Below are positions 1 through 64,000 of a stretch of DNA of 64,000 nucleotides, in pieces (position 1 is the first letter of the stretch; each line of letters starts with the position of its first letter). The stretch comes from Geothrix limicola. GTDB taxonomy: Bacteria; Acidobacteriota; Holophagae; Holophagales; Holophagaceae. Under the pieces are notes generated by a model that saw nothing but the letters and a program-made list of their open reading frames with translations, was not told where the DNA came from and searched no databases. The translations under genes and the position numbers were made by a program. The DNA is taken from positions 186,001-250,000 of the forward strand of contig NZ_BSDE01000005.1 of assembly GCF_030268085.1 (NCBI RefSeq), read 5' to 3'.

Positions 1-621
1 GACTACGCCGACTTCGCCATGACCTTCGGCGGCATCGGTAAAGCCAGCGCCACGAGGCTCACGGACGGCGTCCGCCAGCTCGTGGAGATCACCATCGCGG
101 GCGTGGACGACATCCCCATCGACCAGAGCTCGGATCTCTACGCCAACATCCAGAAGGCCTTCCGGACCTACGGCGATCCCTATCAGCCCATCCGCGTGGA
201 TGTCCGCGAGCTGCGCCTGCTGGTGATCAATGCGGGCGTGAAGGTGCTTCCGGACTACCTCTGGGTGAACGTGAAGCCCAAGATCCAGGCCGCCCTCCTG
301 GACGCCTTCGGCTTCGAACGCCGGGATCTGGCCCAGCCCGTCTACCTCAGCGAGGTCATCCAGACCATCCAGGGCGTGGTGGGTGTGGCCTACGTGGACG
401 TGGACGCGCTGGACAGCGTGCCCGAAGGCGTGACCGCCGACGACCTCGCCCAGCTCAGCACCCAGCTCCAGGCCGCGGACCAGCCCCACGCGAGGATCCC
501 CGCCCGCGAGGCCTGGGTCGATCCCACCCAGACCGATCCGGCCAAGCGCATCCGGGCGGCCCAGCTCACGATCCTGAGCCCCGCCGTGCCCGACACCCTG
601 AACCTGAAGGAGCTGACATGA
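1..621 (+). CDS. Putative baseplate assembly protein, C-terminal part (baseplate J-like)
   Basis: The reading frame is open from the first base, so this is the 3' part (206 codons) of a longer gene that starts before the window. The visible part resembles the C-terminal half of the putative baseplate assembly proteins found in contractile injection systems and phage tails: a segment on partially filled beta-strand repeats, then an alternating hydrophobic stretch around VLPDYLWVNVKPKIQAALLD, where these proteins build the baseplate wedge. The stop overlaps the start of the next gene by four bases (ATGA), so the two are translationally coupled. The family call rests on the C-terminal part only and on the neighbours, especially the DUF6519 protein two genes downstream. 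Confidence 0.6.
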   Translation, partial: DYADFAMTFGGIGKASATRLTDGVRQLVEITIAGVDDIPIDQSSDLYANIQKAFRTYGDPYQPIRVDVRELRLLVINAGVKVLPDYLWVNVKPKIQAALLDAFGFERRDLAQPVYLSEVIQTIQGVVGVAYVDVDALDSVPEGVTADDLAQLSTQLQAADQPHARIPAREAWVDPTQTDPAKRIRAAQLTILSPAVPDTLNLKELT

Positions 622-2852
622 GCCCCCTGTACGAGCTGCTGCCGGTCATCCATCAGCGGCGGGACGCCGAGCAGGGCTACCCTCTGAAGCAGCTGATGGC
701 GGTCCTCGACGAGCAGGTGGGCGTGGTCCGGCAGGACATCGCCCAGCTGTACGCCAACTGGTTCATCGAGACCTGCCAGGACTGGGCCGTGCCCTACCTG
801 GGCGATCTGGTGGGCTACGAGCCCGTGCACGAGGCGGGCGAGCCCGGCCCCGTGGATACGCGCGAGGGCCGGCTCCGGAACCGCTTCCTCATTCCGCGCC
901 GGGCCGTGGCCAACGCCGTCCGCGACCGGCGGCGGAAGGGCACCCTCGCCATCCTGGAGGATCTCTCCCGAGACGTGGCGGACTGGCCGGCCCGGGCCGT
1001 GGAGTTCTACAAGCTGCTGGCCTGGAACCAGCACCTGAACCATCAGCGGCTTTGGCGCGGCGGCACCGCCGACCTGCGCCGGGGCGAAGTCCTGGATCTC
1101 GTGGATGGCCCCTTCGACCGGCTGGCCCACACCGTGGACGTGCGGCGCATCGATTCCGGACATGGGATCGGACGGTTCAACATCCCCAGCGTGGGGCTCT
1201 ACGTCTGGCGGCTGGGCTCGTACCCGGTCACGGAAACGCCCGCCTACTGCCTGGAGGAGGTGGGCTCTCAGTGCTACCTCTTCAGCGTGCTGGGCAACGA
1301 CACCCCGCTGTTCAACAAGCCCCAGCCCGAACCGAGTCCCACCCACATCGCGGACGAGCTGAACCTGCCCGTGCCCATCCGGAGGCGGGCCTTCGAAAGC
1401 CCCGTGCTCGTCGATGGCAAGCTCGACCACGTCGAAGCCTCCACGGCCTACTACGCGCCTTCCGCCGAGGATACGAAGAGCCTCGCCATCTGGGCGCCGG
1501 ACTGGCCCAAGAAGGGCGCGCCCCAACCCCTGCCCGCCCCTCTGATCGTGCCGGCGGACCTCACGGACTGGACCTATCGCACCGTCAAAGGCACGGTGGC
1601 CGTGGATCCTGTGCTCGGCCGCATCGTCTTCCCCACGGGGCAGCTGCCCAAGCGGGGCGTGCGCGTCTCGTACCGCTACGGGTTCAGCGCCGACATGGGC
1701 GGCGGCGAGTACCGACGCACCCTTCGGAACCCGCTGGGACACAAGCTCTACCGGGTGGGCGCCAACGAGGACTACACCACCCTGCTGGCGGCCCTCGGCG
1801 CCTGGATGGCCGAGCGGGCGGACCAGCCCACCGCCGTGGTGGAGGTCCAGGAAAGTGGCGTCTACACCGAAAGCCTCAACCTCGACCTGCGGGCGGGCGA
1901 AAGCCTCCAGATCCGCGGGGCTTCCGGCACCAGGCCCGTGCTGCGCCTGCTGGACCTCCAGGCGGACATGCCCGATGCCTTCAGCGTCACCGGGGCCCGG
2001 GGCAGCCGCTTCAGCCTGGACGGCTTCATCGTCACGGGACGCGGGCTGAGGATCTACGGACCCGATCCCTCGACGCCCATTCCCGCGGCAGACGCCGCCA
2101 AGCCAACGGATCCGGGTGATCTCTGCGAAGTGGCCCTCCGCCACTGCACCCTGGTGCCCGGGTGGGGCCTGCAGTGCGACTGCGACCCCAAACACCCCAA
2201 CGAGGCCAGCCTCGAGCTGGACAACACCCAGGCCTGCATCCGCATCGAGCACTGCATCCTCGGCAGCATCTACGTGGTGGCCGACGAGGTGAAGCTGGAT
2301 CCCGTCTCCATCCACATCCGCGACAGCATCGTCGACGCCACCAGCGACGACCGCGTGGCGCTGGGATCCGCCACCCTTCCGGCGGCCTACGCGCGGGTGA
2401 GCTTCATCCGCAGCACGGTCTTCGGCCAGGTCCAGACCCACGCCATCGAACTCGCCGAGAACAGCCTCTTCACGTCCACCGTGAGGGTGGCGCGGCGCCA
2501 GGTGGGATGCATGCGCTTCTGCCACGTGCCCAGCGGTTCGCGCACGCCCCGCCGCTACCATTGCCAGCCCGACCTCGCCATCCAGGCCCTGGGGAAGAAC
2601 CCGCCGCCTGCGGATGTGGCCCTGGCCCGGGAACAGATGGCACCGCGCTTCATGAGCCGCCGCTACGGGCAGCCGGCCTACGGGCAGCTCGCCGAGGGCT
2701 GCGCGCAGGAGCTCCGCCGCGGCGCCGACGACGAATCCGAAATGGGCGCCTTCCATGACCTCTTCCAGCCTCAGCGGGCCGCCAACCTGCGTGTGCGTCT
2801 CGACGAATTCACTCCCGCCGGCATGGAAGCCGGAATCCTCTTCGCCAACTGA
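618..2852 (+). CDS. Tail-type protein of a contractile-injection operon, with a beta-helix region
   Basis: 744 residues. The first ~110 residues (MSPLYELLPVIHQRRDAEQG onward) look like the tail-protein-I type N-terminus seen in contractile-injection loci: a short helical domain describing polypeptides that attach to the baseplate. From about residue 385 to 640 the sequence has the short, regular strand-turn pattern of a right-handed beta-helix (ESGVYTESLNLDLRAGESLQ, then IEHCILGSIYVVADEVKLDP). A beta-helix here would suit a tail spike or a host-contact fibre, which is an inference. The start overlaps the previous stop by four bases, and the next gene follows after 29 bases with an AAGGAG ribosome site, so the three form one operon. 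I do not recognise an enzymatic motif. Confidence 0.55.
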   Translation: MSPLYELLPVIHQRRDAEQGYPLKQLMAVLDEQVGVVRQDIAQLYANWFIETCQDWAVPYLGDLVGYEPVHEAGEPGPVDTREGRLRNRFLIPRRAVANAVRDRRRKGTLAILEDLSRDVADWPARAVEFYKLLAWNQHLNHQRLWRGGTADLRRGEVLDLVDGPFDRLAHTVDVRRIDSGHGIGRFNIPSVGLYVWRLGSYPVTETPAYCLEEVGSQCYLFSVLGNDTPLFNKPQPEPSPTHIADELNLPVPIRRRAFESPVLVDGKLDHVEASTAYYAPSAEDTKSLAIWAPDWPKKGAPQPLPAPLIVPADLTDWTYRTVKGTVAVDPVLGRIVFPTGQLPKRGVRVSYRYGFSADMGGGEYRRTLRNPLGHKLYRVGANEDYTTLLAALGAWMAERADQPTAVVEVQESGVYTESLNLDLRAGESLQIRGASGTRPVLRLLDLQADMPDAFSVTGARGSRFSLDGFIVTGRGLRIYGPDPSTPIPAADAAKPTDPGDLCEVALRHCTLVPGWGLQCDCDPKHPNEASLELDNTQACIRIEHCILGSIYVVADEVKLDPVSIHIRDSIVDATSDDRVALGSATLPAAYARVSFIRSTVFGQVQTHAIELAENSLFTSTVRVARRQVGCMRFCHVPSGSRTPRRYHCQPDLAIQALGKNPPPADVALAREQMAPRFMSRRYGQPAYGQLAEGCAQELRRGADDESEMGAFHDLFQPQRAANLRVRLDEFTPAGMEAGILFAN

Positions 2853-2881
2853 CCCCCTTTGCCAACCGATAAGGAGCATCC

Positions 2882-4342
2882 ATGAAAGGCGATTTTTCGC
2901 GCGTGACCTTCGACCCCACCGAGCACTACACCCGTGTGCTGCTTCAGCAGGGGCGGGTGAGCCTGGATGCGGATTTCAACGAGCAGGCCGCCATCCTCCT
3001 ACACCGGCTCCAGGTGATGACCGCGGACCTGGTGGGGGAAGGCGCCGGGCCGACCAACAACCTCGGCTTCACCATCAGCGCCTCCGCCACCTCCGGGGAC
3101 TTCGGCATCGGCAAGGGGCGGTACTACGTGAACGGCATCCTCGTGGAAAACGACGCCGACTGCTCCTTCCTCGCCCAGCCGGATTATCCCGTGCCCACGG
3201 CCAAGCTCCTGACCGGCGTGACGGGCAACTTCCTCGCCTACCTCGATGTCTGGGAGCGCCACGTCACCGCGCTGGAAGAGCCCGAGATCCGCGAAGTGGC
3301 CCTGGGCGGCCCGGACACGGCCACCCGCGCGGAAGTGGTCTGGCAGGTGAAGCTGTATCCCCTGCCGGGAGTGGCCACGAACACGGGGAAGAACGCGGCC
3401 AGCACGGCGCTCCCGAGCCTTCAACCCGATGCGATGAAGGTGCTGTTCACGAAGGCGGCCTCCCAGGACACGACGGCGAAGGCGGGCAGCCCGGCGGCCT
3501 TCGCGCTGTCCCAGGACCTTCCCATCCCGCTGAGTTACGCGACGCTGCGTGCCCGCGCGAAGCAGAACCCGCCGGACACGGATCCCTGCGCCATCCCGCC
3601 CGCCAGCAGCTACCGCGGGCTTGAGAACCAGCTCTACCGTGTGGAGGTCCACAACGGCGGCCAGCTCAGCGACAAGCCCACCTTCAAGTGGTCCCGCGAA
3701 AACGGCTCGGTGACCTTCCCCATCCTGAAGATCACCGCCGACACCACCAACGCCACCACCACCCTCAGCCTCGCCAACCTGGGCCGGGACCAGAAGCTGG
3801 GCCTCGCCGTGGGCGACTGGGTGGAGATCGTGGATGACACCTACGTCCTGCAGAATCTTGCGGAACCTCTGCTCCAGGTGACCAGTATCTCCCTCGACGA
3901 TCTGTCGGTGACCGTCAGCGGGTTGCGCGCCACGGCCAACCGCGGGGATGATCCCACCCAGCATCCCCTGCTGCGGCGCTGGGACCAGCCGGGCAGCGCC
4001 ACGGACCTCACCAACGGCGCGGTGCCCATCACCCTGGGTTCGGCCACGGTGGACACGGATTGGATCGGCCTCGAGGATGGCGTGCAGATCCTCTTCGAAG
4101 CCCTGGCCCAGACCAACGGCCTCGCCTTCTTCCGCACGGGCGACTACTGGCTGATCCCCGCCCGGGTCGCCACCGGCGACGTGGAATGGCCCCAGTCCGC
4201 CGGAACCGCGAGCGCCCTGCCCCCGCGAGGCGTCGAGCACCAGTACGCCGCCCTGGCCCGGATTTCTGTCGCATCAGGCACCGTCAGCGTCACCAAGGAC
4301 CTGCGACGCTCCTTCGACGTCATTTCCAAGCCCATGCCCTGA
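2882..4342 (+). CDS. DUF6519-type protein of a contractile-injection locus
   Basis: 486 residues. The N-terminus (MKGDFSRVTFDPTEHYTRVL, then QQGRVSLDADFNEQAAI) is the diagnostic opening of the DUF6519 family, which is repeatedly found beside phage-tail-like and extracellular contractile injection genes. Later segments such as ENQLYRVEVHNGG and PTFKWSRENGSVTFP are also typical of that family. No signal peptide or membrane segment is visible. The biochemical role is unknown; a structural tail or fibre-adaptor part is plausible from context. It starts 29 bases after the beta-helix protein behind an AAGGAG site and is the last gene of this operon, because the next gene is 115 bases on and encodes an efflux adaptor. 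Confidence 0.65.
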   Translation: MKGDFSRVTFDPTEHYTRVLLQQGRVSLDADFNEQAAILLHRLQVMTADLVGEGAGPTNNLGFTISASATSGDFGIGKGRYYVNGILVENDADCSFLAQPDYPVPTAKLLTGVTGNFLAYLDVWERHVTALEEPEIREVALGGPDTATRAEVVWQVKLYPLPGVATNTGKNAASTALPSLQPDAMKVLFTKAASQDTTAKAGSPAAFALSQDLPIPLSYATLRARAKQNPPDTDPCAIPPASSYRGLENQLYRVEVHNGGQLSDKPTFKWSRENGSVTFPILKITADTTNATTTLSLANLGRDQKLGLAVGDWVEIVDDTYVLQNLAEPLLQVTSISLDDLSVTVSGLRATANRGDDPTQHPLLRRWDQPGSATDLTNGAVPITLGSATVDTDWIGLEDGVQILFEALAQTNGLAFFRTGDYWLIPARVATGDVEWPQSAGTASALPPRGVEHQYAALARISVASGTVSVTKDLRRSFDVISKPMP

Positions 4343-4457
4343 GCAGCGCCGATCTTATGGCCTAACCTTCGCCCAACCTTCCATTGATCCCGCCGATGGA
4401 ATCGAAGTACCTTGTATCCGTTTCAGCAGGCTGGAATCCGGTACAGGAGATCCACCG

Positions 4458-5621
4458 ATGGACCTTGAGCACGCGCAGAGTGAGGCTGACGTTCCCGCGC
4501 CCAGCACGCGGAAGCGGATGATCCTGATGATCCTCGCCGTTGGCCTGTTCCTGGGGCTGCTGGTCGGGTTCAACGTCTTCAAGGGCATCATGATCGGCCG
4601 GTCCATGGCCGGCGGGGGCGAGCCGCCCCAGGTGGTGAGCGCGGCGCCGGCCAAGGAGGAGGCCTGGCAGCCCGCACTCCGGGCCGTGGGCACGATCCGG
4701 GCGCGGCAGGGCGCGGACCTGGCCTTCGAGGTCGCGGGCGTGGTGGTGAGCATCGATGCGAAGGCCGGCTCCGAGGTGCGCGCCGGCCAGCCCCTGGTGA
4801 GCCTGAACGATGACACCGAAGCGGGCCAGCTGCGCCAGCTCCAGGCCGCGGCCGCCCTGGCCAAGGCCACCCTGCGCCGCGCGAAGGAGCAGTTCGAGGC
4901 CAAGACCATCAGCCCCGCGGATTTCGAATCGGCCGAGGCGGATTTCAAGGCCAAGGAGGCCGCCGTCCAGGCCCAGACCGCCGTGGTGGCCAAGAAGCAC
5001 CTGGTGGCACCCTTCGCGGGCCGCGTGGGTATCGTGAACACGAGCCCCGGCGCCTACCTCAATCCCGGCACGCCGGTCCTCACCTTGCAGCAGCTGGATC
5101 AGGTCTACCTGGACTTCTTCCTGCCCCAGCGCGACGTGGTGAACGTGCGCCTGGGGCAGCGGGTGGATGCGAGCCTGGATGCCTTTCCGGGCCGCACCTT
5201 CAGCGGCAAGGTAAGCGCGGTGAACCCCAAGGTGGAGGGGAACACGCGCAACGTCCAGGTGGAGGCCACCTTCGCCAACCCGGGGCGGCTGCTCGTTCCC
5301 GGCATGTTCGTCAACGCAACCCTCGACGTCGGCACGCGACAGATGCACCTCACCCTGCCCCAGGCCGCCGTGACCTACAACCCGTACGGCGCCATCGTCT
5401 TCGTCGTGAAGGGCGACAAGGCCTCGGGATCCAAGGCCCAGCAAGTCTTCGTCACCACGGGCGAGAGCCGCGGCGACCAGGTGGCCATCCTGAAGGGCCT
5501 GAAGGCGGGCGACCTCGTCGTCACCAGCGGCTCCCTGAAACTGCGGAATGGTACGCCCGTCGTGGTGGACAACAAGGTGCAGCCCGCCAACGACCCAGCC
5601 CCCACACCCCAGGAACAATGA
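4458..5621 (+). CDS. RND efflux periplasmic adaptor (HlyD/AcrA family)
   Basis: 387 residues. It links an inner-membrane RND pump to an outer-membrane channel. One N-terminal membrane anchor is visible (MILMILAVGLFLGLLVGFNV, about residues 17-36), followed by the lipoyl half-motif (GADLAFEVAGVVVSIDAKAG), a coiled-coil hairpin rich in Ala, Lys and Glu (about residues 120-175), the second lipoyl half (KKHLVAPFAGRVGIVNTSPG) and a beta-barrel domain. There is no lipobox, so it is anchored by a transmembrane helix. The start is chosen for an AGGAGAT site seven bases upstream. The pump gene starts 10 bases after the stop, so this is an adaptor-pump operon. No outer-membrane factor gene lies in the window. 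Confidence 0.92.
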   Translation: MDLEHAQSEADVPAPSTRKRMILMILAVGLFLGLLVGFNVFKGIMIGRSMAGGGEPPQVVSAAPAKEEAWQPALRAVGTIRARQGADLAFEVAGVVVSIDAKAGSEVRAGQPLVSLNDDTEAGQLRQLQAAAALAKATLRRAKEQFEAKTISPADFESAEADFKAKEAAVQAQTAVVAKKHLVAPFAGRVGIVNTSPGAYLNPGTPVLTLQQLDQVYLDFFLPQRDVVNVRLGQRVDASLDAFPGRTFSGKVSAVNPKVEGNTRNVQVEATFANPGRLLVPGMFVNATLDVGTRQMHLTLPQAAVTYNPYGAIVFVVKGDKASGSKAQQVFVTTGESRGDQVAILKGLKAGDLVVTSGSLKLRNGTPVVVDNKVQPANDPAPTPQEQ

Positions 5622-5631
5622 GGCTTCGCCC

Positions 5632-8600
5632 ATGACCTTCACGGACGTCTTCATCCGGAAGCCTGTGGTGGCCACGGTGGTGAGCCTGTTCCTCCTCGTG
5701 CTGGGCCTGCGCTCCATCTTCAACCTGCCCGTGAACCAGTACCCCCGCACCGAGCACGCGGTGGTCACCATCACGACCGCCTACTACGGCGCGGATGCGG
5801 ATACGGTGGGCGGCTTCATCACCCAGCCCCTGGAATCCTCCATCGCCCAGGCCCAGGGCATCGACTACCTCTCGTCCTCCAGCCAGAACAGCCAATCCAC
5901 CATCACCGCCACGTTGCGCCTGAACTACAGCGCGAACAAGGCCCTCACCGAGATCACCACGCGCGTGAATGCCGTGAAGAACCAGCTGCCGCCCCAGGCC
6001 CAGCAGCCGGTGATCACCGTGCAGATGAGCGACAACACCGACGCCATGTACATGGGCTTCTACAGCGACGTGCTGCCCACCAACAACATCACGGACTACC
6101 TCGAACGGGTGGTGAAGCCGCGGCTGGATTCCGTGCCCGGCGTGCAGACCGCCGAGATCCTCGGGGCCCGGCAGTTCGCCCTGCGAGCCTGGCTGGATCC
6201 CCGCCGCATGGCCGCCCACGGCATCACAGCCTCCGATGTCACCCAGGCCCTGCAGAACAACAATTTCCTTTCGGCCGTGGGTTCCACCAAGGGCCAGATG
6301 GTGACCGTGGACCTCACGGCCTCCACGGGCCTGCACACCGTCGAGGAATTCAAGCGGTTGGCCATCCGCCAGAGCGGAGGCGCCATCGTTCGACTGGAGG
6401 ACGTGGCCACGGTGGAACTGGGCGCCGACGACTACTCCTTCAACGTCTCCTTCAACGGCCGCCAGTCCGTGTTCATCGGCATCAAGGTGGCCCCCGAGGC
6501 CAACATCCTCGAGGTGGCCAAGCGGGTGCGTGAGAGCTTCCCCGAGATCGAAAAGCAGCTGCCCACGGGGCTCACGGGCGAGATCGTCTACGACGCCACC
6601 AACTTCATCAATACCTCCATCAGCGAGGTGGTGAAGACGCTGCTGGAAGCCCTCGTCATCGTCACCGTGGTGATCTTCCTCTTCCTCGGCACCTTCCGCG
6701 CCGTGGCCGTGCCCGTTATCGCCATGCCGCTATCCCTGGTGGGTACCTTCTTCGTGATGCTGGCCCTGGGCTACTCCATCAACCTGCTCACCCTGTTGGC
6801 GCTGGTGCTGGCCATCGGCCTGGTGGTGGACGACGCCATCATCGTCGTGGAGAACGCGGACCGGCACATGCGCGAAGGCAAGTCGCCCATCCAGGCCTCC
6901 ATCCAGGCGGCCCGCGAGCTGGGCGGGCCCATCCTCGCCATGACCGTGGTGCTCGTCGCCGTCTACGTGCCCATCGGCTTCCAGGGCGGCCTCACGGGCA
7001 GCCTCTTCACGGAATTCGCCTTCACGCTGGCGGGTGCCGTGGCCGTGTCCGGCGTGGTGGCGCTCACCCTCTCGCCCATGATGTGCGGACGCTTCTTCAA
7101 GAAGGAACAGGACAGCGGGGCCTTCGTGAAGTTCATCGACGGCCAGTTCGAGTGGTTCCACGCGCACTACCAGCGGATCCTCGCGAGCACCCTCCGCACC
7201 CACTGGGTGACCGTCGTCCTCGGCCTGCTGCTGCTGGGCGGGACGGTCTTCCTCTTCCGCACGTCCAAATCCGAACTGGCGCCCCAGGAGGACCAGGGCT
7301 TCATCATGTGCCAGATCCAGGGCCCGCCCACCGCCACCGTGCAGCAGATGCAGACCTACGCCGACCAGATCTTCCAGGGGGCCAGCAAGCTTCCGGAATT
7401 CGAGCACATGTTCCAGTTCACCAGCGCCGGATCCGCCTTCGCCGGCCTCATCCTCGTGCCCTGGGACCGCCGCCACCGCAGCGCGGAAGAGGTGATGGCC
7501 GAACTCCAGAAGACCTGGGGTTCCGTGGCCGGGGCCCGCGTCGCCATCTTCCAGCCGCCCTCCCTGCCCGGCGCCTTCGGCCTGCCCGTGGAATTCGTCA
7601 TCAAGACCACGGAACCATTTCCCCGCCTCGATCTGGTAGCCCAGTCCGTGGTGGACAAGGCCCGGACCAGCGGCATGTTCTTCTTCGTCGATTCGGATCT
7701 GAAGATCGACAAGCCCCAGAGCACCGTCGTACTGGACCGCGACATGGTCACCACCCTCGGCCTCACCCAGCAGGACGTGGGCGATGCCCTCGGCGGGGCC
7801 CTCGGCGGCGGCTACGTGAACTACTTCTCCATCGCGGGCCGCTCCTACCGCGTGATCCCCCAGGTGCTGCAGGTGGACCGCCTGAATCCCGACCAGGTGC
7901 TGAACTACTACTTCAAGGCCCCGGACGGCACCGTCCTGCCCGCCTCCACCGTGGCCACGCTCAAGCACGAGGTGGTGCCCCAGTCCATCAAGCGCTTCCA
8001 GCAGCTGAACGCCGCCACCGTATCGGGCGTCTTCGGCCCCTCCTTCTCCCAGGCCGAGGTGCTGGACTTCTTCCGGAAGACCCTGCGGGAGGTCGCCCCC
8101 GCGGGCTATGAGTTCGACTTTTCCGGCGTGTCGCGCCAGTTCGTGCAGGAATCCGGCGGCTTCTTCGTGACTCTGGGATTCGCCATCCTCATCGTGTTCC
8201 TGGCCCTGGCGGCCCAGTTCAACAGCATGCGCGACCCGCTCATCATCCTCGTGTCCGTGCCCATGGCCCTCTTCGGCGCCATGATCTTCATCAACCTCGG
8301 CCTGGCCACCCTGAACATCTACACGCAGGTGGGGCTGGTGACCCTCATGGGCCTCATCAGCAAGCACGGCATCCTCATTGTGCAGTTCGCCAACGAGCTG
8401 CAGCTCAGCGGCAAATCCAAGCTAGAGGCCGTCACCGAAGCCGCCGCCATCCGCCTGCGGCCCATCCTCATGACGACGGCCGCCATGGTGCTCGGCGTCT
8501 TCCCGCTGGTGATCGCCGGCGGGGCCGGCGCCGCCGGGCGGCGGGCCATGGGCCTCGTCATCTTCTCCGGGCTGTCCATCGGCACCCTGTTCACCCTCTT

Positions 8601-8697
8601 CGTCGTGCCCGCCTTCTACCTCGTGCTGGCCTCGGATCGCCGCCTTCACTCTGATGCCCGCCCTGATGCCCATCAGGACGCCCCCTCCGAGGCCTGA
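5632..8697 (+). CDS. RND multidrug efflux permease (HAE1 family)
   Basis: 1021 residues from the ATG at 5632, which lies 10 bases after the adaptor stop. In-frame sequence upstream of it belongs to the adaptor. This is a proton-driven inner-membrane exporter that forms a trimer and expels hydrophobic compounds. The N-terminus MTFTDVFIRKPVVATVVSLF is the classic first membrane helix. The proton-relay helix 4 reads GLVVDDAIIVVEN with the paired Asp, and a second repeat begins near residue 520. The C-terminal helices include LMGLISKHGILIVQFANEL, with the essential Lys-His region in place of helix 10 of AcrB. Length and domain order fit MexF/MexW-type pumps. The substrate cannot be told from sequence. 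Confidence 0.95.
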   Translation: MTFTDVFIRKPVVATVVSLFLLVLGLRSIFNLPVNQYPRTEHAVVTITTAYYGADADTVGGFITQPLESSIAQAQGIDYLSSSSQNSQSTITATLRLNYSANKALTEITTRVNAVKNQLPPQAQQPVITVQMSDNTDAMYMGFYSDVLPTNNITDYLERVVKPRLDSVPGVQTAEILGARQFALRAWLDPRRMAAHGITASDVTQALQNNNFLSAVGSTKGQMVTVDLTASTGLHTVEEFKRLAIRQSGGAIVRLEDVATVELGADDYSFNVSFNGRQSVFIGIKVAPEANILEVAKRVRESFPEIEKQLPTGLTGEIVYDATNFINTSISEVVKTLLEALVIVTVVIFLFLGTFRAVAVPVIAMPLSLVGTFFVMLALGYSINLLTLLALVLAIGLVVDDAIIVVENADRHMREGKSPIQASIQAARELGGPILAMTVVLVAVYVPIGFQGGLTGSLFTEFAFTLAGAVAVSGVVALTLSPMMCGRFFKKEQDSGAFVKFIDGQFEWFHAHYQRILASTLRTHWVTVVLGLLLLGGTVFLFRTSKSELAPQEDQGFIMCQIQGPPTATVQQMQTYADQIFQGASKLPEFEHMFQFTSAGSAFAGLILVPWDRRHRSAEEVMAELQKTWGSVAGARVAIFQPPSLPGAFGLPVEFVIKTTEPFPRLDLVAQSVVDKARTSGMFFFVDSDLKIDKPQSTVVLDRDMVTTLGLTQQDVGDALGGALGGGYVNYFSIAGRSYRVIPQVLQVDRLNPDQVLNYYFKAPDGTVLPASTVATLKHEVVPQSIKRFQQLNAATVSGVFGPSFSQAEVLDFFRKTLREVAPAGYEFDFSGVSRQFVQESGGFFVTLGFAILIVFLALAAQFNSMRDPLIILVSVPMALFGAMIFINLGLATLNIYTQVGLVTLMGLISKHGILIVQFANELQLSGKSKLEAVTEAAAIRLRPILMTTAAMVLGVFPLVIAGGAGAAGRRAMGLVIFSGLSIGTLFTLFVVPAFYLVLASDRRLHSDARPDAHQDAPSEA

Positions 8698-8780
8698 ACG
8701 GAAAACGAGCCTGTCTGAACAGCCGTCCCCGTGCAAAATGGGACAGGTTCAGAGGTGAGCATGTTCGAAGTCGAGGTTGA

Positions 8781-9626
8781 ATGACGCCCATCGCGAGGAT
8801 TCCCGTCCAGATGGTCAGCGGGGAGGAGCGCCGGGAGGCTTCGGATGCGCTCGCCATCGAAGAACCCCTTGAGATCCGCCTGAATCACGTGGGCCCCGAA
8901 GGGTCTGAGCAGCGCGTCCTGTCCATCACCATGCGCACGCCGGGCCACGACGACGAGCTGGCGGCGGGCTTCCTCTTCACCGAAGGCATCCTCCGCGGGG
9001 CCGAGGATCTGCGCGAGGTCCGCCCGCACCGCCCGGACGCGCCCGCGCCAGGCCGGACCAACGTCGTGCAGGTCTCCCTTCACGATCACGTGACCGTCGA
9101 CCTGCAACGCCTGGAACGGAATTTCTACACCACCTCCAGCTGCGGCATCTGCGGCAAGGCCTCCATCGAGGCCCTGCGGGCCCAGAGCCCCTTTCCGCCC
9201 GCCCTGCCGGGCCATCCGCCCTACCTGTCCTCGAGCCTCCTCCACCGGCTGCCCCAGCGCCTGCGCGCAGCGCAGGACGGCTTCGAAGCCACGGGCGGGC
9301 TGCACGCCGCAGCCCTCTTCGACGCCTCCGGGGAACGGCTGCTGCTGCGCGAAGACGTCGGCCGCCACAACGCCGTGGACAAGGTTCTCGGCCGGGCCCT
9401 GCTGGACGGCCTGCTGCCCCTGCGCGCCCACGTGCTCCTCGTCAGCGGGCGGGCCAGCTTCGAACTCGTCCAGAAGGCCTCCATGGCCGGCCTGCCCTGC
9501 CTCGCCGCCGTGGGCGCGCCCTCCAGCCTCGCCGTGGAGCTTGCCCAGGAGGCGGGCATGACCCTCGTGGGCTTCCTGAGGGAAGGCCGGTTCAACGTCT
9601 ACAGCGGAGACTGGCGTGTCGTCTAG
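8781..9626 (+). CDS. fdhD: FdhD, sulfur carrier for formate dehydrogenase-type molybdoenzymes
   Basis: 281 residues. FdhD passes sulfur from a cysteine desulfurase to the molybdenum cofactor of formate dehydrogenase-like enzymes. The conserved motif SSCGICGK places Cys121 and Cys124 exactly where the sulfur-transfer cysteines sit in the family. Further landmarks are HDDELAAGFLFTEGI, TGGLHAAALF, EDVGRHNAVDK and LLVSGRASFELVQKA. The stop overlaps the GTG start of the downstream molybdoenzyme by 11 bases, which fits FdhD acting on that protein. The ATG at 8781 follows 83 bases of spacer after the RND pump, so this is probably a separate transcription unit. Confidence 0.95.
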   Translation: MTPIARIPVQMVSGEERREASDALAIEEPLEIRLNHVGPEGSEQRVLSITMRTPGHDDELAAGFLFTEGILRGAEDLREVRPHRPDAPAPGRTNVVQVSLHDHVTVDLQRLERNFYTTSSCGICGKASIEALRAQSPFPPALPGHPPYLSSSLLHRLPQRLRAAQDGFEATGGLHAAALFDASGERLLLREDVGRHNAVDKVLGRALLDGLLPLRAHVLLVSGRASFELVQKASMAGLPCLAAVGAPSSLAVELAQEAGMTLVGFLREGRFNVYSGDWRVV

Positions 9627-11934
9627 CTCGGGCAATCCGAAATCCAGCCACCCCGAGCTGACGCCCTTGGAGACGGCCCCTCCCCGAGTCGAGGCGCCGC
9701 CTTCCGTCTCCGGCGGGCTTCCGTCCGTGCTCTCGGCCACCAGGCACGCCCTGGCCGAGATGGGGCCCCTGCGCGGCACGAAGGAGCTGCTGAAGGTGAA
9801 CCAGCGCGACGGCTTCGACTGTCCGGGCTGCGCCTGGCCCGATCCCGACGACCGCCGCGACCTGGTGGAATTCTGCGAGAACGGCGCCAAGGCCGTCGCC
9901 GAGGAGGCCACGACGAAGCGTGTAACGCCCGACTTCTTCGCGCGCCATGCCGTCGCGGAACTGGCCCAGTGGTCCGATTTCGAGATCGGGAAGGCGGGCC
10001 GCCTGACCCACCCCATGCTGCTGCGCGAAGGCGCCACCCACTACGCGCCGGTCACATGGGAAGAGGCCTTCGACATCCTCGCCGAGGAGCTTCGCGCCCT
10101 GCCCTCGCCGGATGAGGCCGTGTTCTACACCTCGGGCCGCGCGAGCAACGAGGCCGCCTTCGCCTACCAGCTCTTCGTCCGGATGTTCGGAACGAACAAC
10201 CTGCCGGACTGCTCGAACATGTGCCACGAATCCAGCGGCGTGGCGCTGAAGGAGACCCTGGGCGTCGGCAAGGGCTCCGTGAGCCTGGAGGATTTCCAGC
10301 ACGCCGACTGCATCCTCATCCTCGGCCAGAACCCCGGCACCAACCACCCCCGCATGCTCGCCACCCTCCAGGCCGCGGCCCAGCGAGGCGCCCGGATCAT
10401 CAGCCTCAACCCGCTGCTGGAGACTGGCCTCAAGTCCTTCGCCCACCCCCAAAAATTCTGGACCTGGATGGGCCGCGGCACGCCCATCGCCACCCTCCAT
10501 CTGCCGGTGAAAGTGAACGGCGACATCGCCGCCCTGAAGGGGCTCATGAAGCTGATGCTCGAAGCGGAAGACCGCGCCCCCGGCACCGTCTTCGACTTGG
10601 CCTTCATCGCCGAACACACCCGCGGCTTCGAAGCCTTCGTCGAGGCGCTCCGGGCAACTCGCTGGGAAGAGATCCTCGAAGCCTCGGGCCTCGAGCGGGA
10701 GCGCCTCGCGGCGGCGGCGGACCTCCTCATCGGATCCAAGGCCACCATCGCCTGCTGGGCCATGGGACTCACCCAGCAGACCAGCGCCGTGGGCTGCATC
10801 CAGGAGGTGGTGAATCTGCTAATGCTCGGGGGGCACCTGGGCCGCAAGGGCGCGGGCGTCTGCCCCGTGCGCGGCCACAGCAACGTGCAGGGCGACCGCA
10901 CCATGGGCATCCACGAGAAGCCGGGCGAGGCCTTCCTCGACGCGCTCCAACGCACCTTCCGCTTCGACCCGCCGCGCCACCATGGCCACGACACCGTTCA
11001 GGCCATCCGCGCCATGCACGAGGGCCGTGTCGGCGTCTTCTTCGCGCTGGGCGGCAACTTCCTGTCCGCGGCGCCGGACACGGCCTACACCGCCGAGGCC
11101 CTCCGCCGCACGCGGCTCACGGCCCACGTCTCCACCAAGCTCAACCGCTCCCACCTCGTCACGGGAAGGCGGGCCCTCATCCTGCCCTGCCTGGGGCGCA
11201 CCGAGGCGGATCACCAGGCCAGCGGCCCCCAGATCGTCAGCGTAGAGAATTCCATGGGCGTGATCTCGCCCTCCAGGGGCAACCTCGCGCCGGGTTCCGA
11301 GCATCTGCGCAGCGAGGTGGCCATCGTCGCGGGGCTGGCGGAAGCCGTGCTGGTGCGGGATCCAGCAGCCCCGACCGTCGACTGGAAGGCCTGGACGGCG
11401 AACTATGACCTGATCCGCGATCACATCGCGCAGGTGGTCCCGGGGTTCGAGGGCTACAACCGGCGCCTGCGCGAGGGTGGCTTCCACCTGCCCCATGCCG
11501 TGCGGGATCAACGCCATTTCGATACGCCCAGCGGCAAGGCCGAGTTCACCTGCCACGCCATCCCGCACCTGACGCTGCCCGAAGGCGGGTTGATCCTGAT
11601 GACCCTGCGCAGCCACGACCAGTTCAACACGACGATCTACGGCCTGGAGGACCGCTACCGCGGCGTCACCAAGGGGCGGCGCGTCATCTTCCTCAACGAG
11701 GCCGATCTGGCGCGCCGCGACCTCCTGCCGGGCCAGCGCGTGGACATCACCAGCCATTTCCAGGGCGAGACGCGCCGGGCCGAAGGCTTTTTCACCGTGC
11801 CCTACGAGATCCCCCAGGGCTGCGCCGCCGCCTACTTCCCCGAGGCCAACGTGCTGGTGCCCATCGGCCACGTCACGGGCCGGAGCCACACCCCGGCCTA
11901 CAAGAGCATACTCATCACACTCTCGCCCCACTGA
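9616..11934 (+). CDS. YdeP-type molybdopterin oxidoreductase (FdhF-like)
   Basis: 772 residues from a GTG start inside the end of fdhD (11-base overlap). The protein belongs to the YdeP group of the formate-dehydrogenase superfamily. It carries the family's CPGCAWPDP motif, the FYTSGRASNEAAFAYQLF cofactor-binding segment, NMCHESSG, and the ILGQNPGTNHPRM loop that binds one pterin. The C-terminal part (TYKSILITL region) has the molybdopterin dinucleotide-binding fold. There is no N-terminal [4Fe-4S] CxxC cluster of the full formate-dehydrogenase type and no Tat signal, so it is likely cytoplasmic. The substrate of YdeP proteins is not well settled, so I do not assign formate dehydrogenase activity. 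Confidence 0.9.
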   Translation: MSSSSGNPKSSHPELTPLETAPPRVEAPPSVSGGLPSVLSATRHALAEMGPLRGTKELLKVNQRDGFDCPGCAWPDPDDRRDLVEFCENGAKAVAEEATTKRVTPDFFARHAVAELAQWSDFEIGKAGRLTHPMLLREGATHYAPVTWEEAFDILAEELRALPSPDEAVFYTSGRASNEAAFAYQLFVRMFGTNNLPDCSNMCHESSGVALKETLGVGKGSVSLEDFQHADCILILGQNPGTNHPRMLATLQAAAQRGARIISLNPLLETGLKSFAHPQKFWTWMGRGTPIATLHLPVKVNGDIAALKGLMKLMLEAEDRAPGTVFDLAFIAEHTRGFEAFVEALRATRWEEILEASGLERERLAAAADLLIGSKATIACWAMGLTQQTSAVGCIQEVVNLLMLGGHLGRKGAGVCPVRGHSNVQGDRTMGIHEKPGEAFLDALQRTFRFDPPRHHGHDTVQAIRAMHEGRVGVFFALGGNFLSAAPDTAYTAEALRRTRLTAHVSTKLNRSHLVTGRRALILPCLGRTEADHQASGPQIVSVENSMGVISPSRGNLAPGSEHLRSEVAIVAGLAEAVLVRDPAAPTVDWKAWTANYDLIRDHIAQVVPGFEGYNRRLREGGFHLPHAVRDQRHFDTPSGKAEFTCHAIPHLTLPEGGLILMTLRSHDQFNTTIYGLEDRYRGVTKGRRVIFLNEADLARRDLLPGQRVDITSHFQGETRRAEGFFTVPYEIPQGCAAAYFPEANVLVPIGHVTGRSHTPAYKSILITLSPH

Positions 11935-11940
11935 GGGCCC

Positions 11941-12693
11941 ATGCCCACGTTCATCACCCTCGGCCGCCTGCCCGACTCGCCCGGTTCCATCCCCCGCGCC
12001 GCCCAGCTCGCGGGCTTGGCGCCTTCGGACGCGGCGCGCCTGCTCACGGGCACCTTCCCGCGCATCCTCCTGCGTGCCGCCGCGGAGCCCGAGGCCCTCG
12101 TTTCGGCCTTCACGGCGGAGGGCTTCGTGGCCTGGGCCTCGGATCTCGCCGAGGTGCCCACGGACGCCCAGCGCATCCTCGTGCGCAGCCTCGCCTGGAC
12201 CGAGGATGGATTCGTCGCACAGGATGCCCAGGGAGCCGAGCATGCCTGCCCCTTCGACGCTGTATGTCTGCTCCAGCGCGGGGCCCGCGTCCAGAGCACC
12301 CTGGAGGTCGAGAAGACGACGACGCGCAAGTTCGCCCTGGGCCGCGCGGTCATGAGCGGCGGCCTGATGCTGACCAAGCAGGTGACGCAGACGACGGAGC
12401 GCGCCACCCAGGCCAAGGAGCCCTTCCTGCTCATCCAGCGCGGGGATGGCGGCCCGGACCTGATGATCTACGAGCACCGCATGAGCTACCAGTGCCTGGG
12501 CGCGCAGATGGCCCAGGCCACCCTGGCCAACCTCGGCCTGCTGGCGGCGCGCTTCCAGAGCCTCGGCCCCCAGGCCCCCCTGGATGATCGCGTGGGCCGC
12601 CCGGGTTTCGTGGCGGGCCTGCCGCTCATGGCGGTGGATCCCGTGGATCTGGGCCTGCACCTCGTCTCCGAGGCCCGGCGCCGGGGCTGCTGA
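11941..12693 (+). CDS. Unknown protein, third gene after fdhD and the YdeP-like gene
   Basis: 250 residues, starting six bases after the YdeP-like stop, so almost certainly co-transcribed with it. I do not recognise the family. The sequence looks cytoplasmic, with no signal peptide and no clear membrane helix. The first half (GLAPSDAARLLTGTFPRILL) resembles a small alpha/beta segment that might bind a short motif. The middle (RKFALGRAVMSGGLMLTKQV) is amphipathic and basic. No metal-ligand cluster stands out. Its stop ends four bases from the convergent stop of glgB. Its position suggests an accessory or regulatory partner for the molybdoenzyme, which is inference only. Confidence 0.6.
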   Translation: MPTFITLGRLPDSPGSIPRAAQLAGLAPSDAARLLTGTFPRILLRAAAEPEALVSAFTAEGFVAWASDLAEVPTDAQRILVRSLAWTEDGFVAQDAQGAEHACPFDAVCLLQRGARVQSTLEVEKTTTRKFALGRAVMSGGLMLTKQVTQTTERATQAKEPFLLIQRGDGGPDLMIYEHRMSYQCLGAQMAQATLANLGLLAARFQSLGPQAPLDDRVGRPGFVAGLPLMAVDPVDLGLHLVSEARRRGC

Positions 12694-12697
12694 GGCG

Positions 12698-14875
12698 CTA
12701 CCTGGGCTTCAGCACCAGCACGCCGAGGGGCGGCAACGTGAGTGCCAGGGACCAGGAATGCCCCATCCAGGGAAGATCCTCGGCCCTCAGGTCCCGGTCT
12801 CCGTTGCCGACGTTGCCACCGCCGTAGCATTCCGCATCCGAATTGAAGAGCTCCTCGAAACCACTCCGCCAGGGCACGCCGATGCGGTAGCCATGGCGGG
12901 GCACCGGCGTGAGGTTGGCCACCACGATGAGGGCTTCCCCATCGCCGTGGCGGAGGAAGGACAGCACCGACTGCTGCGCGTCGTGGCAGTCGATCCACTC
13001 GAAGCCCTGCCACTCGAACTCGTGCTGATGAAGGGCCGAATGGCCGTGGTAGAGGGCGTTCAGATCCCGCACCATCCGCTGCAGGCCCCGGTGGAAGGGA
13101 TAGTCCAGCACGTACCAGTCCAGGACGCCATTGCTGTTCCATTCCAGCCCCTGGCCGAATTCCATGCCCATGAAGAGCAGCTTCTTGCCCGGGTGGGTGA
13201 ACTGGTAGGCGTAGAGGGCGCGCAGGTTCGCGAAGCGCTGCCACTCGTCGCCGGGCATCTTGTTCAGCATGGAGCCCTTGCCGTGCACCACCTCGTCGTG
13301 GCTGAAGGGCAGGATGAAGTTCTCGGTGAAGGCGTAGAGCATGCTGAAGGTCAGCAGGTCCTGGTGGTAGCTGCGGTGCACGGGTTCGTGCCCCATGTAG
13401 CGCAGCGTGTCGTTCATCCAGCCCATGTTCCATTTGAGGTCGAAGCCGAGGCCGCCCACATAGGTGGGCCGGCTCACCTGGGGCCACGAGGTGGATTCCT
13501 CGGCGACCATGAGGATGCCCGGACACTGTTCGTGGAGGATCCGGTTCATGTCCTGCAGGAACGCGATGGCCTGCAGGTTCTCCCGCCCGCCGTACTGGTT
13601 CGGAAGCCACGCGCCCTCCTGGCGGGAATAGTCGAGGTAGAGCATGGAGGCCACGGCATCCACGCGCAGGCCATCCACATGGAATTCCTCCAGCCAGAAG
13701 AGCGCGCTGGAAAGCAGGAAGTTCTTCACCTCGTTGCGCCCGAAGTTGAAGATCAGGGTGGACCAGTCCTGATGCTCTCCTAAGCGCGGATCCTCGTGCT
13801 CGTAGAGGGCCGTACCGTCGAAGCGCGCGAGGCCGTGGCCGTCCTTGGGGAAGTGGGCCGGCACCCAGTCCATGAGGACGCCGATGCCGTGGCGGTGGCA
13901 GTGGTCCACGAAGTAGCGGAAATCGTCGGGCGAGCCGAAGCGGCGCGTCGGCGCGTAGTAGCCGGTGGCCTGGTAGCCCCAGGAGGGGTCGTAGGGATAC
14001 TCCGTGATGGGCATCAGTTCGATGTGGCTGAACCCCATGTCGCGGACATAGTCCACCAGGCGGTGGGCCAATTCACGGTAGTTGAGGAAGCCACCATCGG
14101 CTTCCCGCTGCCAGGAACCCGGGTGCACTTCGTAGATGGACATGGGCGCGTGCTGCCAGTCCCGGTGGGCGCGCTGGCGCATCCATTCCCCGTCTCCCCA
14201 GGCATGCCTGGACCGCTCCGGCACGATGGCCGCCGTGCTCGGGCGCAGCTCGAAGCATTGCCCGTAGGGGTCCGTCTTGAGGAAGACCTGGCCCGTCTCG
14301 CGGTTGCGGATCTCGAACTTGTAGAGCAGCCCGGGCAGCAGGTCCGGAATGAAGAGCTCCCACACGCCGTGGCCGGGGTGGACGCGCATGGGGTGGCAGC
14401 GGCCGTCCCAGCGGTTGAAATCCCCCACCACGCTCACCCGCTCGGCATTGGGGGCCCACACCGCGAACAGCACGCCCGCCACGCCTTCGACCTCATGCTC
14501 GCGCGCCCCCAGCATCCGGTGGGCGCGCAGGTGGCTGCCCTCGCTGAACAGGTGCAGGTCGAACTCCGGGATCTGGGGCGGATAGGTGTAGGGATCATGG
14601 GCCACGGTCTCGCGACGCTCGCCATCCACCCAGATCAGGCGGTGGTGCTCGGGAAGGCGCTGGCCATTGCCCCGCCATTCGAAGAGGCCGCTGTCGCCCA
14701 CGCGTACGAGGGGATCCAGGTTTTCGAAAAGCAGCACCTCGCGCGCATGGGGTATGAAGGCCCGCACCACGGTCTCCGTGCCTGCCCCGTGGCGGCCGAG
14801 GATGGAGAAGGGGTCGTGGTGGCGCGCCTCGACGAGCCTGGACACCCCGGGATCCTCGGGGAGGCAAGCCCTCAT
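12698..14875 (-). CDS. glgB: 1,4-alpha-glucan branching enzyme
   Basis: 725 residues, full-length for GlgB. It cuts an alpha-1,4 chain and re-attaches it through an alpha-1,6 bond during glycogen synthesis in the cytoplasm. The order is N1 carbohydrate-binding module ([11 protein letters not shown], residues ~19-29), N2 module ([20 protein letters not shown]), the GH13 barrel (residues ~250-590), and an all-beta C-domain. Catalytic landmarks are visible: [11 protein letters not shown] with the nucleophile Asp, [11 protein letters not shown] with the acid-base Glu, and [14 protein letters not shown] with the transition-state Asp. No other glycogen gene is next to it here. The only neighbour on the same strand is a 101-residue unknown 24 bases upstream. 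Confidence 0.97.
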
Positions 14876-14899
14876 GGCACCAGCCGAGAACGAGGCTCA

Positions 14900-15205
14900 T
14901 CAGTCACGGGACGGGGCCTCCGCCAGCACCACCGTGAGCCCCGTGGAGCGGCCTTCCTGCATGACGTGGAAGTGCGTTTCGTTCTGGATGTGCTTGACGA
15001 ATTCCAGGTAGGGCCGCGCCTGGAGCGCCTGGTTCACCGGATGCCGGAAGACGCGGATCCCGCTCGGACTCGGATGGGGTTCCGTGTACTCCCGGCAGGG
15101 CCGCGGAGGCATCAGCGCCGCCAGAAAGCGGTCCTCGAATTCGAACCGGTCCTTCACTTCGAACTTCTCGATCTCCATCGCGCGCTTGAACACCACGGCC
15201 TGCAT
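14900..15205 (-). CDS. Small unknown protein upstream of glgB
   Basis: 101 residues, on the same strand as glgB and ending 24 bases before its start. The composition is that of a normal protein and codon use resembles the neighbours. There is an acidic and aromatic stretch (KFEVKDRFEFEDRFLAALMP) and a terminal segment FHVMQEGRSTGLTVVLAEAP. No signal peptide, membrane helix or known motif is visible. An alternative start nine codons in (MEIEKFEVKD) cannot be ruled out, since neither start has a strong ribosome site. I do not know its function. It might form part of the glgB transcript. Confidence 0.5.
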   Translation of the reverse strand: MQAVVFKRAMEIEKFEVKDRFEFEDRFLAALMPPRPCREYTEPHPSPSGIRVFRHPVNQALQARPYLEFVKHIQNETHFHVMQEGRSTGLTVVLAEAPSRD

Positions 15206-15277
15206 GGGACCACCCCACTGGATCGGATCTCGGTTCCTGGTGTCTTCCGTGTCTCGGACGTACCGTGCTAGAAACGC

Positions 15278-15754
15278 TCAAACCAAAGCGGAGGGGCTGC
15301 TCGGAGCCCGCGCGCAAGGCGTGGCGCAGGGGCAGGGGTCGCCACAGGGAGTCCGCCTCACGGCATCGTCCCGCGCCTTGGACCGATGGTGGCGGATCGG
15401 CCGATCCACCGGACCGGCGCCCAACCCGAGGGATCCGGAGAAGACCTTGTGATGGGATCGCACGGGGGTCTTGACCGGCCCACCCCTGGGCACCTTCGAT
15501 CCGCGCGCTTTCTCCTTCGTGGCGGTGCCAGTGCGGATGCCGCGGGTCGGATCGGACACGGGACTGAGCGTCGCGGAATGGTCCAGAAGCATGGCTTCCG
15601 CCAGATCCTGCGCGTCGAAATAGGTCACACCGCGGTACTCCCACTCCCAGATGTCCGAGCAGTACCAGACCGAGAAGAATTCCTCGCCAATCCGGCAACG
15701 CCCGCCGCTGGGGGTTCTGGAAGTCAGGTCCAGAATGGTCTCTTCCAAGGTCAT
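15278..15754 (-). CDS. Unknown protein
   Basis: 158 residues. The first 65 residues look like a true coding segment with an aromatic core (RIGEEFFSVWYCSDIWEWEY, then RGVTYFDAQDLAEAMLLDHS). The rest is rich in Pro, Arg, Gly and Cys and could be a low-complexity tail or the result of an upstream frame drift. A GGGGGCAGCT sequence precedes the ATG at 15754, which is a weak ribosome site. No family recognised. Confidence is moderate for a real gene and low that the C-terminal half is translated as drawn. Confidence 0.4.
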   Translation of the reverse strand: MTLEETILDLTSRTPSGGRCRIGEEFFSVWYCSDIWEWEYRGVTYFDAQDLAEAMLLDHSATLSPVSDPTRGIRTGTATKEKARGSKVPRGGPVKTPVRSHHKVFSGSLGLGAGPVDRPIRHHRSKARDDAVRRTPCGDPCPCATPCARAPSSPSALV

Positions 15755-16017
15755 AGCTGCCCCCTATCTGAGACTGGTCGAGACCCCCAATGTGGTTCGC
15801 CTTCGGGATCCCGCAAGGTGAAAATTCACCTGTGAGTCCTGAACTTTTCAACCCCTCGAAGCACCGCGCGCAAGATTGTCTCGAACACGCACTGGCACTG
15901 GATCTACGGCCATTGGTTCATCCTGCAACCGACACTCGTTTCTAGTTCCTCCTGGTTCGATCGATCTAGTCGATCGACGCCGGGTGTCACACGGAAATCC
16001 CGCGTGCCAGGAACAGG
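15755..16017. other. Gene-free stretch with a TCGATCGA dyad
   Basis: Between the unknown protein and the DoxX gene, both on the minus strand, I find no convincing coding frame. The main structure is two copies of the self-complementary octamer TCGATCGA at 15957-15964 and 15970-15977, separated by TCTAG. The pair can form an 8-bp stem with a 5-base loop, or two adjacent binding sites. It lies about 40 bases after the DoxX stop, so it could end that transcript, but no T-run follows it. Confidence 0.5.
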
Positions 16018-16446
16018 TCAGCGGGCCCCCTCCCCGCAGCGCACTCGCAACTCGTGGCGCCAGAGCATCAGGCCCGCCCCCGCAGCCGAAAACACCGAGT
16101 AGTCCAGAGGCGACTTGAGGCCCTGGGACAACGCCATGGCCATGCCAAAAAGGCTGAGCAGTCCGGCGCTGCCCAGGGCCGCCTCCCGCGGGCGGAAGCC
16201 CGTGACAAGGGCCAAACCAAGGGAGGTCTCCGCCAGGGTCGCAGCCCAGGCGAGCATGGGGTGAAGCGCCTTCGGCAAGAAGGCATTCACCTCCCCCGTG
16301 TATTCGATGAACTGGGCGAAGCGATCCAGGCTCAGATGCCCCTGCCAGAGGCCGAAGCGGGAGGCGACGGCCGATAGAAAGGCCGCGCCCAGGGCCAGGC
16401 GCGCCGCGCGGGCGCACCAGCGGTCGAGCCGTTCAGGCGCCGGCAT
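16018..16446 (-). CDS. DoxX-family membrane protein
   Basis: 142 residues from the ATG at 16446, one base after the stop of the upstream cupin gene. A longer in-frame start (16560) would overlap the cupin gene and is less likely. Four hydrophobic segments are visible (ALGAAFLSAVASRFG; PMLAWAATLAETSLGLALVTG; AALGSAGLLSLFGMAMALS; DYSVFSAAGAGLMLW), the number expected for DoxX. The E-T-S-L-G-L-A-L motif after the second segment is typical. DoxX proteins are inner-membrane and are linked in other bacteria to redox-stress handling. Here it is the second gene of a cupin-DoxX pair. Confidence 0.8.
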   Translation of the reverse strand: MPAPERLDRWCARAARLALGAAFLSAVASRFGLWQGHLSLDRFAQFIEYTGEVNAFLPKALHPMLAWAATLAETSLGLALVTGFRPREAALGSAGLLSLFGMAMALSQGLKSPLDYSVFSAAGAGLMLWRHELRVRCGEGAR

Positions 16447-16447
16447 C

Positions 16448-16900
16448 TCAGCACCCCGCCAGGGTCGGGTGGGGTGCAACCCCTTCGGTCGCGCACCAGT
16501 CCAGGTAGTCCTGCCGGGAGGCCCGGGCATCGGCCACGCGGACCAGGCGGCCCTCCGCATCGTAGTACTCGTTGCGGCCGTTCACTTCGATGTGCACGAT
16601 GCAGGGTTCGTCCCCGATGGCCTCCCAGCTGTCCTCGTTGCCCGCCGGTTCGTGGACATACATGCCGGGCCCGATGATCTCGCCCGTATCGAGACGCCGG
16701 GTGCCCGAGAGGTTGAAGGCGTGCACCTCGCCCGTGTGCCGGTGGCGAGGGATCACCGTGCCCGGCTCCAGGCGCAGCAGGAGCTGCCACCCGCTGAGGT
16801 CAGGAAAATAGGTGATGGGTTTGAAGGAGAGACCCGGTGCCAGCGGAATCCAGGCGATCCGGGCGGTATCGACGGGAAGGACGGAGGAGGCGGTGGTCAT
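16448..16900 (-). CDS. Cupin-domain protein (dihydroxyacetophenone dioxygenase-like)
   Basis: 150 residues from the ATG at 16900, chosen because AGGAG lies six bases upstream. A longer frame exists to 16999 but it covers the dyad in the promoter. The cupin core is PGTVIPRHRHTGEVHAFNLSG followed by GPGMYVHEPAGNEDSWEA, giving His ligands in the order expected for a mononuclear metal site. The overall pattern resembles the 2,4'-dihydroxyacetophenone dioxygenase group, but the substrate cannot be told. It is co-transcribed with DoxX. The unusual feature is a 9-bp inverted repeat just upstream (separate entry), which suggests a repressor-controlled operon. Confidence 0.75.
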   Translation of the reverse strand: MTTASSVLPVDTARIAWIPLAPGLSFKPITYFPDLSGWQLLLRLEPGTVIPRHRHTGEVHAFNLSGTRRLDTGEIIGPGMYVHEPAGNEDSWEAIGDEPCIVHIEVNGRNEYYDAEGRLVRVADARASRQDYLDWCATEGVAPHPTLAGC

Positions 16901-16955
16901 GGTGGCTCCTGGGAAGGTGGGGAGAAAACGTCCCAGGAGCATGGTCGGGCCCACA

Positions 16956-16998
16956 TGGTCTATCGAAAAGATCCATTTATGATTTTCTAGATAGACCA
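16956..16998. promoter_or_regulatory. Inverted repeat TGGTCTATC / GATAGACCA upstream of cupin-DoxX
   Basis: Exact 9-bp arms at 16956-16964 and 16990-16998, separated by 25 bases of AT-rich sequence, which is unusually AT-rich for this region. It sits 55 bases upstream of the cupin start and between the cupin gene and the alkA stop. The arms contain a TAGACC-type half site like those bound by some TetR-family regulators, but no such regulator gene lies beside it. It probably flanks the promoter of the cupin-DoxX operon. Confidence 0.5.
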
Positions 16999-17003
16999 CC
17001 CTG

Positions 17004-17870
17004 TCAGGCTGGCGTCCCCTTCAGGCCCGCCCAGAGATGGAAGGAGGCCATGCTGCGGTGAGGAGCGTAGGGGGCCATGAGCCGCGCCACCTCCCTGGGG
17101 CCGGGGCGGGCCTCCAGCTTCAGGCCCCGTTCCAGCGCGGTGGCCAGGGCGGAATCGCCCACGGGCACGCAGTCCGGCAGGCCCAGCCCGCGCATGAGCA
17201 CGTAGTGGCTCGTCCAGGGTCCGATGCCCTTTTCGGCGCACAACCGCGCATCGGCCTCGGCGAAATCCCAGGTGGCAAGGTCGTCCAGGGGCAGCCTTCC
17301 CGAGGCCACGGCGCCGCTGAGCGCGATGAGGCAGGCCGCCTTGGCCCGCGAGACCTGCATGGCGCCGAGTTCGTCGGGATCGGCCATGGCCAGATCCTGC
17401 GGACGGGGATGGGCCACGAGGCCGCCGACCTCGACCCCATAGCGGCTCAGGACGCGCTGGCGCAGCCGGAAGGCCAGGGCCAGGTTGATCTGCTGGCCGA
17501 GGATGGCCCAGACGAGGGCCTCGAAGGGCGTGGCCGTGAGCAGCACCCGCAGGCCCGGCCGCGCCTTCACGAGAGGCGCGAAGAGCTTGTCGCGGCGCAC
17601 CTTCACCTCGAAGGCGGAGGGATCCAGGTGCAGTCCGAGGAGGCGCCGCACCGTGGCCTCGGGCGCCGCGCCGCCGCCCGTCACCGAAGCGACGGCCTGG
17701 GAACCATCCAGGCGCACCGACAGCACCCGCGCGTGCCCGTCGATCCACAGGGCCTTGCGCAGGAGGCTTCCCGCCACGCGCTCCGAAGGGCTCGCCGGAT
17801 CACGCCCGTGGAAGGCCAGCGTGTCCGCCGAGCGGTAATCCTTCGGCAGGTTGAGTTCAAGATCGCTCAT
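17004..17870 (-). CDS. alkA: DNA-3-methyladenine glycosylase II (AlkA-type, HhH-GPD)
   Basis: 288 residues from the ATG at 17870, which follows a GGAAGGGGG site. AlkA removes 3-methyladenine, 7-methylguanine and other alkylated bases. The N-terminal AlkA domain is followed by the helix-hairpin-helix glycosylase core: PFEALVWAILGQQINLALAF (residue ~125 on), and CAEKGIGPWTSHYVLMRGLG (the hairpin), then CVPVGDSALATAL with the catalytic Asp. It is the last gene of a minus-strand block that begins with AraC-methyltransferase and the Ada metal domain. The upstream hydrolase stop is 61 bases away. The block therefore reads as a DNA-alkylation response operon. Confidence 0.9.
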   Translation of the reverse strand: MSDLELNLPKDYRSADTLAFHGRDPASPSERVAGSLLRKALWIDGHARVLSVRLDGSQAVASVTGGGAAPEATVRRLLGLHLDPSAFEVKVRRDKLFAPLVKARPGLRVLLTATPFEALVWAILGQQINLALAFRLRQRVLSRYGVEVGGLVAHPRPQDLAMADPDELGAMQVSRAKAACLIALSGAVASGRLPLDDLATWDFAEADARLCAEKGIGPWTSHYVLMRGLGLPDCVPVGDSALATALERGLKLEARPGPREVARLMAPYAPHRSMASFHLWAGLKGTPA

Positions 17871-17931
17871 GAAGGAGCCCCCTTCCAGCATTGGCCACAG
17901 GAGGCGGCTTGCCTAGGGTTCCGCATCGGCT

Positions 17932-18819
17932 TCATGCGGTGAGAAAGTCCCGCAGCAGGGGCAGCAGCGTGTCGGGCTCCTCCACGTGGGCGAAGGATCC
18001 GCTGCGCTCCAGCATGACGAAGCGGGCCTGCGGCGCGCAGCGTTTGAAGTCCATCTGCAGCTTGGGATAGAGGGCGCGGTCGTAGCGCCCCGCCAGGATG
18101 AGGGTGGGCATGGCGAGCTCTTTGAGCCGGGGCCTGAAATCCGGCAGCCGCGCCACTTCGCCGCCGATGATCCAGTCGATGTCGGCGCCGCAGAAGCGGA
18201 AGTAGAGGTCCATGTCCCGCGGGTTCACCTCCTCCGAAAGATCCGGCGGCGCGGCCCTGGAGGCGTCGAAGAAGCGGATGAGGGGCCGGTGCACCGCGAA
18301 GCAGGCGCGCATGCGTGGATCAGAAGACGGCACGCCTTCGGCCTTCAGTTCGAGGATGCGCTCCCACACCTCCGGGAACTGGAACTCGATCTCGCGGGCG
18401 ATGTTCGCGTGGTTGAGCTGCCACATCTCGGGGCTGTGCAGGGTGTTGGCCAGCACGAGACGCGCGACGCGCGTGGGGTGCGCGAGCGCGTGGGCCTGAG
18501 CCAGCAGACCGCCGTAGGAGAAGCCGTAGACGTTCCATCGCTCGAAGCCCAGAGCCTCTCTCAGGCCCTCCAGATCCGCCACGTCGCTTTCGAAGGTGAC
18601 CTTTCCATCCACCGGCGGCTCGGAGCGGCCGCGGCCGGCGTAGTCCACGTAGATGAGCTCGAACTGGTCCGCCAGCGGCGAGAAGGCGGGGTGCATGAGG
18701 AAGTGCGAATCGGCCGGGCCGCCCGTGAGGAGGACGAGGGGTTCGCCCCGTCCTTCGCGTTCGACCCAGAGACGCTTGCCGCGCACCTCGACGAATTGAC
18801 CGGGGGGATGGTGGATCAT
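17932..18819 (-). CDS. Alpha/beta hydrolase (proline iminopeptidase-like)
   Basis: 295 residues from the ATG at 18819, which overlaps the stop of the Ada metal domain by four bases (ATGA). The fold is clear: TGGPADSHFLMHP (oxyanion strand), VDYAGRGRSEPPV, the nucleophile elbow YGFSYGGLLAQAHA with Ser, AGRYDRALYP with the acid Asp, and GSFAHVEEPD with the catalytic His. All three catalytic residues are present. The family resembles proline iminopeptidases and other hydrolases of class S33, but the substrate is not known. Its place between two halves of the alkylation response is unusual. Whether it has a repair role or is simply carried on the transcript is not clear. Confidence 0.85.
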   Translation of the reverse strand: MIHHPPGQFVEVRGKRLWVEREGRGEPLVLLTGGPADSHFLMHPAFSPLADQFELIYVDYAGRGRSEPPVDGKVTFESDVADLEGLREALGFERWNVYGFSYGGLLAQAHALAHPTRVARLVLANTLHSPEMWQLNHANIAREIEFQFPEVWERILELKAEGVPSSDPRMRACFAVHRPLIRFFDASRAAPPDLSEEVNPRDMDLYFRFCGADIDWIIGGEVARLPDFRPRLKELAMPTLILAGRYDRALYPKLQMDFKRCAPQARFVMLERSGSFAHVEEPDTLLPLLRDFLTA

Positions 18820-19049
18820 GCTTGCTCCTGAAAAGAGTCGGGCCTGCAGCGCTTGCAAGGCCGGGAACCCGCGGCCAGAGCCGCGGCGACATGGGAAAAG
18901 AAACGGACGTTCCGCCGCGCAGGCCGGCCCGGACAACTGGGCCGGCAGGCGACGCCCGTCGTGACGACGGCGTAGACGAAGCGGCCATCGGCCGTGGCAT
19001 CACGGGTGGTGACGGCCCGCCAGGCCGCCTCCTCATCGAATGGGGACAT
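18816..19049 (-). CDS. Stand-alone Ada metal-binding domain (N-Ada)
   Basis: 77 residues from the ATG at 19049, with AAGGAGAT six bases upstream. The whole protein is one Ada_Zn_binding domain: RFVYAVVTTGVACRPSCPGR, then SRPCKRCRP. Cys35, Cys39, Cys65 and Cys68 line up with Cys38, 42, 69 and 72 of E. coli Ada. In Ada, Cys38 accepts methyl from phosphotriesters and this turns the protein into an activator. Here the domain is separate from the AraC and methyltransferase domains, which are made by the gene 48 bases upstream. Any activation would thus have to occur in trans. The stop overlaps the hydrolase start by four bases. Confidence 0.88.
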   Translation of the reverse strand: MSPFDEEAAWRAVTTRDATADGRFVYAVVTTGVACRPSCPGRPARRNVRFFSHVAAALAAGSRPCKRCRPDSFQEQA

Positions 19050-19097
19050 GGGATCTCCTTCGGAGCGGGGCTCCGGCATGCGTGGAATCAATTACGC

Positions 19098-19970
19098 TCA
19101 GGCCGTCCGGGCTTCGGCGCGGGCCCGCTCGAAGCCGAGCATGGCCTGCTTGCGCGGCGCGCCCCAGTGGTACTGGCCCACGGCGCCCGTGGCCTGGATG
19201 ACGCGGTGGCAGGGGATGAGCCAGGCGATGGGGTTCTGGCCGATGGCCGTGCCCACGGCGCGCGAAGCACCCGGGGCTTCGGCGAGGCGGGCCAGATCCT
19301 GGTAAGCGACGGCCCTTCCTTCGGGAATGCGCAGCAGGGCCTCCCAGGTGCGCAGCTGGAAGGGCGTGCCCTTCAGCACCAGGCTCAGGGGCTGATCCAG
19401 GTGCCCCCGCATGCGCGCATTGAGCGCCTCAGCGTAGGCCCGGATGCGCGCGGGCGAGGCCTCCAGCCGCGCCCCCGGCCAGCGGGCGCGCAGCTCCTCG
19501 AAGGCGCCTTCGGGACCGCCTTCCTGCAGGAAGGAGAGGCCGCAAAGGCCGCGGTCACCCTGGCCGTCCCCCGCCGAAAAGAGGGCCGCAAACAGCGCAG
19601 GCCCGAAGGGCGTGTCCTCCACGCCCCAGTGCAGGGACAGGCCTTCGGCCCGCGCCTTGTACTCGCCGGGCGTCATGCGCTCCAGCGACAGGAAGAGGTC
19701 GTGCAGACGGCCCGGGCCCGACAGGCCCACGGCGTGGCTCACGTCCAGCAGGCTGCGGGATTCCGCCAGCAGGCCCTTCGCCTCTTCCAGCGTGAGGAAC
19801 TGGAGGAAGCGCTTGGGGCTCACCCCCGCCCAGCGCTGGAAGAGGCGCTGGAAATGGAACTCGCTGAGGCCCACCTCCGCCGCCACCTCCGACAGACCCG
19901 GCTGCTCCCCGGCGCGATCGGTCAGATAACGAATGGCCTGTTCCACCCGGCTGTAGTCGCTCTTGGGCAT
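19098..19970 (-). CDS. AraC-type HTH fused to O6-methylguanine-DNA methyltransferase (C-Ada)
   Basis: 290 residues, with an AGGGAGG site before the ATG. Residues ~7-105 form an AraC HTH (LSEVAAEVGLSEFHFQRLFQ and GRLHDLFLSLERMTPGEYKA). Residues ~195-285 form the methyltransferase with the active-site motif PCHRV at 253-257, Cys254 being the methyl acceptor for O6-methylguanine, and GTAIGQNPIAWL before it. Ribonuclease-like spacer domain of Ogt/AdaB sits between them (~115-190). This equals Ada without its N-terminal metal domain, which is encoded by the next gene. It is the first gene of the minus-strand repair block and probably its regulator. Confidence 0.92.
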   Translation of the reverse strand: MPKSDYSRVEQAIRYLTDRAGEQPGLSEVAAEVGLSEFHFQRLFQRWAGVSPKRFLQFLTLEEAKGLLAESRSLLDVSHAVGLSGPGRLHDLFLSLERMTPGEYKARAEGLSLHWGVEDTPFGPALFAALFSAGDGQGDRGLCGLSFLQEGGPEGAFEELRARWPGARLEASPARIRAYAEALNARMRGHLDQPLSLVLKGTPFQLRTWEALLRIPEGRAVAYQDLARLAEAPGASRAVGTAIGQNPIAWLIPCHRVIQATGAVGQYHWGAPRKQAMLGFERARAEARTA

Positions 19971-20275
19971 GGCACCCTCCCTTCACGAAGATGGGGCCGG
20001 AAGCTCCAGTCTCCCACCCGATTGTTGCGGCGATCGCGTGACGAGGCAGGAGGCCCGATCCAGAGGCCGCGCAAGAGACCCGTTGACCCCGGCCCCGCGC
20101 CTGAGTAGCCTCACTCGTCTGCAGGGTTGTTTTGACAGGGAACCTCGATCGAATGGCTTTCGTGCCCGCTGGGCGGCTCTCCTGAAGGAGCTTTCATGAG
20201 CAACGACAACCGCCCTTCCCGCCGGATCGAGGCACGAATCCAAGCCCGGATGCAGGCCTGATCGGAGTCCGGCCC
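19971..20275. other. Divergent intergenic region with one small reading frame
   Basis: This 305-base stretch separates the AraC-methyltransferase gene (minus) from the SnoaL-like gene (plus), so it must hold both promoters. A TTGACA near 20128 could be a -35 element, but I see no matching -10. A 21-codon frame at 20196-20261 has a good ribosome site and is listed separately. No tRNA, strong hairpin or repeat was seen. Confidence 0.4.
20196..20261 (+). CDS. Possible 21-residue small ORF
   Basis: The frame ATG-AGC-AAC to TGA encodes a short, Arg-rich and Gln-rich peptide (MSNDNRPSRRIEARIQARMQ plus one Ala). An AAGGAG lies seven bases before the ATG, which is the reason it is listed. The stop is 14 bases before the SnoaL-like start, so it could be a leader peptide or may simply be chance. 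No similarity is recognised. Confidence 0.25.
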   Translation: MSNDNRPSRRIEARIQARMQA

Positions 20276-20665
20276 ATGCACCCGCCCCTTCCCGATCCCA
20301 TCGCCTTCAGCCGGCACTGGCTCGCCGCGTGGAACGCCCACGATGTCGAAGCCGTGCTCGAACACTTCGAGGAAGACGTCGTGTTCACGTCGCCCGTGGC
20401 CACCCAGCTTCTGGGCGGAAGCGACGGCGTCATCCGCGGGAAGGCGGCCCTGCGCGATTACTGGACCCGCGCCCTGGCGCGCATTCCCGATCTGCATTTC
20501 GAACTCCTCGGAGTCTACGCGGGCGTCCACAGCCTCGTGCTCCACTACCGCAACCAGAAGGGCGGGCTCGTCTGCGAAGTCCTCCACTTCCACGCAGGCC
20601 GCGTGAAGGAGGGCCACGGCACCTACCTCGGCACCGATCCCAACCTGGCCGGCGCCACGCGATGA
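20276..20665 (+). CDS. SnoaL/NTF2-like protein
   Basis: 129 residues. The opening (FSRHWLAAWNAHDVEAVLEH, then FEEDVVFTSP) and the later strand SLVLHYRNQKG with VCEVLHFHAGRVKEGHGTY are the typical cone-shaped NTF2-like fold used by SnoaL polyketide cyclases, ketosteroid isomerases and many small stress proteins. No cofactor motif and no signal peptide. The substrate is unknown. A GGAG sits before the ATG. A DinB-like gene follows 103 bases downstream. Confidence 0.75.
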   Translation: MHPPLPDPIAFSRHWLAAWNAHDVEAVLEHFEEDVVFTSPVATQLLGGSDGVIRGKAALRDYWTRALARIPDLHFELLGVYAGVHSLVLHYRNQKGGLVCEVLHFHAGRVKEGHGTYLGTDPNLAGATR

Positions 20666-20767
20666 AGCCCAACACCACTCGCCACGGATCCTGCACGGTT
20701 CGCCACTAATCCTTCAAGGCCCTCGGAGCGCGGCGGTATGCTAGCCCTCCCATTCAAGGAGATCACC

Positions 20768-21352
20768 ATGCATCCCTCACGCATCGCGTTGGTCCTTCTG
20801 CTCACCGGAGGCTTGGCCTCCGCCCAGGCGCCGGCCCCCAAGGCCGCGATGGACAAGGCCCCGAGCACGGGCCAGGTGCTGGACCGCCAGCTCGCCAACC
20901 TCGAGCGCGAATTCGTGCCCGCCGCCGAGGCCATGCCCGAGGCCACCTTCGCCTTCACGCCCGGCAGCGGTGGGTTCAAGGGCGAGTTCAAGACCGTGAA
21001 GACCTTCGCCGAGCAGGTGCGCCACGTCGCCTCGGCCAACTACATGTTCGCCGCCGGCATCCTCGGCGAAAAAGCCCCGGCGGATCTGGGCGGCGAGAAC
21101 GGCCCCGAGGCCCTCAAGACCAAGGCCGAGATCGTCAAGTATCTGAAGGACTCCTTCGCCTACGCCCACAAGGCCCTGGCGGGCATCACCGATGCCAACG
21201 CCACCACCTCGATTCCCTCGCCCTGGGGCAAGGGCACGGCCACGCGCCTGGGACTCGCCACGCTCACCGTCAGCCACGGCTTCGATCACTACGGCCAGAT
21301 GGCCGTCTATCTCCGCATGAACGGGATCATTCCTCCCGCCAGCCGCCAGTAG
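20768..21352 (+). CDS. DinB-family protein with signal peptide
   Basis: 194 residues from the ATG at 20768, chosen because AAGGAG lies just upstream. An N-terminal signal peptide is visible (ALVLLLTGGLASAQA, cleavage after AQA at about residue 18). The rest is a four-helix DinB/YfiT-like bundle: QVLDRQLANLEREFVPAAEA, then TFAEQVRHVASANYMFAAGI and TVSHGFDHYGQMAVYLRMNG. The His residues in QVRHV, SHGFDH are the usual three-His metal site of this superfamily. It is unusual for the fold to be exported; periplasmic forms exist in Acidobacteria-like genomes. The next gene starts five bases after the stop, so it is the first gene of a four-gene unit. Confidence 0.82.
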   Translation: MHPSRIALVLLLTGGLASAQAPAPKAAMDKAPSTGQVLDRQLANLEREFVPAAEAMPEATFAFTPGSGGFKGEFKTVKTFAEQVRHVASANYMFAAGILGEKAPADLGGENGPEALKTKAEIVKYLKDSFAYAHKALAGITDANATTSIPSPWGKGTATRLGLATLTVSHGFDHYGQMAVYLRMNGIIPPASRQ

Positions 21353-21356
21353 CCCC

Positions 21357-23870
21357 ATGCCGAACCTCCGCCGCATCGCCTCCCTCGCCCTGGCCGCCAC
21401 GGCCCTGCCGTGTCTGCAGGCCCAAGTCCCCGTGAGAGATGCGGCGGAGCTGCAGAAGCAGCTCGACCGCCTCCAGACGGTGGGCAGCGTGCTCTACATC
21501 GCCGCCCATCCCGATGACGAGAACACCGCCGTGCTCGCCACCCTCTCCAAGGGGCGCAACCTGCGCACGGCCTACCTCTCCATGACCCGCGGCGGCGGCG
21601 GCCAGAACCTCATCGGCCCCGAGCTGGGCGACGGCCTCGCCGCCATCCGCACCCAGGAGCTGCTGGCCGCGCGACGCATCGATGGTGCCGAACAGTTCTT
21701 CACCTCCGCCGTGGATTTCGGATTCTCCAAGACCGCCGAGGAATCGTTGCGGATCTGGAATCACGACAAGGTGCTGGGCGACGTCGTGCGCACCATCCGC
21801 ACCTTCCGGCCCGACGTGATCCTCACGCGCTTCCCGCCCGATGAGCGCGCGGGCCACGGCCACCACACGGCCTCCGCCATGCTCGCCATCGAAGCCTTCA
21901 AGGCCGCGGCCGATCCCACCCGCTATCCCGAACAGCTCAAGCAGGGCCTCCACCCCTGGCAGGCCACGCGGCTGCTGTGGAACCACTTCCGCTTCAGCGA
22001 CGACGCGCCCAAGCCAGCCCCCGGCAGCCTCACGCTGGACGTGGGCCAGTACGACCCGCTGCTTGGCCGCTCCTATGGCGAACTCGCCGCCGAGAGCCGC
22101 AGCCAGCACCGCAGCCAGGGCTTCGGCGTGCTCGCCCAGCGCGGATCCCGCGAGGAGGACTTCGAGCTGCTGGCGGGCAGCCCCGCCAAGGCCGACCTCT
22201 TCGAGGGCATCGACACCACCTGGTCCCGCTTCCCGGGCACCCAGCAGGTGGCCACGCTGCTGCGCGAGGCGCGCCGTAGCTTCCGCGCCGAGCAGCCCGC
22301 CGCCAGCCTGCCCGCCCTTGGGCGGGCGCTGAGCGCCCTCCGCGCCCTGCCCCTGGCCTCCGAACCACTCGTGCAGCTCAAGGTCACCGAACTCGAGGAC
22401 CTGATGCGTTCCGCCGCGGGCCTGTGGGTGGAGGCCATCGCCGACCGGCAGCGCGTGGCGCCCGAAGATGCGCTGACCATCCACACCGCCGTGCTGGCGC
22501 GCGGAGGCGCCCCCCTCAGGCTGGAATCCCTCAGCCTCGAAGCCGTCACACCCCAAGGCGTCCGCACCCTCGACACGCACCCGCAAGGCCAACCTCTCAC
22601 GGACAACGATCCGAAGAAGGAAACCTTCAACCTGAAAATCCCCGCGGAGACGCCCCTGACCCAGCCGCACTGGCTGGGCGGGCCCGGCGCCGAGGCCTGG
22701 TCGGGCCTGCCCGAATCCCCCGCGCCCTTCCGCCTCCGCGCCCGCCTCACCCTGCCCGAAGGCCCCTTCGAGGTGGTGGTGCCCGTGCGCTACCGATTCC
22801 GGGACCCGGTCCGCGGCGAACGTTACCAGCCCCTGGCCGTGGTGCCCCCCGTGTTCGTCCAGATCGCGGAAGGCGTTCAGATCTTCGAAACCCCTGGCGC
22901 AAGAACCCTGCACCTGAAGGTGGTCGCCGGGGCTTCGTCCGCCTCGGGACGCCTGCGCCTGCGGGTGCCCGCCGCCTGGAAGGTCGAGCCCGCTGAATGC
23001 GCCTTTACGCTCAACCATGCGGGCGAAGAACGGGAATGCACCTTCCAGATCACCCCGCCTTCCGCGGCCGCCACGGGAGAGCTGCACGCCGACGTGGATA
23101 CGGGCGCCGGATTCCAGCCCGCCCGCGCCCTCCTGAAGGTGGACCACCCGCACATCCCCCTGCAGACCCTGCTGCCCGAAGCGAAGGCCCGCCTGGAACG
23201 CTTCGATCTGCGGCACAACGGGCACCGCATCGGCTACGTCATGGGCGCCGGCGACGAGATCCCCCAGGCCCTGCGCCGCATCGGCTACCAGGTGGAACTG
23301 ATCACCGACGAGGCCCTGGCCCAGGAGGACCTGGCGCGCTTCGACGCCATCGTGCTGGGGATCCGCGCCTACAACACCCGACCCGCCCTGCAGACGCTCA
23401 AGGACCGCCTCCACGCCTACGTGGCCGCGGGCGGCACCGAGGTGGTGCTCTACACCGTGAACACGGGCTTTCCCGGCATCAACGCCGCCATGGTGACCGA
23501 CACCATCGGGCCTTATCCCTTCAAGGTGGGCCGGAAGCGCGTTACCGATGAGACAGCCACTGTCCATGTGCTTCAGCCTGATCATCCGGTCTTCCACTGG
23601 CCCAACGAACTCACGTCCCGGGATTTCGACGGCTGGATCCAGGAGCGTAGCCTCTACCACGCCGAAGGCTGGGACAGCCACTACACGCCCCTGCTTGGCA
23701 TGGCCGATCCCGGCGAGGCCGAGGATCGCGGCGCCCTCATCGTCGCCAAACACGGCAAGGGCCAGTACGTCTACACCGGCATCTCCTTCTTCCGTCAGTT
23801 GCCCGATGGCGTGCCCGGCGCCACGCGCCTCTTCGCGAACCTGCTGGCCCTGGGACACGCCCATGACTGA
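21357..23870 (+). CDS. Secreted PIG-L/LmbE-family deacetylase, large form
   Basis: 837 residues. A signal peptide (SLALAATALPCLQAQ) precedes the PIG-L domain. The metal-binding motif AAHPDDE occurs at residues 50-56, and RFPPDERAGHGHHTASAM supplies the other His. These are zinc-dependent N-deacetylases that act on N-acetylglucosamine-type substrates. The C-terminal third (residues ~600-830) is a GATase/ThuA-like domain: MGAGDEIPQALRRIGYQVEL, then VLGIRAYNTR and a final surface IPLQTLLP region that may bind sugar. The protein is likely periplasmic. It is translationally coupled to the 41-residue membrane gene downstream. Confidence 0.85.
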   Translation: MPNLRRIASLALAATALPCLQAQVPVRDAAELQKQLDRLQTVGSVLYIAAHPDDENTAVLATLSKGRNLRTAYLSMTRGGGGQNLIGPELGDGLAAIRTQELLAARRIDGAEQFFTSAVDFGFSKTAEESLRIWNHDKVLGDVVRTIRTFRPDVILTRFPPDERAGHGHHTASAMLAIEAFKAAADPTRYPEQLKQGLHPWQATRLLWNHFRFSDDAPKPAPGSLTLDVGQYDPLLGRSYGELAAESRSQHRSQGFGVLAQRGSREEDFELLAGSPAKADLFEGIDTTWSRFPGTQQVATLLREARRSFRAEQPAASLPALGRALSALRALPLASEPLVQLKVTELEDLMRSAAGLWVEAIADRQRVAPEDALTIHTAVLARGGAPLRLESLSLEAVTPQGVRTLDTHPQGQPLTDNDPKKETFNLKIPAETPLTQPHWLGGPGAEAWSGLPESPAPFRLRARLTLPEGPFEVVVPVRYRFRDPVRGERYQPLAVVPPVFVQIAEGVQIFETPGARTLHLKVVAGASSASGRLRLRVPAAWKVEPAECAFTLNHAGEERECTFQITPPSAAATGELHADVDTGAGFQPARALLKVDHPHIPLQTLLPEAKARLERFDLRHNGHRIGYVMGAGDEIPQALRRIGYQVELITDEALAQEDLARFDAIVLGIRAYNTRPALQTLKDRLHAYVAAGGTEVVLYTVNTGFPGINAAMVTDTIGPYPFKVGRKRVTDETATVHVLQPDHPVFHWPNELTSRDFDGWIQERSLYHAEGWDSHYTPLLGMADPGEAEDRGALIVAKHGKGQYVYTGISFFRQLPDGVPGATRLFANLLALGHAHD

Positions 23871-23988
23871 CGAAAAGGAAGGCATCCCGCCGATGCTGGG
23901 TTCATGGAAGAAGCTCTATGCCCTCGTGCTGGGCGAGCTGCTGCTCTGCATCCTGCTGTTCAAGGCCTTCTCCTGGGCCTTCTCGTGA
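23863..23988 (+). CDS. 41-residue single-span membrane protein upstream of the symporter
   Basis: Too small for most automatic calls. It starts with an ATG at 23863 that overlaps the stop of the deacetylase by eight bases, and its own stop (TGA at 23986-23988) overlaps the GTG start of the symporter by four bases. The sequence has a short acidic head (MTDEKEGIPPMLGSWKK) and one hydrophobic helix (LYALVLGELLLCILLFKAFS). Because it is squeezed between coupled genes on both sides, selection for keeping it is likely. A role as a small accessory subunit of the symporter is an inference. Confidence 0.72.
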   Translation: MTDEKEGIPPMLGSWKKLYALVLGELLLCILLFKAFSWAFS

Positions 23989-25691
23989 GCCGCCTCGACT
24001 GGTTCGTCCTCTGCGGCGCCCTCCTCTTCGTCGTGCTCTGGGGCCTCTACAAGGGGCGCGGTGCCCAGACCGGCGACAGCTACATCGGCGGTGGCCGCGA
24101 CCACCGCTGGTGGCTCATCGGCCTGTCCATCATGGCCACCCAGGCCAGCGCCATCACCTTCCTCTCCACGCCCGGCCTGGCCTACGTGGACGGCATGCGC
24201 TTCGTGCAGTTCTACTTCGGCATGCCGCTCGCCGCGGTGGTGCTGTCCGTCACCATCATCCCCCTCTACCACCGGCTGAAGGTCTCGACGGCCTACGAGA
24301 TCCTCGAGGCCCGCTTCGATTTGAAGACGCGCCTGCTCGCGGCCATCCTCTTCCTCTTCCAGCGGGGACTCGCGGTGGGCCTCACCATCTTCGCCCCGGC
24401 CCTCGTGCTGTCGGTGCTGCTGGGCTGGAGCCTGCACGCCAACATCCTCCTGGTGGGCACCCTCGTCATGGTCTACACCGTGACCGGCGGCACCAAGGCC
24501 GTGGCCTGGGCCCACACGTCCCAGATGGTGATCATCGCCTGCGGCATGCTGCTGGCGGGCTTCATGACCGCCCACCGCCTGCCCGCCCACGTGACCTTCG
24601 GCGACGCGCTGCACGTGGCCGGGGGCCTGGGACGGCTCAACGTCATCGATACGCACTTCGACCCCAACAACCGCTACAACCTGTGGTCGGGGCTCATCGG
24701 CGGCTTCTTCCTCATGCTGTCCTACTTCGGCACGGACCAGTCCCAGGTGCAACGCTACCTGGCGGGCAGCTCGGTCACCCAAAGCCGCCTGGGCCTGCTG
24801 CTGAACAGCATGATCAAGGTGCCCATGCAGTTCCTCATCCTGCTGCTGGGCGCCCTCGTCTTCGTGTTCTACCAGTTCCACACGCCGCCCCTCTTCTTCA
24901 ACCCGGGCCCCGTGAAGCAGGTGATGGCGGGCCCTGACGCCGCCGCCTACCGGGCCCTCGAAGCCGATTTCGCCAAGGCCCGTGCAGACCAAAGCCTCAA
25001 GGCCGAAGCCTACGTCCAGGCTCGCCACGGCGGCGATGCGGCCCTCACGGCCGCCACCAAGCTGCAGCTCCAACAGGCCCAGGCCGACAGCGAAACGGTG
25101 CGCCGGAAGGGTGTGGCCCTCATCGAAAAGGCCAACCCCGGCACCAACCCCAGCGACACGAACTACATCTTCCTCGCCTACGTGCTGAGCAGCCTACCCG
25201 TGGGCCTGGTCGGCCTCGTCATCGCCGCCGTCTTCTCGGGCTCCATGTCATCGATGTCCGGCGAGATCAGCGCCCTGGGCGCCACCACCGTGGTGGACCT
25301 GTGGCGACGCCTCATCGGCGGCAGCCAGGGCCAGCGGGAAGTCTGGGTGGGCCGCATCGCCACCTTCGCCTGGGGCTGCTTCGCCATGGCCTTCGCCGAG
25401 TACGCAGCCCGCCTGGGCTCGCTGATCGAGGCCGTGAACATCCTCGGCTCGCTCTTCTACGGCACCATCCTCGGCATCTTCATCACGGCCTTCTACGTCA
25501 AGCGCGTCCAGGGCGGCGCCGCCTTCTGGGCCGCGATCGTGGCCGAAGCCGGGGTACTCGCCTGCTTCAAGTTCACGAGCATCTCCTTCCTCTGGTACAA
25601 CCTCATCGGTTGCGTGGCCGTCGTGGCCCTGGCCTGGATCTTCAGCCTGACCCAACCCGCCAGCGCGACCTTGGCGCCTACGGAATCCTGA
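23985..25691 (+). CDS. Sodium-solute symporter (SSS family)
   Basis: 568 residues from a GTG at 23985, chosen for its coupling to the stop of the small membrane protein. About 13 membrane helices can be drawn. Family landmarks are GDSYIGGGRDHRWWLIGLSI, STAYEILEARFDLKTRLLAA and FSGSMSSMSGEISALGATTV, the latter being the SSS sodium-site helix. A long soluble loop (residues ~315-395) rich in Ala and Gln lies between helices. The substrate is unknown, but the place after a secreted deacetylase suggests the sugar or amine product of that enzyme. This link is inference. Confidence 0.88.
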   Translation: MSRLDWFVLCGALLFVVLWGLYKGRGAQTGDSYIGGGRDHRWWLIGLSIMATQASAITFLSTPGLAYVDGMRFVQFYFGMPLAAVVLSVTIIPLYHRLKVSTAYEILEARFDLKTRLLAAILFLFQRGLAVGLTIFAPALVLSVLLGWSLHANILLVGTLVMVYTVTGGTKAVAWAHTSQMVIIACGMLLAGFMTAHRLPAHVTFGDALHVAGGLGRLNVIDTHFDPNNRYNLWSGLIGGFFLMLSYFGTDQSQVQRYLAGSSVTQSRLGLLLNSMIKVPMQFLILLLGALVFVFYQFHTPPLFFNPGPVKQVMAGPDAAAYRALEADFAKARADQSLKAEAYVQARHGGDAALTAATKLQLQQAQADSETVRRKGVALIEKANPGTNPSDTNYIFLAYVLSSLPVGLVGLVIAAVFSGSMSSMSGEISALGATTVVDLWRRLIGGSQGQREVWVGRIATFAWGCFAMAFAEYAARLGSLIEAVNILGSLFYGTILGIFITAFYVKRVQGGAAFWAAIVAEAGVLACFKFTSISFLWYNLIGCVAVVALAWIFSLTQPASATLAPTES

Positions 25692-25708
25692 CAACAAGGA
25701 AAAGGCTG

Positions 25709-25808
25709 AAACCGCGAATGACACGAATGGGCGCGAATAGAGAAGAAGCCGGGCTGTCAGCGACGACGCCAACAAGGGGCTGTCCTTCATTCGCGTCATT
25801 CGCGGTTT
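25709..25808. repeat. Long inverted repeat, MITE- or REP-like element
   Basis: Arms at 25709-25728 and 25789-25808 match in 19 of 20 positions (left reads AAACCGCGAATGACACGAAT). The 60-base middle holds further CGAAT-type motifs. This is the 'accgcgaatgacacgaat ... ttcgcgtcattcgcggtt' element known from intergenic regions in many bacterial phyla. It begins 18 bases after the symporter stop, followed by TCTTTTT, so transcription into it could also end here. Only one copy is in the window. Confidence 0.72.
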
Positions 25809-25932
25809 CAATCTTTTTGGATGATTGGCCTCAGTGCGGATTCGCGGCCATGGCGCGGGGATCCGAGGCAGCGTTCAGGAGGTGGGTGGCCACGTAGGGC
25901 GGGACGAACTCCAGCACCTCGGGGGTTGAAAG

Positions 25933-27201
25933 CTAGCGTCCCACCTGGGCCGGCAGGCCCGTGCCCAGGAAGGGTACCGGCCTTTGGCCCCCATCCAAGA
26001 AAAAAGCCGGGACTTGTCTTGCGGCCCGTTCGGCCTCGGCCTTCGAGGCGTACTCGCCGAGGAAGAGCTGATGCGAGGTTCTGCCGCTTCGCATCCGGAT
26101 TGGCGCAATGAACAAATCCGGACTCTTCCCAGGGAAGGCTTCCACGGCGCGTTTCAGCGTGGCGGGGAAGTCAGCGATCTCCAGGCGGATGGTCCAGTGA
26201 CCCGGGGCCATGGCCTGGATGCGCTTTCGGCCGAGGGCCACGGCGCGGGGCAGATCGACTTGGCGCAGGGCCTCCAGCCGATCGGCCTGCTCGTCTTCAG
26301 GGTGCCTGACCGCGGCTGGTGAAGTGATGGGCGCAGCGGGTGCCGCTTGGACCGCCGGCACCACGACCACCGGGGCCCGCGGCGCCGGGATGGGCATGGG
26401 TGCCGAGGCGGGCTCGGCATGAGGCTGGAGTTCCGCTGAGGGAAAGGGCACGACGGGTGGCAGCGGGATCGCGGTCCCCGCGAGCGAAGGGGGAGGCGGT
26501 GGCGGCGGCGCGAGTTCATCCTCGCCAAGGGGGGCTGGGATCGGCCGGTCCGCGGTCACCGCAGGCGGAGTCAGGGGGGCTGGCTGAAGGGATTGCCCGA
26601 CCTGGGTAGCTCGCTCGACCGGGCGGGGCGCGGTATCCACGCCGCGCGCCGAAAACCCGCCGCCCCAGGTGAAGCCGAACAGGGCCGAGCCCTGGAACTC
26701 CTTCAGGTCCCTGCGCGTGAGGGTGAAGAGGTAGCGGCCTTCCAGGCCCCAGATGAGATGCAGCCCGGGCCGGTGGTAGAAGCCGAGGGAGGTGTGTGCC
26801 GCCAGGGCCCGGTCCGTGCCCAGAAGCAGGCTCGTGGCGTCGAGGTTGGGGATGCTCAGATCGCCGAGGCCCAGACCGAAGTAGGGCCAGAACCGGCTGG
26901 CGGAACCGCCGGAAAGGCCCATGAGCAGGGTCGCGGAAAACTCAGCATGGGTGAGGTCCCGGGTCGGATCAAAGTCGCTCTTGGGGTGGGCGATGAACCC
27001 CTCGAAACTGAGCCCGAAGCGCTGCTGATCGAACACCAGGCCTGCCTGGCCACCGAGGCTGGGCGCGTTCCGCACGTGTTCCTGGGGATCGAAGGACACC
27101 GTCCCCGCGCGGATCCCCATCCACTGGAAACCCTGCTCGCTGCCTTGGGCCGACAAGCTTGACGTTAGGGCCGTCCACAGGGCCATCTGCATGAGTCTCA
27201 C
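25933..27201 (-). CDS. Outer-membrane beta-barrel-like protein with C-terminal SPOR domain
   Basis: About 422 residues. The start is uncertain: a GTG at 27201 has GGAGG five bases upstream, while an ATG lies at 27192. The signal peptide is MALWTALTSSLSAQG. Residues ~20-200 form an 8-strand-like porin segment (GLVFDQQRFGLSFEGFIAHP, RFWPYFGLGLGDLSIPNL, HTSLGFYHRPGLHLIWGLEG). Residues ~205-335 are a long Pro/Ala-rich linker with a run of eight prolines. The C-terminal ~75 residues (TSHQLFLGEYASKAEAERAA) fit a SPOR domain, which binds denuded septal peptidoglycan. A barrel tethered to peptidoglycan through SPOR is plausible. It follows uvrA on the same strand after 80 bases. Confidence 0.65.
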   Translation of the reverse strand: MRLMQMALWTALTSSLSAQGSEQGFQWMGIRAGTVSFDPQEHVRNAPSLGGQAGLVFDQQRFGLSFEGFIAHPKSDFDPTRDLTHAEFSATLLMGLSGGSASRFWPYFGLGLGDLSIPNLDATSLLLGTDRALAAHTSLGFYHRPGLHLIWGLEGRYLFTLTRRDLKEFQGSALFGFTWGGGFSARGVDTAPRPVERATQVGQSLQPAPLTPPAVTADRPIPAPLGEDELAPPPPPPPSLAGTAIPLPPVVPFPSAELQPHAEPASAPMPIPAPRAPVVVVPAVQAAPAAPITSPAAVRHPEDEQADRLEALRQVDLPRAVALGRKRIQAMAPGHWTIRLEIADFPATLKRAVEAFPGKSPDLFIAPIRMRSGRTSHQLFLGEYASKAEAERAARQVPAFFLDGGQRPVPFLGTGLPAQVGR

Positions 27202-27281
27202 GCCGTCCTCCATGACTGGGTGGGTGCCCCGGCCCGGCACGAGGCCGTCCGTTATGCCGCGCCATCGGGCCTTTTCAGGGC

Positions 27282-30200
27282 TCAACGATTCGCCAGAGCC
27301 TGTCCAGTATGGGAGGCAACGCATGTCTCCACAAGGTTCGGGGGGCCTTCCACCACGAGGGCACCACCACCCTCGCCGCCCTCGGGCCCCAGGTCGATGA
27401 CCCAGTCGCTGGCCCGGATGACCTCTAGATCGTGCTCCACCACCACCACGAGATGGCCCCGGCCGGCGAGGACCCGCAGCGCACCCAGGAGGCGGTCCAC
27501 GTCCTCGAAGCCCAGGCCGCGGGTGGGTTCATCCAGCAGGATGGCGGCGCGCCCTTGCACGCCTCCGGCAAGCAGGCCCGCCAACCTCAGGCGCTGCCGC
27601 TCCCCTTCGGACAGCGCCGAGCCTTCCTGCCCGAGTGTCAGGTACCCCAGGCCCACCTCGCAGAGGGCCTCCAGCGGCGCTACCAGCGCCCTGTCTGAAG
27701 CGAAGGCCCGGGCGGATTCCGCCACGGTGGCCTCCAGCGCCTCGGCGATGCTCCGGCCCTCCAGCAGGCATTCCAGCACCTCGGGACGGAAGCGCCGTCC
27801 CTGACAGACCTCGCACCCGACGGTGACATCGGGCAGCAGATCCATGGCCACCCGCAGCACGCCCCGCCCTTCGCAGGCCTCGCAACGGCCCCCGGGCGCG
27901 GCGGTCGAGAAATGCTTCGCGGAAAGCTTCAGTGCCTTGGCCCGCGGCGTGGCCGCGAAGCGCTTGCGCAGGGCCTCGCCGAGACCCGCCAGCGTGAGCA
28001 CCGTGCTGCCTCCCGAAAAGCCCATGGCGTCTTGATCCGCCGCGATCACCGCATCGAAGGCCACGGGCAGGTCCAACCCTTCGCAGCCCACGGGCCCGCG
28101 TCCCTGGAGATGGTGACGCAGGGAAGGCGCCAGCACCTCCAGGACCAGGCTCGATTTCCCGCTGCCCGATACACCCGTGACGGCCACCAGCACCCCGATG
28201 GGGAAGGCGACGTCCATCCCCCGCAGGTTGTGGAGGCGGGCGCCCCGCACCCGGAGGCGCGGCCAATCCGAAGGCCCGGCGGGCTTCTCGGCGCGCTGTC
28301 CGGAACGCCGGAGCTGGGCCCCCGTGCGCGAATCGGCCCGCGCCCTGAGCGCGTCCGGCGGGCCCGCCGCCACGAGCCTTCCACCTTCGGGCCCGGCCCC
28401 GGGGCCCAGCTCGATCACCTGATCCGCCGAGGCGATGAGAGAGGCCTCGTGTTCCACCAGCACCACCGCATTGCCCGCATCCGCCAGGCCACGCAGCACG
28501 CCCCCCAGGCGGCGGATGTCGCGCGCATGAAGGCCCTGGCTGGGCTCGTCCAGCACGTAGGTCACCCCCACGAGGCCGCCGCCCAGGGCCGCCGCAAGCC
28601 GCACCCGCTGGGCCTCCCCACCGGAGAGACTGGCCATCTCGCGCCGCAGCGACAGGTAGCCGAGGCCGGCCTCCACCAGGGCCTGGAGCCGCTTGACGAG
28701 GTCGCCTCGCAACCCTTCCGTGAGCGCCCGAAGCCGATCCGACAGTCCCTGTCCAACCAGGCTTTCGACCCACGCGAGGACCTGATGCAGCGGCATTTCA
28801 GCCAGTTCGGGATAACGGAGGCCGCCGAACCGCACGGCGCGGGAAACGGCCTTCAGTCGCTCTCCTCCACAGTCCCCGCAGGGTTGATCCGAAAGGAGCG
28901 CCGCCAGCTCCTCGCCCTTGGGGTCCGCGTGGATCCGCTCGTATTCGCGGTCCACCAGGTTCGCGAAGCCCTCCCAGGTCGTCTTCAGCTGATGCACGCC
29001 TTCGGACCGGCCGCGCTTGTAGTGCCAGCTCACCTCATGCACGGTGTCGCCCGTGCCGAACATGGCCAGCCGCTTCGCCTCTGGCGGCAGGTCGTTCCAG
29101 GGTGCGTCGGCGCTCATCCCCGCCGTGGCCGCGGCCTGCTTCCAGGTGGCCAGGAACTGGCCGTCCGCCTCGCCCAGGTAGGCGCCGAAGCGGGTGCCAT
29201 CCATGGCCCCGGCCTGCAGCGCCCGGCTCGGATGGCTCACGAGCCGTTCGGGATCGCAGCGCTGGAGGAAACCCAGGCCGCGACAGGTGGGGCAGGCGCC
29301 CCGCTCCGAGTGGGGTGAGAAATCCGACGCCCACAGGGCGGGCAAGGAATGTCCGCAGACGCAACGCTCGCCTTGGGTCAGCGCCCCGCAGGCGGGACAG
29401 GGCCGCTCGCCCGCCCGCGCGAAGAGCAGGCGCAGCAGCTCGTCCAGCTCGGTAACCGTGCCCACGGTGGAGCGCGGATTCCGGCGCCCCGCGCGCTGGG
29501 GCACGGCGATGCTGGCCTGCAGGCCCCGCGCGGCATCCAGTTCGGCGCCGCCCTTCCTGGGGAGGAGGCGCCGCGCCCAGGGGGACACGAGATCCGCGAA
29601 ACGGTTCTGGGCCTCGGCCAGCAGCGTGTCGAAGACCAGCGAGGACTTGCCGCTGCCCGAAGGCCCCGTCACCACCGTCAGGCCCGTGGCGGGGATGGAA
29701 AGGTCGAGGTGTTGCAGGTTGTGGGTGCGCACGCCCTGCAGCTCGATGGGCGGATTCTCGGCACGGACGAAATCGGCGGAGGGAAGCGCCGGGGTTTCGC
29801 GCAGGGCCGCCCCGGTAAGGGATTCGGCGCAGGCCGCGATGGCGTCCGGGGTCCCACAGGCCACCAACCGTCCGCCTTCGGGGCCGCTGCCGGGGCCGAG
29901 GTCCAGCACCTGGTCCGCGTGGCGCACCACGTCGAGATCGTGATCCGCTACCAGCAGCGTGTGGCCCGCCTCCAGCAGGCGGTCCCAGGCCTTCAGCAGC
30001 ACGGCCACATCCGCGGCATGCAGGCCCGTGGTGGGCTCGTCCAGCGCGATGAGGGCCGGGCCGCGGCCGGCCTTGGCCAGTTCCGTCGCCAGCTTGATGC
30101 GCTGGGCCTCGCCGCCCGACAGGGTCGTGGCGGGCTGGCCGAGAGGCAGGTAGCCCAGGCCCACGTCCAGCAGGGCCTTCAGGATGCGGCGAAGTTTCGG

Positions 30201-32201
30201 ATGGTCCGCAAACAGCTCCGCCGCCTCGCCGAGGCTACCCTCCAGCAGGTCGGCGATGCTGCGGTCCCGCACCTTCACCTCCAGCACCTCGGGGTGGAAG
30301 CGCCGGCCGCCGCAGGCCTCGCAGACCAGATCCACGCTGCCCAGGTACCGCATGCCCACTTCCTGCACGCCGGCGCCCTCGCAGGCCTCGCAGCGCCCGC
30401 CCGCGGTGTTGAAGGAGAAGTGCCCCTTGCCGAAGCCGCGCCGCTTGGCCTCGGGCGAGGCCGCGAAGAGATCGCGGATGAGATCGAAGGCGCCCGTGTA
30501 CGTCGCCGCGTTGGAGCGGGGCGTGCGCCCGATGGGGTCGGCGTCCACGGTGACCACGCGCTGGAAGGGTGCATCCTGCTCCCGAACGCGCGACACCACC
30601 TCGTCCAGCAGCGAGGTCTTGCCGGCGCCAGACAAGCCGCACACCACGTTCAGGCCTCTTAGCTGGAGTTCCACGCTGAGGTTCTGCAGGTTGTTCCGCC
30701 GCAGATTGTCCAGCTTCAGGGTGTCCGAGGCGACGCTGGGTTTCCGCGGAACCGGATGTGCGTCGTCTGCCAGCCAGCGCTGGGTGGGCGTGGGCGCATC
30801 TCCCGCCTGTTGGGCCAGGAAGGTCGCCGGGGGGCCGCTCCACAGCAGGTGGCCGCCCTCACGGCCCGGTCCCGGTCCCAGGTCGATGAGCCAGTCGGCG
30901 GCGCGGACGATGCGCGCGTCGTGTTCCACCACCACCACGGTCTGGCCCTGGTCCCGCAGGCGCTTCAGCACCCGGATCAGGCGGCCCACCTCGTGGGGAT
31001 GCAGACCCGCCGAGGGCTCGTCCAGCACCACCACGAGCCCCCGCAGGTCACCGAGGGCGAGGCCCAGCAGACGCAGGCGTTGCGCCTCGCCGCGGGAGAG
31101 GCTCGGGGCGGCCCGGTCTAGGTTGAGGTAACCCAGGCCCAGCTCGATCATCAGCTCGCAGCGGGCCAGCAGATCCTGGCGGATGGGTTCGAGGATGGCG
31201 GCTTCGCGAGGCTCAGGCCTGAGCGAGGCCAGCCATTCGCGCAGCTGCCCGGCGGTGAGGGCCGCCAGGTCGGCGATGCGCCGATCGCGCCAGGTGACGG
31301 CGCGAGCCTCGGGGCGCAGGCGCGTGCCCTGGCAATCCCCACAGGTGGAGCTGCGCACGAAGCGAAGGATCGAATCGTTCCGCTTGCCGCGCAGGATCTC
31401 TTCCATCACCGGCACGAGGCCCCGGTAGAAGCCGTCGGGACGGGGCCGCGCCGTGATGCCCGTCCACTTCAGGCGCGATTCGAGGGGATGCTTGCCGTAG
31501 GGTACCTTTAGACGTTCCGAGCCGTAGAGCACCACGTGGCGGACCTCGTCCGTCAACTCCCGCCAGGGGATGTCCACGGAGCCGCCGTGGGCACGCAGCA
31601 CCTCGTCGAGCACCTGCAGGGTCACCTGCGAATACATGAGGTAGCCGTTGGGCGTGCTCACCCGCAGGGCGCCTTCGCGGAGCGATTTGCCCGCGTCCGC
31701 CACCAGCAGGTCCAGATCCAGGAGATCCTCCACACCCAGACCCTGGCAGCGCGGGCAGGCCCCCTCCTCGCCGTTGAAGGAGAAGAGCCCCCGCGACAGG
31801 CGGACACCTTCGGGTGCGGTGCCCAGCCGCGCGAAGAGCAGGCGCAGCAGGTCCCAGCCCTCGGTGAGGGTGCCCACGGTCGAACGCGGGTTGGACAGGC
31901 TGGCGCGCTGTCCCACGGCCACGGCCGGGCCCAGGCCCTCGATGCTGCGCAGGGCCGGGCGGGCCAGGCCGCCGACGAACTGGCGCGCGAAGGCGGGCAG
32001 GGTCTCCAGGAAGCGGCGCTGCCCCTCGCGAAACAGCGTGTCAAAGGCCAGAGAGGACTTGCCCGAACCGGAAACGCCGGTGATCACCGTGAGGCTGCGG
32101 CGGGGGATCCGCACGTCGAAGCCGCGGAGGTTGTGCGCCTCAGCCCCTTGAATGACGATGTCCAGATCTTTGCGTTCGGCCAAGGGCGCGCACCTTCCCA
32201 T
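27282..32201 (-). CDS. Tandem-duplicated UvrA (four ABC cassettes in one chain)
   Basis: 1639 residues, almost twice the normal UvrA (~940). It contains four Walker A motifs: GVSGSGKSS at 42-50, GLSGAGKTS near 520, GPSGSGKSS near 845 and GVSGSGKSS near 1341. Four signature regions read [24 protein letters not shown] and LSEGERQR, so cassettes 1 and 4 are off consensus. Each half keeps UvrA zinc motifs ([32 protein letters not shown] in half one; similar in half two). Walker B segments ([39 protein letters not shown]) are intact. UvrA works as a dimer, so this is like a dimer in one chain. A double UvrA is known in Chlamydia. Whether the cell also has a normal UvrA cannot be seen here. Confidence 0.92.
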
Positions 32202-32264
32202 CTTGGATTCTAACGATGGAAGCCCTCCCAGACCTCCCGTCGGCCCGAAAGGGAAAAGAACACC

Positions 32265-32289
32265 GAACCTTTCGAATCCCCCCTGCGTT
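32265..32289 (+). promoter_or_regulatory. Candidate ECF-type promoter of the sigma/anti-sigma operon
   Basis: GAACC at 32265-32269 and CGTT at 32286-32289 are separated by 16 bases, the GAAC...CGT layout used by many ECF sigma factors. It ends 39 bases before the start of an ECF sigma gene, so autoregulation is possible. The motif is short and could arise by chance. Confidence 0.4.
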
Positions 32290-32328
32290 ATTGATTAGAG
32301 GCATCCCTGCCCACCCCTGAAAGACCGA

Positions 32329-32898
32329 ATGGATTTCCCCCACCTGCTGGCCCTGGTCCGACGCGGCGACGAGCTCGCCTGGGAGGCCTTCGTCCGGCAG
32401 TTCCAGTCCCGGGTCTTCGGCCTGGCCTACCACTACACGGCCCAGGCGGAGGACGCCCGCGACCTCACGCAGGACGTGTTCGTGCGCATCTACCAGAACC
32501 TCGCCCTGGTGCCCGACGCGGAAGGCTGCCTGCCCTGGATCATCCGCATCACCCGCAACGCCTGTATCGACCACCTGCGGCGCCGGAAGGCCCGGCCGCC
32601 CCTCTGGGACCTGCCCGCCGACGAGATGTTCGACCTCCGCTCCTCCGACCAGAACCCCGAAGAAGCCCATCTGGAGGCCGTCCGCAAGGGCATGGTGCAC
32701 CGCGCCCTGCAGGAGCTGACGGACCTCAACCGGGAGATCATCCTGCTCAAGGAGATCCAGGGCCTGAGCCTTGAGGAGATCGCCGCCATCCTGGAGGTGC
32801 CCGTGGGCACCGTGAAATCCCGCTCCAACCGGGCCCGCCTCGAACTGGCCCAGAAGCTCAGCGCCGCGGGCCTTTGCAGCGCGGACGTGGGGGGTTGA
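32329..32898 (+). CDS. RNA polymerase ECF sigma factor
   Basis: 189 residues. Region 2 reads FVRQFQSRVFGLAYHYTAQA, then DLTQDVFVRIYQNLALV, and region 4 carries LTDLNREIILLKEIQGLSLE with VPVGTVKSRSNRARLELAQ, which binds the -35. The linker between them is about 30 residues, giving the size of a two-domain ECF factor. It is likely held by the anti-sigma factor encoded one base after its stop. There is a candidate autoregulatory promoter upstream (32265-32289). Confidence 0.93.
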   Translation: MDFPHLLALVRRGDELAWEAFVRQFQSRVFGLAYHYTAQAEDARDLTQDVFVRIYQNLALVPDAEGCLPWIIRITRNACIDHLRRRKARPPLWDLPADEMFDLRSSDQNPEEAHLEAVRKGMVHRALQELTDLNREIILLKEIQGLSLEEIAAILEVPVGTVKSRSNRARLELAQKLSAAGLCSADVGG

Positions 32899-32899
32899 G

Positions 32900-33622
32900 A
32901 TGAATGATTTCCACGAAAATCCGAACCCGCACATCGCTCCGCCCCTGGGCCCTGAGGCCGCCCTGGACCTGACCCGGTCCATCCTCGCCCGCACCTCGGG
33001 GTCGCCCTGCCAGCGTCTGCAGGACCTGGCCTGCGCCTTCGTCGATGGCGAGCTGGAGGCCGACCAGAGCACGCTCGTGCGCGCCCACCTGGATCACTGC
33101 GACGCCTGCGCCGCCCTCGTGAAGACCCTGACCCAGACGCAGGCGGTGCTGCCGAACCTGGTCGAGCTCGATCCGGGTCCCTGGTTCACCCAGCGCGTGC
33201 TGCGGGCCACCGTGCACCTGCCGCCCCGCCCCGCCTTCGACCTGGGCCGCGCCTGGAAACAGCTCATGCACCGCCCCCGCATCGCCCTGGAAGCGGCCTA
33301 CCTGGGCGCGGCGGCCAGCCTGATGGGCGTCTACCTGCCCTTGCCCCTGCCCCACCTCGCCGCCAAGGTACCGGCCCTGGTGCAGCCCCTCACGCAGCCC
33401 TTGGGAGCTTCCGCCCAGCGCATCGCGGGCCAGGTCGTCCAGGCGGAGCAGCGCACCACGGCCTCCCTCGAAGCCTTTCCGCTCAGGCCGCGGAATGCCC
33501 GGAGCCTCTGGCAGCGCCTGAGTGCTCGGTTCAAAACCAAGATCCAGTCCTTCCGGAAGGCCGAGCCCAGGGCCCCAAAAAACAGCGCCGAGGGAAAAAA
33601 GGCACCCCCGGCGAACCCCTGA
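32900..33622 (+). CDS. Anti-sigma factor with zinc-binding domain
   Basis: 240 residues, start one base after the sigma stop. The N-terminal zinc anti-sigma module is seen in CQRLQDLACAFVDGELEADQ, then VRAHLDHCDACAALVKTL, with the Hx3Cx2C motif HLDHCDAC. One weak hydrophobic segment (EAAYLGAAASLMGVYLPLPL, about residues 131-150) may be a membrane span. The C-terminus is basic and Ala/Gln-rich (RTTASLEAFPLRPRNARSLW). This fits an inner-membrane anti-sigma factor with a cytoplasmic or periplasmic C-tail. No sensor domain is recognised. Confidence 0.85.
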   Translation: MNDFHENPNPHIAPPLGPEAALDLTRSILARTSGSPCQRLQDLACAFVDGELEADQSTLVRAHLDHCDACAALVKTLTQTQAVLPNLVELDPGPWFTQRVLRATVHLPPRPAFDLGRAWKQLMHRPRIALEAAYLGAAASLMGVYLPLPLPHLAAKVPALVQPLTQPLGASAQRIAGQVVQAEQRTTASLEAFPLRPRNARSLWQRLSARFKTKIQSFRKAEPRAPKNSAEGKKAPPANP

Positions 33623-33688
33623 GCCGCCCCTGCGTCTTTTCTTCTAGGCAGCCGAACACACACATCCCTTTCATTCCTGGAGCCAGCC

Positions 33689-34294
33689 ATGTCCCCCCAG
33701 CCTGACCTCGAAGCCCACCTCGCCCCCCAGGTCGACCCACCGGCCAACCCTGGGCCGAAAGCCGCGCCCTACCTGCTTCCGCCCGCGGCCCGCCCGGAGT
33801 ATTTCCGCGATTCCCGCTACAAATCGCCCATCCTCGCCGCCGTGCTTTCGGGCATGCCGGGCCTGGGCCAGGTCTTCCTGGGCTACACGCGCCTGGGCTT
33901 CATGCACGCCGGCACCGCGGCCGTGCTCGTCTGCCTGATGTCTTCGAACCGCCTGGGGATGCTCGAACCGGCCGTGGGCATCTTCCTGGCCTTCTTCTGG
34001 CTCTACAACATGGTGGACGCCTACCGCCGCGCCCTGCTGCTGAACGAAGCCATCAGCCGCATGGAGACACCCGAACTGCCCGATGGTTTCGGCGCCGTGT
34101 CCTTCGGCGGCCGCTTGGCCGTCGGCATCGGCCTCATCTTCGTGGGCCTGCTCACGCTGCTGAACCTGCGCTTCAACATCTCGCTGGCCTGGCTGGACCA
34201 GTGGTGGCCCGCGGGCCTGGTGCTGCTGGGCCTCTACCTCGTGGTCCGCGCCGTCAGGGACCGCCAGGCCAAAGCGGAACCCGGCCAGGAGTAG
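33689..34294 (+). CDS. Unknown multi-span membrane protein after the sigma/anti-sigma pair
   Basis: 201 residues. A Pro-rich N-terminus (~45 residues) is followed by helices at about 49-66 (ILAAVLSGMPGLGQVFLGYT), 70-85, 92-112 (GIFLAFFWLYNMVDAYRRAL) and two near the C-terminus (LAVGIGLIFVGLLTLLNLRF; PAGLVLLGLYLVVRAVRDR). The GMPGLGQVFLGY motif with the following Gly-containing turn is typical of small TM2-like or DUF5683-like families. A GGAG site precedes the ATG. It lies 66 bases after the anti-sigma gene and may be part of the same unit. Function unknown. Confidence 0.7.
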   Translation: MSPQPDLEAHLAPQVDPPANPGPKAAPYLLPPAARPEYFRDSRYKSPILAAVLSGMPGLGQVFLGYTRLGFMHAGTAAVLVCLMSSNRLGMLEPAVGIFLAFFWLYNMVDAYRRALLLNEAISRMETPELPDGFGAVSFGGRLAVGIGLIFVGLLTLLNLRFNISLAWLDQWWPAGLVLLGLYLVVRAVRDRQAKAEPGQE

Positions 34295-34669
34295 GGGCGG
34301 CTTCGCGCAGAACAACGCGACCAGCGTGCGAACGGCGGCTTCGGCCGCCGTTCCCGCGTTTGAGCGAGGTCGAACCAAAAGCCGGGCTGGGCAGCCAGGT
34401 TGATCTCGACTCAAAGCCTCTGTTAGGCTGGCCGCTTTCCGGGAGGACCATGCGCTGTCTGTCTTGCTGTTGATGCTCTGGAGCCATGAGGCTCCATGGA
34501 TGAATCCGGCAGCATACGGGGCGATCATGGGCAGGGAAGACCAGCGAAGATTCGGATCCGGGCGCGCCGCCCTCGGCGGAGCCCTAAAAACCTCAGTTCC
34601 GCCTGTTGAACCCGCGTCCACACCTTGAAACGTTCACACTCATCCGATGCTCAGCCCACGGAGATGACC
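34295..34669. other. Gene-free region with hairpins before cysE
   Basis: This 375-base stretch has no supported gene. It holds a 10-bp stem with a TTCG loop at 34330-34353 (separate entry) and a 7-bp stem TGGAGCC-ATGA-GGCTCCA at 34479-34496. The remaining sequence is Ala-codon-free, mixed and carries no clear promoter. An in-frame ATG at 34625 exists but lacks a ribosome site, so cysE is drawn from 34670. I looked for T-box or riboswitch features ahead of cysE and found none. Confidence 0.5.
34330..34353 (+). terminator. 10-bp stem with UUCG tetraloop
   Basis: GAACGGCGGC at 34330-34339 pairs with GCCGCCGTTC at 34344-34353 through a TTCG loop, an exceptionally stable hairpin. It begins 36 bases after the stop of the membrane protein. 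No T-run follows, so it may stabilise the 3' end or work as a Rho-associated structure, not as a classical intrinsic terminator. Confidence 0.5.
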
Positions 34670-35647
<978 letters not shown>

Positions 35648-35772
35648 CATGAACGAAGGGGGACCGCCCGGACGCCTCGCGCCCTCTCCATCTTTCGCAG
35701 GCTCCATTGGAGCCTACTCCCACGCCCTCCCGGGCGCGGAGCTGGAGCCTCCGTCCCCCCTCGTGCACCCCC

Positions 35773-35805
35773 ACGTGGAGGCCGGGTCGAACCCCGCCTC
35801 CACGT
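35773..35805. terminator. Bidirectional hairpin between cysE and the aminotransferase
   Basis: Arms ACGTGGAGGC (35773-35782) and GCCTCCACGT (35796-35805) form a 10-bp stem with an inner GGG/CCC extension. It lies 11 bases past the aminotransferase stop and about 125 past cysE, two convergent genes. A smaller hairpin AGGCTCCA-T-TGGAGCCT is at 35699-35715. Neither has a clean T-run. Confidence 0.5.
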
Positions 35806-35815
35806 CTGATCAAAG

Positions 35816-36979
35816 CTACCGCGTGCTGAAGGCCAGGAGCCGCTGGGCGGCTTCTTCGAGCAGGGGCTCCGTCTTGCAGAAGGCGAAGCGCACCATCCTC
35901 GACGCCGCCGGATCCGACAGGAAGCTCGACAGCGGCACTGTGGCCACCCCTGCCTCCTTCACGAGGCGGGTGGCGAAGGCCACGTCATCCTCGTGGCCCA
36001 GCTCTGAATAATCCGCCAGCACGTAGTAGGCGCCCTGGGGCGGCTGCAGCCTGAAGCCCGCGCGGACGAGGGCGCCGCAGAGCAGATCGCGGCGCCGACG
36101 GTAGGCCTCGGCCATGTCCGCGTAATACTGGCGCGGCAGCTCATCCATGGCCGTGGCGACGGCCTCCTGCAGGGGCGCGGGCGCGCCCACCGTGAGGAAG
36201 TCGTGCACCTTGCGGATGGCGGCCGTCAGCGGCGGCGGCGCGAGGATGGTGCCGATGCGCCAGCCCGTGATGGCGTAGGTTTTCGAGGCGCCGGAAATGG
36301 TGATGGTGCGCTCGCGCATGCCCGGCAGCGTCGCGATGGGGATGTGGCTTCCCTCGTAGACGATGTGCTCGTAGATCTCGTCGGTGATGGCCAGCACGTC
36401 GTGCTTCTGGCAGAGCGCGGCGATGCCCGCCAGCTCCTCGGCGTCGAAGACCTTGCCCGTGGGGTTGTTGGGCGTGTTCAGGATGATGGCGCGGGTGTTC
36501 GGCCCGAAGGCGCGGGCCAGGCGGTCGAGATCCAGGGGCTCGCCGATGGGCAGGGGCACGGTGATGGGGCGGGCCCCGCAGAGCACGGCGTCGGGGCCGT
36601 AGTTCTCGTACCAGGGCTCGAAGACCACCACCTCGTCACCGGGATCCACCAGGGCCAGCAGCACGGCGGCCATGGCTTCGGTGGCCCCGCAGGTCACGGT
36701 GATCTCGGTGTCGGGGTCGACGGACATGCCGTAGCAGGCCTGCATCTTGCGCGACAGGGCTTCCCGCAGGCGCTTGGAGCCCCAGGTGATGGCGTACTGG
36801 TTCACGTCGGCCCGGATGGCGGCGATGGCCGCCTCCTTGATCAGGTCCGGGGCAGGGAAGTTGGGGAAGCCCTGGGCCAGATTGAGGGCGCCGTGCTCGT
36901 TGGCGAGCCGCGTCATCCCGCGGATAACGGATTCGGTGAATCCATGAGTGCGTTGAGCGGTACGTTGGGCGGTAGGCAT
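35816..36979 (-). CDS. PLP-dependent class I/II aminotransferase
   Basis: 387 residues from the ATG at 36979. The fold-type I pattern is complete: LNLAQGFPNFPAPDLIKEAA, TCGATEAMAAVLLALVDPGD, NTPNNPTGKVFDAEEL, DEIYEHIVYEG with the PLP-binding Asp and Tyr, and SGASKTYAITGWRIG with the Schiff-base Lys. A C-terminal Arg in SRMVRFAFCKTEP binds the substrate carboxylate. The sequence is like methionine or kynurenine aminotransferases of the YbdL type, but the substrate is not fixed. It is divergent from the radical SAM gene. Confidence 0.9.
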   Translation of the reverse strand: MPTAQRTAQRTHGFTESVIRGMTRLANEHGALNLAQGFPNFPAPDLIKEAAIAAIRADVNQYAITWGSKRLREALSRKMQACYGMSVDPDTEITVTCGATEAMAAVLLALVDPGDEVVVFEPWYENYGPDAVLCGARPITVPLPIGEPLDLDRLARAFGPNTRAIILNTPNNPTGKVFDAEELAGIAALCQKHDVLAITDEIYEHIVYEGSHIPIATLPGMRERTITISGASKTYAITGWRIGTILAPPPLTAAIRKVHDFLTVGAPAPLQEAVATAMDELPRQYYADMAEAYRRRRDLLCGALVRAGFRLQPPQGAYYVLADYSELGHEDDVAFATRLVKEAGVATVPLSSFLSDPAASRMVRFAFCKTEPLLEEAAQRLLAFSTR

Positions 36980-37061
36980 GCCTCGATTGTGGCGGCCCGG
37001 CCCTGCCACGCGCCAGGGGGCTTCTCCCGTTCCCGGGCGCGGAATGCGGGAGAATGAGAGC

Positions 37062-37934
37062 GTGCGCTACGACGAACCCCTCTTCCGACCGCCCAGCGAG
37101 GCCGACTCCTTCATCCTCCAGGCCACCCTGGGCTGCTCCTGGAATGCCTGCACCTACTGCGCGATGTACCGCGGCAAGCGGTACCAGGAGCGGCCTCTGG
37201 ACGCCGTGCTGGCCGACATCGCAGAGGCTCGCGAACGCTTTGCGGAGGATGTGCGCCACGTCTTCGTGGCCGACGGTGATCCGCTGGGCATGGGCCTGGA
37301 CCGCTGGGAGCCCATCCTCGGGGCCCTGGCCGAAGCCTTTCCCCGCCTGCGGCGCGTGAGCACGTACGCGACCGCGCGCAACCTGCTGGAGAAGACGCCG
37401 GAAGAACTCAAGCGCCTGCGGGAGCTGGGGCTCTCCCTGCTCTACATCGGCCCTGAATCCGGCGATGACGCCACCCTCAAGCGCATCGCCAAGGGCGCCG
37501 ACGCCGCCGAGCACATCGAGGCCGCCCGCAAGGCGCGGGAGGCCGGCATGGAGCAGTCCCTCATCTTCCTGCTGGGCGTGGGTGGGCGGACGCGCAGCGA
37601 GATCCACGCCCGGGCCTCGGGCCGCCTGGCCACGGCTATGGATCCGCGCTTCCTCTCGACGCTCACGCTGACGGTCATCCCGGACACGCCCATCTCCCGG
37701 CTGGAGGATCAGGGCCGCTTCGAGCTTCCCGACGTCCACGAGCTGCTCATGGAACTGCGCTGGTTCGTGGAGGAGGCCCGCCCCAGCGGCGCCATCTTCC
37801 GCGCCAACCACGCCTCCAACTACCTGCCCATCGGCGGGCGGCTGCCGCGGGACCGGGATTCCATCCTCGCCGCCATCGATGCGGCCCTCGCGGGCCAGGT
37901 GCCCCTTCGGCCCGAGTGGGCGCGGGGGCTCTAA
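37062..37934 (+). CDS. Radical SAM protein (C-x4-C-x2-C variant)
   Basis: 290 residues from a GTG at 37062, preceded by GGGAG nine bases upstream. An ATG six codons earlier (37044) is the alternative. The cluster motif reads GCSWNACTYCAMY, giving C-x4-C-x2-C instead of the usual C-x3-C-x2-C, as in a set of uncharacterised radical SAM proteins. YIGPESGDDATLKRIAKG is the SAM-ribose strand. The C-terminus (RANHASNYLPIGGRLPRDR) is shared by that group. Substrate unknown. It is divergent from the aminotransferase, with 82 bases between the starts. Confidence 0.82.
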   Translation: MRYDEPLFRPPSEADSFILQATLGCSWNACTYCAMYRGKRYQERPLDAVLADIAEARERFAEDVRHVFVADGDPLGMGLDRWEPILGALAEAFPRLRRVSTYATARNLLEKTPEELKRLRELGLSLLYIGPESGDDATLKRIAKGADAAEHIEAARKAREAGMEQSLIFLLGVGGRTRSEIHARASGRLATAMDPRFLSTLTLTVIPDTPISRLEDQGRFELPDVHELLMELRWFVEEARPSGAIFRANHASNYLPIGGRLPRDRDSILAAIDAALAGQVPLRPEWARGL

Positions 37935-37938
37935 TTCG

Positions 37939-38331
37939 TCACTGGATGAACCAGACGTGGATGATCTTGCCCCCTGCGATCTCGTAGATCGCCGTGATCG
38001 TGACGGGCGCGGGCCCCATGCCTTCGGCCAGGTCCTGATCGATGACGAAGGCCCCTTGGCAGATGCGATTCAGGACCTTCACCTTGAGTTCCGGGAACCG
38101 CGCGAACAGATCCCCATAGCCCTTGCGCAGGGCGGCCAGACCTTTTTCGGGGCCCACCTTCCCGTCCATGGTGCGGAATTCGATGCCCTCGCCGTAGCAG
38201 GCCACGAAGGCGTTCAGGTTGTGGGCGTTGTAGGCGTCCACCTGCTTCTGGACCAGGGTTTCCGGAGGCGCGTCAGCGGCGGGCGCAGCGAAGAGGACGC
38301 ATGCCATGGCCAGGGCGAGCGGATGAATCAC
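37939..38331 (-). CDS. Exported SnoaL/NTF2-like protein
   Basis: 130 residues. A signal peptide is visible (LALAMACVLFAAPAADA). Then comes the SnoaL/NTF2-like fold: KQVDAYNAHNLNAFVACYGE, RTMDGKVGPEKGLAALRKGY and ITAIYEIAGGKIIHVWFIQ. The PAPVTITA region is typical of nuclear-transport-factor-2-like proteins that act on steroids or epoxides, but no catalytic pair can be named. It converges on the radical SAM gene with a four-base gap, and is likely its own transcript. Confidence 0.75.
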   Translation of the reverse strand: MIHPLALAMACVLFAAPAADAPPETLVQKQVDAYNAHNLNAFVACYGEGIEFRTMDGKVGPEKGLAALRKGYGDLFARFPELKVKVLNRICQGAFVIDQDLAEGMGPAPVTITAIYEIAGGKIIHVWFIQ

Positions 38332-38476
38332 GTGTGCTCCCGCAAAAAGGCTGACCCGTCATTGGAACACGGTCGCAGGCGGGGATGCTTCCAGATCCAC
38401 GAATTCGCACTTCACCTGATCAGGCGCATCAAGGGATGGAAAGAGGGCCCTGCTCAAGACGCAAGGCCCGGGTGAT

Positions 38477-39184
38477 TCACAGCTGCACGGTGGAGGCTTC
38501 GCCATCCTCGTGAAGCAGCCGGTCCAGATCCTTCCAGGAGAAGGCGAAGCGGCCGTCCAGGCCCCAGTCGGAACCCCAGGAGTTGATGGCCCAGACCAGC
38601 TTCCGCTCCGCATCCACGCCCAGCAGCTCGAAGGCGTGGCCTCCACGAACGGCGCCCCCGAGCTTCACCAGCCCCTTGGCGTCGGGTTTGTCGAAGCCCT
38701 CGTACCAGTTCAGGCCCACCTCGACGGGGCCCAGGGTCGACAAGGTCTTGAGCACATCCTCCAGCCCGAAGCACCAGTGGTAGCCCTTCGTGAACCCGAG
38801 ATCCTTGAGCGCCTTCATGGCCCCGAGCACGGTGGATCCCGTATCCTTCGGCGGCCAGGCGCCGACGATGGTGTCGTCGTGGCTGGCCTGGCTGTAGACC
38901 TTCCGGGCCAGGGCTTCTGAATAGCGAGCCCCGGGTTTTCGGTAGGGCTGGGTGCAGACGACACCTACCGCGCCGTTGCCGGTGCATGAACCCAGCTCGC
39001 CCTGGTTGAAAGCCTTCAGGGTCCGGGTCCAGATCCGGGTCTGGATGGTCGCCCCGGTGCGGAGCGGCACGCGGTAATCCCAGCTGCGGTCATCGAAATG
39101 GATGTGGCGCCCGAGGCGTCCACCCCGTTTCGAGGCGTGTTCCGGAATCAACGCGATACGGTGGGGGTGGGGCGCGTTCGCCAT
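38477..39184 (-). CDS. Papain-like (C1) cysteine peptidase without signal or propeptide
   Basis: 235 residues. Catalytic Cys is in NQGELGSCTGNGAVG (about residue 67), His in VRGGHAFELLG and Asn in AINSWGSDWGLDGRF, so the C1A triad is complete. There is no signal peptide and no I29 prodomain. The first 55 residues are basic and unfold-like (RIALIPEHASKRGGRLGRHI). This is a rare type of intracellular bacterial papain, whose target is not known. It follows the sigma-54 activator on the same strand after 220 bases, which contain an ACCGTT-CA-AACGGT dyad at 39294-39307. Confidence 0.85.
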   Translation of the reverse strand: MANAPHPHRIALIPEHASKRGGRLGRHIHFDDRSWDYRVPLRTGATIQTRIWTRTLKAFNQGELGSCTGNGAVGVVCTQPYRKPGARYSEALARKVYSQASHDDTIVGAWPPKDTGSTVLGAMKALKDLGFTKGYHWCFGLEDVLKTLSTLGPVEVGLNWYEGFDKPDAKGLVKLGGAVRGGHAFELLGVDAERKLVWAINSWGSDWGLDGRFAFSWKDLDRLLHEDGEASTVQL

Positions 39185-39404
39185 GGGGACCTCCTGGGCG
39201 GCTGGGTGGTGGCAGGCAGTGGCAACCCGCGCGCCAATCCCGGGCCAAGCCAGGAAGTGCCAAGCCTGGACCCGCGATGGATAAAACCAGCAAACCGTTC
39301 AAACGGTGGCTGATCGACCCGCCCCCAGTCTGGAATTCTGGCCAAATGCAACGTATGACGGCACTTCCCGGGCCCACCCACCCTGGGTCAAAGGGGACCC
39401 AAGC

Positions 39405-40394
39405 TCAGGCGGAAATCAGGCCATCTCGTGAGAAGGCCTTCGGCCGGGGAGCACGCCCCAGTCCGTGCTTTTTGAGCAACTTGCCAAGGCTCCGCCGTTC
39501 TTTGCCCGCAAGCCTGGCGGCCAGACTCACGTTCCCACCGGCCAGGTCCAGCAGCCGGGTGAGGTAGTTCCGCTCGAAGGCCTCGACGGCCCTGGCCTTG
39601 GCCCGATGGAAGGAGAGGTCGTCAGACGGCGCATCAACGGGGTCGGGAGCAGCGAGGCGCATGCCCTTCGGCGCCTCGACCCGCATCACCGGTCCTTCGG
39701 AAAGCAGGTACTCGCGGTAGAGGAGGTTTTCCAGTTCGCGGATGTTCCCCGGCCAGTGGTACTGGTTCATCCAGGCCAGCGAATCCGGGTGGAGGCTTTT
39801 CACCCCCAGGCCAAAGCGCTGGTGGCAGGCATCCAGGAACCAAGCCGACAAGGGCTCCAGATCGCCCCGACGTTCCCGGAGCGGAGCCAGCTCAAGGCAG
39901 AGGATCCGCAGTCGGTACAGGAGGTCGGAGCGAAAGGCGCCCCGCTCGGCCAGGAGCGGAAGGCTCGCGTTGCTGGCTGCCAGGATGCGGACATTCCCGT
40001 GTTCCACCTGGCGCGCGCCCAGGGGCCTGAATTCCTGATCCTGCAGGAAACGCAAAAGGGTGACCTGGCCCTTCGTAGACAGGGCATCCACCTCGTCCAG
40101 GAAGAGGGATCCGCCCTCGGCCAGCGTGACCAGGCCCGGCTGATTTTCCTTGGCATCGGTGAAGGCTCCCTTGCGGTGCCCGAACAACTCGCTTTCGATG
40201 AGGGAATCCGGGATGGCCCCGCAGTTGACGGGGATGAAGGGACCATTCTGCCGGGCGCTCTGGTAGTGGATGGCCCGCGCGGCCAGTTCCTTCCCCGTGC
40301 CCGTTTCACCCTCGATGAGAACCGGCGCATCGCAAGCCGACATGCGGCTCACGAGTCGCAAAATCTGTCGAAAGACTGGTGACTGACCGATCAA
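39405..40394 (-). CDS. Sensor-less sigma-54 activator (PspF-like layout)
   Basis: 329 residues from a TTG start at 40394, with a run of nine G bases five bases upstream serving as the ribosome site. It starts directly with the AAA+ domain: IGQSPVFRQILRLVSRMSAC, Walker A GETGTGKE, ELFGHRKGAFTDA (the sigma-54 contact loop, where Asp replaces Gly of GAFTGA), Walker B GGSLFLDEVDAL, and WPGNIRELENLLYREYLLSE. A Fis-type HTH closes it (LAGGNVSLAARLAGKERRSL). There is no receiver, GAF or PAS part, as in PspF. It is divergent from the muramidase-holin cassette, whose promoter has a sigma-54 motif, and likely activates it. Confidence 0.85.
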   Translation of the reverse strand: MIGQSPVFRQILRLVSRMSACDAPVLIEGETGTGKELAARAIHYQSARQNGPFIPVNCGAIPDSLIESELFGHRKGAFTDAKENQPGLVTLAEGGSLFLDEVDALSTKGQVTLLRFLQDQEFRPLGARQVEHGNVRILAASNASLPLLAERGAFRSDLLYRLRILCLELAPLRERRGDLEPLSAWFLDACHQRFGLGVKSLHPDSLAWMNQYHWPGNIRELENLLYREYLLSEGPVMRVEAPKGMRLAAPDPVDAPSDDLSFHRAKARAVEAFERNYLTRLLDLAGGNVSLAARLAGKERRSLGKLLKKHGLGRAPRPKAFSRDGLISA

Positions 40395-40453
40395 TTGAGC
40401 CCCCCCCCAGAAGCCTCTTGAAATCCCGTGATTTCTTCAGGGTTCCAGGAGGC

Positions 40454-40481
40454 AATATAGACCCAATGCATTGATACGCAA
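40454..40481 (-). promoter_or_regulatory. Candidate sigma-70-type promoter of the activator gene, with an embedded repeat
   Basis: On the minus strand, TTGCGT (40481-40476) and TATATT (40459-40454) are separated by 16 bases. Transcription would begin about 50 bases before the TTG start. The decamer ATGCATTGAT at 40466-40475 lies inside the spacer, and a second copy is at 40538-40547. A protein bound there would block this promoter, which suggests autoregulation. Confidence 0.4.
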
Positions 40482-40716
40482 CCCATCTGTAATGCCTTAT
40501 TTTTATCAACAAACATCAATGGATACTTATGTATTCGATGCATTGATCATTCATTTCGCCCAACTCATGCCTACCACCTCCCACAAGGGGTTCACGAGTG
40601 GGTCAAAACAAACCCATAGCGGGTTACTTTAGGTATCATCCCTTAAAACAAACCTTACAGACACTCATGGCCCTTTTAACTGGGTCAACCATTCCGTGGC
40701 CCCAAATGGGATAGGC

Positions 40717-40733
40717 GTTCACATTCCGTGAAC
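40717..40733. promoter_or_regulatory. Inverted repeat GTTCAC-N5-GTGAAC
   Basis: Perfect 6-bp arms around ATTCC, centred about 65 bases upstream of the expected transcription start of the lysis cassette. This is close for a sigma-54 enhancer site but still possible. It may be the binding site of the divergent activator. Confidence 0.45.
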
Positions 40734-40763
40734 AGGCAGCTACTTGGAACAGCGCTAAGACTT

Positions 40764-40778
40764 TGGCCCATCGATTGC
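40764..40778 (+). promoter_or_regulatory. Sigma-54 promoter of the muramidase-holin cassette
   Basis: TGGCCCATCGATTGC matches the sigma-54 consensus TGGCACG-N4-TTGC in all fixed positions but two (A5 to C and G7 to A). The invariant GG (40765-40766) and GC (40777-40778) are exactly 10 bases apart. Start of transcription would be near 40790, about 22 bases before the first gene. Confidence 0.65.
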
Positions 40779-40811
40779 CATTCCCGAGCTGTGGCCACCT
40801 CTGGTGCCGAA

Positions 40812-41090
40812 ATGACCTTCCCTGCCAACTCAGACCCGAGTGAACTATGCCAAGGCATCCTGCGGTACCTGCGCGCGCACCCCGAGGCTGCCGACAGCCT
40901 GGAGGGCATCGCCTCCTGGTGGCTGCCCGCCTCGGGCTATTCCGCCACCACCGAAGCGGTCCAATTAGCCCTGACTCAGCTGGTGGCAGAGCACCGCATC
41001 GCCCGCATCGATCTGGCGGATGGCCGAACCCTCTACCAAAGCGTGGACAAGGTCTCCGGTTCACACCCGGCCTGGAAACCCCACCCCTAG
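40812..41090 (+). CDS. Small unknown protein, first gene of the lysis cassette
   Basis: 92 residues from the ATG at 40812. The longer frame to 40728 is not drawn because it would begin before the sigma-54 promoter. The core is ILRYLRAHPEAADSLEGIAS, then VQLALTQLVAEHRIARIDLA and DGRTLYQSVDKVSGSH. This has the look of a winged-helix-like small domain. Similar short proteins occur in many Gram-negative genomes, but I cannot name a function. The following gene starts 10 bases after its stop with a very strong AGGAGGTGAGAT site. Confidence 0.65.
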   Translation: MTFPANSDPSELCQGILRYLRAHPEAADSLEGIASWWLPASGYSATTEAVQLALTQLVAEHRIARIDLADGRTLYQSVDKVSGSHPAWKPHP

Positions 41091-41100
41091 GAGGTGAGAT

Positions 41101-41640
41101 ATGAGCAACGTCCTCGACGAGGCCCTGGCCTTCACACTGGGAAACGAGGGGGGTTACACCAACCACCCGGCGGACCCGGGCGGCGCCACCAATTTCGGCA
41201 TCATCCAGCGGAACCTCGACGCATGGAACGCCGTCCACTCCGACCTGGGTTTCCCCACCGACGTGAAGGACCTGACCCAAAGCCAGGCCGAGGCCATCTA
41301 TCGAGCCGACTACTGGCGGTGGGATGCCATCACCGATCCGTCCATCGCCATCAAGCTCTTCGACATCGGCGTGAACTGCGGAACGGGAACCTCCATCAAG
41401 CTCCTGCAGAAGGCCGTGAACCTGCTCGTGAACCCGCCCATCGCCGTGGACGGGCAACTCGGGCCGACGACCCTCGGAGCCGCCAACGCTCAGCCCCCGG
41501 AGGCCTTGATGCAGGCGATCTGCCAGGTGCAACGGGACTACTACCAGGCGATCGTCACCCGCAATCCCAGCCAGTCCGTCTTCCTGAAAGGCTGGCTCAA
41601 CCGCGCATCCAGGACCCCGGAGGTACCCCATGGCGTTTGA
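41101..41640 (+). CDS. GH108 N-acetylmuramidase (endolysin type) with PG-binding domain
   Basis: 179 residues. It cleaves peptidoglycan. EGGYTNHPADPGGATNFGI carries the catalytic Glu at position 16 of the GH108 family, and ADYWRWDAITDPSIAIKLFD follows. From about residue 100, LLVNPPIAVDGQLGPTTLGA is a PG_binding_3 domain. There is no signal peptide, so export needs a holin or other route. The stop overlaps the downstream holin gene by 11 bases. The family includes phage endolysins and TtsA, the enzyme that releases typhoid toxin. A ribosome site AGGAGGTGAGAT lies right before the ATG. Confidence 0.9.
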   Translation: MSNVLDEALAFTLGNEGGYTNHPADPGGATNFGIIQRNLDAWNAVHSDLGFPTDVKDLTQSQAEAIYRADYWRWDAITDPSIAIKLFDIGVNCGTGTSIKLLQKAVNLLVNPPIAVDGQLGPTTLGAANAQPPEALMQAICQVQRDYYQAIVTRNPSQSVFLKGWLNRASRTPEVPHGV

Positions 41641-42175
41641 TTGGAAAGGGCTCGTCAAGAGCATCGCCCCCACCATCGGGACCGCCCTCGGGGGCCCGCT
41701 CGGTGGCATCGCCGGACTGGCGCTCACCAAGGCCCTGGGGGTCAGCGACGATGCGGCGAAGGACGAGTCCACCATGGCCGCCGCGATCCAGGGGGCGAGC
41801 CCCGATCAGTTGCTGGCGCTCAAGAAGGCCGATCAGGATTTCGCCGTCCAGATGCAGAAGCTGGGCTTCGAAAACATCGAGGCCCTGGAGGCCATTGCCG
41901 CCGGGGACCGCGCCAACGCCCGCGATCGCGAGGTGAAGGTCAAGGACTGGGTGCCCAAGGCCCTGGCGGTCGCCATCACCCTCGGCTTTTTCACCCTCAT
42001 CTTCTTCCTGTTGCGCCACGAGCCTCCGGAAAGGTCCCGCGACATCCTCAACATCATGCTCGGCAGCCTGGGTTCCGCCTGGGTCGGGGTGGTGACCTAC
42101 TACTTCGGATCCAGCGCAGGATCTGATCGAAAGACCGAATTGATGGCTCGCAAGACACAGGGGCAGCCATCGTAA
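41630..42175 (+). CDS. Holin-like protein (3TM holin family)
   Basis: 181 residues. It starts 11 bases before the muramidase stop. The N-terminal segment (IAPTIGTALGGPLGGIAGLA, residues ~12-31) is Gly/Ala-rich and amphipathic. Two more helices are at ~109-128 (PKALAVAITLGFFTLIFFLL) and ~139-161 (ILNIMLGSLGSAWVGVVTYY). The end carries the YYFGSSAGSDRKTEL motif typical of 3TM holins. Between them is a charged helical domain (~50-105). Holins form membrane pores that let the muramidase pass. No phage structural gene is next to it, so the cassette looks domesticated. Confidence 0.82.
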   Translation: MAFDWKGLVKSIAPTIGTALGGPLGGIAGLALTKALGVSDDAAKDESTMAAAIQGASPDQLLALKKADQDFAVQMQKLGFENIEALEAIAAGDRANARDREVKVKDWVPKALAVAITLGFFTLIFFLLRHEPPERSRDILNIMLGSLGSAWVGVVTYYFGSSAGSDRKTELMARKTQGQPS

Positions 42176-42252
42176 AAAATCAACATTAAACATCGGGCCT
42201 CAACCAATGGTAAGGTGTCCGCACCAATGCGGATTTCCAAGCCGAGGACCCC

Positions 42253-43421
<1,169 letters not shown>

Positions 43422-43422
<1 letters not shown>

Positions 43423-43771
43423 TGATGCAGACGGCACATTCCGAGGCGGCAGCCGCAGCGACCGGGGGCGGGCACGGGCAGCTCGACTTCATGGGCGCCC
43501 TCTTCGTCTTCATGCTGGCCACCTTCATCGGCCTCATGGTCATCCAGCGCGTGTCGCGCCTGCTGCACACGCCGCTCATGAGCCTCACCAATGCGATCTC
43601 GGCCATCGCCGTGGTGGGCGCCCTCATCGTATCGGCCGGTGATGGCCACCCCGGCTACATCACGGCCCTGGGCCTCGTGGCCATCTTCTGTTCCACCACC
43701 AACATCGTCAGCGGATTCCTCATCACGGACCGCATGCTGAAGATGTTCAAGAAGCAGGAAAAGGGGGCCAA

Positions 43772-43775
<4 letters not shown>
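43422..43775 (+). CDS. pntAB: NAD(P) transhydrogenase subunit alpha, transmembrane part
   Basis: 117 residues, with the start (ATGATG at 43422) overlapping the pntAA stop by one base. Three or four helices are visible (LDFMGALFVFMLATFIGLMV; LMSLTNAISAIAVVGALIVS; YITALGLVAIFCSTTNIVSG). The pattern HTPLMSLTNAISAI is the conserved proton-channel segment of this subunit. The final KKQEKGAK is cytoplasmic. The alpha subunit is split into two proteins here, the usual arrangement in many alphaproteobacteria and related phyla. Confidence 0.93.
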
Positions 43776-45193
<1,418 letters not shown>

Positions 45194-45240
45194 AGGCCTT
45201 CCCACACACGACCCTTGAAGACCCGGACCAGGAGCCCTGC

Positions 45241-46815
45241 ATGCCCCGTGTACGTTCGCCGCGCATTTCATCCCGCCCCGCCCTGCTCGCCGCCGGGCTG
45301 TTGGCCGGCCTGGCCTCGCTCGGCTGCGGCCACGGCAGCTCGGGCCCGAGGGTGACCGTCGAACCGCCGCCCCCTTTCACCGGCAGCGGACCTGCCTGGT
45401 ACGGCTACGGGCGGGACGCCCAGCACAGTGCCCAGACCAGCGTCGTCGCCCAGCCTCTCACCCGGATCCACTGGCAGATGCCCGTCGATCTGCACCCCCA
45501 GTATTCGACCGGCGAGCTGCTCATCCACTACGGCTCCATGGTCATCACGTCCACCAACACCGCCATCGTCCCCGTCAAGACCGGGGCCACGGACGGGTTC
45601 AGGGTCGAGGCCCGCAACGGCGCCTCGGGGGTGCTGCTCTGGCAGGCCGACAGCGATTACGTGCTGCCGCAACACGGCTGGGTGCCCAGCTACGGCCCCG
45701 CACTGACCGCCGCCAACCGGGTCTACTTCGCGGGTTCGGGTGGCAAGCTCTTCTACCGCGACACCCCCGATTCCGCGCAGGGCAGCATTCAAACCGCCGT
45801 CTTCTACGGATCGGGGGAATATGCCACCGCGAAGACCGCCTACGATGCGGCCGTGAAGGTCACGACGCCTCTCACGGCGGACAGCCAGGGAAACATCTTC
45901 TTCGGATTCCAGGTCACCGGCCCCACCCGCGCGAACCTGGCGAGCGGCCTGGCGCGCATGGGCGCGGACGGACAGGGCACCTGGATCAGCGCGCTGAACG
46001 CCACGGGCGATGCCGCCATGACCCGGGTCGTGATGAACTGCGCACCGGCCCTCTCCAACGACCAGCACACGGTCTACACCGCCGTCAGCGATGGGGCCAG
46101 GGGCTACCTCGTCGCCCTGGACAGCACCACCCTGCAACCCGCGGCCAAGGTGGCGCTGACGGATCCCGCCACGGGGCTCCCCTCGCTGCTTGATGACGAC
46201 GGCAGCGCTTCCCCCACGGTCGGGCCGGACGGGGATGTCTACTACGGCGTGCTGGAATCCAACATGGGCCAGCATAATTTCCGCGGCTGGCTCCTGCACT
46301 TCGACGCGACTCTCGCCCACGCGAAAACGCCCGGATCCTTCGGCTGGGACGACACGGCCTCGCTCGTGCCCGCCAGCATGGTGCCCTCGTATACGGGCAC
46401 CTCTTCCTACCTGCTGATGACGAAGTACAACAACTACCTCGTACTCGGCTACGGGAACGGCTACAACCAGGTCGCGATCCTGGATCCCAACGCCACGCAG
46501 GGTGATCCCTACTCGAACGTGCCCGTGATGAAGGAGGTCCTCACCATCCTCGGCCAGACGCCGGACGATCCCGCCCACCCCGGCAGTGTCCACGAATGGT
46601 GCATCAACACGGCCGTGGTGGACCCCGCCTCCAAATCGGTCTTCGTCAACAACGAGGACGGCTACCTGTACCGCTGGGATCTCACCACCAACACCTTCCC
46701 CGAGCGGATCCGCCTCACGGGCGGGCTCGGAGAGGCCTACACGCCCACGGTCATGGGCCCGGACGGCCACATCTACGCCATCAACAACGCGACCCTCTTC
46801 GCCGTCGGCCGCTGA
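45241..46815 (+). CDS. Beta-propeller lipoprotein (PQQ-like repeats)
   Basis: 524 residues from the ATG at 45241 with an AGGAG site. A lipobox (LASLGCGHG) follows a signal peptide (RPALLAAGLLAGLASLGC), so it is lipid-anchored. The rest has repeated beta-strand units with Gly and Trp (VGPDGDVYYGVLESNMGQHN; YKNNEDGYLYRWDL-like blocks; VMGPDGHIYAINNATLFAVG), as in PQQ-like or WD-type propellers. It probably sits at the outer membrane's inner leaflet or the periplasmic face. No enzyme motif recognised. It directly follows pntB and converges on fpr with a three-base gap. Confidence 0.72.
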   Translation: MPRVRSPRISSRPALLAAGLLAGLASLGCGHGSSGPRVTVEPPPPFTGSGPAWYGYGRDAQHSAQTSVVAQPLTRIHWQMPVDLHPQYSTGELLIHYGSMVITSTNTAIVPVKTGATDGFRVEARNGASGVLLWQADSDYVLPQHGWVPSYGPALTAANRVYFAGSGGKLFYRDTPDSAQGSIQTAVFYGSGEYATAKTAYDAAVKVTTPLTADSQGNIFFGFQVTGPTRANLASGLARMGADGQGTWISALNATGDAAMTRVVMNCAPALSNDQHTVYTAVSDGARGYLVALDSTTLQPAAKVALTDPATGLPSLLDDDGSASPTVGPDGDVYYGVLESNMGQHNFRGWLLHFDATLAHAKTPGSFGWDDTASLVPASMVPSYTGTSSYLLMTKYNNYLVLGYGNGYNQVAILDPNATQGDPYSNVPVMKEVLTILGQTPDDPAHPGSVHEWCINTAVVDPASKSVFVNNEDGYLYRWDLTTNTFPERIRLTGGLGEAYTPTVMGPDGHIYAINNATLFAVGR

Positions 46816-46818
46816 GCC

Positions 46819-47628
46819 CTACCAGTACTCCTCCACGTGGATCTGCCCGGGCTCCTGCTTGGTGTGCAGCTTGAAGCCTTCGGCCTCCAGCAGGGGCTTC
46901 ATGGCCTCGATCATGTCGGGATTCCCGCACAGGAAGACATGGGTATCCGCCGGTGACGGGGCGAAGCCCCAGACCGCGTCCAGCACGCGCTCGCCCCAGA
47001 AGGCCTGGAGGCGTCCCGTGTGGCCCTTCCATGGGACGAGTTCGGCGGCGGGCCGCGTGATGACGGGAATGTAGGTGAAGTTCGAGGCGAGGTGCTGGAG
47101 GTGGAACAGCTCGGCACGGTAGCCCAGGTCCCAGGAGTTTCTGGCCCCCTGGAGCACGGCGATGCGGCGCGTCTGGCTCGGATTCAGGTGCGTGTGGATC
47201 ATGCTCATGTAGGGGGCCAGTCCCGTGCCCGTGCTGATGAAGATGAGGTTCTGATCCTCGGGCACCTGTTCCAGCGTGAAGAGGCCCGAGGCCTTCGGTG
47301 ACAGCCAGACGCGGTCCCCCACCTGCAGGGAGAAGAGCCGGGGCGTGAGCGAGCCGCTCTTCACGTGGGCGATGTAGAACTCCAGATACTCCCGTTCCAA
47401 CGAGGAGGACGCGATGGAATAGGCCCGCCGGATGAAGGCGTCCGGCGCCGGTGCCGGATCCTCCGGTTCTGAATCCGCGCAGCGAGGTGCCGAAGCGGCG
47501 AGCCCCAGAACCGCGAATTGGCCGGGCTTGAAGGCGGGCAGCTCCCAACCGTCGGGGGCCACCCGCAGCACCGCCAGGCCCGGCGCGAAATCGATGCGTT
47601 GCGTGATGAAGGCATTGAGATCAGGCAT
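46819..47628 (-). CDS. fpr: Ferredoxin-NADP+ reductase
   Basis: 269 residues. The FAD-binding domain has IRRAYSIASSSLEREYLEFY, and the NADP domain has NLIFISTGTGLAPYMSMIHT. The protein ends in IHVEEYW, the C-terminal aromatic stacking typical of bacterial-type ferredoxin-NADP reductases. It moves electrons between reduced ferredoxin and NADPH. Near it are transhydrogenase genes, an AOR and sigma-54 activator, so it may connect ferredoxin from the AOR to NADPH. This is an inference from position. Confidence 0.92.
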   Translation of the reverse strand: MPDLNAFITQRIDFAPGLAVLRVAPDGWELPAFKPGQFAVLGLAASAPRCADSEPEDPAPAPDAFIRRAYSIASSSLEREYLEFYIAHVKSGSLTPRLFSLQVGDRVWLSPKASGLFTLEQVPEDQNLIFISTGTGLAPYMSMIHTHLNPSQTRRIAVLQGARNSWDLGYRAELFHLQHLASNFTYIPVITRPAAELVPWKGHTGRLQAFWGERVLDAVWGFAPSPADTHVFLCGNPDMIEAMKPLLEAEGFKLHTKQEPGQIHVEEYW

Positions 47629-47721
47629 GGGACCTTCCTTTGAGGAGGTTGCTCAGGCTTGCGAGATCTTATCCCTTCAGCGGGCCTTCCACCTACGCTC
47701 ACTTCCCATGCATGCCCATGT

Positions 47722-49725
47722 TCAGAGGCCCAATTTTTGAAGCTTCCGATACAGGGTGTTCCTGGCCATCCCCAATTCCTGTGCGGCCCTGGTCATGTTG
47801 CCCTTCGAGGCGCGCAGGCAGGTCTGGATCTTTTCCCGCTCCTCCGCCATCAACTGTTCGCGAAGGCTGGCGGGTCCCTGAGTCCTGACCGGGCAGGAGA
47901 ACCCTGGAACCGCCGCGGGTGAGAGGGATTCCGAAGGATGCAGGATTTCCTCGGGAATCTCGCTCATGGAAAGCGCCGTGCCTTGGACAGAATGAATCAT
48001 GCGCTCGACGACATTCTGGAATTCCCGGATGTTGCCCGGCCAGGCATAGCCCTGCAGGATGTCGATCACACTCGGATCGATGCGCAGGCCAGAGATGCCC
48101 CTTCGGGCGGCGAACTTGTGGACGAATGCTTCCAGGAGCTCAGGAATGTCCTCCGGGTGCTCCCGCAGGGGCGGCAACTTGATCATGGAGACGTTGAGCC
48201 GGTAGAAGAGGTCCTGCCGAAAAGTCCCTTTCCGGATGTCCTCCCGCAGATCCTTGTGAGTCGCGCAGATGATCCGCACATCCACGAGGAAGGACCGGTC
48301 CCCGCCGAGGCGCGTGATGGTCTTGTCCTGTAGCACCCTGAGCAGCGCGATCTGCTGTTCCAGCGGCATGTCCCCGATCTCGTCGAGGAAGATCGTGCCG
48401 CCGCTGGCTAGCTCGAATTTCCCGGGGCGTCCCCCTCGGGCGGCCCCAGTGAAAGCCCCATCCTGATAGCCGAACAATTCGCTGGCGATGAGCTCCCTGG
48501 GGATGGCCCCGCAGTTCACGGCCACAAAGGGCCCTTTCCTGCGTTCCGATTGGTTGTGGATGGCGTGGGCGAACATTTCCTTGCCCGTTCCGCTCTCCCC
48601 GGTCAACAGCACATTGCTTTCGTTGGCCGAGGCCAGCTGACCCAGCTGGACGGCCCGCTGCAGCACCCCGCCCTGACCGAGGATGTCCTCGAAACGGAAG
48701 GTGGCCTGGGCTCCGCTGAAGCGGTTGATGAGCCGTTTGATCCGGTTGATGGGATTCACGAAAAGCACGGCCCCCTTGAGCACACCGCCTTCATCCAGGA
48801 TGGGCTTGCCGCTGACGATGCACTGGATGGCCCCCCGACCGGATTTCAGCTCCAGTTCCCGATCCAGAAATTCCTGGCCCCATTCCAGCAGCTCGCGAAT
48901 CGGCCCCAGATCCTGAATCAGGTCGGTCATCCGCTTGCCGGCGGCCTGCGGGCTGGAGATCGCCAGAAGGCGTTCGGCCACAGGATTGATCTGGGTGAGC
49001 GCACCGTCGACATCCAACACCAGCACCCCGTCCGTGACGGTGAGGAGGATGCTGGAAAGCCGGTTGTTCAGCAGTGTGAGTTCCTGGTTCTTCTGCCCCA
49101 GCTCCAGCTCGTGCTGGATGGCTTCCACGGCGGCCATCACGAGTCCGAGCGTGTGGATGTGGGTCTCATCCACGGGCCCACTCATGTCCAGCAGGCCAAT
49201 GGTCTTTCCCCTGGGATCCACGATGGGCGCCCCTGAGCAGGTCCACCGGTGGTGTTTCTGGCAGTAGTGCTCCGCTCCCGAAACCTGGAAGGGGCGACCC
49301 AGGACCAGCGGTGTACCAGCTCCATTGGTTCCCACTTCTCCTTCGGCCCAGAGCGCGCCCTTGTTCAGGTTCAGATCCTGGGAGGCCAGGATCCGGTCCT
49401 GATCCCCGACGGCCTCCAGCAGGTACCCTTGCTCATCGAAAAGCAGAACCACGAAACTGGACCCCGCCACCAGGCTGTACAGGTTCTCCATGAAGGGCTT
49501 GGCGACCCGGATGAGATCCTGCTTTCGCTCTGCCAGCGCGGCGAACGCAGCCGACCCCAACGCCAGCGTGGAGCGCCCGGCCAGTGGATCCACACCCGCG
49601 GCCTTGCAGCGGCGCCAGGACGCTTCCAACTCGAGTCCCAGGGCTCCTGGTTCAATCTTCCCCTCACGGATGAAGCGATCCCAAATCACCCAGCTTTCCG
49701 TGCTGCGGCCAGCTTGGTGCGCCAT
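47722..49725 (-). CDS. Sigma-54 activator with GAF and PAS domains (AcoR-like)
   Basis: 667 residues from the ATG at 49725, chosen for a GGAGGGG site upstream. The frame extends further but overlaps the control region. Order: N-terminal GAF-like sensor (LEASWRRCKAAGVDPLAGR, then GAPIVDPRGKTIGLLDMSGP), PAS (LLTVTDGVLVLDVDGALTQI), AAA+ domain (GESGTGKE, LFGYQDGAFTGAARGGRPG, GGTIFLDEIGDM) and a Fis-type HTH (GNMTRAAQELGMARNTLYRK). The GAFTGA loop is intact. It looks like acetoin regulators (AcoR) and other redox or aldehyde sensors. It is divergent from the AOR operon, which has a sigma-54 promoter. Confidence 0.9.
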   Translation of the reverse strand: MAHQAGRSTESWVIWDRFIREGKIEPGALGLELEASWRRCKAAGVDPLAGRSTLALGSAAFAALAERKQDLIRVAKPFMENLYSLVAGSSFVVLLFDEQGYLLEAVGDQDRILASQDLNLNKGALWAEGEVGTNGAGTPLVLGRPFQVSGAEHYCQKHHRWTCSGAPIVDPRGKTIGLLDMSGPVDETHIHTLGLVMAAVEAIQHELELGQKNQELTLLNNRLSSILLTVTDGVLVLDVDGALTQINPVAERLLAISSPQAAGKRMTDLIQDLGPIRELLEWGQEFLDRELELKSGRGAIQCIVSGKPILDEGGVLKGAVLFVNPINRIKRLINRFSGAQATFRFEDILGQGGVLQRAVQLGQLASANESNVLLTGESGTGKEMFAHAIHNQSERRKGPFVAVNCGAIPRELIASELFGYQDGAFTGAARGGRPGKFELASGGTIFLDEIGDMPLEQQIALLRVLQDKTITRLGGDRSFLVDVRIICATHKDLREDIRKGTFRQDLFYRLNVSMIKLPPLREHPEDIPELLEAFVHKFAARRGISGLRIDPSVIDILQGYAWPGNIREFQNVVERMIHSVQGTALSMSEIPEEILHPSESLSPAAVPGFSCPVRTQGPASLREQLMAEEREKIQTCLRASKGNMTRAAQELGMARNTLYRKLQKLGL

Positions 49726-49767
49726 AGCCCCTCCGAAGGCAGGCTCATGCCTGGAATCGATCCACTC

Positions 49768-49794
49768 TGTTCCATATCGATACAATTCGGAACA
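49768..49794. promoter_or_regulatory. Inverted repeat TGTTCC-N15-GGAACA
   Basis: Exact 6-bp arms at 49768-49773 and 49789-49794. It lies about 200 bases upstream of the expected AOR transcription start, a normal distance for a sigma-54 enhancer site. It is a candidate binding site for the divergent activator. Confidence 0.5.
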
Positions 49795-49839
49795 AAAATG
49801 ATCAATAAGCAACACTTTTGCGCAAATAATCACAACCTT

Positions 49840-49858
49840 TTTCAATGACGCATTGAAA
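49840..49858. promoter_or_regulatory. Inverted repeat TTTCAATG-ACG-CATTGAAA
   Basis: Perfect 8-bp arms with a 3-base centre, about 125 bases upstream of the AOR transcription start. It is a second candidate enhancer element, and its sequence differs from the TGTTCC site. Confidence 0.5.
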
Positions 49859-49957
49859 CCATTTGAAAATCCTTTCACGTCTTTTTCTACGCTTCGAGAG
49901 AAGGGCAGATCTTCATAGACCCATCTATCAAGAATGAACTCCAAGGGCTTTAGGGCT

Positions 49958-49972
49958 CGGCACAGCTCCTGC
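49958..49972 (+). promoter_or_regulatory. Sigma-54 promoter of the AOR operon
   Basis: CGGCACAGCTCCTGC fits TGGCACG-N4-TTGC with three mismatches (first T to C, G to A and one T to C). The GG (49959-49960) and GC (49971-49972) are 10 bases apart, as required. Transcription would start near 49984, 30 bases before the AOR start codon. The neighbouring activator gene supports the call. Confidence 0.65.
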
Positions 49973-50013
49973 CATGACAAGAGACCAACTCATGGCCTTC
50001 AAGGAGAACCCCC

Positions 50014-51744
50014 ATGGACAAGATTCTGCGCGTGAATTTGAACGACCTGACCACCAGGGTCGAGGAGGTGCCCTCGGAGTGGGCCGGTCTCGGCGGCCGT
50101 GCCCTCACATCCACGATCGTGGCAAAGGAAGTCCCGCCCACCTGCCACGCCCTCGGACCCAACAACAAGCTGGTCTTCGCGCCGGGGCTGCTCTCAGGCA
50201 CCGCGTCGTCCAACTCGGGGCGTCTCTCTGCCGGCGCGAAGAGTCCGCTGACAGGGGGCATCAAGGAGAGCAACGTCGGCGGAACCGCCGCCCAGATGTT
50301 CGCGCGCCTCCGTATCCATGCCCTGATCATCGAAGGCATGCCCAAAGGCGATGGGTGGTACTCCCTCCGGATCAACAAGGAGGGTGTCTCGATCCAGGAA
50401 GAAACGGGGCTTCTGGGCCTGGGCAACTTCGCCGTCATCGATGCCCTCCAGTCCCTGCTCGGCAAGAAGACGGGCGTGATCGTCATCGGCCCGGTGGGTG
50501 AAATGAGGCTCTCCTCCGCGAACATCTCGGTGAAGGATCCCTCTGGCAAGATCCGCAGCCACGGCCGCGGCGGGCTTGGCGCCGTCATGGGCTCCAAGCG
50601 GATCAAGTTCATCTCCATCGATGACGAGGGCGCCCCGGGCATCCAGATCGCCGATCCGGAAAAATTCAAGGCGGCCTCCCGCGTCTTCACCAAGGCCCTG
50701 ATGGACCATCCCGTGAGCGGCCAGGGCCTTCCCACCTACGGCACGAATGTGCTCGTCAACATCCTCCACGAGGCGGGCGGCCTGCCCACCCGGAACTTCA
50801 CCTATGGCCAGTTCGACGGGCATGAGCAGATCTGCGGCGAAACGATGCACGACACCATCGTGGCGCGTGGCGGCAAGCCCAGGCACGGCTGCCATGCGGG
50901 CTGCGTCATCCAGTGCTCCCAGGTCTACAACGACAAGGACGGTCAGTACCTGACCTCCGGATTCGAGTACGAAACCATCTGGGGCCTGGGCGCCAACTGC
51001 CTCATCAAGGAACTGGACGACATCGCCCAGGCGGACAGCGTCATGGATGACCTGGGCATCGATTCCATCGAAACGGCCGTGGCCTTCGGTGTGGCCATGG
51101 AGGCGGGCCTCCTGCCCTGGGGTGACGGGAAGGAGGTGGTCCGCATCCTGCGCGACGAGATCGGCAAGGGCACGGCCCTGGGTCGCGTGATCGGTTCCGG
51201 CGCGGGGGCCGTGGGGCGTACTTACGGCGTCACGCGAGTCCCCGTGGTGAAGAACCAGGCGATCCCGGCCTACGATCCCCGTTCCGTGAAGGGCATCGGC
51301 ATCACCTATTGCACCAGCCCCATGGGTGCGGATCACACGGCGGGTTACACCATCGCCACCAACATCCTCAACGTGGGCGGCCAGGTGGATCCGTTGAAAA
51401 AGGATGGGCAGATCGAACTCTCAAGAAACCTGCAGATCGCCACTGCCGCCATCGATTCCACGGGCATGTGCATTTTCATCGCCTTCCCGGCCCTCGATAT
51501 CCCCGAGTGCCTGCCGGCCCTCATCGACATGATCAACGCCCGGTTCGGCGCCAGCCTGACGGGGGATGACGTGGTGAACCTGGGCAAGACCATCCTGAAA
51601 ACCGAGCGGGCCTTCAACCTGGCCGCGGGACTGACCGCTGCCGACGACCGCCTGCCTGAATTCTTCAAATCCGATCCGGTCGCGCCGCACCAGGCCGTGT
51701 GGGATTTCACGAACGAGGAAATCGACGCATTCTGGGATTTCTGA
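50014..51744 (+). CDS. Aldehyde ferredoxin oxidoreductase (tungstopterin enzyme)
   Basis: 576 residues. It oxidises aldehydes to acids with ferredoxin as acceptor, or works in reverse. The N-terminal domain (VNLNDLTTRVEEVPSEWAGL, then GRALTSTIVAKEV) and the [4Fe-4S] motif RHGCHAGCVIQCS are visible. Cys293, Cys297 and Cys301 are spaced C-x3-C-x3-C, which defines a subgroup of AOR, and Cys in DSTGMCIFIAF is the fourth ligand. TYCTSPMGADHTAGYT is the pterin-binding segment. The substrate range is not known. A GGAG site precedes the ATG, and the MoaD-like gene starts one base after the stop. Confidence 0.92.
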   Translation: MDKILRVNLNDLTTRVEEVPSEWAGLGGRALTSTIVAKEVPPTCHALGPNNKLVFAPGLLSGTASSNSGRLSAGAKSPLTGGIKESNVGGTAAQMFARLRIHALIIEGMPKGDGWYSLRINKEGVSIQEETGLLGLGNFAVIDALQSLLGKKTGVIVIGPVGEMRLSSANISVKDPSGKIRSHGRGGLGAVMGSKRIKFISIDDEGAPGIQIADPEKFKAASRVFTKALMDHPVSGQGLPTYGTNVLVNILHEAGGLPTRNFTYGQFDGHEQICGETMHDTIVARGGKPRHGCHAGCVIQCSQVYNDKDGQYLTSGFEYETIWGLGANCLIKELDDIAQADSVMDDLGIDSIETAVAFGVAMEAGLLPWGDGKEVVRILRDEIGKGTALGRVIGSGAGAVGRTYGVTRVPVVKNQAIPAYDPRSVKGIGITYCTSPMGADHTAGYTIATNILNVGGQVDPLKKDGQIELSRNLQIATAAIDSTGMCIFIAFPALDIPECLPALIDMINARFGASLTGDDVVNLGKTILKTERAFNLAAGLTAADDRLPEFFKSDPVAPHQAVWDFTNEEIDAFWDF

Positions 51745-51745
51745 C

Positions 51746-51979
51746 ATGGAGCAGATTCACGTCACCATCAAGCTCTTCGCCCATTTCCGGAACGGGCGGT
51801 TCAAGGAAGCCAACCATCCGTTCGCCCCAGGTGTGGACTGCCGCCAGATCATTCTCGGGCTGGGCCTCGGGTTGGGCGAAGTGGGCATCGTGATGGTGAA
51901 TGGCCAGCATGCCTCCCTCGACCAGCGGTTGAAGGAACAAGACACCCTCGCCCTCTTCCCCCTGGTGGGTGGAGGGTGA
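51746..51979 (+). CDS. MoaD/ThiS-family sulfur carrier linked to AOR
   Basis: 77 residues, starting one base after the AOR stop. The beta-grasp fold is visible (VTIKLFAHFRNGRFKEANHP, then VMVNGQHASLDQRLKEQDTL) and the C-terminal VGGG gives the Gly-Gly tail needed for adenylation and thiocarboxylate formation. MoaD gives sulfur to the pterin dithiolene of molybdenum and tungsten cofactors. A MoaD-like gene next to AOR is common and suggests a dedicated role in the tungsten cofactor. Confidence 0.88.
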   Translation: MEQIHVTIKLFAHFRNGRFKEANHPFAPGVDCRQIILGLGLGLGEVGIVMVNGQHASLDQRLKEQDTLALFPLVGGG

Positions 51980-52001
51980 GGCCGGCAACAAACCCATAAC
52001 G

Positions 52002-52715
52002 TTACCTTTCGATGAACCGCGCGAACTCGGACACGGGCGCCCGCTCGGTCACCAGGCTGTTTTCCACGGCCGCGGGATCCGCATAGCCCAGGGCCATGCC
52101 GCACACGAGCATCTGATCGGGCCTGAAGCTCAGCTCTTCAGCGATGACGCGGTGAAACTGCGTGAAGGCCGCCTGGGGGCAGGTGTGCAGGCCCCGCGCC
52201 CGGGCGGCGATCATGATGTTCTGCAGGAACATGCCGTAGTCCAGCCAACTCCCCAGCTGCAGGGCCCGATCGATGCTGAAGATCAGGCCCACGGGCGCAT
52301 CGAAGAAGGCGTAGTTCCGCCCGTGCTGACGGTGCATGCCCGCCTTGTCCGTCTTGGCGATGCCCAGCAGGCCATAGAGATCCCAACCCACCTTGCGGCG
52401 ACGGTCGACATAGGGTGAAAACCATTCCTTCGGGTAGTAGTCGTACTCGCGCTCCTGCAGGGCCAGTTCGGCGGGATCGTCGTAGATGGCGGCGATGCGC
52501 TCCGAGAGCCGTTGCTTGGCGGCGCCCGTCAGGACGTGGACCTGCCAGGGTTGCGTGTTCGTGCCCGATGGCGCCCTGGAAGCCACGCGCAGGATGGCCT
52601 CCACCGTGTCCCGCGGCACGGGCGTCGGGAGGAAGGCCCGGATCGAACGGCGGCTCGTGATGGCGGCGTCGACGGCCGATGTCTGCGCTTCGGTGGGCTG
52701 GTTGAACGGGGTCAC
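52002..52715 (-). CDS. Nitroreductase-family flavoprotein
   Basis: 237 residues. The opening SRRSIRAFLPTPVPRDTVEA, the stretch ILRVASRAPSGTNTQPWQVH (the FMN-binding Ser-Asn segment) and the end LVCGMALGYADPAAVENSLV are typical of the family. FMN is bound by residues RRSIR, PSGTNTQ and GMALGY. These are NADPH-dependent reductases of nitro compounds or quinones. The substrate is unknown. It converges on the AOR operon with a gap of 22 bases, and is divergent from the enolase-like operon. Confidence 0.9.
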   Translation of the reverse strand: MTPFNQPTEAQTSAVDAAITSRRSIRAFLPTPVPRDTVEAILRVASRAPSGTNTQPWQVHVLTGAAKQRLSERIAAIYDDPAELALQEREYDYYPKEWFSPYVDRRRKVGWDLYGLLGIAKTDKAGMHRQHGRNYAFFDAPVGLIFSIDRALQLGSWLDYGMFLQNIMIAARARGLHTCPQAAFTQFHRVIAEELSFRPDQMLVCGMALGYADPAAVENSLVTERAPVSEFARFIER

Positions 52716-52958
52716 GCCATGGCTCCTTCAATCCGGAGGGTGCCTGGATTCCGGAGGCATCCGGATCCAGGGTATCCAGTCTGCCTCTGCGCCCTTCAAC
52801 GCCGGCATCGAAGCCAAGCACCTTGCCCATGAGGACCTAGGCCCCGACCAGGACCAGAAATACCTGGACAAGGGCCTTTCAATGACGTCATAGTCAGCTC
52901 TTCTTTTTCACATTCATCTCGTGCGCCCATCGCACCCTTACGCGAGAGTGGACTTTTC

Positions 52959-54149
52959 ATGTCCAGCATCCAATCCATCACCCATCGCAGGATCCTGAAC
53001 TCCCATGCGGACTTCACCACGGAGTTCCAGATCGAGTTCGAGGACGGTTCCACGGGGCGTGGCGCCTCGCCCAAGGGTGAAACCATCAGCATCTACGAGG
53101 ATCAGAACCTCGCCATCAACCCGCAGATCATCCTCGATCAGATGGATCAGGACGGATGCTTCCACAGGCCCTTCGATCAGGAGACCTTCGACGCCTACCT
53201 GGCCGGACGGATCGATCGCTTCGGAAGGAACAACGCCTTCAGCCTGTCCCTGGCCTTCTTCAAGGCCACGGAAGCCACTCGCTCTCCCTTCGATCTCTTC
53301 GGACGGCAGCCCGGGAAGCTCCAGGCGCCCCGGCTCTGCCTCAACATCCTGAACGGCGGATGGCACGCCTACACCAACCCCGTCCTCAGCGATTTCAGCG
53401 AGTTCATGCTCGTCGCCACCGACTCCGATCTGGCCACGGTCCTCGCCAGCCACCAGGCGATCCAGCGCGTGGTCAAGGAAAGGCTGCGCACCCTGGACAC
53501 CACGGTGATCTCGGGAAACCGCGTGCACACCTTCGCCGCCGCCGACAACCGCGCCGTCATCGAATTCCTGCTTTCGATCCGCGAGGGGCTCGGGTTGACC
53601 AAGCAGTTCGATCTGATGATCGACGCCTCGGCCTCCGACCTGTGGAAGGAGGGCCGCTACCGCCTCGCCCTCACGGATGGCTCGGCGCATACGAGCGACA
53701 GCTTCCGCGACTACTGGCAGGGCCTCATCCGCGACTACGGCCTCGTCTACCTCGAGGATCCCTTCCATGAAAACGATGAGGCGGCCTGGCGCGCGCTGAC
53801 GGCGGCCCAGACGACCTGCCGGATCATCGGCGACAATTTCTACTCCTCCGATGCCGAACGAATCGACCGGGGCGCCCAGGCGGCCTGCACCCATGGGGCC
53901 ATCGTGAAGCCGAACCAGGCGGGTTCAGTCACCGCCGTGCGCCGAGCCATCGATGCGGCCCGCCGCCACGGACAGATCATCATCTCGTCGCACCGGTCCA
54001 TCAGCACCGAAGAGACCTTCCTCTCGCTCCTGACCTGCATGGAAGGCGTGCCCTACATCAAGATCGGCCCCCTGGAGACGGACTACTCCTCCGTGGTCCG
54101 GCTCAACGAGATCGTCCGCCTGACAACTCAAAGCGAAGGACGCGCCTGA
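52959..54149 (+). CDS. Divergent enolase-superfamily paralogue
   Basis: 396 residues against ~430 for enolase. The alignment to E. coli enolase can be followed along the chain. Conserved: H136 (NGGWHAY, like H158), E148 (like E167), the Mg ligands D222, E266 and D292 (MIDAS, YLEDPFHENDE, IIGDNFY), K317 (IVKPNQAG, like K342), H345-R346-S347 (SSHRS) and K368. Lost: the DEGG motif with catalytic Glu208 is SGNRVHTF here, and the flexible SGASTG loop is KGETIS. So it is unlikely to be a glycolytic enolase. It is the first gene of a three-gene operon; its stop shares one base with the phosphatase start. Confidence 0.85.
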   Translation: MSSIQSITHRRILNSHADFTTEFQIEFEDGSTGRGASPKGETISIYEDQNLAINPQIILDQMDQDGCFHRPFDQETFDAYLAGRIDRFGRNNAFSLSLAFFKATEATRSPFDLFGRQPGKLQAPRLCLNILNGGWHAYTNPVLSDFSEFMLVATDSDLATVLASHQAIQRVVKERLRTLDTTVISGNRVHTFAAADNRAVIEFLLSIREGLGLTKQFDLMIDASASDLWKEGRYRLALTDGSAHTSDSFRDYWQGLIRDYGLVYLEDPFHENDEAAWRALTAAQTTCRIIGDNFYSSDAERIDRGAQAACTHGAIVKPNQAGSVTAVRRAIDAARRHGQIIISSHRSISTEETFLSLLTCMEGVPYIKIGPLETDYSSVVRLNEIVRLTTQSEGRA

Positions 54150-54772
54150 TGACGAAGACCAGCATCAGCACCCTGCGTCACGCCCGGACGACCTACAACG
54201 CGGAGAAGCGCTACGCCGGATCCATCGATGTGCCGCTGTCCGAGCAGGGTCGGCGCGAGGCCGAAGAGGCCGCCACGAAGATGAAGGGCCTCCGCTACGA
54301 CGCCATCGTCACTTCGCGCCTGCGCCGGGCCCGCGATACCGCCCAGTGCTTCCTCACCGAAGGCATGCCCTTCGTCCAGACCCGCCTCTGCAACGAGCGC
54401 TGCTTCGGCATCATGGAAGGTCTCACCTGGGACGATGTCCAGACCCTCGATCCGCCGGTGCTCATGATCTCCGTGGGGGGTGACCTGCACACGGTGAACC
54501 CGCTCCATGGCGAGCCCTTCGAGGAGGTCTGGGAGCGGGCCCGCAGGTTCCGCCGCCTGCTCTTTCGCCGCTTCCCGGGCCAGAAGGTGCTCGTCATTTC
54601 GCACGGCGTCTTCCTCCAGATGTTCCACGGCGTGCTTCGCGGGTCGAACTGCATCGAATCCCTGGCCCTCTTCCCCGCCAACCTGGAACTGCGTCGCTTC
54701 GAGTTCTCGGGAGAGCACCTGATCGAAGAATCCGCCGTCAAGCTGAGCGATGTGAACGAGGTGGCCTGGTGA
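54149..54772 (+). CDS. Histidine-phosphatase (phosphoglycerate mutase-like) protein
   Basis: 207 residues. The catalytic motif reads LRHARTTYN (Arg10-His11, with Ala in place of the usual Gly). The second His is in VISHGVFLQMF (His152). The sequence RLRRARDTAQCFL supplies the phosphate-binding Arg, and NERCFGIMEG the acid. This superfamily contains phosphoglycerate mutase and many small-molecule phosphatases. Together with the enolase-like gene it looks like a pathway acting on glycerate- or phosphonate-type compounds. It starts on the last base of the previous stop and its stop overlaps the next GTG start by four bases. Confidence 0.88.
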   Translation: MTKTSISTLRHARTTYNAEKRYAGSIDVPLSEQGRREAEEAATKMKGLRYDAIVTSRLRRARDTAQCFLTEGMPFVQTRLCNERCFGIMEGLTWDDVQTLDPPVLMISVGGDLHTVNPLHGEPFEEVWERARRFRRLLFRRFPGQKVLVISHGVFLQMFHGVLRGSNCIESLALFPANLELRRFEFSGEHLIEESAVKLSDVNEVAW

Positions 54773-55740
54773 CGGAGACCCGACCCCTGGCCTCCCGCTT
54801 TCGGGAGAGCCTGTACCGAGGCACAGGCCTGGCCTCGCTGCATGCCTACATCCGCAAGTGGGAGCCGCCGCCCTACCTGTATCCCATGCTCTACCGCCTC
54901 TCTCCAGTCCTGCTGGCCAAGATCCGCTACCGGATCGAGGGCGGGGGCTGGCTCGCGCTCGACCGCCCCCGCACCTTCGACGAGAAGCTGTTCTGGCTCA
55001 TGCTCTACTGGCGCCATCCCCTGAAGACCCAGTGCGCCGACAAGTTCGAGATGAGGCCCTACGTCGAGAGCCTCGGCTATGGGCGCCTGCTCGTGCCCCT
55101 CCTCGGCGTCTACGAACGCAGCTCCGACATCGACTTCGGTGCGCTGCCGGATCAATTCGTCCTGAAGTGCACCCACGGATGCGGCTTCAACCTCATCTGC
55201 CGGGACAAGAAGGATCTGGATATCGAGGCCACCCGCCGCCAGCTGGATGCCTGGATGAAGGTGGACTACGCCAAGGTGAATGGGGAGGTCCAGTACGCCC
55301 AGATCCAGCCGCGCATCACCTGCGAGCGCTTCCTGGACGGCGGCAACGGCAGCCTGCCCGCCGACTTCAAGCTGCACTGCTTCCATGGGCACCTCCAGTT
55401 CACGACGGTCTGCACGGGCCGCGGCGCGGATGGCCACGGGGCCGCCTATGACCACTACGACCGGGATTGGCAGAAGCAGGCGGCGATCTCGCGATCCGGC
55501 GTCCATCCGGAACGCTGGAGCGGCCCGCCGGACTGCTATGCGGAGATGCTCGAGGCCGCGGAGGCGCTGTCCCGGCCCTTCCCCTACGTCCGAATGGATT
55601 TCTACGCGGTCCGCGGTCAGGCCCTGCTGGGCGAGATGACCTTCACGCCCGCCGGGTGCATCGATACGGGCTACACGGACGAGGCCCAGGCCTACCTGGG
55701 GGGGCTCATCCAGCTGCCCGAGCGCTTGACCCGCCCCTAG
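54769..55740 (+). CDS. TupA-like ATP-grasp protein
   Basis: 323 residues from a GTG at 54769. It follows the ATPgrasp_TupA pattern: PRTFDEKLFWLMLYWRHPLK, then CADKFEMRPYVESLGYGRLL, LPDQFVLKCTHGCGFNLICR for nucleotide binding and YVRMDFYAVRGQALLGEMTF with the Mg-binding Glu, then TPAGC. ATP-grasp enzymes join a carboxylate to an amine through an acyl-phosphate. TupA relatives are known in teichuronopeptide and other cell-surface polymer gene sets. No glycosyltransferase lies nearby. The stop overlaps the convergent MBL gene by four bases. Confidence 0.85.
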   Translation: MTETRPLASRFRESLYRGTGLASLHAYIRKWEPPPYLYPMLYRLSPVLLAKIRYRIEGGGWLALDRPRTFDEKLFWLMLYWRHPLKTQCADKFEMRPYVESLGYGRLLVPLLGVYERSSDIDFGALPDQFVLKCTHGCGFNLICRDKKDLDIEATRRQLDAWMKVDYAKVNGEVQYAQIQPRITCERFLDGGNGSLPADFKLHCFHGHLQFTTVCTGRGADGHGAAYDHYDRDWQKQAAISRSGVHPERWSGPPDCYAEMLEAAEALSRPFPYVRMDFYAVRGQALLGEMTFTPAGCIDTGYTDEAQAYLGGLIQLPERLTRP

Positions 55741-56390
55741 CGAAGCCCGTGCTGGACCTTGAATCCGGCCCAGCCCTGCTTGGCCTTCAGGAAGGCCTCC
55801 ACATCCGGACACAGCAGGAAGGGGTTGGTGAGCTTCTCCCAGGCCACGGTGGAACTGGGCCGGGCGCCGTAATCGTGGCCCGGCCAGATCGTGGTGTGCG
55901 GCGGCCATTCCTTCATCAACCGCTGGAGGCTGGCCCATTCCGTGCGGCCGTCCGCCTCGCTTTGCGTGCCCCCCACCTTGCCCACGAAGAGCAGGTCGCC
56001 GGTGAGGGCCGCGTCCTGTCCTTCCACGAGGAAGGCCAGGTGATCGTGGTAGTGGCCCGGCACGTGCCACACGCGGAGCGCGTAGGCGCCGAAGGGAATC
56101 CGGTCGCCGTCGTGCAGGGTGAGATCCACCGGCCCGGGATGCCCGGGGCCGCCCGCCACGCGCGCGCCTGTGAGCGCCTTCGCGGCCTCGTTGCCGTTGG
56201 TGTGGTCGGGGTGGCCGTGGGTGTTGAGGATGTGCGAGACCTTCAGACCTTGAACCCGGGCCCGCTCCACCAGCGCCTCGGGCGAGAACGAGGGATCGAT
56301 CAGCAGGCCCACGCCCACCTCGCGGTCGCCCAGCAGGTAGCCGAAGTTGCGATCACCCCCGACCCGGATCTGCTCGAAGATGAACCGCAT
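55737..56390 (-). CDS. MBL-fold hydrolase (glyoxalase II-like)
   Basis: 217 residues. THGHPDHTNGN is the HxHxDH metal motif, HVPGHYHDHLAFLVEG and ALTGDLLFVGKVGGTQSEAD give the other ligands, and WPGHDYG the final His. The overall form resembles hydroxyacylglutathione hydrolases and ETHE1-like persulfide dioxygenases. The ETHE1-type second His is not certain, so the substrate is left open. It is convergent with the ATP-grasp gene (4-base overlap), so not part of that operon. Confidence 0.88.
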   Translation of the reverse strand: MRFIFEQIRVGGDRNFGYLLGDREVGVGLLIDPSFSPEALVERARVQGLKVSHILNTHGHPDHTNGNEAAKALTGARVAGGPGHPGPVDLTLHDGDRIPFGAYALRVWHVPGHYHDHLAFLVEGQDAALTGDLLFVGKVGGTQSEADGRTEWASLQRLMKEWPPHTTIWPGHDYGARPSSTVAWEKLTNPFLLCPDVEAFLKAKQGWAGFKVQHGLR

Positions 56391-56448
56391 GGATCCTCCT
56401 GCGCGAGGACGGCCCTGACCCTGGCCGGATCCATTATCGCTTGCGCGC

Positions 56449-56598
56449 CTACCTCTTGCGAGCGGCGGGACAGCCGCCGGAGCTGCACTTCCCGCAGCTG
56501 CTGCCCGAGGAGGCGCTCAGATCCTGATAGGCCCCCCGCAGGAAGTAGAGGGCCGCGAGCCCAGCGGAAGATACGGCGAGAATGCTCTGGAAAGTCAT
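56449..56598 (-). CDS. FeoB-associated Cys-rich membrane protein
   Basis: 49 residues from the ATG at 56598. It has one helix (FQSILAVSSAGLAALYFLRG) and a Cys-rich tail SSCGKCSSGGCPAARKR. Such proteins follow feoB in many genomes. It starts seven bases after the feoB stop and is likely the last gene of the feoA-feoB-feo operon. The role is unknown; metal binding or FeoB assembly is possible. Confidence 0.8.
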   Translation of the reverse strand: MTFQSILAVSSAGLAALYFLRGAYQDLSASSGSSCGKCSSGGCPAARKR

Positions 56599-56605
56599 GG
56601 CTGCC

Positions 56606-58777
56606 TCACGCGAATCCAAAGGCGCGGCCCACGGCAACGGTCACCCAGGCCAGCCCCCAGCCGAGCGCCAGTCCGTAGCCCACCGTGAAAGCCGCCCAGC
56701 CCCAGCTGCCGGCCTCGCGGCGGATCATCGCGATGGTGCCGAGACAGGGCGTGTAGATGAGGGTGAAGACCATGAAGGCCAGGGCCGTCAGCGGCGTCAG
56801 GCCCGATCCGTCACGCAAAGCCACCTGGAGCGGGCTGAGCCGCTCGCCTTCCTTGGGCTCCTCACTGGCCTGGTGGATGACGGCCATGGTCGAGACGACG
56901 ATCTCCTTGGCAACGAAGCCCGCCGTGAGCGCGATGACGTCCTTCCAGGCCTCGGCGCGCTTGTGATCCGGATCCAGGATGGGGCGGAGGACGGGTTCGA
57001 CCTTCTGACCCAGCTTGGCGGCGAGGCTCGTGTTCACGATGCGGCTTTCATGGGCGAGCTGGAGGGCCTTGAGGCGATCTTCGGATTCGGCCGCCGGCAG
57101 GTTCAGCGCGGCCACGGCCTGACGCTGCTGCTGGTACTCGAGCGTCCACTGGCGGTTGGCGATGCCCGGATAGCGCGACAGGAACCACACCAGCGTCGCG
57201 CCCGCGAAGATGGTCGTGCCCGCGCGGGTGAGGAAGATCGAGCCCTTCTCCCACATGTGGATGAGCGTGGCCTTCAGCATGGGCAGGCGGTAGGGCGGCA
57301 GCTCCATCACGAAGGGCGAGCTGGGCCCGCTGAACAAAGCGCTGCGCAGGAGCCGGCCCATGAGCACCGCCAGGCCCAGGCCCAGGAAGTGCATGGCGAT
57401 GATGGCGAGGGCTGCCTTGAAGGGTGTGAAGAAGGTTCCGGCGATGACGATGTAGACCTGCAGGCGCGCCGAGCAGCTCACCAGGGGCGTCACCAGCATG
57501 GTGATGAGGCGGTCCTGGGGGCTTTCGATGGTGCGCGCCGCCTGGATGGCCGGCACGTTGCAGCCGCTGCCCATGATGAGGGGGATGAAGCTCTTCCCGT
57601 GCAGGCCCATGACGTGCATGAGGCGGTCCATGATGAAGGCCGCCCGGGCCATGTAGCCCGTGTCCTCCAGGAACGCGATGCAGCCCATGAGGATCATGAT
57701 CACGGGCACGAAGACGATCACCGCGCTCACGCCGGGGATGACGCCATCCACCAGCAGGCTGGTCAGCTCGCCCGCGGGCAGGCGTGATCCCACGAAGGTC
57801 GACAGGGCCTTGAACCCGTCGGCGATCCAATCCTGCGGGATCTTCCCGAGGATGAAGGAGAGCGAGTACACCAGGGCCAGGATGCCGACGAAGATGGGGA
57901 TGCCCAGCCAGCGGTGCGTGAGGATCGCATCCAGCTTGGCCGTGGGCGTCGTCTTCTCGTCGGGCGCCGTGGCCACTTCCTTCACCAGGCCGTGGGCAAA
58001 TCCGTAGCGCCGCTCGGCCACCAGGGTGGCACCGTCGGCGCCGAGATGCGGTTCGAGGAAGGCGAAACTCTTGGACAGCTGATGTCGAATGGCCTCACTG
58101 GCATGGCTTTCGGCCACTAGACGCTTGGCCTCGGCATTGTTCTCCAGCAGCTGCAGGGCCAGCCAGCGCGGCGGCATGGTGGCTTCCAGCTTCTCGTCCC
58201 GGCAGATCTCCGTGTGCAGCTTGGCCAGCTCGCCTTCGATATCGTGGCCGTAGTCCACCGTGATGCGGCGGCAGCGGTTGGATTCGCCCAGGGCCATGGA
58301 GGCCAGCAGCGTCTTCAGCTCGGTGATGCCCTGCTCCCGGTTGCCTACGGTGGGGATCACCGGGCCGCCCAGCAGCAGCTCCAGGGCGGGCACGTCGATA
58401 CGGACGCCGCGGTTCTCTGCGTCATCGACCATGTTCAGCACGAAGGCCACGGGCTTGCCCAGCTCCAGCAGCTGGGTGCTGAGGTAGAGGTTGCGCTCCA
58501 GGTTCGACGCGTCGAGCACGTTCAGGACCAGGTCCACTTCGGGCGAAGCCAGGAAGGACGCGGCCACCTTCTCGTCTTCGCTGCGGGCGGAGAGCGAGTA
58601 GGTGCCGGGAAGGTCGACCACCTCCATGGTGGTGCCGCCATGCTCGAAGGTGCCGCTGCGGCGTTCCACCGTGACGCCGGGCCAGTTACCGACGTGGTGG
58701 CGCGCCCCAGTGAGCGCGTTGAACAGCGTGGTCTTCCCGCAGTTGGGGTTGCCTGCGAGGGCAATGGTCAGAGTCAT
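56606..58777 (-). CDS. feoB: Ferrous iron transporter B
   Basis: 723 residues. The N-terminal G domain has G1 AGNPNCGKTTLFNALTG, G3 DLPGTYSL, G4 NMVDD, and a GDI-like helical spacer (residues ~175-270). The C-terminal membrane part has two Gate (nucleoside-recognition) domains and about nine helices, with the Cys-containing MGSGCNVPAIQAARTIESP (iron-binding Cys). It imports Fe2+ with GTP hydrolysis. The start is coupled to the feoA stop by one base. Confidence 0.96.
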   Translation of the reverse strand: MTLTIALAGNPNCGKTTLFNALTGARHHVGNWPGVTVERRSGTFEHGGTTMEVVDLPGTYSLSARSEDEKVAASFLASPEVDLVLNVLDASNLERNLYLSTQLLELGKPVAFVLNMVDDAENRGVRIDVPALELLLGGPVIPTVGNREQGITELKTLLASMALGESNRCRRITVDYGHDIEGELAKLHTEICRDEKLEATMPPRWLALQLLENNAEAKRLVAESHASEAIRHQLSKSFAFLEPHLGADGATLVAERRYGFAHGLVKEVATAPDEKTTPTAKLDAILTHRWLGIPIFVGILALVYSLSFILGKIPQDWIADGFKALSTFVGSRLPAGELTSLLVDGVIPGVSAVIVFVPVIMILMGCIAFLEDTGYMARAAFIMDRLMHVMGLHGKSFIPLIMGSGCNVPAIQAARTIESPQDRLITMLVTPLVSCSARLQVYIVIAGTFFTPFKAALAIIAMHFLGLGLAVLMGRLLRSALFSGPSSPFVMELPPYRLPMLKATLIHMWEKGSIFLTRAGTTIFAGATLVWFLSRYPGIANRQWTLEYQQQRQAVAALNLPAAESEDRLKALQLAHESRIVNTSLAAKLGQKVEPVLRPILDPDHKRAEAWKDVIALTAGFVAKEIVVSTMAVIHQASEEPKEGERLSPLQVALRDGSGLTPLTALAFMVFTLIYTPCLGTIAMIRREAGSWGWAAFTVGYGLALGWGLAWVTVAVGRAFGFA

Positions 58778-59022
58778 CAGGCCACCGGCTGTACGAGGAT
58801 GCAGGAGCTTTCCTCGCGCCGGAGCGAGAGGTGGTACCCCTTGATCACGAGTTCCATGGGATCACCCAGCGGCGCAAGCTTCTCCACCCTCAGGCGGGCC
58901 CCGCGGATGAAGCCCATCTCCAACAACCGCTGGCGGACCTGCCCCTGAGCCTGCACCTGGATGACCTCCCCCTGATCCCCGGGTTGGAGTTGACTTAAAG
59001 GGATCGGAAGATTTTGAGTCAT
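58777..59022 (-). CDS. feoA: FeoA-type SH3 protein
   Basis: 81 residues. MTQNLPIPLSQLQPGDQGEV opens it, and LLEMGFIRGARLRVEKLAPL is the FeoA signature, with GYHLSLRREESSCILVQPV at the end. FeoA is a cytoplasmic partner of FeoB. It is first in feoA-feoB-Cys-rich. An imperfect dyad TTGAG-N7-CTCAA at 59014-59030 straddles its start codon, a possible repressor site, though it is short. Confidence 0.92.
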   Translation of the reverse strand: MTQNLPIPLSQLQPGDQGEVIQVQAQGQVRQRLLEMGFIRGARLRVEKLAPLGDPMELVIKGYHLSLRREESSCILVQPVA

Positions 59023-59111
59023 AGTCTCAACTCCATGAACCAGTCTATCTCACACCCAGCATGGAACAAGGTGCGGGTCAGAGGATGTGATCTCCGTCTA
59101 AACTGAAGGCA

Positions 59112-59681
59112 ATGAATGCCTCCAGTCCCATCACTCTGCCCAATGCGCTGACCTTGCTGCGGATCCTTGCGATCCCCTTTTTCGCCATTGCGGTCTGGTA
59201 CGGCCACTACTGGCAGGCCTGCATCCTCTTTGCCGCCGCCGGCTTCACGGATTTGCTGGACGGACTCATCGCCCGCACCTTCAACCAGCGTTCGGACCTC
59301 GGCGCCATCCTCGACCCGGCCGCTGACAAGATGCTGATGACCACGGCCTTCATCCTGATGGCCTGGCGCACCCAGGGCATGACGGCGCCGATCCCCGTCT
59401 GGGTGGCCATCCTCGCCATCATGCGGGATCTGCTGATCTCCTTCTACGCCTTCGCCTCCGTCGACCGGCTCAGCGACAGCAAGTTCCATCCGAGCCTGCT
59501 GGGAAAGCTCAGCACCGCCATGCAGCTCATCGCCCTTTCGCTGGGCCTGCTCTTCAATGCCCTGGGCTACCGCCCTTGGATGGCGTTCCTCCTGCCCCAG
59601 ATGTACTGGCTGGTGGCCGCGCTGGCGCTCGCGTCGGGCATCCACTATTTCCTGCGGGCCACGCGGACCTCGGCGGCCTGA
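59112..59681 (+). CDS. pgsA: CDP-diacylglycerol-glycerol-3-phosphate 3-phosphatidyltransferase
   Basis: 189 residues. The CDP-alcohol phosphotransferase motif D-G-x2-A-R-x8-G-x3-D-x3-D is seen as DGLIARTFNQRSDLGAILDP plus AADK. Four to five helices surround it (LTLLRILAIPFFAIAVWYGH, then MAFLLPQMYWLVAALALASG). It makes phosphatidylglycerol phosphate from CDP-diacylglycerol in the inner membrane. A GCAATG start with a weak ribosome site. It is divergent from feoA by 89 bases. Confidence 0.9.
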   Translation: MNASSPITLPNALTLLRILAIPFFAIAVWYGHYWQACILFAAAGFTDLLDGLIARTFNQRSDLGAILDPAADKMLMTTAFILMAWRTQGMTAPIPVWVAILAIMRDLLISFYAFASVDRLSDSKFHPSLLGKLSTAMQLIALSLGLLFNALGYRPWMAFLLPQMYWLVAALALASGIHYFLRATRTSAA

Positions 59682-59723
59682 TAGACTGGGTCATCCGCGT
59701 CGGGAGACGCCGAAGGAGCCGCC

Positions 59724-60776
59724 ATGAGGAAATTCACCCCGAAGGGGTCAGGATCTGCGTCCACCACCAAGAAGGCCACGCCCGGCCGGTCCTCCGCTCG
59801 TCCCGCGGAACGGTTTGAAGCGCGCCCCGCGCGTCGATCTGCGAGCCCTGCCACGGGTCGCCCTGAAACCCGTTCCGAGGAGCGCCCCGTGCGCCGCCCG
59901 GCCGCCCGTCCCGAGGAGCGCCCGGACCGCCGCCGGATGGATCCCGCTTCGGCCCGTCCCGCGCGCCGGCCCGCGGATCGCCCGAGTGATCGTCCAGGCA
60001 CACCTGCGAAGCCCCGGTCCGCTGCCCCGGCAGGCCCCCGCAAGACCGGTCCACGGCCCGGCGGCCCCGGCCAGGAGCGCCTGCAGAAGATCCTCGCCGC
60101 CGCGGGCATCGACAGTCGCCGCGCCTGCGAGCAGATCATCCTCGACGGCCGCGTCCAGGTGAACGGCGTCACGGTCACGGAACTCGGCAGCTGCGCGAAC
60201 CCCCGCCGGGACGAGATCACCGTCGACCTCATCCCCATCCACAAGGAAGATCCGGTCTACATCCTCATGAACAAGCCCAAGGGCTACGTCACCACCGTGA
60301 AGGATGACCAGGGCCGCCCGACCGTCATGGCCTTGTTGAAGGGCGTGCCCGGGCGCCTCTACCCCGTGGGCCGCCTCGATTTCAACTCCGAGGGGCTGCT
60401 GCTCATGACCAATGACGGCGCCCTGGCCCAGGTGCTGACGGGGCCCGAGCACGAGATCCCCAAGGTCTACCTCGTGAAGGTCCACCGCAATCCGCGCCCC
60501 GAGCTGCTGAAGGAATTCCAGGAGGGCTTCCTCCTCAGCGGGCGCCGCCTGAAGCCCTGCCACATCGAGGTCGCCGAGAAGGGCGACAATCCCTGGCTGA
60601 AGGTCACCCTCACCGAAGGCAAGAACCAGCAGATCCGCCGCATGTTCGCCGCCGTGGGCCACCCCGTCAGCAAGCTGCGCCGCGTGCAGTTCGGCCCCCT
60701 GGCCGATCCCCTGCTGAAGCCCGGCGCCTGGCGCTTCCTGAGCCCCCAGGAGATCGCGGCGATCAAGAGTCTCTGA
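59724..60776 (+). CDS. RsuA/RluB-type pseudouridine synthase with long Arg/Pro-rich head
   Basis: 350 residues. Residues ~1-108 are low-complexity (RPARRPADRPSDRPGTPAKP), a basic disordered extension. Then an S4 domain (LQKILAAAGIDSRRACEQII, GRVQVNGVTVTELG) and the catalytic part: LYPVGRLDFNSEGLLLMTND with the catalytic Asp, and TEGKNQQIRRMFAAVGHPVS. It modifies rRNA uridines, of the RluB, RluE or RsuA group. The gene is followed by the tandem repeat region. The basic head may help bind rRNA. Confidence 0.9.
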   Translation: MRKFTPKGSGSASTTKKATPGRSSARPAERFEARPARRSASPATGRPETRSEERPVRRPAARPEERPDRRRMDPASARPARRPADRPSDRPGTPAKPRSAAPAGPRKTGPRPGGPGQERLQKILAAAGIDSRRACEQIILDGRVQVNGVTVTELGSCANPRRDEITVDLIPIHKEDPVYILMNKPKGYVTTVKDDQGRPTVMALLKGVPGRLYPVGRLDFNSEGLLLMTNDGALAQVLTGPEHEIPKVYLVKVHRNPRPELLKEFQEGFLLSGRRLKPCHIEVAEKGDNPWLKVTLTEGKNQQIRRMFAAVGHPVSKLRRVQFGPLADPLLKPGAWRFLSPQEIAAIKSL

Positions 60777-60780
60777 TGTT

Positions 60781-61145
60781 CTCCGGGGGTTCCTCGCTCC
60801 GCTTCGCTGCGCGAATACCCCCGGACCCCCACGCTTAGCCCGGCAAAGCCGTGCTTCGCTGAAAGCCCAGAACCTAGACGAGGTCGAGGCTCCGCAGCCT
60901 CTAGTGATCTCCGGGGGTTCCTCGCTCCGCTTCGCTGCGCGAATACCCCCGGACCCCCACGCTTAGCCCGGCAAAGCCGTGCTTCGCTGAAAGCTCAGAA
61001 CCTGGACGGGGTCGAGGCTCCGCAGCCTCTAATGATCTCCGGGGTTCCTCGCTCCGCTTCGCTGCGCGAATACCCCCGGACCTCCACGCTCAGCCCGGCA
61101 AAGCCGTGCTTCGCTGAAAGCCCAGAACCTAGACGAGGTCGAGGC
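60781..61145. repeat. Three tandem 128-bp repeats overlapping a gene end
   Basis: Units start at 60781, 60909 and 61037 (period 128); the third is cut off around 61147, inside the DUF2721 gene. Each begins with CTCCGGGGGTTCC and includes the inverted pair CCGGGGGT ... ACCCCCGG. Each also contains a copy of the last codons of the DUF2721 gene (reverse reading RSLDLV-stop). Units differ by a few bases, so the copies are not perfectly recent. Confidence 0.92.
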
Positions 61146-61572
61146 TTCGCACCGCGAGGAAGATCTCCCGCAGGAAGGTCACGAGGGCCGTCACGAAGGC
61201 GGCCATGGCCAGGATGAACAGCGAGGCTACGGCCATGGCCACGCCCGCCTTCAGGAGGGCCCCGAGGAACACCGTGGCGATGCTGATGCAGACCAGCAGC
61301 GCCGCGATGGTCCCGGCCGTGATGGCCATGTTCACGAGGTGGCGCCGCTGAGAAAGGGTGTGCATCTCCGCGTGGATGAGCGCGGCCTTGGCCTCGCCGG
61401 CCATCTCGAGCCGGTCGCTCAGGGCGCGGGCGCGATCCACGATGCGCGCCAACCGCGTGGAAAGTACGCCGAGGATGGTGCCGATGGAGGTGAGCAGGAA
61501 GACCGGCGCCACCGACAACTGGATGACGTGGGAGATGTCGTAGATGGTCTGATCAGAGACGGGCGCGTTCAT
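61129..61572 (-). CDS. DUF2721 membrane protein
   Basis: 147 residues. QTIYDISHVIQLSVAPVFLL, TSIGTILGVLSTRLARIVDR and TLSQRRHLVNMAITAGTIAA are the family pattern. Three helices are visible (residues ~17-38, 75-105, 107-137). The function of DUF2721 is not known. Its stop lies inside the third repeat unit, so its 3' end is copied downstream twice. Confidence 0.85.
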   Translation of the reverse strand: MNAPVSDQTIYDISHVIQLSVAPVFLLTSIGTILGVLSTRLARIVDRARALSDRLEMAGEAKAALIHAEMHTLSQRRHLVNMAITAGTIAALLVCISIATVFLGALLKAGVAMAVASLFILAMAAFVTALVTFLREIFLAVRSLDLV

Positions 61573-61770
61573 GCTTCACGTTATCAGCCGAGGCCAGACC
61601 CCGGTCAAGCCTTGGCCTTTGGCGCCTAGCTTGAGCGAGGATCGGGCTCGGCCCGAGCCGAGCGAGGGGGTCCGGGGGGAGGCTCCGGGTCCACGCGCCA
61701 AGAGGCGCGTGGGAGCAACGCATGGCGTTGCGATAGGCGGAGGCGCGCAGCGCGGGACCCCCGGGGAGCA
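61573..61770. other. Intergenic hairpin-rich stretch
   Basis: Gene-free space between ribA (minus, ending at 61771) and DUF2721 (minus, starting at 61572). It is GC-rich and full of small hairpins: CACGCGCC-AAGA-GGCGCGTG at 61693-61712, GCAACGC-ATG-GCGTTGC at 61716-61732 and a GGCTCGG-C-CCGAGCC pair near 61650. They may form a combined structured element or a Rho-independent terminator series for ribA. Confidence 0.6.
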
Positions 61771-62430
61771 TTAGAGCGCCTCTTCCTCGAAATCCAGCAT
61801 GTGGCCGCTCTTGCGGGCCTTGGTCTTCAGGTAGCGCAGGTTGTGCGGGTTGGAGGCCAGCTGGTGGCGCTCCCGCTCCACCTCGATGCCCGCGGATTCC
61901 AGCGCGCCGATCTTGCGGGGATTGTTGGTGAGCAGCTTCACCTTGGTGATGCCGAAGAACTTCAGCATCTCCACGGCGCAGTCGTAGGTGCGCAGATCGT
62001 CCGGGAAGCCCAGCGAGTGGTTGGCCTCCACCGTATCCAGCCCCTGCTCCTGCAGGGCGTAGGCCTTGAGCTTGTTCAGCAGGCCGATGCCGCGGCCCTC
62101 CTGGCGGAGGTAAAGCACCATGCCGCCGTGCTCGGCCACGTGGCGCAGGCCCTCCTCCAGCTGCTGGCGGCAGTCGCATTTGAGGCTGCCCAGCACGTCG
62201 CCGGTCCAGCACTCCGAGTGCACGCGCACGGGGATGCGGCGCCGGGCGTCAATTTCCCCGGCCACGATGGCGAGGTGCTCCTTGCCGGTGGCGTGTTCCA
62301 GGAAGCCGTAGACGGTGAACTTCCCGAAGATGGAGGGCACGTTCGCCTTGGCGATGAAGGGCACCTTCTCCGCCTGGAGCTTGCAGAAGAGTTCGAGCTT
62401 GGGGGCGCTGCTGGGTTCTTTGGGCGACAT
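61771..62430 (-). CDS. ribA: GTP cyclohydrolase II
   Basis: 219 residues from the ATG at 62430; the frame extends upstream but MSPKEPSSAPKLELFCKLQA is the probable start. Zinc ligands Cys74, Cys85 and Cys87 lie in HSECWTGDVLGSLKCDCRQQ, and YLRQEGRGIGLLNKLKAY is the active-site loop. It converts GTP to the first riboflavin intermediate. It has no fused RibB part. The end LDFEEEAL is acidic. Confidence 0.95.
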   Translation of the reverse strand: MSPKEPSSAPKLELFCKLQAEKVPFIAKANVPSIFGKFTVYGFLEHATGKEHLAIVAGEIDARRRIPVRVHSECWTGDVLGSLKCDCRQQLEEGLRHVAEHGGMVLYLRQEGRGIGLLNKLKAYALQEQGLDTVEANHSLGFPDDLRTYDCAVEMLKFFGITKVKLLTNNPRKIGALESAGIEVERERHQLASNPHNLRYLKTKARKSGHMLDFEEEAL

Positions 62431-62534
62431 GGGTTTCCGGAAAGAGGCGGTCACCTGATTGGATGCCGCTCGAGGAACAAAAAGTCTGAGGCCTGGACCA
62501 CGTCCGGGCAACCCTTCGGTGCCCGGCATACAAC

Positions 62535-63530
62535 CTAGGCCATATCTTGCCTTATCTGTGCAATGACGCCGGCTTCCACCGCGGCGATGAAGGATTCCAG
62601 GGGCTGGGCGGCCTTCGCGCCCGAAGCCAGCCGGTGGCCCCCGCCGCCGAACTGGCGGCAGACCGCGTTCACATCCACCCGCTCGCGGGAGCGCAGACTC
62701 ACCTTGGCGCGGCCGTCCGCGGCCTCGGAGAACAGGGCCGCTACTTCGACGCCCTTCAGCTTGCGGGGTTCCTCCACCAACTCGTCCAGATCCTCGTGGG
62801 TGGCGCCGCAGGCCTCGAGATCCGCCTTCGTCACCGCCACATAGGCGAAGCGGCCCCCTTCGCGCAGCTGCAGACCCCCCATGGCCCGTCCGAAAAGCTT
62901 CAGCTTGGCGGGTGTGGCGGTCTGATAGAGGGCGTTGAAGGTGCGCGCCGGATGGACCCCCTGCGCGATGAGATCGGCGGCGGCGTGATGGATCTTCGGC
63001 GTGGTGTTGGAGTGCCGGAAGTTGCCCGTGTCGCTCACGAGCCCGGCGTAGATGGCCTGGGCCATAACGGGCGGCAGGTCCCCGCCCACCCGCGGCCGCA
63101 CCAGGTCGTAGACCAGCTCGGCGCTGGCGCTGGCGGTGGGATCCGTGAACTCGTCGTCGAACCCCTTGGGCTCGTCCTTCAGGTGATGGTCGAGGCAGGC
63201 GCGCTCGGCCTGGGTGCCTTCGAAGGCCGCGTACAGCGCGCCCATGCGGTGAGGCTCCGAGGCGTCGATGAGCAGCCACGCATCCGGCCAGGCCGCTAGA
63301 TCCCTGTGGGCGCCCGCAGGTTCGTAGGCCTCGATCCAACCCTCGGGATCCAGGAATCGCAGGTTTTCGGGCAATGCCGGCGTCACGACGATGCGGGCCG
63401 CTTTGCCTGCGCCCTTCAGATGGGCGGCCAGAGCAATGGCGGCGCCCACGCCATCCCCATCCGGGTTTTCATGCGTGGTGAGGAGCACCTTGGCGTGTTG
63501 GTCGAGAAAGACGGCGAATCGATCCAGCAT
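62535..63530 (-). CDS. nrnA: DHH phosphoesterase (NrnA-type oligoribonuclease/pAp phosphatase)
   Basis: 331 residues. DHH motifs: THENPDGDGVGAAIALAAHL (usual form DAIGSA is DGVGAA here), LLIDASEPHRMG, CLDHHLKDEP and the DHHA1 end RQFGGGGHRLASGAKA. These ligate two manganese ions. The enzyme degrades nano-RNA and pAp. The upstream neighbour is adenosine deaminase; ribA follows 104 bases downstream. Confidence 0.92.
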   Translation of the reverse strand: MLDRFAVFLDQHAKVLLTTHENPDGDGVGAAIALAAHLKGAGKAARIVVTPALPENLRFLDPEGWIEAYEPAGAHRDLAAWPDAWLLIDASEPHRMGALYAAFEGTQAERACLDHHLKDEPKGFDDEFTDPTASASAELVYDLVRPRVGGDLPPVMAQAIYAGLVSDTGNFRHSNTTPKIHHAAADLIAQGVHPARTFNALYQTATPAKLKLFGRAMGGLQLREGGRFAYVAVTKADLEACGATHEDLDELVEEPRKLKGVEVAALFSEAADGRAKVSLRSRERVDVNAVCRQFGGGGHRLASGAKAAQPLESFIAAVEAGVIAQIRQDMA

Positions 63531-63556
63531 GAATCCTGACCTCGACAGTCAGGATA

Positions 63557-64000
63557 TCAGAGCTGTTCCTTTTTACTTTCCAGGCTGCCGGGTTTGAAGG
63601 CCTTCAGCTCGTGCACCACTTCCGCCAGCAGGGCGCGCTTGAGGGCGTAGGGCAGGAAGGCGCTCTTGAAGCCCATGATGATGACTTCCTTGATCTCTTC
63701 GAGGTTGAAGCCCAGCTCCTCGTGGATGACCTGGAATTCCTTGCTGACGGTCGTATTGGTCACCATGCGGTTGTCCGTGTTCACGGTGACGCGCAGGCCC
63801 AGGTCGTAGAAGAGGCGGATGGGATGATCGGCCATCTTCTTCACGGCTTTGGTCTGCACGTTGCTCGAAGGGCAGCATTCCAGCGGGATGCGGTGGTCGT
63901 TCACGTAGTTCAGCAGGTCGCCGTCTTCGATGAGCCGCACGCCGTGGCCGATGCGGTGCGCGCCGCAAAGGTGGATGGCCTGGTGGATGCTCTCAGGCCC
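63557..64000 (-). CDS. add: Adenosine deaminase, C-terminal part
   Basis: The frame is open to the window end, so the N-terminal half is outside. 147 residues are seen. GAHRIGHGVRLIEDGDLLNY, IPLECCPSSNVQTKAVKKMA and VTVNTDNRMVTNTTVSKEFQ are the catalytic blocks of the family: the zinc-binding His (upstream), the Glu of the ESI segment and the Asp of NTD. It changes adenosine to inosine. Alternative: an adenine deaminase of the same fold. Confidence 0.9.
   Translation of the reverse strand, partial: GPESIHQAIHLCGAHRIGHGVRLIEDGDLLNYVNDHRIPLECCPSSNVQTKAVKKMADHPIRLFYDLGLRVTVNTDNRMVTNTTVSKEFQVIHEELGFNLEEIKEVIIMGFKSAFLPYALKRALLAEVVHELKAFKPGSLESKKEQL

Follow-up and report, generated by a model that had tools for sequence, protein, structure and literature searches.

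True enolases are, to our knowledge, regarded as almost uniform in function. The window, a stretch of 64,000 nucleotides (contig C5:186001-250000) from a 4.2 Mb genome of the genus Geothrix (Acidobacteriota), contains a trio of genes on the + strand, encoding an enolase-like protein of 396 aa (52959-54149), a histidine phosphatase (branch 1) of 207 aa (54149-54772), and a predicted TupA-like ATP-grasp carboxylate-amine ligase of 323 aa (54769-55740). The ORF coordinates confirmed that the genes overlap by 1 base and then by 4 bases, as stated in the initial annotation. In Pfam searches, the first protein matched Enolase_C (2e-28), with Enolase_N appearing below the threshold only, and the second matched His_Phos_1 (3e-36). 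The third was assigned to the ATP-grasp fold by its match to ATPgrasp_TupA (PF14305; 2e-40, 139.5 bits against a cut-off of 25), and its single-sequence structure prediction gave a pLDDT of 35. Neither Rfam families nor tRNAs were found within the window.

The enolase homologue had been described as keeping three metal ligands, both lysines, and the SHRS motif while lacking the DEGG Glu and the SGASTG loop, and both descriptions were confirmed by an alignment in which the nine members of the family were set against 46 other enolases, along with a smaller set. As in ordinary enolase (phosphopyruvate hydratase, TIGR01060/PF00113), the metal ligands D222, E266, and D292, the Lys base (K317), and the phosphate-binding S344-H345-R346-S347 were invariant across the family members, and the second Lys (K368), the loop-2 His136, and E148 (E168 in yeast) were all retained. 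In contrast, the DEGG Glu, which was found in 46/46 ordinary enolases, was present in 0/9 family members; the site was instead occupied by an invariant Asn (N187, 9/9) followed by Pro, Arg, or Ile, in a column that is ambiguous by one residue and in which neither candidate residue is acidic. In the window protein, the site of the enolase VGDEGG acid corresponds to S185-G-N-R-V189 (53511-53525, + strand), where no acidic residue is present. The Gln preceding the E168 equivalent (Gln163), likewise conserved in 46/46 ordinary enolases, was replaced by Ser or His in the covered family members, and the second Asp of the GDD motif was replaced by Asn. Loop 1 was also altered from PSGASTG to P-x-G-E-T-(I/V)-S in all eight members having an N-terminus, with Thr standing in for the metal-binding Ser; its equivalent in the window protein is P38-K-G-E-T-I-S-I-Y-E47 (53070-53099, + strand) in place of PSGASTGxxE. 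Furthermore, the family was distinguished by the specific invariant residues N187 and N293 and by three residues inserted into the WHAYTNPVLSDF loop (loop 2).

The predicted structure of the enolase-like protein adopted the enolase fold (mean pLDDT 86.6; TM-score of approximately 0.84 against E. coli enolase), with low confidence in loop 1 (residues 40-50). The protein is, however, about 30 residues shorter than enolase, and its score of 132 bits against the cut-off of 300 for the NCBIfam equivalog TIGR01060 placed it outside that family; in the same genome, an ordinary enolase encoded elsewhere scored 430 bits for Enolase_C, versus 101 for the enolase-like protein. In Mycobacterium tuberculosis enolase, Glu204, the counterpart of the DEGG Glu, acts on the C3 hydroxyl or water, and PEP co-crystallized with the E204A mutant was still unconverted in the crystal (PMC10619443). 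In the residue alignment, the groups for binding metal, carboxylate, and phosphate and for C2 deprotonation have been kept, whereas the surroundings of the C3 hydroxyl have changed.

The nine carriers, namely three Geothrix, four Chloroflexota, and two Latescibacterota, span three phyla, and eight of them possess a second, ordinary enolase, the ninth being an incomplete 1.5 Mb metagenome-assembled genome (MAG). In a tree of eight family members and 14 ordinary enolases, the enolase-like proteins formed one clade with 100/100 support, split from the ordinary enolases by a branch of approximately 4.9 changes per column. The family is rare, being found in 3/347 Acidobacteriota genomes, 2/400 Chloroflexota genomes, 3/298 genomes of one Chloroflexota class, and 2/80 genomes of a Latescibacterota sample. 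A degenerate-pattern scan of approximately 85,000 species genomes, which requires matches to short patterns of eight residues and misses divergent members, yielded five clear members (at least 53% identity). No additional members were detected in 597 Chloroflexota genomes partly overlapping the earlier sets, the plasmid search returned ordinary enolases only (27-29% identity), and the search of viral contigs returned no member. The enolase domain model matches this family, and its members could be mis-annotated as enolase.

The phosphatase gene lies directly after the enolase-like gene in 9/9 carriers. The conservation of the trio as a whole, a point raised with the initial annotation, therefore held for the first two genes, whereas the TupA-like gene occupied the third place only in the three Geothrix. 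The two proteins also diverged in parallel (Spearman 0.92 for pairwise identities, a coefficient that carries no valid p-value because the pairs are not independent). In the phosphatases, R10, H11, R60, E83, and H152 were invariant in the alignment, in agreement with membership of histidine phosphatase branch 1. The RHA in place of RHG seen in the window protein proved not to be distinctive, as RHG was present in 2/9 of the partner phosphatases. The nearest solved relatives were PhoE, PspA, and CobC, which resemble the partner in size and catalytic residues and match its profile over positions 5-168, but lack its family-specific conserved segments, such as VGxxxHxxNP, and its genetic tie to an enolase-like gene. 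In contrast, the dPGM chains matched the profile mainly at the N-terminal positions 5-99 and showed no full-length similarity. Because the phosphatases match most of the length and the mutases mainly the N-terminus, the partner is probably not a phosphoglycerate mutase.

Across the carriers, different genes can fill the third place. The TupA-like ATP-grasp gene of the three Geothrix genomes (the window genome and two further Geothrix with related copies) is replaced by a RimK-type ATP-grasp gene in L036, an asparagine-synthase-like gene in L034, a PaaK-like adenylating enzyme (AMP ligase) gene in L072, and a GNAT acyltransferase gene in L078; in L037, a serine/threonine dehydratase-like gene lies approximately 350 bases away, and in L035 no ligase directly follows the phosphatase. 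What the loci have in common is the formation of amide or acyl bonds in the setting of surface polymers. The proposed link of the ligase to cell-surface polymers was supported in two carriers: in L036, the RimK-type ligase is followed by a GINT1_N-domain protein, an O-antigen ligase-family protein (Wzy), and two glycosyltransferases, and in Geothrix G015, the trio continues into a DegT aminotransferase, an initiating sugar transferase, and more genes downstream, with a glycosyltransferase after the trio read as such by ORF inspection. Polysaccharide clusters surround L036 and L070, whereas no polysaccharide gene was found directly beside the trio in the window genome and G. rubra. Two side observations were made at these loci. 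The GINT1_N protein (glucosamine inositolphosphorylceramide transferase N-terminal domain; L036:11000-12634) is encoded immediately behind the RimK-type ligase, within a polysaccharide cluster of a bacterium. L072 encodes two proteins (10722-12887 and 16568-18316) with a common stretch, VFYFGGWSASIRDRLIASKPEYVILDLSTW, in the neighborhood of a flippase-like gene and the enolase-like pair; the former of these proteins matched no Pfam family at 0.001.

The earlier suggestion of a small pathway that would act on a phosphoglycerate-like compound and then ligate the product was supported. As the reading that we tentatively prefer, at a little under an even chance, we propose a two-enzyme module with an interchangeable ligase, in which a 2-phospho-acid would be deprotonated at C2 without dehydration, dephosphorylated, and joined by an amide to a surface polymer. 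Judging from the retained residues, the enolase-like protein would use two metals to bind a 2-phospho-carboxylate, of which 2-phosphoglycerate is the simplest candidate, and K317 would deprotonate C2, forming the enolate. Water would not be expelled, because the family lacks the acid and the Gln that deal with the C3 hydroxyl, and hence either the enolate would be reprotonated with inversion at C2, for instance from D- to L-2-phosphoglycerate, or the substrate would differ at C3. The phosphatase would then strip the phosphate, yielding a small hydroxy-acid, for instance a glycerate, and the third enzyme, the TupA-like ATP-grasp protein in the window, would activate a carboxylate for amide formation and so link the small molecule to a cell-surface polymer, at an amino sugar or at another group. 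The probable product of the module is a small acid for decoration of the cell surface, and the module may move horizontally with an exchangeable ligase as its partner. A monophyletic branch that keeps proton abstraction but systematically lacks the residues for expelling water, and that invariably has a phosphatase of its own beside it, would represent a clean case of re-used glycolytic chemistry, and the module offers a testable source of a surface decoration.

An analogous arrangement has been described for the Campylobacter jejuni capsule, in which the TupA-like domain of Cj1438 (Cj1438C) amidates glucuronate with serinol-P or ethanolamine-P and the phosphatase Cj1435 removes the phosphate after the amidation (PMC11800379, PMC13276843). 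By analogy, the present module would likewise make a small phosphorylated compound, dephosphorylate it, and join it through an amide. The likeness, namely a TupA-like amide ligase combined with a phosphatase whose target is a small phosphorylated decoration, is accompanied by differences, since no enolase homologue has been described in the Campylobacter system and its small molecule is serinol-P or ethanolamine-P. Because this precedent joins a phospho-amine to a uronic acid, opposite in polarity to the union of a small acid with an amine, the small molecule could instead supply the amine. Counted against the preferred reading are the dependence of the epimerization on the identity of the lost residues, the retained E148, which could still act as an acid, the lack of a neighboring polysaccharide gene at the two Geothrix loci mentioned above, and the exceptions L035 and L037. 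The literature search gave nothing useful on glycerate-decorated polysaccharides.

The phosphinothricin pathway contains enolase- and phosphoglycerate-mutase-like proteins, including carboxyphosphonoenolpyruvate synthase, a non-glycolytic enolase homologue. This background underlay the phosphonate branch of the initial annotation, according to which the enolase-like protein would resemble that synthase, with the phosphatase as its mutase partner; we consider this very improbable. No PEP mutase was recognized with the PF13714 profile and the EDKxxxxxNS motif in the carriers searched (all except G631 and G796, several being incomplete MAGs, with weak hits judged by motif only), and the signature was absent from all the fetched hits: the strong matches in the three Geothrix carriers were isocitrate lyases (KKCGHL), the rest were weak and below the cut-off, and two MAG carriers gave no PEP-mutase-family match at all. 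Since the PEP mutase motif is missing from the fetched hits and the partner resembles PhoE, PspA, and CobC rather than mutases, the main support for a phosphinothricin-type route is gone, and this route was rejected; the glycan genes that neighbor the pair in several carriers also speak against it. The literature search found nothing on an enolase with an ATP-grasp or phosphonate cluster.

The overall enolase fold would be in keeping with a second enolase that is ordinary or slightly divergent, or with a homologue that has lost catalysis and serves a regulatory role. Both versions are nevertheless improbable, as the Glu has been lost family-wide while the metal ligands, Lys base, and phosphate-binding residues stay, and the coupling to the phosphatase is strict; a changed chemistry fits better than either. 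Less improbable, but still unlikely, is that the enzyme makes or breaks a C3 bond with another leaving group or nucleophile, such as an amine whose addition to PEP would yield a phosphorylated beta-amino acid, or with a larger C3 substituent, and that the phosphatase frees the resulting amino acid. The retained E148 and H136 are compatible with this, the newly invariant N187 and N293 and the residues inserted into loop 2 point to remodeling of the C3 pocket, not to a loss of function, TupA ligases are known to use phospho-amines (PMC11800379, PMC13276843), and a freed amino acid would suit the ATP-grasp ligase as its amine. However, the loci share no aminotransferase, and direct evidence for ammonia or amine chemistry is lacking. 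In a broader formulation, which we regard as quite possible though short of probable, new chemistry would have arisen within the close enolase subgroup: dehydration would have been lost, leaving a 2-phospho-acid epimerase (or an enzyme adding an N-nucleophile to PEP) that, with its dedicated phosphatase, would supply surface glycans with an unusual acid or a beta-amino acid as an amide-linked decoration.

In the window, the trio lies at a variable insertion spot between the nitroreductase and MBL-fold genes (52716-55736). In six sister Geothrix (L082, L084, L087, L089, L091, and L094), a short gap is all that lies between these flanking genes, and other sisters hold other genes there, among them one for a transporter-like protein in L081, L088, and L107; FeoB and aldehyde:ferredoxin oxidoreductase genes lie beyond in several sisters whose locus extends far enough. 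Because the flanks adjoin in the former and other genes occupy the spot in the latter, the trio is most simply regarded as a cassette inserted there, and therefore its neighbors in the window do not belong to it. Among them, the aldehyde:ferredoxin oxidoreductase gene (50014-51744), which stays beside the nitroreductase gene in the sister genome G007 (L084), adjoins a long ORF for a sigma-54-type activator (47722-49980) on the opposite strand.
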